From assembly GCA_016871115.1 (NCBI GenBank), contig VFZP01000008.1, positions 1-37,569 on the forward strand: 37,569 nt of DNA, in the 5' to 3' direction. The position numbers and the translations under genes were made by a program. Of this stretch, positions 1-37,569 are shown piece by piece; within the stretch, counting starts at the first letter, position 1, and the number at the start of each line of letters is the position of its first letter. Under the pieces are notes generated by a model. That model worked only from the letters and a program-made list of their open reading frames with translations. It was not told the DNA's origin and searched no databases. The DNA is from Acidobacteriota bacterium (GTDB taxonomy: Bacteria; Acidobacteriota; Terriglobia; Bryobacterales; Bryobacteraceae).

Positions 1-102
1 CGCGGCGCTGCCGAGTTTGAGGAAAAGCGCCGGCAACGCGAACTGGCTTCGCTGCAACGGAAAGCTGCCCAGCTTGGTTTCCGCATCCAGCCTGCCGCTT
101 AA
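1..102 (+). CDS. C-terminal tail of an unidentified protein (partial)
   Basis: An open frame enters from the left edge and ends at TAA 100-102, giving the last 33 residues, which are rich in Arg, Lys, Glu and Gln and end in LGFRIQPAA. The charged helix followed by a short LGF-type strand resembles the C-termini of some transposases, but this is too little sequence to assign a family. The stop is followed by about 40 bases with no gene before a palindromic element. Confidence 0.4.
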   Translation, partial: RGAAEFEEKRRQRELASLQRKAAQLGFRIQPAA

Positions 103-143
103 TCGAATCAGTCGGTTACGGGGGAGTTTCTGGAGAGTCCCGC

Positions 144-158
144 GCGGGCGAAGCCCGC
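144..158. repeat. GCGGGC palindrome at the 3' end of the amidohydrolase
   Basis: Inverted repeat GCGGGC / GCCCGC with a three-base loop, directly after the TAG stop (162-160) of the minus-strand amidohydrolase. Read on the minus strand it is a GTAGG flank followed by a hairpin with a TTCG-type loop. There is no T-tract, so it is more likely a REP-like palindrome than a classical terminator. Nearly the same core recurs at 37390-37405. Confidence 0.5.
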
Positions 159-159
159 C

Positions 160-1437
160 CTACTTCGACGGTGGAGGAATGATGTGGTCAAACCCTTCGC
201 GGATGCCGTAGGTCGGGCCCAGCTTGCGCCAGTCCAGTCCGCCGCGTGAGCCTACGTTCCACACCACCCTGCCGCCATACACCGTCAGGTCCGCACTGAT
301 GCGCTGCTTGCCGTAGAAGCGCGCCCCGTACGCATCGGCGTACGCCACGTCGCCGTTGTGTACTTGGAGCGCAGCGATGTCGGCCACCGCGCCCACGCTC
401 AAGTGCCCCAGCGTGTCGCGGTGAATCACCTGCGCGGGCTTCCAGGTGGAAGCGCGAATCACGTCCACCAGCGGCATGCCCATCACCAGGCATTTCGACA
501 TCGTCGTCAACATGTCCTGCATGCCGGCATTCATGCTGCCGTTGTGCAGGTCCGTGGAAATGGTGTCGGGGTAAAAGCCGCTCGCGATGGCGGGCGCGGC
601 GTTGCGCATCACAAAGCTCCCGCCGCCGTGGCCCACGTCGAAAATCACACCGCGTTTGCGCGCCTCGCGCAGATACGGATACAGTTTGCCGTTCGCGTCC
701 ACATACGGCACTGGACCGCGGAACATGTGAGTGGAGATATCGCCGGGCCGCAGCCGCTGTGTCACCAACTGCCAGTAGGGGCGCTCGGGCAGGAAGTAGC
801 CGAAGTCCACCATGATCGGAATCGACGCGGCGCGCCCGGCGGCGAGCGCTTTGTCCACGCTCTCCCAATCCGGCTTGCGATAGTGCGCCGACTTCACGCC
901 CACCACCACATCCTTATGCTTCGCGGCGAGCTTGGCAACGGCCTCCGGATCGAAGTCCGCCTGCTCGGTGATGTCGGTGATCATGCCGAAGCCCGCGATG
1001 TTGATCATCGCCAGCACGCGCGTTTCAGCGCGGTCGATCACGCCCTGGCGGAACGATTCAAAATTGCGCCAGCCGGAGCTGCCCGCGTCCACCATCGTCG
1101 TCACGCCGGTGCGGAAGCTGAACGCGTCCGGCTGCACGCTGTTATCGCCGGCCCACGCGCCCGGAATGCCGGTGGAGTGGAAGACGTGCACGTGCAGATC
1201 GATCAGTCCCGGTGTGACGTAGAGGCCATTCACCGGCAGCGTCTGCCGCGCGCGCGACGCGTCGACATCGCGCGCCATCGCCGCGATGCGCCCATTCTTC
1301 ACGGCGACGTCTCGCGGCTCATTGATGCCGTTGCGCGGGTCAATCACGTGCCCGCCCTTCAGCAACAGATCGAATTCCTGCGCGGGCAGCGACACGGCGC
1401 CCAGCAGTAGTAGCGCGCACCAACCCGCGCGCAACAT
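160..1437 (-). CDS. Exported amidohydrolase, EF_0837/AHA_3915-like
   Basis: A 425-residue metal-dependent hydrolase. An N-terminal signal peptide (about residues 1-19, ending SLPAQ) is followed by the amidohydrolase beta-sandwich start (LLLKGGHVIDPRNG) and the metal motif GLIDLHVHVFHS with His82 and His84. Further candidate ligands are Lys182 in VGVKSAHY (possibly carboxylated), His237, His270 in DVGHG and Asp296 in STDLH. The overall pattern matches the dihydroorotase-like family that includes EF_0837/AHA_3915, whose members often neighbour SelA-like PLP enzymes; two of those occur in this window. The ATG at 1437 is chosen because it overlaps the upstream oxidoreductase stop (TAATG), implying translational coupling, and because the signal peptide starts there. 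Substrate unknown; the enzyme probably acts on the outer face of the cytoplasmic membrane. Confidence 0.85.
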   Translation of the reverse strand: MLRAGWCALLLLGAVSLPAQEFDLLLKGGHVIDPRNGINEPRDVAVKNGRIAAMARDVDASRARQTLPVNGLYVTPGLIDLHVHVFHSTGIPGAWAGDNSVQPDAFSFRTGVTTMVDAGSSGWRNFESFRQGVIDRAETRVLAMINIAGFGMITDITEQADFDPEAVAKLAAKHKDVVVGVKSAHYRKPDWESVDKALAAGRAASIPIMVDFGYFLPERPYWQLVTQRLRPGDISTHMFRGPVPYVDANGKLYPYLREARKRGVIFDVGHGGGSFVMRNAAPAIASGFYPDTISTDLHNGSMNAGMQDMLTTMSKCLVMGMPLVDVIRASTWKPAQVIHRDTLGHLSVGAVADIAALQVHNGDVAYADAYGARFYGKQRISADLTVYGGRVVWNVGSRGGLDWRKLGPTYGIREGFDHIIPPPSK

Positions 1438-2678
1438 TACGCTTTCACGATCCGTTCTTTGTTGCGGTCCCAGGCGCTGTATTGCCGCTTGCGCAGCGAC
1501 TGCACGCCAATCTGCGACGCCACCACGCCGTAGTAGCCCAGTTCCACGGGGCACTTCAGCGCTTCGCCCAGGCGAATCGCGTTGTGCAGGTTTTTGTGAT
1601 GCAGCACCGTGTCCTCGCGGCCTGTCTTCTTGAACGAAATCTCCTGCGCCTCTTTGGCGAACGGATCCTGCGGTTTGATTACGAAGCCCTCGCGGTTAAA
1701 CGATAGCGTCGCTTTGTGACCGCGCAGCATGTGTTCGATCATCGAATTGTTGCCCATCGACGAAACCAGTTGTACGGTCAACCCTTCGGGGTAGTCGAGT
1801 AAGATGTTCATCGTGTCTGGTACTTCGCCCTCGGCGTCGGGCCAGGCAAACTTGCCGCCCGTGCCGACGCCGCGCTGCGGGAAGGTGAGGCCGAGGCTCT
1901 TGATGATGCGCGTCACGCGGTGAATAAAGAGGTCACTCGCGATGCCGCTTGAGTAGTCCCAATAGCGGCGCCAGTTGAAGAAGCGATTCGGGTCAAACGG
2001 GCGTTTGGGCGCGGAGCCCAGCCAGGCATTCCAGTCGAAGTTCACGCCCGGCTTGATGTTCGGGTCGGCCGGCGTGTTCAGGAAATCCGGCTTCATCGAG
2101 TTGCGCGAGTAGTCGATCTGCGCCAGCACCACCTTGCCGATGGTCCCGTCTTTCACGTATTTGTTGGCCGCCTCGTAGGAGTCGTCCGACATGCCCTGCA
2201 CGCCCACCTGCATGCGAATGTTCTTGGCTGCATTCAGTTTGGCCACCACTTTCTTCGCCTGGTCCACGTTCCACGTCATCGGCTTTTCGCAGTAGATGTG
2301 TTTACCTGCCGCGGCGGCGTCCATCGAAATCTGCGCGTGCCAGTGCTCGGGCGTGGCGATCAGCACGTAGTCGACGTCTTTGTTGTCGAGCAGCTTCCGG
2401 TAGTCGCGAGACTTGTTCGGCGCGCCGGTGAGCTGCGACGCCGAGTCGGCGCGCTTGTCAAAAAGATCGCAAACGGAGTGGAACTCGATGTTGAGTTCGT
2501 CTTTGGCGCGCGTCAGTGGGCGCATATGGCCGGCCGTGGCCATGCCTCCGCAGCCGATCACGCCCACGCGCAAACGGTCGTTGGCGCCGGGCACGGCGGC
2601 GTAGCTTTTGGCGGTCCAAGCGGAGACGGCGGCCGCGGCGGCGGAAGAAGTGAAGATTCGGCGGGAAATCTCAGACAT
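1437..2678 (-). CDS. Tat-exported Gfo/Idh/MocA-family oxidoreductase
   Basis: A 413-residue NAD(P)-dependent dehydrogenase. A twin-arginine signal (SRRIFTSS at residues 5-12, then an Ala-rich stretch to about 27) precedes the Rossmann fold with VGVIGCGGMA near residues 38-47 and the family motif CEKPMTWN (EKP at 131-133). The C-terminal half is the Gfo/Idh/MocA alpha/beta domain. Known members oxidise or isomerise sugars and glycosides; exported ones are common in Solibacter-like bacteria and carry their cofactor through Tat. It is the first gene of a two-gene operon with the amidohydrolase, with stop and start overlapping by one base. Upstream on the minus strand a TAACAT hexamer lies 7 bases before the ATG and no Shine-Dalgarno is evident, so a leaderless transcript is possible. 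The specific substrate cannot be told. Confidence 0.9.
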   Translation of the reverse strand: MSEISRRIFTSSAAAAAVSAWTAKSYAAVPGANDRLRVGVIGCGGMATAGHMRPLTRAKDELNIEFHSVCDLFDKRADSASQLTGAPNKSRDYRKLLDNKDVDYVLIATPEHWHAQISMDAAAAGKHIYCEKPMTWNVDQAKKVVAKLNAAKNIRMQVGVQGMSDDSYEAANKYVKDGTIGKVVLAQIDYSRNSMKPDFLNTPADPNIKPGVNFDWNAWLGSAPKRPFDPNRFFNWRRYWDYSSGIASDLFIHRVTRIIKSLGLTFPQRGVGTGGKFAWPDAEGEVPDTMNILLDYPEGLTVQLVSSMGNNSMIEHMLRGHKATLSFNREGFVIKPQDPFAKEAQEISFKKTGREDTVLHHKNLHNAIRLGEALKCPVELGYYGVVASQIGVQSLRKRQYSAWDRNKERIVKA

Positions 2679-2742
2679 CTATAGAATGTTATGACAACGC
2701 GCGACAGTGCCGCGATAGGCCCTTAACGGGAGGCCCAATTAG

Positions 2743-2758
2743 TGCTAGTTTTCTAGCA
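2743..2758. promoter_or_regulatory. Candidate BlaI operator (perfect inverted repeat)
   Basis: TGCTAG and CTAGCA form a perfect 6-base inverted repeat around TTTT, 20 bases upstream of the blaI-like start and between two divergent genes. A further TAGCA half-site lies at 2773-2777, directly before the ATG. BlaI/MecI repressors bind short palindromes in their own promoters, so self-regulation is likely. The half-site differs from the classical staphylococcal TACA/TGTA type, so assignment rests on position and symmetry only. Confidence 0.5.
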
Positions 2759-2778
2759 TGGTGCTGGGCAAATAGCAT

Positions 2779-3159
2779 ATGCCGCAAGATCCTCTCAGCC
2801 GCCGCGAGCGGCAAATCATGGACGCGCTGTTCCGCCTGGGTCAAGCCACGGCGGCCGAGGTACGCGCCGAGATGGCGGATCCGCCCGGCTATTCCGCCGT
2901 CCGCGCCCAACTCCGCACGCTGGAAGAGAAGGGCCACTTGCGCCACGAAGAAGAGGGCCCGCGTTACGTCTATCTGCCGAAGGTTCGTCCGGAACAGGCC
3001 CGGCGGTCGGCGCTCCGCCATCTGGTGGATACGTTCTTCGGCGGGTCAGCGGCAGAGGCGGCCAGCGCGTTGCTAGACCACTCCGCGGCGAAGCTGTCAG
3101 CCTCCGAACTCGACGAACTCGCGCAGCAGATCGAGAAGGCCCGCGAGGAGGGACGCTGA
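2779..3159 (+). CDS. BlaI/MecI-family transcriptional repressor
   Basis: A 126-residue protein with the usual BlaI/MecI architecture: an N-terminal winged helix (LSRRERQIMDALFRLGQAT through YSAVRAQLRTLEEKGHLRHE, about residues 6-58) and a C-terminal helical dimerisation segment (SALRHLVDTFFGGS to the end). In this family the repressor is inactivated by cleavage after the partner M56 protease senses a signal. The partner gene follows after three bases, so the two form an operon. No beta-lactamase lies nearby; in Acidobacteriota such pairs are widespread and usually of unknown target. No strong ribosome-binding site is seen before ATG 2779. Confidence 0.9.
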   Translation: MPQDPLSRRERQIMDALFRLGQATAAEVRAEMADPPGYSAVRAQLRTLEEKGHLRHEEEGPRYVYLPKVRPEQARRSALRHLVDTFFGGSAAEAASALLDHSAAKLSASELDELAQQIEKAREEGR

Positions 3160-3162
3160 CCC

Positions 3163-4701
3163 ATGCTGGCCGAACTGTTTCTGCTGAGCGCCGCGATTGT
3201 GGCCATCGCCGCGCTGGCTGCTTCCCTGCTTCGTCGCCGCTCAGCCGCGGAACGGCACCTCGTGTGGTGCGGTGTGCTGGTTGCGTTGCTGCTGTTGCCG
3301 CTCTTGCGCGCCGGCGTCTGGACGCCGCGCTATCAGGCGCCCGAGGCGATCGCCCGCACGGTCATTTATGTCACGGCCTCCTTGGGTGCGCCAGCCGCGC
3401 CGCGCCCCTCGTCTTTGCCTCGCTTGCCTTGGACCGCGATGTAGCTGATCGGGGCCTCGGCCGTGACCGCCCGGTTCGTTTACGCCCATGCCCGTCTCGC
3501 GCGGATGATACGCCGCTCCACGCCTTGGACGTGCGCGGATACGCGGTTGAGCGAGGAAGTCAGTGTGCCTATGGTGTGCGGCCTCACCGCGCCTGTCATT
3601 CTCCTCCCCGCTGCCGCCCGCGAGTGGCCGACTGATGAACTTGCATCGGTGCTGGCGCATGAGCGCATGCACCTGCACCGCCGCAACAACTGGACGCAAG
3701 CCTTGGCGCATCTGGCTTGCGTGCTTTGCTGGCCGCAGCCGCTGGTTTGGCTGGCGGCGAAAGCGATACGCAACGATTGCGAGCAGGCCTGCGACGATGG
3801 CGTGCTCGTTGAAGGAACTCCAGCTTCGGCGGACGCCGGCGTGCTGGTCAACATGGCTCGCGCACTGTCGGCTCAGCCGACGGCGGCGCCGGCCGGAGGA
3901 ATTGCCATGACTCGTACTTCTCAGCCCCATCGCCGGATTGCCGCGTTGCTCGATCCCGGCGCGGACAGGCGCCCGGCGAGCCGCTTGTCGTTTGCCTGGA
4001 GCGGCGCGCTCCCCATGGCGCTGCTCATCGGCGCGGCGGGCTTTGAATTGCCCGCCTTCGGGCAACAGGGCCGTTTCACTGGTGTCGTGCGCGACGCCAG
4101 CGGCGCGGCCGTGCCCAAGGCGCGGGTGGATTTGACCAGCAAGGTGGGCGGCGAGGAAGTGCGTGAAGTGGTGTACACCAATGAAGGCGGCGAGTTAACG
4201 CTGGACCACATGCCCGACGGCGCCTACGATATCACCGTGGCCAAGCCGGGCTTCGCTCTGCTGACGCAAGCCAACCTTTTGTTTGAATCCGGCAAAACGC
4301 AGCCCGTGGAACTGACGTTGAACGAAGGGCAGATTCGTGAGCGCCTCTCCGTGGTGGGCAGCGGCGTGCCCGCGAATCCGCCCACCGCCTCCGGCGAGCC
4401 CACGCGCATTCGGGTGGGAGGTAAAGTACAGGCGGCGAAGCTGGTTACGCAGGTTCGCCCGCAATACCCCATGGCGGCCAAAGCGGAAGGCGTCGACGGC
4501 ACGGTGCTACTGCGCGCCATCATCGGCACCGACGGGGCGGTGATCAATCTCGAAACCATGAATCGCGCCGTAGACGCGCGGCTGGTGGAAGCGGCCAAGC
4601 GGGCCGTCAGCCAGTGGCGCTACTCGCCGACGCTGCTGAACGGCAAGCCCATCGAAGTGATCACCGTCGTGGAGATCAACTTCACGCTGATGCCGTGGTA
4701 G
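3163..4701 (+). pseudogene. BlaR1-type M56 sensor with CarboxypepD_reg and TonB domains, amber-interrupted
   Basis: One frame of 513 codons interrupted by TAG at 3442-3444. Before the stop are two hydrophobic membrane segments. After it the frame continues LIGASAV and the M56 metalloprotease domain with HERMH (His166, Glu167, His170 of the joined frame) and the NDCEQACDD segment. Then come a transmembrane stretch (about 275-290), a carboxypeptidase-regulatory-like domain (RFTGVVRDASGAAVPKARV) and a TonB C-terminal domain (VRPQYPMAAKAEGVDGTVLL through WRYSPTLLNGKP). The residue before LIG is usually Trp in this family, so TGG to TAG is the simplest lesion. A GTG at 3463 could restart translation but would lack the first membrane helices. 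If read through, it would couple signal sensing to an envelope TonB module. Confidence 0.8.
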
Positions 4702-4712
4702 GCTCACCGGTG

Positions 4713-5642
4713 ATGATCCGCACCACATCGACTGTGTTCCTCGCGGCACTGGTCTCTTCGGCCAGCGCCGCTGACTTTGAAGTCAAAGACGAAGCCCAGT
4801 TCAAGAAGATGTTCCCGGCCGGCGCGAAAGTGGAGCGCCTCGCGACGGGCATGCAATTCGTCGAAGGCCCGCAGTGGATGCCCGGCGGCTTCCTTGTCTT
4901 CAGCGATATCCCGGCGAACGAGCTGAAGCGCTGGGATGCAAAAGGCGGCTTGCAAACCTTCCGCAAACCTAGCCAGAACACCAACGGCAACACGCTTGAC
5001 CGTGAAGGCCGCCTGCTCTCGGCCGAACATGGCGGACGCCGCGTATCGCGCACGGAGAAAGAAGGCACCCAGGTGACAGTCGCCGATTCGTTCGAGGGCA
5101 AGAAACTCAGCTCACCGAACGACGTGGTGGTGAAGTCCGACGGCACCATCTGGTTCACCGATCCCGACTACGGCCTCGCCGGACGCCCAAAGGAAACGCC
5201 GGGCAACTTTGTCTATCGCTTCGATCCGGCGTCGAAGTTCCTCACGCCCATCGCCAAGGACTTCGACAAACCCAACGGATTATGTTTTTCACCCGACGAG
5301 TCGCGCCTCTACGTGGCTGACTCCGGCAAGCCTCGCCACATCCGCGTCTTCAACATCGCGCGTGACGGTGCCGCCACGGGCGGCGACGTCTTCGCGGCGG
5401 TCGACAAAGGCGTCCCTGACGGCATTCGCTGCGACTCGAAAGGCCGCGTGTGGTCCAGTTCCGGCGACGGCGCGCAGGTGTTCGACCCGAGCGGTCAACT
5501 CCTGGTGCGTATTCTGCTGCCGGAAGCCGCCGCGAATCTTGCCTTCGGCGGACCGAAGGGGCGCACGCTGTACCTTACGGCGCGCAAGTCGCTTTATGCC
5601 GTGGAGACCAAAGCCGTGCAAGCCAGACGTCCGAAGCGATAG
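4713..5642 (+). CDS. Exported SMP-30/gluconolactonase-like protein
   Basis: A 309-residue six-bladed beta-propeller of the SMP-30/gluconolactonase/LRE family. The ATG at 4713 begins a clear Sec signal peptide (MIRTTSTVFLAALVSSASA). Conserved metal-site segments are visible: MQFVEGPQWMP (Glu), SPNDVVVKSDGTIWFTDP (Asn/Asp) and KPNGLCFSPDES with YVADSG. Members hydrolyse sugar lactones or related esters using a divalent metal. It starts 11 bases after the sensor gene on the same strand, so it may share its transcript. It fits the theme of extracytoplasmic sugar enzymes in this window. The actual substrate is unknown. Confidence 0.88.
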   Translation: MIRTTSTVFLAALVSSASAADFEVKDEAQFKKMFPAGAKVERLATGMQFVEGPQWMPGGFLVFSDIPANELKRWDAKGGLQTFRKPSQNTNGNTLDREGRLLSAEHGGRRVSRTEKEGTQVTVADSFEGKKLSSPNDVVVKSDGTIWFTDPDYGLAGRPKETPGNFVYRFDPASKFLTPIAKDFDKPNGLCFSPDESRLYVADSGKPRHIRVFNIARDGAATGGDVFAAVDKGVPDGIRCDSKGRVWSSSGDGAQVFDPSGQLLVRILLPEAAANLAFGGPKGRTLYLTARKSLYAVETKAVQARRPKR

Positions 5643-5740
5643 GCTGGTCGGGACGGCAAGCGGGTACGGTCGATCGCGCGAAGTGGTTGAACGGCGGGGA
5701 GAAGTAAAGTTTCTGCCCGTGACAACGCACTGACGCTGCT

Positions 5741-6922
5741 TCACGCAGTGCGGAGTGCGTCGGCGAGGCGCTCGGCGACGACGCGGTGTTCGGCGCCGCG
5801 CATGAGCCAGACCGAAACCATGATGCTGCCCTTGCCTTGGCTGAGCAGGTGAATCGCGGGGGTGCCGGCGCGGAGCTTTTCGAGCACCTTTTGCGCGGTG
5901 ACGCCGGACTTCGATTGCTCGTCCCACTGGATCTTCAGGTGCGGGACAGCGTTGGCAATCTCGGGGATGACGCGAGAGAGCTTCAGGCCGCCGACCTTCG
6001 ACAGCATCGAGGTCATCTCAGACACCTTGCGATCCAGGTCGCGCGTGACGGCGTTGTAGTCGGTCTTCAAGAACAACTCCACGGCGGCAAGCAGGCCCAT
6101 CATTTCTTCCTTGCCCACCTTCATGCCGCGGCCCACGCCGCCGGAGGGGCTGATGCACTGGCGCGCGGCGTCGATGAGATCGGCGCGGCCGAGCAGGAGG
6201 CCGGACGCCTGCGGACCCATGAGTCCTTTGCCGCCGGAGAAGGCGACGAGATCGAAGCCGCCCTGCACGTACTTCCATAGATTCTCTTTGGGCGGAACGT
6301 CAGCCGCTGCGTCGTTGAACGAGGGCACGTTGTGCTTCTTGGCGAGCGCCACCCACTCCTGCCACTTGATTCTTCCGTCGCCATCGTTCTTGTTGAGGAA
6401 GAACATCATCGCCGTGCGCGGCGAAACGGCCCGGGCCACGTCTTCCGGGGTTTCCACCCAGACGCTGCGCGCGCCCTGGATATACATCTGCGCTTCGTAG
6501 CCGGAGCGGTGCGACTTCTGCTGGATCACTTCAAACGGCGTGCCGCCTGAGGTTTCGGGCATCGCCTCCAGGCGCTTGTGGTCGCCACGCGACATGCAGG
6601 CCGCGGCGGCCACGGCGATCGAAGACGCCGCCCCGCAGGTGACTAGCGCCGCGGACACGTTCAGCAACTCGGCAATGCGCGCACCCACCTTCTTCTGCAG
6701 TTCCGCGAGCGGGATGAAATGGCGCGCGGCTTCGTTCATGGCGCGGATCACTTCGGGCGGCATGAGCGAGCCGCCGAGCATGGTAACGGTGCCCATGCCG
6801 TTGATGACGGGCTGCACGCCGATGCGCGTGTATATGCTCGCGTCCGGCAGGGCGGTTTCTTTGGGCGCGGCGGCGAGCGGCGAAAGCGCGGCGGCCTGCA
6901 TGAGACGGCGTCGGGTTGGCAT
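5741..6922 (-). CDS. Tat-exported SelA-like PLP-dependent enzyme (paralogue 1)
   Basis: A 393-residue fold-type-I PLP enzyme related to selenocysteine synthase (SelA) and D-glucosaminate-6-phosphate ammonia-lyase (DgaE). The PLP lysine is Lys232 in AFSGGKGLMGPQ, and Asp204 in FNDAAAD should contact the pyridine nitrogen. The ATG at 6922 is preferred because it begins a twin-arginine signal (MPTRRRLMQAAALSPLAAA). True SelA is cytosolic and has no such signal, so a lyase or racemase acting on a small substrate is more likely. On the minus strand TATACT lies six bases before this ATG, suggesting a leaderless transcript. The gene is divergent from mutL and intact. It resembles the second SelA-like gene at 9244. 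Confidence 0.85.
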   Translation of the reverse strand: MPTRRRLMQAAALSPLAAAPKETALPDASIYTRIGVQPVINGMGTVTMLGGSLMPPEVIRAMNEAARHFIPLAELQKKVGARIAELLNVSAALVTCGAASSIAVAAAACMSRGDHKRLEAMPETSGGTPFEVIQQKSHRSGYEAQMYIQGARSVWVETPEDVARAVSPRTAMMFFLNKNDGDGRIKWQEWVALAKKHNVPSFNDAAADVPPKENLWKYVQGGFDLVAFSGGKGLMGPQASGLLLGRADLIDAARQCISPSGGVGRGMKVGKEEMMGLLAAVELFLKTDYNAVTRDLDRKVSEMTSMLSKVGGLKLSRVIPEIANAVPHLKIQWDEQSKSGVTAQKVLEKLRAGTPAIHLLSQGKGSIMVSVWLMRGAEHRVVAERLADALRTA

Positions 6923-6928
6923 GCAAAA

Positions 6929-6936
6929 AGTATAAT
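6929..6936. promoter_or_regulatory. Symmetric -10 element shared by divergent mutL and SelA-like genes
   Basis: AGTATAAT gives TATAAT on the plus strand (6931-6936) and TATACT on the minus strand (6934-6929). Each lies six bases before the probable start codon of its own gene (TTG 6943 for mutL, ATG 6922 for the SelA-like enzyme). That spacing puts the transcription start at or next to the start codon. No good -35 hexamer is visible on the plus side. Bidirectional promoters with overlapping -10 elements are known in bacteria. Confidence 0.55.
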
Positions 6937-6942
6937 GCAAGC

Positions 6943-8874
6943 TTGGGTCGAATTCGCGTCCTTTCCGACATTGTTGCCAACAAGATCGCCGCTGGCGAGG
7001 TGGTGGAACGGCCAGCCTCGGCCGTCAAGGAGTTGCTTGAGAACTCGCTCGATGCCGGGTCCTCGCGCGTTCGCGTGGAAGCGGAAGCGGGCGGCCGGCG
7101 GCTGATCCGCATCACGGACGATGGGCACGGCATGCTGCGCGACGATGCGCTACTGGCGTTTGAGCGCCACGCGACGTCGAAGCTGGCCGATGTGCATGAC
7201 CTGCTGCAGATTGCCACGCTCGGGTTCCGCGGCGAGGCGTTACCTTCGATCGCTTCGGTGTCGCGGTTGACGCTGGAAACGCGGTCGCCTGAAGAGACCA
7301 CGGGCACCACGGTGGAGATTGCCGGCGGGCGCATTGTGCGCTGCGAAGAGTCTGCTCTGGCGGCGGGTACGGTGATCACCGTGCGCGACCTTTTCTATAA
7401 CGTACCCGCGCGCAAGAAGTTTCTACGGACCGAGCAGACCGAACTCGCGCACATCGCTTCGCTCGTCACGCACTACTCGCTCGCTTATCCGGCCAAAAGT
7501 TTTGAGCTGCGGCACAATGGCGCGGAGTTGCTCTCGGTGACCGCGGTCTCGACGCTGCGCGATCGCGTATTCCAGGTGTTCGGTTCGCAGACGCTCGAAG
7601 AACTCATTGACCTGGGACTGACCGAGCGCGAGTTTGCGGGCGATGAAGACGAGGGTTCGCCGCAGCGCACCTACGCGCTGCGCGGATTCGTTTCGCGGCC
7701 GCAGGTGCAGAAGTCGAACCGCAACTCGATCTACGTGTTTGTGAACGGGCGGCTGATTCGCGACCGGCTGTTGCTGCACGCACTCAGCGCGGCGTATCAC
7801 CAGATCATCCCGCCGAACGCCTATCCGTTCGCGCTCCTGTTTCTCGATTGCTCGGTGGCGGAGGTGGACGTGAACGTGCACCCGTCCAAGACCGAAGTGC
7901 GGTTCCGGCGCGGGACGTTTGCGCATGACTTCGTGCGTGATGCGATCAAGGGCGCGCTGAACGCGGCGCGGCCGGTTTCGAGTTTGCCGTTGCCCGCATC
8001 GCCGCCACAGCAGCCCGCCGCGCAGTTGCCGTTTTCCGAGTTTACGCAGAAGCTTGAGAACTTCGCGTATGAGCAGCAGCAGCAACCGCCACAACCACTA
8101 CAGCCGACGGCGGCAGAGCCGGTGATCGCGCTGCGGCAACCGGCGCTGTTCACGCCGCCCGCGCCCGATGTGACGATCGCCCCGCCCGTGCCGGCGGCGC
8201 TGATGCAACCGGGATCGCGGCAACGGCGCATACCGGATACGCATGGTCCGTTGCCGCCGGGACTGGCCGCCGAGCCCGCGGCGAGTCTCGATGCGCTGCG
8301 CAATCTGCATCCGCTGGGGCAACTGCATGACAGCTTCATCATTGCCGCGTCCGCCGACGGATTGTGGATCATCGATCAGCATGTGGCGCATGAACGCATC
8401 CTGTTTGAAAAGGTGCTGCGGCAGATGGCGCTGGGACAAGTGGAGCGGCAATCGCTGTTGATGCCGATCCTGCTGGAACTGACCGCCGCGCAGCAGGTAG
8501 AGTGCGAGCGTATCTCGGCAGACCTTGAGGCCGTGGGCTTTGAGATTGAGCCGTTCGGCCCGCGCACGATTGCCGTGAAGGCCGCGCCCGCCGATGTTTC
8601 CACCGGCGAAGTGGGGCGCGTGATCTTCGAGATTCTGGAGATCGCCGACCAGGAGATGCGGCAGACATCGTTTGCCGACATCCGGCACGATATGGCTGCT
8701 TCGATTGCGTGCCGCGCGGCGATCAAGATCAACAATCCGCTCGATCCGCGGCGGATGCAGTGGCTGTTGGACGAACTGGCGGCGACGCAGTTTCCGATGT
8801 CTTGTCCGCACGGGCGGCCGATTGCGCTGCGGTATCCGACGCGGGAGATCTTGAAGGGCTTCCACAGGATCTAG
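6943..8874 (+). CDS. mutL: DNA mismatch repair protein MutL
   Basis: A 643-residue MutL with an intact GHKL ATPase domain: KELLENSLDAGS (29-40), DDGHGM and FRGEALPSI, then the transducer domain ending in DVNVHPSKTEVRF. A proline- and glutamine-rich linker joins the C-terminal endonuclease/dimerisation domain with DQHVAHERILFE (the DQHAx2Ex4E endonuclease motif with Val for Ala), ACRAAIKI and CPHGRP. It should nick the daughter strand after MutS finds a mismatch, as in MutH-less bacteria. The usual MGRIRVLS start corresponds to TTG 6943; an in-frame TTG at 6916 is possible but adds non-conserved residues. No Shine-Dalgarno is seen and TATAAT is six bases upstream, so it may be leaderless. The TAG stop falls inside the dispersed repeat at 8871. 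Confidence 0.95.
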   Translation: MGRIRVLSDIVANKIAAGEVVERPASAVKELLENSLDAGSSRVRVEAEAGGRRLIRITDDGHGMLRDDALLAFERHATSKLADVHDLLQIATLGFRGEALPSIASVSRLTLETRSPEETTGTTVEIAGGRIVRCEESALAAGTVITVRDLFYNVPARKKFLRTEQTELAHIASLVTHYSLAYPAKSFELRHNGAELLSVTAVSTLRDRVFQVFGSQTLEELIDLGLTEREFAGDEDEGSPQRTYALRGFVSRPQVQKSNRNSIYVFVNGRLIRDRLLLHALSAAYHQIIPPNAYPFALLFLDCSVAEVDVNVHPSKTEVRFRRGTFAHDFVRDAIKGALNAARPVSSLPLPASPPQQPAAQLPFSEFTQKLENFAYEQQQQPPQPLQPTAAEPVIALRQPALFTPPAPDVTIAPPVPAALMQPGSRQRRIPDTHGPLPPGLAAEPAASLDALRNLHPLGQLHDSFIIAASADGLWIIDQHVAHERILFEKVLRQMALGQVERQSLLMPILLELTAAQQVECERISADLEAVGFEIEPFGPRTIAVKAAPADVSTGEVGRVIFEILEIADQEMRQTSFADIRHDMAASIACRAAIKINNPLDPRRMQWLLDELAATQFPMSCPHGRPIALRYPTREILKGFHRI

Positions 8875-8955
8875 TCCACATATCTCACCGGCTTTCTGCT
8901 GGGACACGCGATCAGGCCGTGCCTACTTCGTTGCGCTTGCTCACCGTGCTCGACA
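8871..8955 (+). repeat. Dispersed 85-bp repeat, copy A
   Basis: This segment matches 25447-25531 in the same orientation without gaps, with five mismatches in 85 bases by hand alignment. It begins CTAGTCC, whose TAG is the mutL stop codon. No ORF is convincing in it. It may be a mobile intergenic element; two copies in one window suggest many in the genome. Confidence 0.8.
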
Positions 8956-9243
8956 AACCTCGCCGATTCCCCTTTGCCGGATTCGTTACCCGCGAAGAAA
9001 GAAAACGTTTCGGTCAAAAGGAGATTTCTACAGGCAGAAAACAAAGCAGCCCACCATGGTCCAGCAATGGTGGAGGTAGCAGCAAGCATCACGCTCCGAG
9101 TTCCGCTACGGCGGCCACGCAGATGCCCAACGGGCAAACCATCATCGTCAACCCTCGGCGGAAGCGGCGCTCCTGCGCCGAGCGGGCCGGCGATTCTTGA
9201 GGATTCACACCGCTCATTGTCATTCTGCTAGCATCCAGGTATT
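8956..9243. other. Intergenic stretch with a weak small-ORF candidate
   Basis: Between the repeat and the second SelA-like gene there is no recognisable gene. A purine-rich AAAGGAG occurs near 9018 and a frame ending at TGA 9198-9200 encodes MPNGQTIIVNPRRKRRS near its end. It has no clear start after the AAAGGAG and no recognised family, so it may be a gene remnant. TGCTAGCA at 9228-9235 is a self-complementary octamer just upstream of the next gene. Confidence 0.3.
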
Positions 9244-10806
9244 GTGTTGCGCCGATCCATCTTCTCTGCCGCCGGCTGGGCGATGTTGCTTGAAAAGTTC
9301 GCCGTCACGGCACAGGCCGCGGCCATGCGCATCGGTCCGGATATCTATCAATCAATCGGAGTGAAGCCGATCATCAACTGCAAAGGTACCTTTACACTCA
9401 TTTCCGGCTCCCAGTCGCTACCCGCAGTGAAGGCGGCGATGGAAGCCGCTTCGCGCCACTACGTACATCTGGACGAGTTGATGGAGGCGGCCGGTAAGCG
9501 CCTGGCCGAATTGACCGGCGCCGAGTGGGGCATGGTCTCAAACGGCTGCGCCGCGGCGCTTTCGCACGCCACGGCTGCCTGCATCGCGGGCGCAGATCCG
9601 GAGAAGGCGCAACGCCTCCCGCATACGGCGGGCATCAAGAACGAGATCATTTCACCGGCGTACTCGCGCAACGTGTATGACCACGCGATTCGCGGCGCGG
9701 GCGGCAAGTTCGTCACGGTGAATAGCAAGGAAGAACTGGAGCGCGCGTTCAACAAGAACACGGCGATGGTGATGATTCTGGCGGGGCCGGGCGACGATGG
9801 TCCGTTGGGGACGCGCGTGGTTTCCGCTGTTGCGAAGCAGCACGGTGTGCCTGTGCTGGTGGACGCCGCGGCCGAACGCCTGAAGGTGCCGAACGTGCAT
9901 CTGGCGGCGGGCGCGGATCTGGTGGCGTATTCCGGCGGCAAGTGTCTGCGCGGGCCGCAAGCGGCAGGCTTGCTGTTGGGGCGTAAGGACGTGGTGAAGG
10001 CCGCGTGGATGCACTCGGCGCCGCATCATGCTTTCGGCCGCCCGATGAAGGCGGGCAAGGAAGAAGTGATGGGCATGCTGGCGGCGGTGGAGATGTGGAT
10101 GAAGCGCGACCACAACGCCGAATGGAAAGAGTGGGAAGGCTGGATTGAGGCGATCGGCAAGGCCGCCGCGCGGGTGGACGGCGTGACGTACAAGATCCGG
10201 CAGCCCAATAGCTTGTCGAACAACGCACCGCAGGTGCAGGTGATGTGGGACGGCGAGAAGATCGGCCTCGGCGGGCAGGAACTCGAAAAGTTGTTGCTCG
10301 ATGGCGAGCCGCGCATCATCGTGGGCGGCGCGGCCGGCGGGCGCCGCACGGGCATCAAGGACAGCTCGATCACGATCATGCCGTACATGATGATGCCGGG
10401 CGATGCGAAGATTGCGGCGGAGCGGATTCATGGGCTGCTGTCGAAGCCGCCGAAGATCGACCGGCCAGCGGTTGCCGCGCCGTCGGTAAACGTGAACGGC
10501 CAGTGGGATGCGGAACTCACCTATGTGCTGGGCAAATCGCAGCACAAGCTTGCGTTTGAGCAGACGGGCGCGCAACTGGTGGGGTCGCACCAGGGAGAGT
10601 ACATCGGCAGCGATCTGCGCGGCACGGTGGAAGGCGATGAGGTGTGGTTCCGCAGTTCGCATCCGTACGAGGGCACGCGCGTGGGCTATGAGTTCACGGG
10701 CAAGGTGGCAGGCGATGCGATCACCGGCACTGTGGATCTGAACGAGTATGGCAAGGCGCAGTTCACCGCGCGCCGGCATCAGTACGGCGGCGGCCGCCGC
10801 CGGTGA
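9244..10806 (+). CDS. SelA-like PLP enzyme with C-terminal beta domain (paralogue 2), exported
   Basis: A 520-residue protein. Residues 1-27 look like a Tat-type signal (LRRSIFSAAGWAM then an Ala-rich segment). Residues 30-410 are the SelA/DgaE-like PLP domain with Lys233 in AYSGGKCLRGPQ and Asp207 in VLVDAAAE. About 100 further residues (from VNVNGQWDAELTYVLG) form a Gly-rich beta domain resembling small lipocalin-like or allene-oxide-cyclase-like barrels; paralogue 1 lacks it. The GTG at 9244 is chosen because the signal begins there. The family includes D-glucosaminate-6-phosphate ammonia-lyase and uncharacterised enzymes paired with amidohydrolases such as the one at 160-1437. The stop overlaps the next start (GTGA), so the methyltransferase-like gene is co-translated. 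Confidence 0.83.
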   Translation: MLRRSIFSAAGWAMLLEKFAVTAQAAAMRIGPDIYQSIGVKPIINCKGTFTLISGSQSLPAVKAAMEAASRHYVHLDELMEAAGKRLAELTGAEWGMVSNGCAAALSHATAACIAGADPEKAQRLPHTAGIKNEIISPAYSRNVYDHAIRGAGGKFVTVNSKEELERAFNKNTAMVMILAGPGDDGPLGTRVVSAVAKQHGVPVLVDAAAERLKVPNVHLAAGADLVAYSGGKCLRGPQAAGLLLGRKDVVKAAWMHSAPHHAFGRPMKAGKEEVMGMLAAVEMWMKRDHNAEWKEWEGWIEAIGKAAARVDGVTYKIRQPNSLSNNAPQVQVMWDGEKIGLGGQELEKLLLDGEPRIIVGGAAGGRRTGIKDSSITIMPYMMMPGDAKIAAERIHGLLSKPPKIDRPAVAAPSVNVNGQWDAELTYVLGKSQHKLAFEQTGAQLVGSHQGEYIGSDLRGTVEGDEVWFRSSHPYEGTRVGYEFTGKVAGDAITGTVDLNEYGKAQFTARRHQYGGGRRR

Positions 10807-11363
10807 GTCTCACCGCGGTCGCCTGGCTGTTGTTCGCGGCTTTTCTTGGCGTCTTCTATGTGAGCCACCGCGAGGTAAAAGCGCGCGTAGCGCCTGCGCC
10901 GGAATGCCGCGTGCGGCGCGAGCATTCTTCCGATGCGGGCATGGCTTTGCAGTTTTCCGGAATGCTGCTGGTGCTGGCCTGGCCCGGTCCAGAGCGGCCG
11001 GAGCGGATGCTTCCGGCGTTGTTGCTGGCTGGTATGGCGATGGGGTTGGCGCGCGCGGCGCTGCGGCATCTCGGCCGGCAGTGGCGCGTGACCGCGGTAG
11101 TGACGGACGATCATGAACTCATCACCACCGGCCCGTACCGCGTCGTCCGCCACCCCGTGTACTCGGCGTGGCTGTTGATGCTGGCCGCAGTGGCGCTGCT
11201 GCGCGGCCCGGTTTTGCTGGGCCCTGTGGCTGCGTGTGTGTTCGCGGCCGGGATGGAGATTCGCGTGCGGGCTGAGGAAAGATTGTTGCGCGAGACATTT
11301 GGAGATCGCTACTCGACGTACGTAAGTTCGACCCGTTGGGCGTATCTGCCGCCGCTGCGATAA
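10803..11363 (+). CDS. Isoprenylcysteine carboxyl methyltransferase-like membrane protein
   Basis: A 186-residue integral membrane protein with about four to five hydrophobic segments and the ICMT/PEMT signature: HELITTGPYRVVRHPVYSAW in the centre, then RAEERLLRETFGDRYSTY near the C-terminus. These residues form the SAM site in the family. Bacterial members methylate varied and mostly unknown lipophilic acids or lipids. The GTG start at 10803 overlaps the preceding TGA, linking it to the SelA-like gene. Function beyond the family cannot be assigned. Confidence 0.85.
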   Translation: MSLTAVAWLLFAAFLGVFYVSHREVKARVAPAPECRVRREHSSDAGMALQFSGMLLVLAWPGPERPERMLPALLLAGMAMGLARAALRHLGRQWRVTAVVTDDHELITTGPYRVVRHPVYSAWLLMLAAVALLRGPVLLGPVAACVFAAGMEIRVRAEERLLRETFGDRYSTYVSSTRWAYLPPLR

Positions 11364-11392
11364 GGCGTGCCGGCCATGGGATGATTTTGTAA

Positions 11393-12347
11393 GTGATTCG
11401 CTTCCTGGTCTTGCTCTTCGCTGTTTTCTCTCGATTGCGCGGGCAGTCTTCCGATGAAGGCACTGTCGATCCGCAACAAGCGGCGAAGGCCGTGGACGAT
11501 GTTCTTTGGCGCCTGGAACTGAGCGAAATCGCTGAGGTCCGCACCTTCCGGTACACCGGGCTGCCTCGTACGGCGGGCGGGAATCCGATGATTCTCTGCG
11601 CCTACAGCTACATCCCCAGGAAGCTGGACCGAAGCAAGAAGTATCCTCTGTTAGTTCTGATCCATGGCGGTGTTCATCGCAACCACATGACGGGCGGGCC
11701 CGCCAACGCCGCCAACATCGTGCGCGAGATGATCGAGCGCGGAGATGTAGTGGTTGCGCCGGACTATCGCGGCAGCACAGGATACGGCGCCGGTTATGCC
11801 AAAGTGATCGACTACGGCGGCAAGGAGAACGAAGATGGGCTGGCGGCGCGCGACTGGATGATCGCACGCTACCCGTTTCTCGATGACCGGCGAGTGGGCC
11901 TGGTGGGCTGGAGCCACGGCGGGATGATTGCGCTTTTCAGTCTCTTTTTTTCACCCGCAGAAGTACGCCTGCGCTTACGCCGGCGTGCCGGTCAGCGATT
12001 TGACCGAGCGGAGGAAGGACCTGAAATCCATGCCCAGAACCATGGAGGAAAGTGCGGGCGCTGCTGCCGCGGCTGACCCGGAGGAGTACCGCAGGCGTTC
12101 TCCGGTTACGTGGGTCTCCAAGCTCGAACGCCCGCTGCTGATTCACGGCAACACCTCCGATGAGACGGTCCGGCCAGTGGAGGTGAACGCTCTGATCAGC
12201 GCCCTGCAGGCAGCGGGCAAGAAGTTCGAGCACAAGCTGTATGAAGCCGCGCCGGACGGGCATCATCTCAACCGGATTGACACGGCGCTGGCGGTGAAAT
12301 CGCGGCGCGAGATCTACGATTTCCTGCAGAGGTATCTGAAGCCATGA
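11393..12347 (+). pseudogene. S9 prolyl-oligopeptidase-like hydrolase, frameshifted at a T7 run
   Basis: A signal peptide (MIRFLVLLFAVFSRLRGQS) and an alpha/beta-hydrolase fold lie in one frame up to about 11945: LVLIHGGVHRN (oxyanion region), PDYRGSTGYG and the nucleophile motif GWSHGG. The homologous protein continues in another frame with NTSDETV (Asp of the triad) and DGHHLN (His). The switch coincides with seven T residues at 11945-11951; removing one T restores a single 317-residue protein with a complete triad. Without slippage the product loses Asp and His. The start is GTG 11393. The stop overlaps the ATG of the following TonB-dependent receptor (ATGA). Confidence 0.8.
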
Positions 12348-15300
12348 GAACGGCCGTTGCCTTTTTCTTCATCGCGCTGGCGGCATACGCGCAAACGAGC
12401 GGCACCATGAGTGGCGCGGTCTCCGATAAATCCGGCGCGCGCGTGCCGGGCGCCAAGATCGTTACGAGCAATGGAACAACGGGTGAGAAACGCGAGACGG
12501 TCTCCGCCGCGAACGGTCAATAAGTGTTGCCGTTCCTCCCGCCCAGCGAATATCGCATCGAAGTCACACTCGCTGGTTTTGGCCAAGCCATCGCCAAGGC
12601 TGTTCTCGGCGTCAGCGAGCGCATTGCTGTCGATGTCACGCTCAAGCCGGCGGCGGTTAGTGAAAAGGTAGAGGTCACGTCGGCGGCGCCGCTGCTGCAA
12701 ACCGAAACGACCGCCTTGGGCCGCGTGGTAGACGGTGCGGCTGTGAAAGAACTGCCACTCTCCAGCCGCAACTTCACTCAGTTGCTCGCGCTCTCTCCTG
12801 GAACGTCGGCTCCACTCAATGACGCCGGAGCGCTCGGCCGAGGTACACAGAACATCTCCTCCGGAGGCGCGCGGCTAGGCTCGAACTCCGTCTACATCGA
12901 TGGCGTGGATGCGATCAATATCCACAGCGGCACGTCGAACGAAAACGCTTTCGGCTCGAACGGCCTGGTGGCGCCTTCGCCGGAAGCCATCCAGGAATTC
13001 AAGGTGCAAACCGGGCTCTACGATGCGCAGAACGGGCGCAGCGGCCGCGCGGCGGTGGTGTTGGTCACTCGCTCCGGCGGGCCCGAGTTTCACGGCATGG
13101 CTTATGAGTTCTTCAGGAATAATGCGCTCAACACCAACAGCTTTTTCTTTAACTCCACTGGACAGGCGCGACCGGTGCTGAAGCAAAATCAATTCGGCGG
13201 CAACCTCGGCGGACCGGTTCGGCGCGATCGCACGTTCTTATTTTTCTCCTATCAGGGCACGCGCCAGCGCAATGGACTGTCCGGTTCCAGCTCATTGAAC
13301 CTGCCGCAGATTCCGCTCGACCGGTCGCGCGCCTCGCTCGGACGTGCGTTTGCGGGATTGCGGGGTACGCGCGGCGGGCCAACCATTGCCGCCGATGGCT
13401 CGAACATCCATCCCGTGGCGACAGCGCTGCTGAATCTGAAGCTTCCCACTGGCAGCTTCGTGATTCCCTCGCCGCAGCGGGACGTGGCGGGGGTGAACTA
13501 CGCCGTTTCGATCCCCGCGCGCTATGAAGAGAATCAGTACATCGCCAACGCCGACCATCAGGTGAGCGCCAGGAACCGGCTGATGTTCAAGTCGATCATT
13601 TCCGCCCAGCCCACCTTTCAGCCCTTGCCCACGGCCACCATCCCGGGTTTCGGCACGACGCAGAACTTCAAGAGCCGTATCATGAGCCTGACCGATACGC
13701 ACGCTTTTTCGGCGGGCCTGATGAACGAGGCGCGCACGGGCTTTTCCCGGCTGTTCGGAGTGGTGCAACAGGAAAATCAGATTCCGCTGTCGTCGATCGG
13801 CATGAAGCGGTTGAACTCAGCCGATTTTGCCGACATCCCACAGATCAGCGTGACCGGCGTTTTCAGCGCGGGCTACAGCATCAATGCCGACCAGGGCGTC
13901 TTTCAGGACACCTTCCACTTTGTCGACACGCTCTCTTGGATCAAAGGCAAGCACCAATTGCGCACGGGTGTGGAAATGCGCCGTTATGTGGATGACTACT
14001 ATCCGAACAATCGCTTCCGCGGCACGCTGACCTTCCAGAGCTTCGGCGACTTTCTCACCGGGCTCTCCGGCGCTCCGCTGGCACAAGGGGGAAACGGAAC
14101 CGGGTTCAGCAACATCAACTCGTCCAGCGTCGCGAGCGGCGTTACCGACCGCATGGATCGCATCACCGATTTCGCCCTGTTCGTGCAAGACGACTGGAAG
14201 GTGAGTTCGCGATTGAGCGTCAACGTCGGCTTGCGATGGGACTATCTCGGCTACGCCGTCGACGCCCTCGGGCGCAATGGCCGCTTCGATACGCGCCTCT
14301 ATGCGCCGCCGCCGGTTGGCGGATCTACGAGTGCGGGGTTCGTGCAGAGCTCCGCGTCCCAGACGCCGCTGGCGGGCATTCCGAAAGTGAGCCCGACGCT
14401 CGTCGACCGCGAGCTCACGCGCAACTTCGCTCCCCGGTTTGGCGTAGCCTGCCGCTTCACGGAGAAACTCGCAGTGCGCGGCGGCTACGGAATCTACTTC
14501 GACCGGCTTTCGAATCAGTTGGGACTGCTCGCCGCGCTTTCGCTGCCGGGTTACGTGCGCACCGATCTGCAGGGCTCGGCCAACAGCTTCGCCACGCTGC
14601 AGGATCCGTTTCCGGCGCTGCCGCAGCGCGCGGCGTTTCCCGTGATGCCGTTGCTGCACTCGCCTCCTTACACCACGGACCGCCCGGCGCTTGGCCTGAA
14701 CTCCGTCGATCCCACCGCGCGCACGCCGTATCTTCAGCAGTGGGGATTGAATATCCAACATCAGTGGAACACGGCAACACTGCTGGAAGTGGGCTACCAG
14801 GGAACCAAAGGAACCCGGCTGGCCACCAGTCGCTTGATCAATCAGCCCATCCTCGCCAGCGCTGAGAACCCGGTCAACGACCAGACTGCCAGCACGGCGG
14901 CCAATGCGCAGCTCCGGGTGCCGCATCTCGGTTTCTCTCCCACCGGGCTCGTCTGGCAGGAGACGTCCACGGACTCGCGCTACAACTCCCTGCAAGCCAG
15001 CGTCACGCGCCGCTTCTCGAAGGGCCTGCGCCTGCTGACGGCGTACACGTGGGCGAAGTCGCTCGACAACAACTCGGGCTCAGGCACCGGTACATCGTTC
15101 ACGCAAACCGATGTCGATCAACTACGGTCCGCGCTGAATCGCGGCGTATCGGACTTCGACCGCACGCACCGGGTGGTGGTGAATTTCAGCTACAGCATCC
15201 CGAAGTGGGGATTCGCGCTGAACCGGACCGCGTTTGGCAAGCGGTTCTTCGATGGCTGGCAGGTGGCGGGAGTCGCTGTCATGCAGAGTGGCACCTCCGT

Positions 15301-15709
15301 CAGCATTCTCGATACAAGCGGCGCGGCGTTCTTTGGAACCTCAAACAGCCGCGCCAGTTGGGCCCCCGGCGCGACGGTGGAGACGGCAAAACGCACCGGA
15401 CGCGCGCAGGACCGGCTGAACGAGTACTTCCACAAAGCCGCCTTTGTAAGAGCCGGCAATCTCCGGGGCGATGCCGGCCGCAACATTCTCCGCGGACCCG
15501 CGCAGCGCAATATGGATCTTTCGGTGAACAAGCGATTCCCCATCAACGACAGAGTGTTCGCAGAATGGCGGACGGAGCTTTTCAACGCGTTCAACCTGAC
15601 GAACTTCGCCAACCCCGGCGGCAGCATCACGGCGGCGACTTGCGGTGTGATCAGGAACACCACCGGCAATCCGCGGGTCATCCAGATGGCGTTGAAAATC
15701 GGCTTTTAG
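12344..15709 (+). pseudogene. Oar-like TonB-dependent receptor, interrupted by an early TAA
   Basis: A frame of 1122 codons with TAA at 12521-12523. Upstream is a signal peptide (MRTAVAFFFIALAAYAQ) and the first half of a carboxypeptidase-regulatory-like domain (SGAVSDKSGARVPGAKIV to AANGQ). The frame resumes VLPFLPPSEYRIEVTLAGFG, so one codon, Tyr in relatives, has become TAA. Then follow the plug domain (LPLSSRNFTQLLALSPG, SVYIDGVDAIN, IQEFKVQTGLYDAQNGRSG) and a large beta-barrel ending ALKIGF. A GTG immediately after the stop could restart translation but without a signal peptide. The family imports large ligands across the outer membrane. The start overlaps the stop of the S9-like hydrolase. 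Confidence 0.85.
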
Positions 15710-15735
15710 GGGCAGCCCTGTCATTTAGACTTCAC

Positions 15736-15766
15736 CAAAACAGGCTATTCTGTTTTGCAATAGCCT
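15736..15766 (+). promoter_or_regulatory. Two mutually exclusive hairpins between receptor genes
   Basis: Two perfect 8-bp stems overlap. Stem 1 is CAAAACAG (15736-15743) with CTGTTTTG (15750-15757), loop GCTATT. Stem 2 is AGGCTATT (15742-15749) with AATAGCCT (15759-15766), loop of nine bases. They share bases 15742-15743, and the 3' arm of stem 1 lies in the loop of stem 2, so only one can form. Neither is followed by a clear T-tract. It sits in the 98-base gap upstream of the second receptor, whose SD (AGGAG, 15796-15800) lies 30 bases on. Confidence 0.55.
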
Positions 15767-15807
15767 CTCCCCGTTTTGCGAAGTTCATTTTTCCTAGGAG
15801 TGCGTGC

Positions 15808-18800
15808 ATGCTCAAAGTCCACCGGCTTTTTGTAGGTTTCTTTCTGATGGCGCTAGTCGCCTTTTCCCAAGCGGACGCGAATAAGGGGCAGATCTCCGGC
15901 ACCATCTTCGATCAGAACCAAGCGGTCATCCCGAACGCCAAGGTGAGGATCCGGAACGTAGCCACGGGCCTTGAGCGCGAGTTGACCAGTAACGAAGCGG
16001 GCCAATATCGGGCGGTGCTGCTCGACGCCGGCGAGTACACGATTACGGTCAGCAGCGCCGGGCTGGCGGATGCGAAGTACCAGGGTGTGGTGGTGGCGGT
16101 GGGTACGGCGGTACCGCTCGATGTCGTCATGCAAGTGCAAGCGACGACCACGGTGGTGGAAGTGGGCGCAACGTTGCTGGCTATTCAGCCTTCGCCCTCG
16201 GCCACATTGAACAGCAACGCGATCACCAATCTGCCGATCAACGGACGCCGCTTTCAGGATTTCGCGGTGTTGACGCCTTCTGTGCAGGTGGACCCGCAGC
16301 GCGGCCAGCTTTCGTTTGCCGGCCAGCGTGCGATCAACTCCAACATCATGCTGGATGGCGCGGACTACAATCAGCCGTTCTTCGGAGGCATCCGCGGCGG
16401 GGAGCGCTCGAACTCGATCATCACGGTTCCGCAGAGTGCGATTCAGGAATTCCAGGTGGTGACCACCGGGTACACGGCCGAGTACGGCCGGTCAACGGGC
16501 GGCGTGCTGAACACGATCACCAAGTCCGGCGGCAACGCCCTGCATGGCGATGCGTTTTATCAGGTGCGCCACAAAGAGCTCGGCGCCAAGGATCCGGTGC
16601 AGTTGATTGCTTCGCTTGAGACGCTGCAGCAATATGGCGGTTCGGTGGGCGGGCCCATCAAGTCCAACCGGCTTTTTTTCTTTGGGGCGTTCGAAGGGCA
16701 GAAGTCGAAAACGCCGCGCCAGGTGCAATTTGCGCAGTTGCTCGGACGCGCCGCGACGCCAGCCACGCAAGAGGCGCTGAACTTCTTCCGGAGCGAGGAA
16801 AAGGGCTTTCGCCAAACCAACGATGCCTACGCGTTGACCGCCCGCGTGGATCATCAGGAAACGGCAGGACACCGCCTCACGCTGCGCTACAACTTCTCCG
16901 ACGCGAATGCGGAAAACGCCGTCTCGGTAGGCGGTTCGCTGAGCCCGTTCACCAACCGGTCTTTCTCCAACGATGGCATCGAGAAAAATCGCATCCATAA
17001 CGGAACGGCGCAGTACACGCGCATCCTGTCGCCGTCGATGGTGAACGATTTCCGTTTTGCTGGCAGCCTCGAGGAGCGCCCGCGGCTTTCCAATTCCGCG
17101 TTGCCGCAGGTGGCCGCGGGCCCGATTGGCACGTTTGGCGCGCGCAACTTCCTTCCCACTATCCAAGACGACCGCCGGTTGCAGTTTAACGACGGATTGA
17201 CCGTCACGCGCGGGGCGCATTCCGTGAAGGTGGGCTTCGACTACAACTACCTCACCACGGGCCAAGCGTTCGGCTTCAATCAGTTCGGCTCGTTTTCGCT
17301 CGCCGGATCGAACCTCGATACGCTACTCGACATTCTCGGCACGGGCGGTGCGATCGCCAACCGCTTTGACTCGCGCGACGTGACCTATTCCCGCCAACTC
17401 GGCAACCTGACCGCGGCCTTCAAGATGCATCAGGCTGCCCTGTTTGCTCAGGATAGCTGGCGCGTGAACAACAAACTGACGCTGGACTTCGGCCTGCGCT
17501 GGGAGGGCCAATGGAATCCAGAGGCCGAAGGCGGCAACCAGTCCGTGATCGATCGCGTGAAGGGTTTCCGTTTTCCTAACGGCATGACAGTAGACCCGAC
17601 CCGGATCAACGACTCCACCGCGCAGATCGCGCCGCGTTTCGGCTTTGCCTACACGCCTTGCTCTTGCGCACGCCGCGCCGTGGTGCGCGGGCATACGGGT
17701 CTGTTCTATGCCTCGACGCCGTTGATCGTGTTTGCCGGTCCGTCGAACAACTTCCGGCTTCCGCCGGGCGATGTCTCCATCACGCTCGCGCCGACGGCCA
17801 CGCAGACGGTCTACCAGCAACTGCTCGCCGGGGGTGTGGACCTCAATCGCACGCCGCTTGGCCAACTGCCGGTAATTCCGGTTGAGACAGTGCAGCGCGC
17901 TTCGGCGCTCGCGCTGGGCGGCACGGCTCGCGACCCGTTTGCCGGCGCGGGCCTGATCGTGCAAGCGGCTGACTTCCGCAATCCGCGCGCCTTCCAGGCG
18001 GGACTCGGCATCGATCGCGAGTTGTTCGACAACTTTGTGGCGGGCATTCAGTTCAACCTCGTGAACACGGTGTACCTGCAGCGCAATCACGACTACAACT
18101 TGCCATTGCCGCTGGTCCGCCCCGGCGACGCTTCACAGCGTCCGACCTATGCGCTGCGCAACGCCCCGGTGTTGCAGACTCGTCCGATCCAGTCGCTAGG
18201 CGCCATTACCGTGCGTGCTTCCTCGGCGCGAAGCCTGTATCGCGGTCTCACGCTGCAATCGCAGTACCGCACGCGCAAAGCGCAGTTCGGCGTCTTCTAC
18301 ACGTGTTCGCAGAACTATTCCGACGACGATACTGAACGCGATACCAGCGGCTTCAACTATTCGGACCCGCAGAACTTCCGCATCGACTATGGCTACTCGC
18401 GCCTTGACCTCCGGCACCAATTCAACAGCTACGCCACTTACAACCTGCCGTTGGGCTTTCAAGTGTCGGGCATCCTGCGCGGGCGTAGCGGCCTGCCGAT
18501 CAATCCGATCACGGGCACCGATGCCAATGAAGAGTTCGGCAACAACGACCGGCCGTTCCGCGCTCCCGGCGTGCCGCTTGAACGCAATTCATTCCGCAAT
18601 CGCGCGGTTTGGAACAACGACTTCCGCGTGTTGAAGAACTTCAGGCTCGGCGGTGATGCCCGGCGTGCGCAGTTCTCGGTTGAGTTCTTCAATATGCTGA
18701 ACCTCGACAATGTTCTGTATTCAGGCGCCAACGGCGGTTTGTTCGGCGGTACGTACGGGCTAGGTCTGAATGCGGCCGGACAGGCCGTAGCGGTGGACCC

Positions 18801-18903
18801 GCGCTTCCTGCGGCTGCGTCAGCCGGACGGCAGTTACGACCGCAACAACGCGCAGTCCGGTTCGCCGATGCAGGTGCAGTTGGGCCTGCGGTTCTTCTTT
18901 TAG
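15808..18903 (+). CDS. Oar-like TonB-dependent receptor (intact)
   Basis: A 1031-residue outer-membrane receptor. ATG 15808 has a good SD (AGGAG, seven bases upstream) and begins a signal peptide (LFVGFFLMALVAFSQA). The frame is open far upstream but that part is out of phase with the previous receptor and is not coding. Domains in order: a carboxypeptidase-regulatory-like beta-sandwich (about 25-110, GTIFDQNQAVIPNAKVRI), the plug (LPINGRRFQDFAVLTPS, NIMLDGADYNQPF, EFQVVTTGYTAEYGRSTGG), and a TonB-dependent beta-barrel ending LGLRFFF. It resembles the receptor just upstream in architecture but is not a close copy. Such receptors in Acidobacteriota are thought to take up oligosaccharides, peptides or other large compounds. 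Only 15 bases separate its stop from the convergent TonB-fusion gene. Confidence 0.92.
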   Translation: MLKVHRLFVGFFLMALVAFSQADANKGQISGTIFDQNQAVIPNAKVRIRNVATGLERELTSNEAGQYRAVLLDAGEYTITVSSAGLADAKYQGVVVAVGTAVPLDVVMQVQATTTVVEVGATLLAIQPSPSATLNSNAITNLPINGRRFQDFAVLTPSVQVDPQRGQLSFAGQRAINSNIMLDGADYNQPFFGGIRGGERSNSIITVPQSAIQEFQVVTTGYTAEYGRSTGGVLNTITKSGGNALHGDAFYQVRHKELGAKDPVQLIASLETLQQYGGSVGGPIKSNRLFFFGAFEGQKSKTPRQVQFAQLLGRAATPATQEALNFFRSEEKGFRQTNDAYALTARVDHQETAGHRLTLRYNFSDANAENAVSVGGSLSPFTNRSFSNDGIEKNRIHNGTAQYTRILSPSMVNDFRFAGSLEERPRLSNSALPQVAAGPIGTFGARNFLPTIQDDRRLQFNDGLTVTRGAHSVKVGFDYNYLTTGQAFGFNQFGSFSLAGSNLDTLLDILGTGGAIANRFDSRDVTYSRQLGNLTAAFKMHQAALFAQDSWRVNNKLTLDFGLRWEGQWNPEAEGGNQSVIDRVKGFRFPNGMTVDPTRINDSTAQIAPRFGFAYTPCSCARRAVVRGHTGLFYASTPLIVFAGPSNNFRLPPGDVSITLAPTATQTVYQQLLAGGVDLNRTPLGQLPVIPVETVQRASALALGGTARDPFAGAGLIVQAADFRNPRAFQAGLGIDRELFDNFVAGIQFNLVNTVYLQRNHDYNLPLPLVRPGDASQRPTYALRNAPVLQTRPIQSLGAITVRASSARSLYRGLTLQSQYRTRKAQFGVFYTCSQNYSDDDTERDTSGFNYSDPQNFRIDYGYSRLDLRHQFNSYATYNLPLGFQVSGILRGRSGLPINPITGTDANEEFGNNDRPFRAPGVPLERNSFRNRAVWNNDFRVLKNFRLGGDARRAQFSVEFFNMLNLDNVLYSGANGGLFGGTYGLGLNAAGQAVAVDPRFLRLRQPDGSYDRNNAQSGSPMQVQLGLRFFF

Positions 18904-18918
18904 TTGAGGAATACCAGG

Positions 18919-20181
18919 TCAGTTGCCGCTGCGCTCGGGCGAGACGCGCGTTTGGCCGCGGTCGAGGTCATAGCGCAACACCCAACTTTGCGGCGCGCCA
19001 TTGGCCGGAAACTTCCAGGCGCGTGAGGCGGCCAGCGCGCGGCCAGTGAAATACTTGCTCACGCGCGGCGGATCTACGCTGGCCTGCGTGACGTTGCCAT
19101 CGGCATCCACACGCACGCGGATGTTGATGCGTACGCGACCCACGATGGTGTTGCGGGCCCGCTGCGGAATCTCTGGCATCACCTGGCGAATGCTGCCGGT
19201 GGCCACGGGCGCTGCCGCTGGCGGAGGAGGCGGAGACGGAGGCAACGGGGTTGGTTCCGGCTTCGGCTTCACGGGCTCGGTCTTCTGTTTGGGTTTCGCC
19301 GCTTCCTTCTTCCTGGTGTTGGCGGCCGGCGCAGCGGGTGGAGGCTCAGCGGGCGCTGTTGTCACCACGGGCACGGGGGGCGGCGGCGTTGGCGGGACCG
19401 GCTGGGCTGCCCTTTCCGGCCCGCTCGTCCGCAACGCCAGCAGGCCAGCAATCGCCGCGGTGGCGGCCGCGCTCCCTAGTCCCCACCACTTCATGCGCGA
19501 GCCTGAGCGCTCCACCGGAGGCGGCTCGCCGCGCAAGTGGGCTTCGATGCGCGCAAGACTCCAACGCGCCGACGCGTCTGCATCGAGGCACCCGTTCACG
19601 ATGCCCGCGAACGGCTCCGGCGACTTGCGGTCAAAGCCGCCCATCGTATGCTGCAACAGCGTGCCAATCGCGCGGCAGTCCGCGGAGGTGTCGCCGCCGT
19701 GGACGAGGCTGTCGTTCGAAACCTGCAGTTGCTCGCCGATGGCAAGCAGGTTGGACGGCTTCACGCCGCCGTGGGAGTAGCCCTTCGAGTGGAGAAAGCG
19801 AAGCGCCGAAAGCAACGGGACGAGCATGTCGCGGGCTTCGTCCGGCTTGAGCAGTCGATCCGCGAGCACGTCTCCGAGATTCTCGTCAGCGTGTTCCATC
19901 ACGGCGTAGGCGCAGCGGGTGTGCCCGAGCGGCGCTTCGCCGGTGTGCAGAATCTTCTGCAACGCCGGGTGAGCGAGCGCCGCGGTGCGTTTCCACAAGG
20001 CGAGGTTGGCAAGGACTGACTCCGGATCGCCGGGGAAGAGCTTGACCGCCGCGGGCTGGCCCTGAAACTGCGCGGCGAAGACTGCCGCCCGGCTGGTGCC
20101 GCCGAGGCAACGCTCCAATTGCAGATCCGGGGCGAGGGGGTGGCCTTCCCATTGAATCCAGAAGGACAAGTCAAAGGACAT
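18919..20181 (-). CDS. Pseudokinase-transmembrane-TonB fusion protein
   Basis: A 420-residue protein. Residues about 20-215 have a eukaryotic-like Ser/Thr kinase fold: the VAVK-type Lys47 (AAVKLF) is kept, but the catalytic loop reads HGGVKPSN (137-144), with Gly in place of the catalytic Asp, and no clear DFG is present (VSNDS instead). It is therefore probably a pseudokinase. A single transmembrane helix (about 233-250) is followed by a long Pro/Lys-rich spacer (255-330) and a TonB C-terminal domain (335-420: MPEIPQRARNTIVGRVRIN through AASRAWKFPANG). A TonB-like protein normally bridges the inner membrane and TonB-dependent receptors. The gene lies directly next to two such receptors. It could sense cytoplasmic state and adjust receptor energisation or signalling; that role is inference. 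Confidence 0.82.
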   Translation of the reverse strand: MSFDLSFWIQWEGHPLAPDLQLERCLGGTSRAAVFAAQFQGQPAAVKLFPGDPESVLANLALWKRTAALAHPALQKILHTGEAPLGHTRCAYAVMEHADENLGDVLADRLLKPDEARDMLVPLLSALRFLHSKGYSHGGVKPSNLLAIGEQLQVSNDSLVHGGDTSADCRAIGTLLQHTMGGFDRKSPEPFAGIVNGCLDADASARWSLARIEAHLRGEPPPVERSGSRMKWWGLGSAAATAAIAGLLALRTSGPERAAQPVPPTPPPPVPVVTTAPAEPPPAAPAANTRKKEAAKPKQKTEPVKPKPEPTPLPPSPPPPPAAAPVATGSIRQVMPEIPQRARNTIVGRVRINIRVRVDADGNVTQASVDPPRVSKYFTGRALAASRAWKFPANGAPQSWVLRYDLDRGQTRVSPERSGN

Positions 20182-20186
20182 GGCGT

Positions 20187-20555
20187 CTATTTGCCGGCTT
20201 CCTTCTTCTTGCTCAGGTCCGGCGCGAGCAGGCGCAGGATGAAATTCGAAATGCTCATCAGAATGGAGCCGATGAAGGCGGGAATGAAGCCGTCCACCGA
20301 AAAGCCGTCGACGAAGTACGCCGCGAGCATGAGCATCAAGGCGTTGATGACCAGAGACGCAACGCCCAGCGTCAGGATGATCCAGGGGAAGGACAGAAAC
20401 TTGAGGACAAGGCCCAGTGTGGAGTTCACCAAGCCGATTGCCACCGCGGCTATCAGGGCCGATTGAAAGCTCGACACGTTGAAGCCTTTGATGACGTGCG
20501 CCACGATCAGGAGACTGATGGCGCTGATGAGCCAGTTGAGCAAGAGTCGCATCAT
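20187..20555 (-). CDS. Small membrane protein of the phage holin 4_2 / YvlD family
   Basis: About 122 residues, nearly all hydrophobic, with four predicted transmembrane helices: LLNWLISAISLLIVAHVI, the ALIAAVAIGLVNSTLGLVL segment, FPWIILTLGVASLVINALML, and PAFIGSILMSISNFIL. The pattern and length are typical of the PF04020 (YvlD-like) family, a chromosomal family despite the holin name. ATG at 20555 or 20552 fits the conserved MMRLLLNWL start. A short basic C-terminal tail (LSKKKEAGK) is cytoplasmic. It follows no visible SD and ends five bases before the start of the downstream TonB-fusion gene, so the two may be co-transcribed. Function is not established for the family. Confidence 0.85.
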   Translation of the reverse strand: MMRLLLNWLISAISLLIVAHVIKGFNVSSFQSALIAAVAIGLVNSTLGLVLKFLSFPWIILTLGVASLVINALMLMLAAYFVDGFSVDGFIPAFIGSILMSISNFILRLLAPDLSKKKEAGK

Positions 20556-20583
20556 AGTCAAGGGTATGCTGAGGAAGAAAGCC

Positions 20584-21303
20584 GTGACAACCCGCACCCG
20601 ACGCACATTCCTGCCCACGCCGTTCGTATATGCCGCTTCAGCCGTTGCGCAACCGGCGGTCAGGGTGGGTGCGCAGGGCGAGGGACTGGCGCGCGCGAAG
20701 GCGTGGCGCTACGCCGGTGCGATCGTGCCGCACGACGCGCTGGACTCCGCGGCCGGGCTGCCGTTGTTGGCGGTGGAGATCAGGCTTCCGGTCTACGACG
20801 CGAAAACAGGTCTGCCGCCGCGCGAGTTGATCGAACGCGCCGCCATCGCCGCCGCCAAGCGCGGCGCCGAGCGTTTGATCCTGAACGGGCGGCCTTGCTA
20901 CGACGGACGTTTGGACCGCGATGCGCTCACCACAAAAACGATCGCGTTGAATACGGCGGGGCGCTTGTGCATGTCACACCGGCTGGGGCTGCGCTACCGC
21001 AACGGGCGCGGCGAGTTCGGGGGCAACGCGCTGGAGATGGAAGAGATGATGAAGCGCGCCAATCCGCAACTGGTGGGCGTGGCGTTTGACGCGGCTGAAT
21101 GCAAGCGCGCGGGCGCGGACATGGTGAACTTTCTGGCGCGCCATCTGAACCGCATCGACTGTCTGATCGTGCGCGACTGGCAGACGGTGGATTTCAAGCT
21201 GCTCGCCGCCGAGTCTAAAGCGCGCGGGTGGAGCGGGTGGCTGGTGCAGTCACCGCCGAGCGCCGAAGGCCGCCGCTACCTCACCCAGCAATTTGGCGTG
21301 TGA
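20584..21303 (+). CDS. Tat-exported sugar-isomerase-fold protein with degenerate active site
   Basis: A 239-residue protein. GTG 20584 has an SD (GAGGA, 20571-20575, eight bases upstream) and starts a twin-arginine signal (TTRTRRTFLPTPFVYAASA). The rest resembles the sugar phosphate isomerase/epimerase TIM barrel: IERAAIAAAKRGAERLILNG, VGVAFDAAECKRAGADMV, and IDCLIVRDW. Positions that usually bind metal look replaced: the YHNH-like segment reads RYRNG, the DTGH-like segment reads DAAEC, and the HVKD-like segment reads LIVRDW. So it may be non-catalytic or have a different chemistry. It is shorter than typical members (about 270-300). It is divergent from the holin-like gene, and its 3' end overlaps the convergent glycosyltransferase by 23 bases. 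Confidence 0.6.
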   Translation: MTTRTRRTFLPTPFVYAASAVAQPAVRVGAQGEGLARAKAWRYAGAIVPHDALDSAAGLPLLAVEIRLPVYDAKTGLPPRELIERAAIAAAKRGAERLILNGRPCYDGRLDRDALTTKTIALNTAGRLCMSHRLGLRYRNGRGEFGGNALEMEEMMKRANPQLVGVAFDAAECKRAGADMVNFLARHLNRIDCLIVRDWQTVDFKLLAAESKARGWSGWLVQSPPSAEGRRYLTQQFGV

Positions 21304-22381
21304 CGACGGCCGCCACCGCTGACGCCGCGTCGGGTCGTGCGAGGCGCCGTGCACTGGCCTGCATCGCTGCAATCCGGGCGGGGTCGCCAAGCAGCGCGCG
21401 CACGTTGTAGCCCAGCGTATGGAGGTTGTTGCACCAGACACCCACGCCTTGTTCGAGAAGATAAATGGCATTGCGCTCTTCCTGGCCCGGAATGGGATTC
21501 ACCACAATCCAGCCGAGCCCCTTGCACAGCGACGCCGCCGTGGTGAGACCGCCCGGCTTGCCCATCATCACATCCGCCGCGCTCATCCACTCGTCCATTT
21601 CGGTGGTGAAGCCGAGCGCGTGTATGCCCGGTGCGCCGAGCTTTTCGATGGAGTGTTTCATGGCGGCGTTGCGCCCGCACGTCGTGACGATCTGCGCGCT
21701 GACGCCCGCGGCGAGGAGTTGTTCGATCATCTGGCGGACGTTGGTGGCGCCGAAGCCGCCGGCGGAAATCAGCAGCACGGGCGGTCCGCCGGTGGGGAGG
21801 CCGAGTTTGCGGCGCATGGCGGTGCGCGGCTTGCGTTCGCCAAACACCGGATGCGTGGGGATGCCGGTGACAGTGATCGTATCCGCGGCGATGCCGAGTT
21901 GCAGGAGGTGCGCGCGGGCTTCGTCCGTGGCGACGCAGTAGTGGTCTGACGGCGCGCCCAGCCAGAAGCCGTGCACTTCGAAATCCGTCACCACCGTGAC
22001 GATGCGCGCGCGGCTACGGCCCTTGCGGCGTTCGCGGTCCAGGAGCGCTGTGGTCAAAAAGTGGGTGCGGACCGCTACGTCAGGATCCATCTCGCGCAGC
22101 ATCCTCAAGAGCCGCGCGGACCCGGCCTGCTCCAGCTTCCAACGTACGCGGTCCTGGTGAAACGGCTTGTCGGTGGCGTCGTAGATCCAGCCCAGCAGTT
22201 GCGGCGCGCGGCCAACCATCTTCAGGTAGGCATCGCGGTAGAGCGTGCCGAAAGCGGGGGGCATCAAGCTGAGTACGTCGAAGTTGGCGACGGTGGCAGT
22301 GGGATACTGCGCGCGGCACGCGGCCTCGACGGCTTCGGCGGCACGCAGGTGCCCTGCCCCGACGGAGGCGGAGAGGATCAC
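21281..22381 (-). CDS. MGDG synthase-like glycosyltransferase (GT28)
   Basis: A 366-residue enzyme. The N-terminal MGDG synthase domain starts at once with the nucleotide-sugar/lipid-side glycine motif ILSASVGAGHLRAAEAV and continues with NFDVLSLMPPAFGTLYRDAY. The C-terminal GT28 domain contains LLISAGGFGATNVRQMIEQL, GFTTEMDEWMSAADVMMGKP and PGQEERNAIYLLEQGVGV, typical of UDP-sugar binding in MurG/MGD-type enzymes. It probably transfers a hexose from a UDP-sugar to diacylglycerol or another lipid on the inner leaflet, making a glycolipid. The GTG at 22381 is used because the Gly-rich motif is only six residues in. A -10-like TATAGT lies about 20 bases upstream on the minus strand. It is intact. 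Confidence 0.85.
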   Translation of the reverse strand: MILSASVGAGHLRAAEAVEAACRAQYPTATVANFDVLSLMPPAFGTLYRDAYLKMVGRAPQLLGWIYDATDKPFHQDRVRWKLEQAGSARLLRMLREMDPDVAVRTHFLTTALLDRERRKGRSRARIVTVVTDFEVHGFWLGAPSDHYCVATDEARAHLLQLGIAADTITVTGIPTHPVFGERKPRTAMRRKLGLPTGGPPVLLISAGGFGATNVRQMIEQLLAAGVSAQIVTTCGRNAAMKHSIEKLGAPGIHALGFTTEMDEWMSAADVMMGKPGGLTTAASLCKGLGWIVVNPIPGQEERNAIYLLEQGVGVWCNNLHTLGYNVRALLGDPARIAAMQASARRLARPDAASAVAAVVTRQIAG

Positions 22382-22400
22382 GATTCACATGGCACTCTCA

Positions 22401-22408
22401 ACTATACT
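22401..22408. promoter_or_regulatory. Symmetric -10 element between GT28 and fpg genes
   Basis: ACTATACT gives TATACT on the plus strand (22403-22408) toward the Fpg-like gene and TATAGT on the minus strand toward the glycosyltransferase. It is the second overlapping bidirectional -10 in the window, after 6929-6936. No convincing -35 hexamers were found. Confidence 0.4.
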
Positions 22409-22452
22409 GGCCTACGCATCTTCCACCTCCCGCTGCGTAATCTACGGCTGTA

Positions 22453-23356
22453 GTACCAGAACTCCCAGACATCACGGTCTACCTCGAAGCGCTTGACTCG
22501 TGCATTCTCGGCCAGCCCTTCGACACGATCCGCCTCGGCAGTCCGTTCCTCGTCCGCGCTGTCGCTCCGCCTGTCAGCGCCGCCGCAGGCCGCACCGTGA
22601 ACGCGCTCGGCCGCATTGGCAAACGCATCGCCATCGGCACGCATGAAGGCCCGTGGCTCGTGCTGCACCTGATGATCGCCGGCCGCCTGCACTGGCACGC
22701 CGCTCCGAAGCGCCCGAAGCCCGACGGCCGCCCCACGCTGGTGGTGTTCGATTTTCCCAACGGATCACTCAGCCTCACCGAAGCCGGCACGAAAAAGCGC
22801 GCCTCGCTCCACGTGATGGCGGACGACGCCGCGCTGGCCACGCTCGACCCCGGCGGCCTCGACATCTGCACCGCCACGCCCGCCGAATTCGCCGCGCGCC
22901 TCACCGCGCGCAATCACACGCTCAAACGCGCGCTCACCGATCCGCGCCTGTTCAGCAGCATCGGCAACGCCTATTCAGATGAGATCCTGCACCGGCCGCA
23001 CCTATCGCCCATCGCCCTCACGCAAAAGCTCACGCCCGCCGCCATCGCGCAACTCGAAGCCTACGTCCGCACAGTATTGAAGTAATGGGTAGAGCGCTTG
23101 CACGAAGACGCCGGCGGCAAGTTCCCGGAGAGAGTCACCGCTTTCCGCGCAGGCATGGCCGCGCATGGCCGTTACGGCCAACCATGCCCGGTGTGCGGCG
23201 CGCCCATTCAGCGCATCCGCTACGCCGACAACGAAACGAACTACTGCGCCCCGTGCCAGACCGGCGGCAAACTGCTCGCTGACCGCGGCCTGTCAGGGCT
23301 CCTCGGCACAGACTGGCCGCGCACACTCGCCGAACTCGAAGAGCTCAAGAAAAAAA
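22453..23356 (+). pseudogene. Fpg/Nei-family DNA glycosylase with several lesions
   Basis: The frame reads [14 protein letters not shown] at its start, the N-terminus whose Pro2 and Glu3 are catalytic in Fpg/MutM/Nei. The preceding codon is GTA (22453-22455), and an in-frame TAA lies at 22438 with no ATG, GTG or TTG between, so the start codon is lost. The body is conserved ([28 protein letters not shown] equivalent, [17 protein letters not shown]). TAA at 23083-23085 then interrupts the frame before [20 protein letters not shown], and the Cys4 zinc finger follows intact ([20 protein letters not shown], then CAPC). No stop follows the usual C-terminus near 23350. The enzyme would excise oxidised bases. 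GTG 22597 could start a truncated, inactive product. Confidence 0.82.
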
Positions 23357-23400
23357 GGAGGCCGTGCGCATCCACCGAGGTGCGCCCGGCCCGTTTCTTT
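23350..23400. terminator. Bidirectional rho-independent terminator
   Basis: A hairpin with arms 23360-23373 and 23379-23391, loop ACCGA, has 12 base pairs with one bulge and one mismatch. It is preceded by seven A residues (23350-23356, a U-tract for minus-strand transcripts) and followed by TTTCTTT. It lies between two convergent genes (fpg-like and GAF-ANTAR) and can serve both. Confidence 0.75.
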
Positions 23401-23421
23401 CCCCCTCCTCCGCCGCGCGGA

Positions 23422-24219
23422 CTACGCGCGCTCCTCCACGCCGGCCTTCGTCTTGCTCAACTCCTCCGCCAGGATAATGGCCTCTGCCAGTTCCTTCATC
23501 GTGCGCCGCATCCGCCGCGCCTCGCCACGCAGCCGCAGGTACGATTCTTCTTCGGTCAAGCCGTGGTTGCGCATCAGGATGCCCTTGGCGCGCTCCACCA
23601 CCTTGCGGGTTTCCAGTTCCCGCCGCGCTTCTTCGGCTTCGGCCGACAGGCGCTGATTCTCCTCCACCAGCTTCGCCTTGCCGATGGCGTTGCCCATCTG
23701 CTCGCCCACAAACTTCACCAGCCCGATCTCTTGTTCAGAGTGCTCGCGCGGCTGCCGGTGGTGCACGTTGACGACACCGATCGTCTCGCCGCCGCTCACG
23801 ATCGGCACCGACAGGAACGCCTGGTAGGTGTCTTCCACCAGACCGGTGAACTTCTTGAAGCGGCTGTCGTCCACGGCCCGCGAGCCGAGGGCCACGACGG
23901 AATTGTGCTCCGCCACCCAACCCGTGATGCCTTCACCAACCTTCATGCGCAGCGAACCGAGTTCGGCGGCGTGCGGGAGCTGCGAAGCGCGCAGCACGAC
24001 CTCTTCCGTATCTTTTTCAATCAGGTAAACCAGACATGCATCGCAGGCGGTTACGCGCACCGTGAGTCCGAGAACTTCACCAAGTACTTCGTCAAGACTC
24101 AACTCGGAACTGACGATCTGACTGACACGGTGCAGCAGGTCCACCTGAGAAAGGTTCGATTCAGGTGCGATTACTGTTGCCACCACTCTACAGTAAGCTG
24201 GCGTGGCGGGTGGGTCCAA
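23422..24219 (-). CDS. GAF-ANTAR RNA-binding antiterminator
   Basis: Up to 265 residues. A GAF sensor domain spans about residues 25-170 ([58 protein letters not shown]), a coiled linker ([20 protein letters not shown]) follows, and the C-terminus is an ANTAR domain ([20 protein letters not shown] then [20 protein letters not shown]). ANTAR proteins bind twin hexaloop RNA hairpins in leaders and prevent termination, triggered by the sensor. No such twin-loop leader was seen nearby, so the target lies elsewhere. The longest frame starts at TTG 24219; a GTG at 24186 or 24183 just before [13 protein letters not shown] is at least as likely. It is the only intact gene in the damaged 22.4-27.8 kb block. 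Confidence 0.88.
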
Positions 24220-24267
24220 TCTAAAATTTCTATGGACACTATTTCGCGGCAGAAAGGGGGAGGCTCC

Positions 24268-25069
24268 ATGCGTTCTTTCATTGTGGCGGCGTTTGGTTTC
24301 GTGGGAATAATGTTGCCGGGCGCGCCTTGCCCAACAACGTGGTATGCGCGGGCTGGTACTGAAGAGCCACTATGAGCCCACGGCGGCGCTGGCGGGCCTG
24401 GCGCGCCGCGAAGCCCCTGGACTCGCGGTGTTTGGGGGCATTGCGCTCAACGCCACCGTCGGCGGCGTAAACCCGGCCGCCGTCGAGCGCATGACGCGCG
24501 TCGAGGGTGGTTTCGGCAGAATTGTGTGGATGCCAACGTTTGACTCTGAGAACCAGGTGAGATTCAACAAAGAGACGCGCCCGTTCGTATCCGTCTCGCG
24601 CGCCGGCGCCCTGCTGCCCGAAGTGCTGACCGTGCTCGATCTCATCGCCAAATACGATCTTGTCCTGGCCACTGGACACTCTACCGCCACCGAAGACCTG
24701 CTTCTGATCCGCGAGGCCCGCCGGCGCGGCGTCAAGCACATTGTAGTGACCCACGCACTCCTCGCCCCGGTGAAGATGACGCCGGAACAGGCGCGTCAGG
24801 CGGGATCGCTCGGCGCCTACGTCGAGTTCGTCGGCAACGCCTTGGTGGGAAAAACCAAATCCGTCGAGTTCGCCGACTACGCGAAAGCCATGCGCACTAT
24901 CGGCCTCGACCGCGTGATCCTCTCAAGCGACCTCGAGCAGAAGGACAACCCGCTCCACCCGGACGGCCTCGAACAAATCTTCGCCGGCCTGCGCGCCGCG
25001 GGCCTCAGCGTAGCGGAAATCGAAACCATCGCCAAGCGCAACCCGGCCACACTTCTGGGCCTGGACTAA
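24268..25069 (+). pseudogene. Exported DUF6282-type metal hydrolase with 5' internal deletion
   Basis: ATG 24268 has a strong SD (GGGGGAGG, five bases upstream) and encodes a signal-peptide-like [20 protein letters not shown], then runs to a stop in the wrong frame. From about 24320 the family sequence is picked up in another frame: [20 protein letters not shown], then VFGGIALNATVGGVNP, IVWMPTFDSENQVRF, ATGHSTATEDLLLIREARRR, HIVVTHALLAP and VILSSDLEQ. Intact members carry a DLHVH-type metal motif between the signal and the ARLAQ-like segment; here that stretch of roughly 30 codons is missing and the frame is shifted. The remaining 241-residue frame could start at ATG 24344 but would lack the first metal ligands and the signal. 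Its stop overlaps the stop of the convergent gene. Confidence 0.75.
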
Positions 25070-25459
25070 ACGTCCACCTCCGGCAGCCATTGCGCCACCC
25101 ACTCCTCCACGATCTCCACATACCGCACGGCCTCGGCACGCCGCTTGTCCGGTTCGGCATCTGCCAACGGCTGCGACAAAACATGCAGCAACAGGCGCTG
25201 GAGTTCCAGCCAAAGGTGAACGAGGCGCACGGCCTCCATCTCGCCATACCGCTGCGCGGCGGTGTCCAGCGGCGACGTCAACAATATCCGGCTGCCGCCA
25301 CACACCCAATGCGCATGATGTGCGGTCGCCAAATCGATGAGATGCCCCACGATGCGATGCGAATCCCTCGCATACTCGCCCCCCCGCAGGGTCGGCCAGG
25401 CGCAACCAGGTCTGCACTCTCAGCATCAACGCCGCCAGCGGCTGCCCTAGTCCGCACAT
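25066..25459 (-). pseudogene. DinB-like protein, frameshifted at a C7 run and N-terminally truncated
   Basis: The downstream frame reads EYARDSHRIVGHLIDLATAH, then AQRYGEMEAVRLVHLWLELQ and VRYVEIVEEWVAQWLPEV. It resembles the DinB-2 fold, where a GHLID-type His is part of the metal site and the C-terminus ends in an Arg/His-rich helix. The upstream part (ALMLRVQTWLRLADPAGG) is in another frame, and the switch is at seven C residues (25379-25385); removing one joins the two into one protein. The 5' end of the frame (ATG 25459) lies inside the dispersed repeat, so the original N-terminus may have been replaced by that element. Family assignment is moderate; DinB-like proteins include thiol-dependent transferases. 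Confidence 0.55.
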
Positions 25460-25531
25460 CTCACCGGCTTTCTGCTGCGACACGCGATAAGGCCGTGTCT
25501 ACTTCGTTGCGCTTGCTCACCGTGCTCGACA
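25447..25531 (+). repeat. Dispersed 85-bp repeat, copy B
   Basis: Matches copy A (8871-8955) in the same orientation with five substitutions and no gap. It lies between the broken DinB-like and Clp-N genes and overlaps the 5' end of the former. The internal match is longest in the second half (CTACTTCGTTGCGCTTGCTC and the bases after it). Confidence 0.8.
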
Positions 25532-25588
25532 GACTGTCAAGTATGCCTCCGCGCGCTGAGCGGCGCGCGCCTCGTATCCGCAGCCTTC

Positions 25589-26073
25589 TCACGCGTCTCG
25601 CAACGAAACCCCGTGAGAGATGCGGACTAGTTCCCCCACCGGCGGCCCAGCGGGCAATTCCTCGCCGCCTCTAGAAAAGCCCTCCGGCACCCGCTCGCGC
25701 GTGATGCCGAACTCCGTCAGCAGGCGGGCCCCAACGTGTCCGGCTCGCGCAACAGCCCCAACGCCAGATGCTGACCGCTGATGTTGCGATGCCGCAGCCG
25801 CTCGCTCTCCTCGGCGCCGTAGGCGAGCACGCGCTTACTCTCGTGACTGAGCGGCATGTCCCGCTCAACGCCGGTCTTTTCGCCGCGTACCAGCACGCGT
25901 TCCACCCGCTTGCGCACCGCGTCCAGCGCGGCCATCGCCGCCAGCACTGGCTCTTCGCGCAGCAGACCCAACAACAAATGCTCGGTCTCAATCGCCGCGG
26001 CGTCCAACTGGCTTGCCTCGTAGCGCGCAAAGAAAATCACGCGCCGTGCCCGTTCCGTGTAGCGCTCAAACAC
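25589..26073 (-). pseudogene. Clp N-domain protein, frameshifted near its C-terminus
   Basis: ATG 26073 starts a stand-alone double Clp-N domain: MFERYTERARRVIFFARYEA, then IETEHLLLGLLREEP for the first repeat, and LSHESKRVLAYGAEESERLR with SGQHLALGLLREPDTLG for the second. This fold is the adaptor/substrate-binding part of ClpA/ClpC; short proteins with only this part are common in Acidobacteriota. In the present frame it stops at 25719-25717. Adding one base in the C4 run at 25729-25732 gives a longer C-terminus (ARLLTEFGITRERVPEGFS through LVRISHGVSLRDA) to TGA at 25591-25589. The loss changes only the last third of the second repeat and the tail, so the 118-residue form might still fold. 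Confidence 0.65.
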
Positions 26074-26096
26074 GCCTTGAGTCTACCGCCCGGCAA

Positions 26097-27806
26097 TCAC
26101 GATGGGGGCTCGATTAGCTCAGGCGCGGTCGCCCGCGGATCGTCCGGCACCAGCACCGGCCCCCGGGCCTCCGCGGGCTTCCAGTACCGCGGCACGCGCC
26201 GCAGCCCCACCGGAAAAATGGTCAGAACGCCGTCCGGATCGATCTTCATCCGTAGAAAGTTCTTGTGGTCCTGAGTCGCCAGCGAAGAAAACGCTTCGTT
26301 GTCGTGCCGCCCGAACACGTTCAGCGAGATCAGCAAATACACGCCCACGGTCATCGGTCCGATCGACCAGCCTGCGATCCCCACCAGCGTCACCATCACC
26401 AGCGTCTGCAGCAGCGGCTCCTGAATTCCCAGCCAGCCCTCGGTGACCACCAGCGCCTGACATCCCAACAGAAACGTCGTCAACAAGTGCGCAGCGCCAT
26501 GCAGAAAGCCCATTACGATGCGATACGGCCGCGAGTGCGTATCGGTGAATAGCCAGAACAGTAGCACGGTGTTCACGCTCCAGAACGGGCGGAACGGGTC
26601 CTGAATCGACTGCACCAGCGACACGTAGATCGCGCTGCCGAGGTCGCTCACCTACCCGATGGGCGCCTTGCTCGCCCACGCCGTCATCGTATAGAGCGCC
26701 GCCGTCAACAGCCCGAACGTCGGGTTCCGGTACGGCAGCAGCAGGTTGAGCCACGTCAGCCGCCGCGACTCGGCTTCCGCCGGAAAAGCCGCCCGCTGCT
26801 CAAACCGCCGCGGCGGTTTCCCGCGCCACCCGCGCTCTTCGATCACGCGGACATCGGACCCGTGCGTGGGATGCAGAAACGCACCGCCGCCGCCCGCCGT
26901 GATCTTCTGCGTGCGGCCCTCCGGGCACTCGTGCCGCCGGTAGTGATGCAGGTCGCCCGCAAGAAACACCGCGATGCGCCGCCCCAGCACTTCCTCTTCG
27001 AGAAACTTCAGATTGTTCTCGGTGTACTCGGGATCGATGCCGCGGTACTTGTTCGCAAAGATCCAATCGGGCTCGGCGTTGCACAGAATCACCCGGTCCG
27101 ACGGGTCGATCTCGCGCGCCACTTCGCGAAAGAAATCCACCTGCGGCTTGTCGATGTCCGACGCCAGTTGCGAATCGGTCCCCAGCAGCCACCAGCCGTA
27201 CGGCAGCCAGAGCGCGAAGTAGCTGCGCTGCTGCGGCACGTCCCAACCGCCGATCCGGTCACGCGAGATGAACAGGCGCGTGAAGGAAACCAGCGAGTCG
27301 TACCAGTCGTGATTGCTGGGAATCGCAAACAGCTTGGGCCGCGGCTCGACCGACTCGGGCATCACCGCGCGAAACGGCGCTACCAACCGCCGCTGGTATT
27401 CGTGACGCGACGCGGTCGGATACACCTGATCGCCGCCGAGAATCAGCACCGCCCCGCGGTTCAACTGCTGCCCGCCGATCCGCAGGTCTTGCCCGAGGCA
27501 CGACGCCACGGCAAACTTTGGATTGAACCCGTCGCCCGTATCGGCAGTGTGGTCAAACCAGAACGGCGTGCCCGCGCTCCACGGCAGCGGCTCCATCGTG
27601 CAATCGAACGGCCGCGGCTTCTCCAGGCTCGCCATCGCCTCGAGCAACCGCCGGTCCGAATGCCGCCCCAGCACCGGAGAGATGAGCACGTCGCGCGCGC
27701 TGCGCAGCAGCTCCATCGGGCCGTAACACGACACCATAGGGCAGAACTCGCACCGCATCGGCGGCTCTGCCCCCGAATTGCTGCGAAGCTTACGTGGCCT
27801 GTTCAT
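26097..27806 (-). pseudogene. Metallophosphoesterase with C-terminal membrane domain, amber-interrupted
   Basis: A frame of 570 codons with TAG at 26654-26652. The first 384 residues are a calcineurin-type phosphoesterase with ILGGDQVYP, AIPSNHDWYD and FLAGDLHHYRRHE, that is, the GD, NHD and GDxHH motifs binding the two metals. Around the amber codon the sequence becomes membrane-like (LLTAALYTMTAWAS before; VLLFWLFTDTHSRPYRIVMG, FLLGCQALVV and VMVTLVGIAGWSIGPMTVGV after), ending in a soluble tail. CAG to TAG is the simplest change, though the original residue is not certain. The truncated product keeps the catalytic domain. Its start is set at ATG 27806 after a palindrome; ATG 27758 (MRCEFCPMVSC) is an alternative. 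Confidence 0.75.
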
Positions 27807-27820
27807 CGCTTGTGGGGCGC

Positions 27821-27838
27821 GGCGGACTGGAGTCCGCC
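27821..27838. repeat. GGCGGACT palindrome downstream of ugd
   Basis: GGCGGACT and AGTCCGCC form a perfect 8-bp inverted repeat with a two-base centre. It lies 3' of ugd and 15 bases upstream of the metallophosphoesterase start on the same strand. No T-tract follows. It is probably a REP-like element and could also stabilise the end of the ugd transcript. Confidence 0.5.
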
Positions 27839-27886
27839 AAAGCCAACACAATAAAGCCTCGCAAAACGGGACGCAGCCAGCTTGCC

Positions 27887-29185
27887 CTAGCGCCCCATCG
27901 CCCGGTAGACAAAACCCAACTCGCGCACCCGCGCCGGGTCATACACATTGCGCCCGTCAATCAGCACCGGCGTCCGCATCCCCTGCCGGACGCGCGCCAG
28001 GTCCAGCTGCTTGTACTCGTTCCACTCCGTGCACAACACCACCGCGTCGGCCCCATCGGCCACCTGGTAGGCATCGGCGCGCAAATCGAGCTTCGGCAAA
28101 ATTCGCGCTACGCCGCGCGCCGCCACCGGATCGCACGCCCGTAGCGCAGCGCCGCGCTTGGCGAGTTCCTGGATGATCTCAATCGCCGGCGCATCGCGCA
28201 GATCGTCCGTGTTCGGCTTGAACGCCAGACCCCACACGCCGATCACCCGGCCCTTGAGGTCCTCGCCGCCGAGCGTCTCGCACACCTTCGCCACCACCGC
28301 CTGACGCTGATACTGGTTGATCTGCGTCACGGTTTCGAGCAACTGCGGGTGCCGCGCCTTGGTGCGCGCCATGTGCGCCAGCGCCTTCACATCCTTCGGG
28401 AAACACGACCCGCCGTAGCCCAAGCCGGCATCGAGAAACGCCCGTCCGATGCGCGTATCGTAGCCCATGCCCGCGGCCACTTCCTTCACGTCCGCACCCA
28501 GCGCCTCGCAGATATTGGCAATCTCGTTGATGAAGGAGATCTTCGTTGCCAGGAACGCGTTCGAGGCATACTTGATCATCTCGGCCGTACGCAGGTCCGT
28601 CACCACAATCGGCGCACGCAGCGGCAGATGCAGATCCGCCACCTTATGCGCGGCGTCCTTGTCGAGCGACCCCAATACAATCCGCGCCGGGTTCAGAAAA
28701 TCCTGAATCGCGGAGCCTTCGCGCAAAAACTCCGGGCACGACACCACGCTGAATGCAATCGGCTTCGCCTGCCGCGCCTTCACAATGTCGGCCACCCAAT
28801 CGCCCGTGCCGACCGGCACCGTCGACTTGTTCACGATCACCACCGGATGATCCATATGATCCGCCACGCTCTCGGCGGCTGACCGCACATACTGCAAATC
28901 CGCTTCGCCATCCACGCCCTCCGGCGTGCCCACGGCAATGAACACAAATTCGGCGCCGTTGAGCGCCTCCGGATACGACGCGGTGAAGCGCAACCGGTCC
29001 GCCGCCACGTTGCGCTTCACTACTTCTTCGAGGCCGGGCTCATAGATCGGCAGCACGCCTTCGCGCAGCCCCTTGATGCGCGGCTCGCTCACATCCAGCA
29101 CCGTCACGCGGTTGCCGAGATCGGAAAAGCACGTACCCGTCACCAACCCGACATAGCCGGCCCCCACGACACAAATATTCCGCAA
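27887..29185 (-). CDS. ugd: UDP-glucose 6-dehydrogenase
   Basis: A 432-residue enzyme oxidising UDP-glucose to UDP-glucuronate with two NAD+. The N-terminal Rossmann motif is [12 protein letters not shown], followed by [20 protein letters not shown] and [15 protein letters not shown]. The catalytic Cys261 lies in [12 protein letters not shown], and the C-terminal domain has [19 protein letters not shown]. The length is normal. The start is TTG 29185, with an SD (AAGGAG) seven bases upstream; an ATG between the two is out of frame. UDP-glucuronate feeds exopolysaccharide or lipid glycosylation, which fits the two glycosyltransferases in this window, but neither is adjacent. It is undamaged although genes on both sides are broken. 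Confidence 0.96.
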
Positions 29186-29228
29186 AGTCCATTCTCCTTA
29201 CGCTTCTTCTTCGGTTGTCTATCGGTCG

Positions 29229-30152
29229 CTAGCGTCGATCCAGCCAGCCCTCGATGGCCCGCGTAACAGCGTCGGCCGCATCCCAATGTGCCCAGTGCGC
29301 AGCTTCCGGGAGCGTTACCAGCGTCCATGAAGCATCTACCCATTCCCAGGTGCGGTCAAGCGCACCGGGAAGCAACGCTGTGTCCTTGAGACCATGCAGC
29401 TGCAACACCGGAACTCGAACTTTGGGCAGATCTGGTACGGTGTACGGCTCGCGCGGGTAGTGACTTTAATAATAATTGAGCATCGCCGCAAAATCAGAAC
29501 GCCGAAACGCCTCGATGTAGCGCGGCCGCTCCGCCTCGGGCGCCCACTCCGCCAATTTCTCCGCCGTCAGCGTCTTGTGCGCGTCCGGCTGCTGGAACCG
29601 CCGGGCATACTCAGAGTTCTTCCGCTGCTCCGGACTCGCCGCCAGTTCCCGCATCAGCCCGCGCGGATGCGGCAGATTCACGATGATCAGCCGTTCAATC
29701 GCCTGCGGCGCATACATCGCCACGCTCCACGCCACCATACCCCCCCAGTCGTGCCCCACCACCGTCGCCTTCTCGCGCCCGGCATACCGGATTACCGCCA
29801 ACGCATCGCCCACCAGTTTCGGCATCGCGTAGTTTTCCACGCCCTCCGGCTTATCGGAGAGGTTGTAGCCTCGCTGGTCCATCGCCAGCACGCGATAGCG
29901 CGCCGAAAGCGCCGCTATCTGGCGCCGCCACGAGTACCAGAAATCCGGAAACCCGTGGATCATCAAAACCAGCGGCGCATCTTTCGGCCCCAGGGCGGCG
30001 TAGTGAATCTTCACGCCGCCGGAGTCGGCGTAGTGGTGCTCCACGCGGTCAAAAACATCCTGCATCTGCGCCTGCAAGCAACTCCCCGCTACCAGCATGG
30101 CAAAAGAGAGCGCCGGCAGTCTCAGCCGCCGCAAACAAAGTTGGCAAGTCAC
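29229..30152 (-). pseudogene. Epoxide hydrolase-like alpha/beta hydrolase, interrupted by TAA
   Basis: A frame of 308 codons with an internal TAA at 29468-29466. Before it lie a signal peptide (about residues 8-29) and the hydrolase core: [35 protein letters not shown] and the nucleophile elbow [12 protein letters not shown] (Asp nucleophile). The cap region ends AMLNYY at the stop. The frame continues SHYPREPYTVPDLPKVRVPV, LQLHGLKDTALLPG (acid) and PEAAHWAHWDAADAV (His). Relatives usually have Lys after the NYY, so AAA to TAA is the likely change. The truncated product lacks the triad His. The start is GTG 30152 or TTG 30134. The gene lies after ugd on the minus strand. Confidence 0.8.
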
Positions 30153-30475
30153 AGACCGGAGTTAGCACATGTTGGGGCCAAACTCCGTGACCCCGCCCGT
30201 ACGATTCCTACGCATTTCCAGACAAGCGGGGATACCGCTGAACGGCCGGTTGCGGCAGGCGGACCTGCGCACGGCTAACCTTCTCAGCCTGAAGGAGGCA
30301 CGCATTGCGCATCGGTCATGGATCGATTCTGTTTTCCGGACTCGCCGCCGCCGCGACGTTAGCGGCACGGCGCGTGGGCAATCCCACCTTCACCGGCTCA
30401 GCAACACCGTGGGTTCTCAGCGGCAGCACCTATCTCGCACAGCGTGAAGCCGTGCAGATTCCACGCTCACCTTCC
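30153..30475 (+). other. Intergenic leader with an SD-sequestering hairpin and a short open frame
   Basis: This gap is rich in inverted repeats: GCAGG-CGGA-CCTGC (30254-30267) and CCTTC (30279-30283) pairing with GAAGG (30291-30295). The latter covers a strong SD, AAGGAGG (30292-30298), six bases before TTG 30305. The frame from TTG 30305 begins MRIGHGSILFSGLAAAATLA and stays open into the secreted-protein gene that starts at ATG 30476, so it may be a remnant of another small gene or an N-terminal extension. The element did not match a riboswitch consensus I know. Confidence 0.35.
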
Positions 30476-30910
30476 ATGCACAAATCAGCTCTGCTCTTAT
30501 CCCTACTAGTCCTGCCCGCCGCGGCTGTGGCTGGACCGCCCATCGCGGTCACGGTCAAGCCCGATTGCGCCAACACCAGCGCGCCGAAGATCGTTGGCTC
30601 TACCGTGCGCGTCACGCTCAGCTCACTCACGCTCGGCTACTACGTGAGACAAAAAGGTGCGTAGGGTCTCCGCTACTTCTTTACCGAAACCCAATCAGCG
30701 ACGGTCACCCAACTGGATCACACTGCTTGGCAAGCCGCCACGGGCTTTGCCCTGCTTGGCGGCAATTACAACCTCGCAGTCAAGACCCGCACCGGGCCAT
30801 CGGTCGCCTCGCCCAACATCCCTTTCGGCATCCCAGCCTGCGCCGTAGACCCCGACAATCCGAGTGGCGGCAAAGGATCCAACAAGAAGGACCCGGTCAA
30901 GGGGTACTGA
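30476..30910 (+). pseudogene. Small secreted protein, amber-interrupted
   Basis: A frame of 145 codons. ATG 30476 starts a clean signal peptide (MHKSALLLSLLVLPAAAVA). The mature part reads GPPIAVTVKPDCANTSAPKI and VRVTLSSLTLGYYVRQKGA up to TAG at 30662-30664, then continues in frame as GLRYFFTETQSATVTQLDHT, GFALLGGNYNLAVKTRTGPS and a Gly/Asn/Lys-rich end, to TGA at 30908. The continuation has clear protein character (alternating beta pattern, two Cys in the mature chain), so the TAG is a premature stop. No family is recognised. It is the first of three damaged genes for secreted proteins in a row on this strand. Confidence 0.6.
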
Positions 30911-32581
30911 TCCCACGCGTCTTGCCGGACTCGTCTTCCTCTGCAGTTTGTCGCCACTTTCATACGCCGGGCAGTTCCACTACGGCCTCGGCCGTAGCGG
31001 CAATTTGAAGGCCCGTGTGCCGAAGCCGCCGCAAATCCGCATCGGGCGCATCAATTTCGCCATTGACGTGAAGGACGGCACGGCGATGGCCGCGGCCGAA
31101 GCCGCGGTTATCGCCGCCACGCAGCCGCCCGCGCCGGCAACCTACACCCCGCCGGATCCGACGGCTCCCGCAACGCAACTCCAGGCTGCGCTCGACCAGG
31201 CCTTCCGCAACAGCTTCACCATCGTGCAGTCCAACGGCGAAGCGTCACTTCGCGTGGCCATCACTCGCTACACACCCGCCGAGTCACGTATCGATGCGCT
31301 GACGCAGAAGACCAAAGCGCCGGTCCTCAACCCCGACGGGACGCCGCAGGTCGACCCGCAAACGGGCATGCCTATCAGCGTCGACAAGACCATCGCGGTG
31401 GAGCAATGGTCGGCACGCGGTGTTCTGGCAGTGCGCGTGGAAGTGATCGACGCCAGCGGCGTGCTGCTGGAGGGCTTCGCCCCACAATCCACCGTGCGGG
31501 GTTCGCAGGTCATCTCCGTCGACCACCAGGACCGCGTGGACCGCACGCAGATCCCCACGCACGACCAGATTCGCGACAAGCTCATTGCCGAACTTGTCGC
31601 CCAGTTCGTGCCCCGCTACTGCCCGGCCCCCACCGAAACGGACGTGCCGCTCGCCGTAGACGAGGAACTCCGCCCCGGCAACAATCTCGCCAAAGAGGGC
31701 GACTTCCAAGCCGCCGTCAAGTCATGGCAGTCCGCTGTGATGAAGAAACCTGACGACGAGAATGAGGCGGACCGCGTTCACAACCTCGGCGCTCTTTATG
31801 AGGCGGAGGGCTACGACCGCCTGCTGCGCCGGGCTGACCCCGCCGAAGTGGAGAAGCATCTGGCTAAAGCCGCCCAGCAATACAAACTCGCGCTCGAAAA
31901 AGACCCGAAGGAAAAGAACCTCACTCGCGCGGCCGAGCGGGTGGCCAAGGCGCAGAAGCTGGTTGACGCCTTCAAGGATCTGGAGCAACGCCGTCAGCGC
32001 GCGCTTACGGCCAAGGCCAATCCCTCGGCGTGGCCGCCTGGGTCCCCGGCCGTTTCCAATCGCCTCCCGAATCCAAACCCGGCCGTAGACCCGGTGCCCA
32101 CCAACCCGGTGGTAGCCACCACAACGCCCACGCAGCCGCCAGTAGAGCCATACCCGCCGGCTCCTACCAACCTGGTTGCGGACGCCGACACGCAGGAGGC
32201 GCTCGACAACGCTCTCAAAGACCCCCGGCCCGATTCGCCCGCCGAAGACACGTCCGTCAATTCGTGCGGCTCCGCCTCCGTTCGGCCCCCGCCGCTTCCG
32301 GCGAGCTCAAGCAACAACTCGAGGCCACCGGACCGCTTGCCTACAGCCTCACCGCTCTGCAATCCAAGCGCGTGCTTTTTCAGGAAGCTCGTGACTGGGC
32401 AGCGCTCCAGCCCAAACTGGGCGTCTATCGCGACTCATTCGCCGCCTTCGCGCAAGACGGGAAGATTTCTCCCGATGAGCGTGTCGCGCTGCGAACGTTC
32501 GCGAAAAACCTTGGCATGACCGACAACGATGTCAAGTCCATCGAGTCGGCGCTCACCTTCACCGAAGCCGCGCCCCAATAG
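30910..32581 (+). pseudogene. Secreted TPR-containing protein, start lost and frameshifted
   Basis: The frame opens TRLAGLVFLCSLSPLSYAGQ, a signal peptide, but has no start codon. The preceding bases read TGATCCC where TGATGCCC would give an ATG overlapping the upstream stop, so one base appears lost. The body has an N-terminal beta domain (IRIGRINFAIDVKDGTAM, VAITRYTPAESRIDALTQ), a TPR region (NNLAKEGDFQAAVKSWQSAV, VHNLGALYEAEGYDRLL, KAAQQYKLALEKDPKEK) and a Pro-rich linker. Near 32258 the frame shifts by one base; the protein then resumes as QFVRLRLRSAPAASGEL and ends with a TerB-like acidic helix pair (FAQDGKISPDERVALRTFAK) at TAG 32579. Adding one base after 32258 rejoins it. Confidence 0.65.
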
Positions 32582-32607
32582 GCTGGCACATACTTTTGAG
32601 GAGAAAC

Positions 32608-33400
32608 ATGAAACTATCGAACACCCTCCGCGGGGGTGCGTTGCTGCTGCTGTTTACCGCCGCAGCCTCCGCCCAGATATAAACCATCGCCATCGACACG
32701 GGGACAACTATCAGACGTTCGGCCCGTACCCGGCGCCGCCACCCGTGTCCACGATCAACGACAACTACTGGATAAACATCGCTACCTATCCGCCCGTAGC
32801 CACGCCCGCGCCGGCTTGGGTCACAACCCCGCACAGCCTTTGGGCCCCCCCGCAGGCGGGGGAAGTTTGTGGATCGGCCCACGCAATCAGAACACAAGCG
32901 ACCCGGCGGTCACGGCCGCCAACCCCGGCTACTCGATCTTCCGCAAGTGCTTCTGTCTGGCGCCCGACTTCCGCGAACCTCGCCTTTCGTTCAACGTGCG
33001 GGCCGACGATTTCTTGCAGGTCTGGCTCAATACCGTCACCAACGTCCTCGTCGCGCCGCAAGCCGGCAACATGTCTTCGACTGCTCCACTCATCTCCGTC
33101 CAATCCAATAATCCCGCTCAATTCAGGGCGGGAAGAAACTGCCTTTATGTTTTGGTGGAAGACCAGCTAGCCGCGACTGGCTTCAACCTCAAATGAGCAG
33201 TCAGCGCCATGGGCTTGTTCCCCCTGGCCGTGGCCGGCACCAGCCCAACCGCCGATTGCTGCACGCCCCCGCGCGCCACTCCAGGCGCGGCCATGCCCGC
33301 AATGGCGATGGCGCCCAACGATGACGCCGAAGTCATCCGCAACATCGTCGCTGTCGCCGAGGCGCGGCGCCGTCTCCCCAGGGCCAATCCGCCGCAGTAG
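32608..33400 (+). pseudogene. Secreted beta-sandwich protein with four lesions
   Basis: A good SD (AGGAG 32599-32603) precedes ATG 32608 and a signal peptide (RGGALLLLFTAAASAQ). Then TAA at 32674-32676 interrupts the frame. Missing single bases in the G4 run at 32700-32703 and in the C7 run at 32845-32851 move the coding sequence through two further frames: DNYQTFGPYPAPPPVSTIND, then GGGSLWIGPRNQNTSDPAV, FRKCFCLAPDFREPRLSF and VRADDFLQVWLN. This pattern (WIGP, FCL, ADD) resembles galactose-binding-like beta-sandwich modules of secreted proteins. TGA at 33194-33196 stops it after ATGFNLK, but the frame goes on AVSAMGLFPLAVAGTSPTAD to TAG 33398, which looks like the normal C-terminus. Four lesions in under 800 bases make function very unlikely. 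Confidence 0.6.
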
Positions 33401-33426
33401 TCGGTCATCCCGCTGGCTGCGAATTG

Positions 33427-33454
33427 GGCGAGTGCCTGATTAGAGGCACTCGCC
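33427..33454. repeat. 11-bp palindrome (REP-like)
   Basis: GGCGAGTGCCT (33427-33437) and AGGCACTCGCC (33444-33454) form a perfect 11-bp stem with loop GATTAG. No T-tract follows on either side. The minus-strand reading begins GTAGG, like the palindrome near 160. It separates the decayed secreted-protein genes from the intact operon at 33567. Confidence 0.65.
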
Positions 33455-33552
33455 TACCCTGGCCCAGACCGCAAAACATCCTGCATCTGCGTCTCTGCGG
33501 AATACATCACCACCTGTGGGACGGCGTAACCGGCCCACTGGCCCAGCCACCT

Positions 33553-33562
33553 TATACTGGAG
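33553..33562 (+). promoter_or_regulatory. TATACT -10 and overlapping SD for the EhpF-like gene
   Basis: TATACT (33553-33558) lies eight bases before ATG 33567, and GGAG (33559-33562) lies between. Transcription would begin at or within a few bases of the ATG, giving a leaderless or very short leader. The octamer TATACTGG also occurs at 22403 and 37502, both before start regions. Confidence 0.45.
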
Positions 33563-33566
33563 ACAC

Positions 33567-34673
33567 ATGTCACAAGCCACCACTAGCACCGCCGCAGGCC
33601 TGTCCGCGCAAATTGCCGCGGCGCAGGCACGGCTGGATGCCCATACGCGTGAGATCGTCAACTGGCATTTCTCGCCAGAAACGGGCTGCCCGTTCTGGCT
33701 CGACTACGCCGCCACTCAGCTCGGCTGGGACCCGCGCAAGGAAATCCAATCCTACCCCGACCTCGGCAAGTTCCCGCCCTTCCAGGACGAGTGGCTCCGA
33801 GGCGGCCCTGTGCGCAAATGGATCCCGCGCGGCCTCGCCGGCAAGCCCGCCTTCATCTTTGAAACCGGCGGCTCCACGGGCGTCCCCAAGTCGCGCGTCC
33901 AGATGGAAGACTTCCGCATCGACTACGAAAATTTCTCCGAAACCCTCCCCGATGCATGCTTCCCCACAGGCGCTGACTGGATCAGCGTCGGCCCCAGCGG
34001 CCCGCGCCGCCTGCGCCTCGCCGTCGAACACCTCGCGCAACACCGCGGCGGCATCTGCTTCACCGTCGATCTCGATCCGCGCTGGGTCATCAAGCTCATC
34101 AAATGGGGCGAGATCCAGATGGCCGAGCGCTACAAGCAACACGTCGTCGACCAGTCGCTCACCATCATGAAGGCGCACGAGAACATCAAGTGCATGTTCA
34201 CCACGCCGAAGCTCCTCGAAGCCATCTGCGAAAAGGTGTCGCTCGAAAAGCTCGGCATCGAAGGCATCTTCTGCGGCGGCACGGAAATGACGCCGCAGTT
34301 CCACCGCTTCGCCGTCGAAGAACTGCTCGGCCCCAACATCTATTTCGCGCCCACCTACGGCAACACGCTCATGGGCCTAGCCGTCCACAAGAAGCCGCTG
34401 CCGGAAGACAACTGGGCCATCATCTACTACCCTCCATCGCCGCGCGCCATGCTCGAAGTGGTGAACCCGGACAGACCCACTGAACTCGTAGGGTACGGAC
34501 AAACCGGCCGCGTCCGCCTCACCACGCTCACGCGCGAAACCTTCATTCCGCGCTTCCTCGAACGCGACGAGTGCGAGCGCGAAGCGCCCTGCGAACAGTA
34601 CCCCTGGGACGGCGTGCGCAACGTGCGGCCGTTCTCGCGGTTCAAAACCAGCGTCGTCGAAGGAGTCTATTAA
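33567..34673 (+). CDS. EhpF-like adenylate-forming enzyme (carboxylate activation)
   Basis: A 368-residue member of the ANL superfamily lacking the usual C-terminal subdomain, like EhpF of Pantoea D-alanylgriseoluteic acid biosynthesis and the LuxE group. The ATP-binding P-loop is FETGGSTGVPKSR (residues 98-110). Other conserved segments are FTTPKLLEAIC, IFCGGTEMTPQFHRFAVEEL, the adenine-binding APTYGNTLMG, and GYGQTGRVRLTT. It should convert a carboxylic acid to an acyl-adenylate, which the downstream dehydrogenase-like partner could reduce. ATG 33567 is used because of the adjacent GGAG; the open frame upstream is not conserved-looking. It is the first gene of an intact three-gene operon, three bases before the next ATG. 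The acid substrate is unknown. Confidence 0.75.
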   Translation: MSQATTSTAAGLSAQIAAAQARLDAHTREIVNWHFSPETGCPFWLDYAATQLGWDPRKEIQSYPDLGKFPPFQDEWLRGGPVRKWIPRGLAGKPAFIFETGGSTGVPKSRVQMEDFRIDYENFSETLPDACFPTGADWISVGPSGPRRLRLAVEHLAQHRGGICFTVDLDPRWVIKLIKWGEIQMAERYKQHVVDQSLTIMKAHENIKCMFTTPKLLEAICEKVSLEKLGIEGIFCGGTEMTPQFHRFAVEELLGPNIYFAPTYGNTLMGLAVHKKPLPEDNWAIIYYPPSPRAMLEVVNPDRPTELVGYGQTGRVRLTTLTRETFIPRFLERDECEREAPCEQYPWDGVRNVRPFSRFKTSVVEGVY

Positions 34674-34676
34674 GCT

Positions 34677-36107
34677 ATGCTGCACCTGCCCATCCTGCGC
34701 CAAGGCGAAGCCTACTATTCCGTAGACTCGGTCACCGCCAACCACCACCGCACCAAACAGCCGCTGGTGAAAATCAGCATGGCGAACTCCGGGCTCATTC
34801 GCCGCGATCTGCGTGCGCTCCCCGAGATCGCCTCCATGATGTCTGGCTTCACCTGCGCCGAGTTGATCGCGCTGTGCGAAAAGGCGTCCGATCATTTCTT
34901 CAACGCGACGCTCCCGTTGGGTGACGCCGAACAAACCCCGCAGGACTACATCGAGCAAACCTCCGCCACCACGGGCTCGCCCTGGGTGATGGTGCGCCGC
35001 AACATGGAAAAGATCGCGGGCGTCATGTCCAACATCTCGGGCGTGCTCCGCGGCCTCACGCGCAATCTCGACCTCTCGATCCTTGACCGTGGCCACGGCG
35101 AAGCCACCGGCGCCGTCGTCAGCTACTTCCGCCGCGGCGATTCGCTCGGCGTCGTGCTGCCTTCGAACTCGCCCGGCGTTCACTCGCTGTGGGTCCCGGC
35201 CTTCGCGCTCAAAACGGCGCTGGTGCTCAAGCCCGGCGCTTCGGAGCCGTGGAGCCCGTACCGCATCATTCAGGCCTTCATCCGCGCGGGCGCGCCGCCG
35301 GAGGCCTTCAGCTACTACCCCGCCGACCACGCGGGCGCGGGCGAAATCCTCCGCCGCTGCGGCCGCGGCATGGTATTCGGCGACGTGGGCACCATGAAGG
35401 CGTATCAGAACGATCCGCGCATTGAACTCCACGGTCCCGGCTGGAGCAAGATCACCATCGGCGAAGACATGATCGACCGCTGGCCCGAGTTCATCGACAT
35501 CATCGCCGCGTCGATCTGTGAAAACTCCGGCCGCTCCTGCGTCAATGCATCGGGCCTGTGGGTGCCCCGCCATGGCTACGCCATTGCCGAAGCGCTCGCT
35601 GAACGCGTCTCGAAGATCGCGCCACGCCCGGCCAACGACCCCGAAGCCGCCGTGTCGCCGTTTGCCGACGCGGGCGTCGCTTCGCGCATCAACGCGCTCG
35701 TCGAGCAGGGCCTCGCCGACCCAGGCGCCGAAGACGTCACGCTCAAATACCGCCCCGGCTCACGCCTCGCCGAACTCGAGGGCTGTTCCTACCTGCTGCC
35801 CACCATCGTGCATGTCGACTCGCCCGAGCACACGCTCGCCAACAAAGAGTACCTGTTCCCATTTGCCAGCGTCGTCGAAGTGCCGCAGCGCGAGATCCCC
35901 GAGATTCTCGGGCCCACGCTCGTGCTCACCGCCATCACGAATGACGACGCGTTCCGCCGCCGCCTGCTGACGGCGAACCACATCGGCCGCCTCAACTTCG
36001 GCCCCATTCAAACCAATCGCATCGTATGGGATCAGCCGCACGAAGGCAACCTGTTTGACCATCTGTACGCGCGGCGCGCGTTCCAGATGGCGCTACAGTC
36101 GACATGA
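34677..36107 (+). CDS. EhpG/ALDH-like acyl reductase
   Basis: A 476-residue protein of the aldehyde dehydrogenase superfamily. NAD(P)-binding features are VVLPSNSPGVHSLWVPAFAL and ALVLKPGASEPWSPYR (Lys185). The active-site Cys288 is in CENSGRSCVNASG, and GWSKITIGED corresponds to the region of the general-base Glu. The C-terminus has YLFPFASVVEVPQ and HIGRLNFGPIQTNR. In the Ehp pathway the adenylating EhpF is paired with an ALDH-family EhpG, proposed to reduce the activated carboxylate to an aldehyde; LuxC/LuxE works in an analogous way. Here the two genes are adjacent and probably coupled. An AAGGAG lies about 12 bases before ATG 34677. The TGA overlaps the start of the glycosyltransferase (ATGA). 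Confidence 0.78.
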   Translation: MLHLPILRQGEAYYSVDSVTANHHRTKQPLVKISMANSGLIRRDLRALPEIASMMSGFTCAELIALCEKASDHFFNATLPLGDAEQTPQDYIEQTSATTGSPWVMVRRNMEKIAGVMSNISGVLRGLTRNLDLSILDRGHGEATGAVVSYFRRGDSLGVVLPSNSPGVHSLWVPAFALKTALVLKPGASEPWSPYRIIQAFIRAGAPPEAFSYYPADHAGAGEILRRCGRGMVFGDVGTMKAYQNDPRIELHGPGWSKITIGEDMIDRWPEFIDIIAASICENSGRSCVNASGLWVPRHGYAIAEALAERVSKIAPRPANDPEAAVSPFADAGVASRINALVEQGLADPGAEDVTLKYRPGSRLAELEGCSYLLPTIVHVDSPEHTLANKEYLFPFASVVEVPQREIPEILGPTLVLTAITNDDAFRRRLLTANHIGRLNFGPIQTNRIVWDQPHEGNLFDHLYARRAFQMALQST

Positions 36108-37435
36108 AAATCCTCAGCATCACGGCCGGCGCAGGCAACATGTTTTGCGGCAGTTGCCTGCGCGACAACAATCTGGCGGGCGAACTCAAACGCCAGGGGC
36201 ACGACGTGGTGCTGCTCCCACTCTACACGCCCACACGAACCGACGAAGCCAACGCCAGCCGGCAGCAGCGCGTCTTCTTCGGCGGCATCAGCGTTTACCT
36301 CGAACAGCTTTCCCCGCTCTTCCGCTGGACGCCCAAATTCCTCGACAAGCTCTGGGACATTCCCGCCGTCATCCGCCTGTTCGCCGGGCGCGGCGTGGAC
36401 GTGGATCCGCAGTCGCTCGGCGCGCTCACCGTTTCGATGCTGGAGGGCGTGGCGGGCCACCAGCGCAAAGAGATCACTAGTCTCGTGGAGTGGTTGCGCC
36501 ACGAACCGCGCCCCGACGTGGTGACGTTGCCGTACACGCTGCTGATCTCGCTCGCCAAGCCGCTGCGCGAAGTCACCGGGTGCCCCGTCGTGTGCAGTCT
36601 CCAGGGCGAAGAGTTGTTCCTCGACGGACTGGTGGAGCCTTACCGCACGCAAGCCCTCGCGCTCGTCCGCGCGCAGGTGAAAGAGGCGGACGCCTTCATC
36701 GCCGTCAGCCACTATGGCGCGCGCTGCATGGCGGGCTACCTCGGCATTCCGCCGGAGAAGATCCACACGGTGCCGCTCGGCATTTCGATGGACGGCTACT
36801 CGCTCGAACGCCGCACGAAATCGGCCGCGCGCAACGTGTCATTCCTCGGCCGCATCGCGCCGGAGAAAGGCCTCGGCCATCTCGCCGACGCGTTCCATCT
36901 GCTGCGCCAGCGCAGAGCGGAGCTCGGCCCGCTACGCCTCGAAGCGGCCGGCTACCTGCCGCCAGAAAATAAGCCGTACCTTGCGGGCATCGAAAAGAAG
37001 ATCGCCGCGGCCGGCTGGTCTGGCGAGTTCCGCTACTGGGGCGAAGTCACGCGCGAGCAAAAGGCGCGCTTCCTGCAGAATGCTGACGTCTTCTCGCTCC
37101 CCTGCTCGTATGACGAACCCAAGGGCCTGCCTGTCCTCGAAGCCATGGCCTGCGGCGTCCCCGTTGTCGCTCCCCGCCGCGGCTCGTTTCCGGAGATGAT
37201 TGAGACCACTGGCGGCGGGCTGCTCGTCGAGCCCGATTCCCCCGCGGCCCTCGCCGAAGGACTCCATCAGGTGCTCTCCCGCCCCGACCTCGCCCTCAAC
37301 CTCAGCCGCCGCGCCTACGAAGGCGTTCGACGCCACTACACCCTGGAAGCCATGGCCACGCAAACTCTGAACATATATGCCCAGGCGGGGCGGGCTTCGG
37401 CCCGCGGCGACCTGCGGCCCGTGGAACAACGATAG
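36104..37435 (+). CDS. GT4-family glycosyltransferase
   Basis: A 443-residue GT-B retaining glycosyltransferase. The N-terminal acceptor domain starts MKILSITAGAGNMFCGSCLR, with unusual Cys residues in the Gly-rich loop. The donor domain has VSFLGRIAPEKGLGHLADAF, FLQNADVFSLPCSYDEPKGL and PVLEAMACGVPVVAPRRGSF, matching the EX7E motif of the GT4 family. It should transfer a sugar from a nucleotide-sugar to an unknown acceptor. It overlaps the ALDH-like gene by four bases, so it is translationally coupled. Whether it glycosylates the product of the reductase pair or just shares the operon cannot be told. The last 18 residues (QAGRASARGDLRPVEQR) are encoded across a REP-like palindrome, suggesting the element extended the C-terminus. 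Confidence 0.88.
   Translation: MKILSITAGAGNMFCGSCLRDNNLAGELKRQGHDVVLLPLYTPTRTDEANASRQQRVFFGGISVYLEQLSPLFRWTPKFLDKLWDIPAVIRLFAGRGVDVDPQSLGALTVSMLEGVAGHQRKEITSLVEWLRHEPRPDVVTLPYTLLISLAKPLREVTGCPVVCSLQGEELFLDGLVEPYRTQALALVRAQVKEADAFIAVSHYGARCMAGYLGIPPEKIHTVPLGISMDGYSLERRTKSAARNVSFLGRIAPEKGLGHLADAFHLLRQRRAELGPLRLEAAGYLPPENKPYLAGIEKKIAAAGWSGEFRYWGEVTREQKARFLQNADVFSLPCSYDEPKGLPVLEAMACGVPVVAPRRGSFPEMIETTGGGLLVEPDSPAALAEGLHQVLSRPDLALNLSRRAYEGVRRHYTLEAMATQTLNIYAQAGRASARGDLRPVEQR
37390..37405. repeat. GCGGGC-TTCG palindrome inside the glycosyltransferase 3' end
   Basis: GCGGGC and GCCCGC with a TTCG tetraloop, 30 bases before the stop codon. It is nearly identical to the palindrome at 144-158 and is therefore probably a mobile or spreading intergenic repeat that has been read into the coding sequence. 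Confidence 0.6.
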
Positions 37436-37477
37436 GCAAAGCAGCAGAGCGCACTTAGGTATTGTCTAGAAATAATA

Positions 37478-37507
37478 TTTTCATATAGAAATGTTTTGGC
37501 GTATACT
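37478..37507 (+). promoter_or_regulatory. Promoter in an AT-rich stretch at the right edge
   Basis: TTTTCA (37478-37483) and TATACT (37502-37507) are spaced by 18 bases, within an AT-rich island (37460-37508) unlike the surrounding GC-rich DNA. The -10 hexamer lies seven bases before GTG 37515. The AT-rich island could mark the end of an insertion element. Confidence 0.5.
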
Positions 37508-37514
37508 GGTTGCA

Positions 37515-37569
37515 GTGCCTGACGTCGCTGCTATCACCGTTCGCTTCGAAGCTCTGAAGACCGTTCTGG
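37515..37569 (+). CDS. Start of a protein, possibly a transposase (partial)
   Basis: From GTG 37515 the frame reads MPDVAAITVRFEALKTVL and runs off the window. Motifs of the type (I)xxRFEALKxVLDER are found at the N-termini of ISAzo13-type transposases, but only 18 residues are visible. An upstream in-frame ATG at 37491 would add MFWRILVA. An insertion element is plausible from the AT-rich upstream DNA, but this is a weak call. Confidence 0.35.
   Translation, partial: MPDVAAITVRFEALKTVL

Follow-up and report, generated by a model that had tools for sequence, protein, structure and literature searches.

To our knowledge, two-protein carboxylate reductases have been described in only a few antibiotic pathways. 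The Lux system of bioluminescence is also made of two proteins, a truncated ANL enzyme (LuxE) and an ALDH-fold reductase (LuxC), which together turn an acid into an aldehyde. Nocardia-type carboxylic acid reductases (CAR, A-T-R) likewise use ATP and NADPH to convert an acid into an aldehyde, the overall reaction that we propose below for a gene pair of Acidobacteriota. In the pathway of D-alanylgriseoluteic acid of Pantoea agglomerans Eh1087, the truncated ANL enzyme EhpF (PDB 3hgu and 3l2k) is followed by the ALDH-family protein EhpG, and the paper on the EhpF structure reportedly proposes that the two work by adenylation and then reduction. The ehp operon leads from chorismate through phenazine-1,6-dicarboxylate to griseoluteic acid, with EhpF to EhpO acting after the dicarboxylate (PMC3175449). 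In the grixazone pathway of Streptomyces griseus, the carboxylic acid reductase GriC/GriD, an AMP-binding protein with a partner reductase, activates the aromatic acid 3-amino-4-hydroxybenzoate as an acyl-AMP and converts it to the aldehyde (Suzuki 2007, as summarized in PMC10179220).

The window, which is the whole stretch of 37,569 nucleotides that was analyzed, carries three plus-strand genes near its end, the first two of which encode relatives of EhpF and EhpG. Gene A (33567 to 34673; ATG start, TAA stop) encodes an EhpF-like adenylating enzyme of 368 aa, gene B (34677 to 36107; ATG start) a predicted EhpG-like reductase of the ALDH family of 476 aa, and gene C (36104 to 37435; ATG start) a GT4 glycosyltransferase of 443 aa. 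Only 3 bp (34674 to 34676) separate A from B, and an AGGAG ribosome-binding-like site ahead of B lies inside the end of A. The sequence-only reading had proposed an intact operon in which the glycosyltransferase gene is coupled to the pair. Indeed, all three open reading frames between 33567 and 37435 are full length and free of stops, and the start of C overlaps the stop of B by 4 bp (ATGA), an arrangement typical of translational coupling. Compared with the nearest relatives, identity at third codon positions was 0.41 to 0.60 and protein identity 0.56 to 0.77 for the three genes. Together with orthologs in some 60 genomes of Acidobacteriota and in further phyla, this argues that the reading frames are not due to chance. 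Since third-position identity is below protein identity, purifying selection appears to act on all three genes. Upstream of A, no usable promoter or terminator signal came out of a sequence scan.

The relation of A to EhpF extends over nearly the whole protein, since EhpF matches residues 24 to 368 of 368 (145 bits, 2.8e-41, phmmer). The core ANL motifs are kept and are invariant or nearly so (P-loop ETGGSTGVPK, TYGNTLMG [YGNT], and ERD). The protein consists of the N-terminal domain only and lacks the C-terminal ANL subdomain: in the alignment it ends in EGVY, at the same point as EhpF, and G366, V367, and Y368 are nearly invariant among 103 sequences. Both the EhpF-like character of A and the missing subdomain had been read from the sequence beforehand, and these results bear them out. 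The Pfam AMP-binding match is weak (3e-05, under the curated cut-off), and it is the only one in the chain, with no carrier or reductase domain of the Nocardia-type CAR. The pair A-B thus differs from these enzymes in being two separate proteins and in lacking a carrier-protein domain or a reductase domain of the short-chain-dehydrogenase type.

Gene B matches the ALDH family (PF00171, 5e-16) and the ALDH found in the EhpG position of a phenazine cluster on the Escherichia coli plasmid NZ_CP076707 (24% identity, 1.7e-30), where it directly follows an EhpF-type gene; the assignment of B as an EhpG-like partner is therefore upheld. Other matches are ALDHs paired with A-like genes in Streptomyces, in Burkholderia, and in a haloarchaeon. 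The AlphaFold model built from 31 sequences (pLDDT 90.8) matches NAD(P)-dependent ALDHs. The predicted catalytic Cys288 is invariant in all the homologs compared, and the usual general-base Glu of ALDHs is not invariant across the B set, a combination fitting the reduction of an acyl thioester and not the oxidation of an aldehyde. The likeness to EhpF/EhpG hence covers full-length homology, the C-terminal end, the ANL motifs, and the ALDH cysteine. The differences are that A and B are only 34% and 24% identical to the plasmid homologs, that no phenazine genes lie nearby, and that the pair is embedded in a different pathway, present in several phyla, with a GT4 glycosyltransferase and a radical SAM protein. 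PHZA_PHZB (PF03284) had no match in the whole genome, in a search for which the control gave no match either; this agrees weakly with the sequence-only reading, which saw no phenazine genes.

One scan of genome contigs yielded 107 relatives of A. The best 80 of them came from Bryobacterales and other Acidobacteriota, from Vicinamibacteria, Blastocatellia, Planctomycetota, Poribacteria, and Sumerlaeota, and from two bins labeled Acidimicrobiia. Among the distinct A loci, 91 have 1.5 kb or more of downstream sequence; B is on the same strand no more than 6.5 kb away in 81 of these and no more than 300 bp away in 57. The sequence-only reading had staked its proposal on the pair being conserved together, and this is what the genomes show: among 297 acidobacterial genomes, A occurs in 60 (two weak matches left out) and B in 60, and they occur together in 58, with two genomes carrying A alone and two B alone (Fisher P = 1e-56, relatedness ignored). 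A, B, and C are all present in 57 genomes of 25 families, a near all-or-none pattern that holds even where the genes are unlinked. In the phylogenetic tree, 97 A sequences form a single clade, which a long, well-supported branch (2.76 changes per column; 100/99) sets apart from EhpF and the remaining outgroups; the branches of the outgroups are themselves long, and their order is not reliable. Given the long branch of the clade, its chemistry could differ from that of EhpF. One genome (G259; L116 on contig C7) carries A twice, the copies being 70% and 66% identical to that of the window, one followed by C and the other by B. Separately, an A homolog on a Streptomyces plasmid (L132, 5926 to 7011), labeled arylcarboxylate reductase, adjoins a type I polyketide synthase and has no ALDH partner in the annotated stretch.

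The co-occurrence in the 297 genomes and the contiguous clusters of many genomes indicate that the three genes A, B, and C belong to a larger pathway, present in near all-or-none fashion across several phyla. In other genomes the conserved neighborhood comprises two PQQ-type propellers, A, B, an Fe-dependent alcohol dehydrogenase, a third propeller, a radical SAM protein, a halogenase-like enzyme, a sodium symporter, C, a thioesterase, a LolD-like ABC ATPase, and an FtsX/MacB permease; a siderophore-type TonB receptor is often, but not always, part of it. Several genomes have most of the pathway in one cluster of about 15 to 20 kb, and three loci (L160, L161, and L163) carry nearly the whole set within about 18 to 20 kb. 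The radical SAM protein is HemN-like, with a CxxxCxxC motif and PDB matches to HemN and to the methyltransferase NocN. The flavin halogenase-like enzyme has its best solved matches in carrier-type halogenases such as ChlB4, PltA, and CmlS and carries a WFWYIP motif. The hotdog protein resembles YbgC and 4-hydroxybenzoyl-CoA thioesterases, and two planctomycete loci (L071 and L069) encode a PaaK-like ligase in addition. Three of these genes go together with A in the 297 acidobacterial genomes: the radical SAM gene occurs with A in 47 genomes and without it in 2, the halogenase-like gene in 42 and 2, and the PaaK-like gene in 30 and 7 (Fisher P = 4e-40, 3e-34, and 4e-18, respectively, relatedness ignored). 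No NRPS, PKS, or RiPP core enzyme was found in the pathway, and a crude pattern scan detected no acyl carrier protein. We found no description of such a cluster in the open-license papers searched, and the pathway appears to be undescribed, although its enzymes are of known kinds. An unannotated protein of about 200 aa, with motifs reminiscent of chorismate lyase, is encoded between the radical SAM and halogenase-like genes in L071 (15981 to 16619) and L090 (9933 to 10484). Chorismate lyase (UbiC) was considered from motifs seen by eye for a planctomycete protein of 213 aa but not confirmed, since neither Pfam nor the PDB gave a match and the AlphaFold model was too poor (pLDDT 39). The possible UbiC-like gene, which would supply 4-hydroxybenzoate, was seen in Planctomycetota and Sumerlaeota only.

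Taken together, these data make it probable that A and B work as a carboxylic acid reductase like EhpF/EhpG and GriC/GriD, made of two proteins and dependent on ATP and NAD(P)H. The acid is most likely aromatic, and the pair would serve an undescribed small-molecule pathway. By homology, A would adenylate the carboxylic acid. As it lacks the ANL C-terminal domain, the acyl group would then be transferred from AMP onto Cys288 of B, and not onto CoA, and B would reduce the resulting thioester to the free aldehyde, which the Fe-dependent alcohol dehydrogenase would probably convert to the alcohol. C may glycosylate a later intermediate or a lipid carrier. The pathway would also employ the HemN-like radical SAM protein, the flavin halogenase-like enzyme of the carrier/CoA type, the PaaK-like ligase, the hotdog thioesterase, and dedicated transporters. 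Three lines of evidence point to an aromatic substrate, most likely of the benzoate type: the characterized relatives act on aromatic acids; distant A-B pairs adjoin genes for DAHP synthase and aminodeoxychorismate synthase, or anthranilate-synthase- or phenazine-type genes; and the cluster includes proteins resembling PaaK, an aryl-CoA-type ligase, and 4-hydroxybenzoyl-CoA thioesterase. As far as the published description goes, GriC/GriD is the closer biochemical precedent for the putative reductase, with a context, phenoxazinone synthesis, that is unlike the pathway of A and B.

The neighboring genes could also be taken to mean uptake and catabolism, since a symporter, a TonB receptor, an amidohydrolase, and an HpcH/HpaI-like aldolase are found near the pathway in some genomes. 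A would then pass its acyl-AMP to CoA, an amine, or a sugar, and B would be an ordinary oxidative ALDH of a degradation pathway together with the alcohol dehydrogenase, the symporter, and the receptor. We regard this as unlikely because A and B adjoin each other even outside the clade, in biosynthetic clusters, the ALDH general base is not conserved in B, and A is devoid of the domain used for CoA transfer. A CoA ligase was also discarded as the first choice for the function of A, given the absent C-terminal domain and the presence of a separate PaaK-like ligase in the pathway.

As an alternative, A and B could be a fatty acid reductase of the LuxE/LuxC type, in which A would form first an acyl-AMP and then a thioester on the enzyme, B would reduce the fatty acyl group to the aldehyde needed for lipid synthesis, and C would build a glycolipid. 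The logic of a truncated ANL enzyme and an ALDH-fold partner is common to both systems. Moreover, the downstream LolD/FtsX-type transporters are often tied to lipids or lipoproteins, and 1 of 31 B proteins gave a very weak LuxC match (0.053). Such a function is quite unlikely for the pair. Neither LuxE (PF04443) against A nor LuxC (PF05893) against B gave a match at E ≤ 0.01, and membership of these families was rejected. The alignment shows no invariant cysteine near the C terminus of A, where LuxE would need one, which disfavors an acyl-enzyme of the LuxE type. The crude scan that found no acyl carrier protein and the aryl-CoA-type enzymes encoded nearby argue in the same direction.

The protein encoded by C has the two-domain architecture of GT4 enzymes (PF00534, 1.4e-30; PF13439, 4e-17) and an N-terminal GNMFCGSCLRDN motif, which is found again in related proteins. 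Of the 40 loci in the close clade (A 68% or more identical to that of the window), 38 have C after A-B. It is present in 68 of the 297 acidobacterial genomes and accompanies A in 58 (Fisher P = 2e-48, relatedness ignored). In family f21, of which 12 genomes were listed, A and C occur in exactly the same two genomes; families f24 and f15 behave in the same way, and in families f28 and f46 some genomes carry C without A. From this co-occurrence and the matching presence and absence within families, C most likely belongs functionally with A and B, also where the genes are not adjacent. That C is a mere passenger, a polysaccharide-type gene sharing a promoter with A-B in one lineage, is very improbable: GT4 enzymes are common and C is adjacent in just 1 of 41 loci outside the close clade, but its subfamily is present in 58 of the 60 genomes with A, even when unlinked, and in other acidobacterial and planctomycete clusters C lies within the same 15 to 20 kb as A and B.

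The genome of the window has most parts of the pathway, distributed over four contigs. One of them (C35) carries the radical SAM, halogenase-like, and PaaK-like genes, another (C6) the PQQ-type propellers, the Fe-dependent alcohol dehydrogenase, and the symporter. The ABC ATPase and permease genes, which follow C in many relatives, are at the end of a third (C377). On C6, an amidohydrolase and an aldolase read by eye from the sequence as HpcH/HpaI-like (L178, 3066 to 5283) lie between a propeller gene (PQQb) and the alcohol dehydrogenase gene, where other genomes have A and B. Downstream of C, the contig terminates in the end of a repeated IS-like element (37454 to 37569), with five more copies in the same genome at 96 to 99% identity over about 100 to 116 bp and one piece of 43 bp at 95%. 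The claim that the operon is surrounded by decay stood for one neighbor, an alpha/beta hydrolase gene (30113 to 29232, minus strand) that has an in-frame stop and is 63% identical to the intact gene of relatives such as L036. In the close relatives L033, L036, and L043, the intact ortholog is divergent and just upstream of A, whereas in the window about 3.4 kb separate the stop-bearing gene from A.

Elsewhere in the window, two large plus-strand open reading frames for OMP_b-brl_4/TonB-type barrels (12524 to 15709 and 15049 to 18903) overlap in different frames, suggesting tandem genes, possibly with a long spurious start. A DUF3313/TPR-like open reading frame (30864 to 32519, plus strand) overlaps another in a second frame (32030 to 32581), which looks like a frameshift in one gene. 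An MGDG synthase-like glycosyltransferase (PF06925; 21281 to 22381, minus strand) is unlinked to the operon.

For the system as a whole, we lean towards an undescribed, near all-or-none biosynthetic pathway of Acidobacteriota, Planctomycetota, Poribacteria, and Sumerlaeota, in which a carboxylate reductase, a HemN-like radical SAM protein, a halogenase-like enzyme, a glycosyltransferase, PQQ-type propellers, and transporters would produce a glycosylated, probably aromatic small molecule. The product may be exported and, where the siderophore-type TonB receptor is present, perhaps imported again. Class-based cluster finders might overlook the pathway, as no NRPS, PKS, or RiPP core enzyme was seen in it; A provides a clean marker gene for mining, and the uninterrupted cluster of L160, from a genome in one contig (G059), is a concrete target for heterologous expression. 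Little is known of the small-molecule chemistry of these phyla, where the distinct clade of 97 A sequences flags a pathway that a lineage either possesses or lacks.
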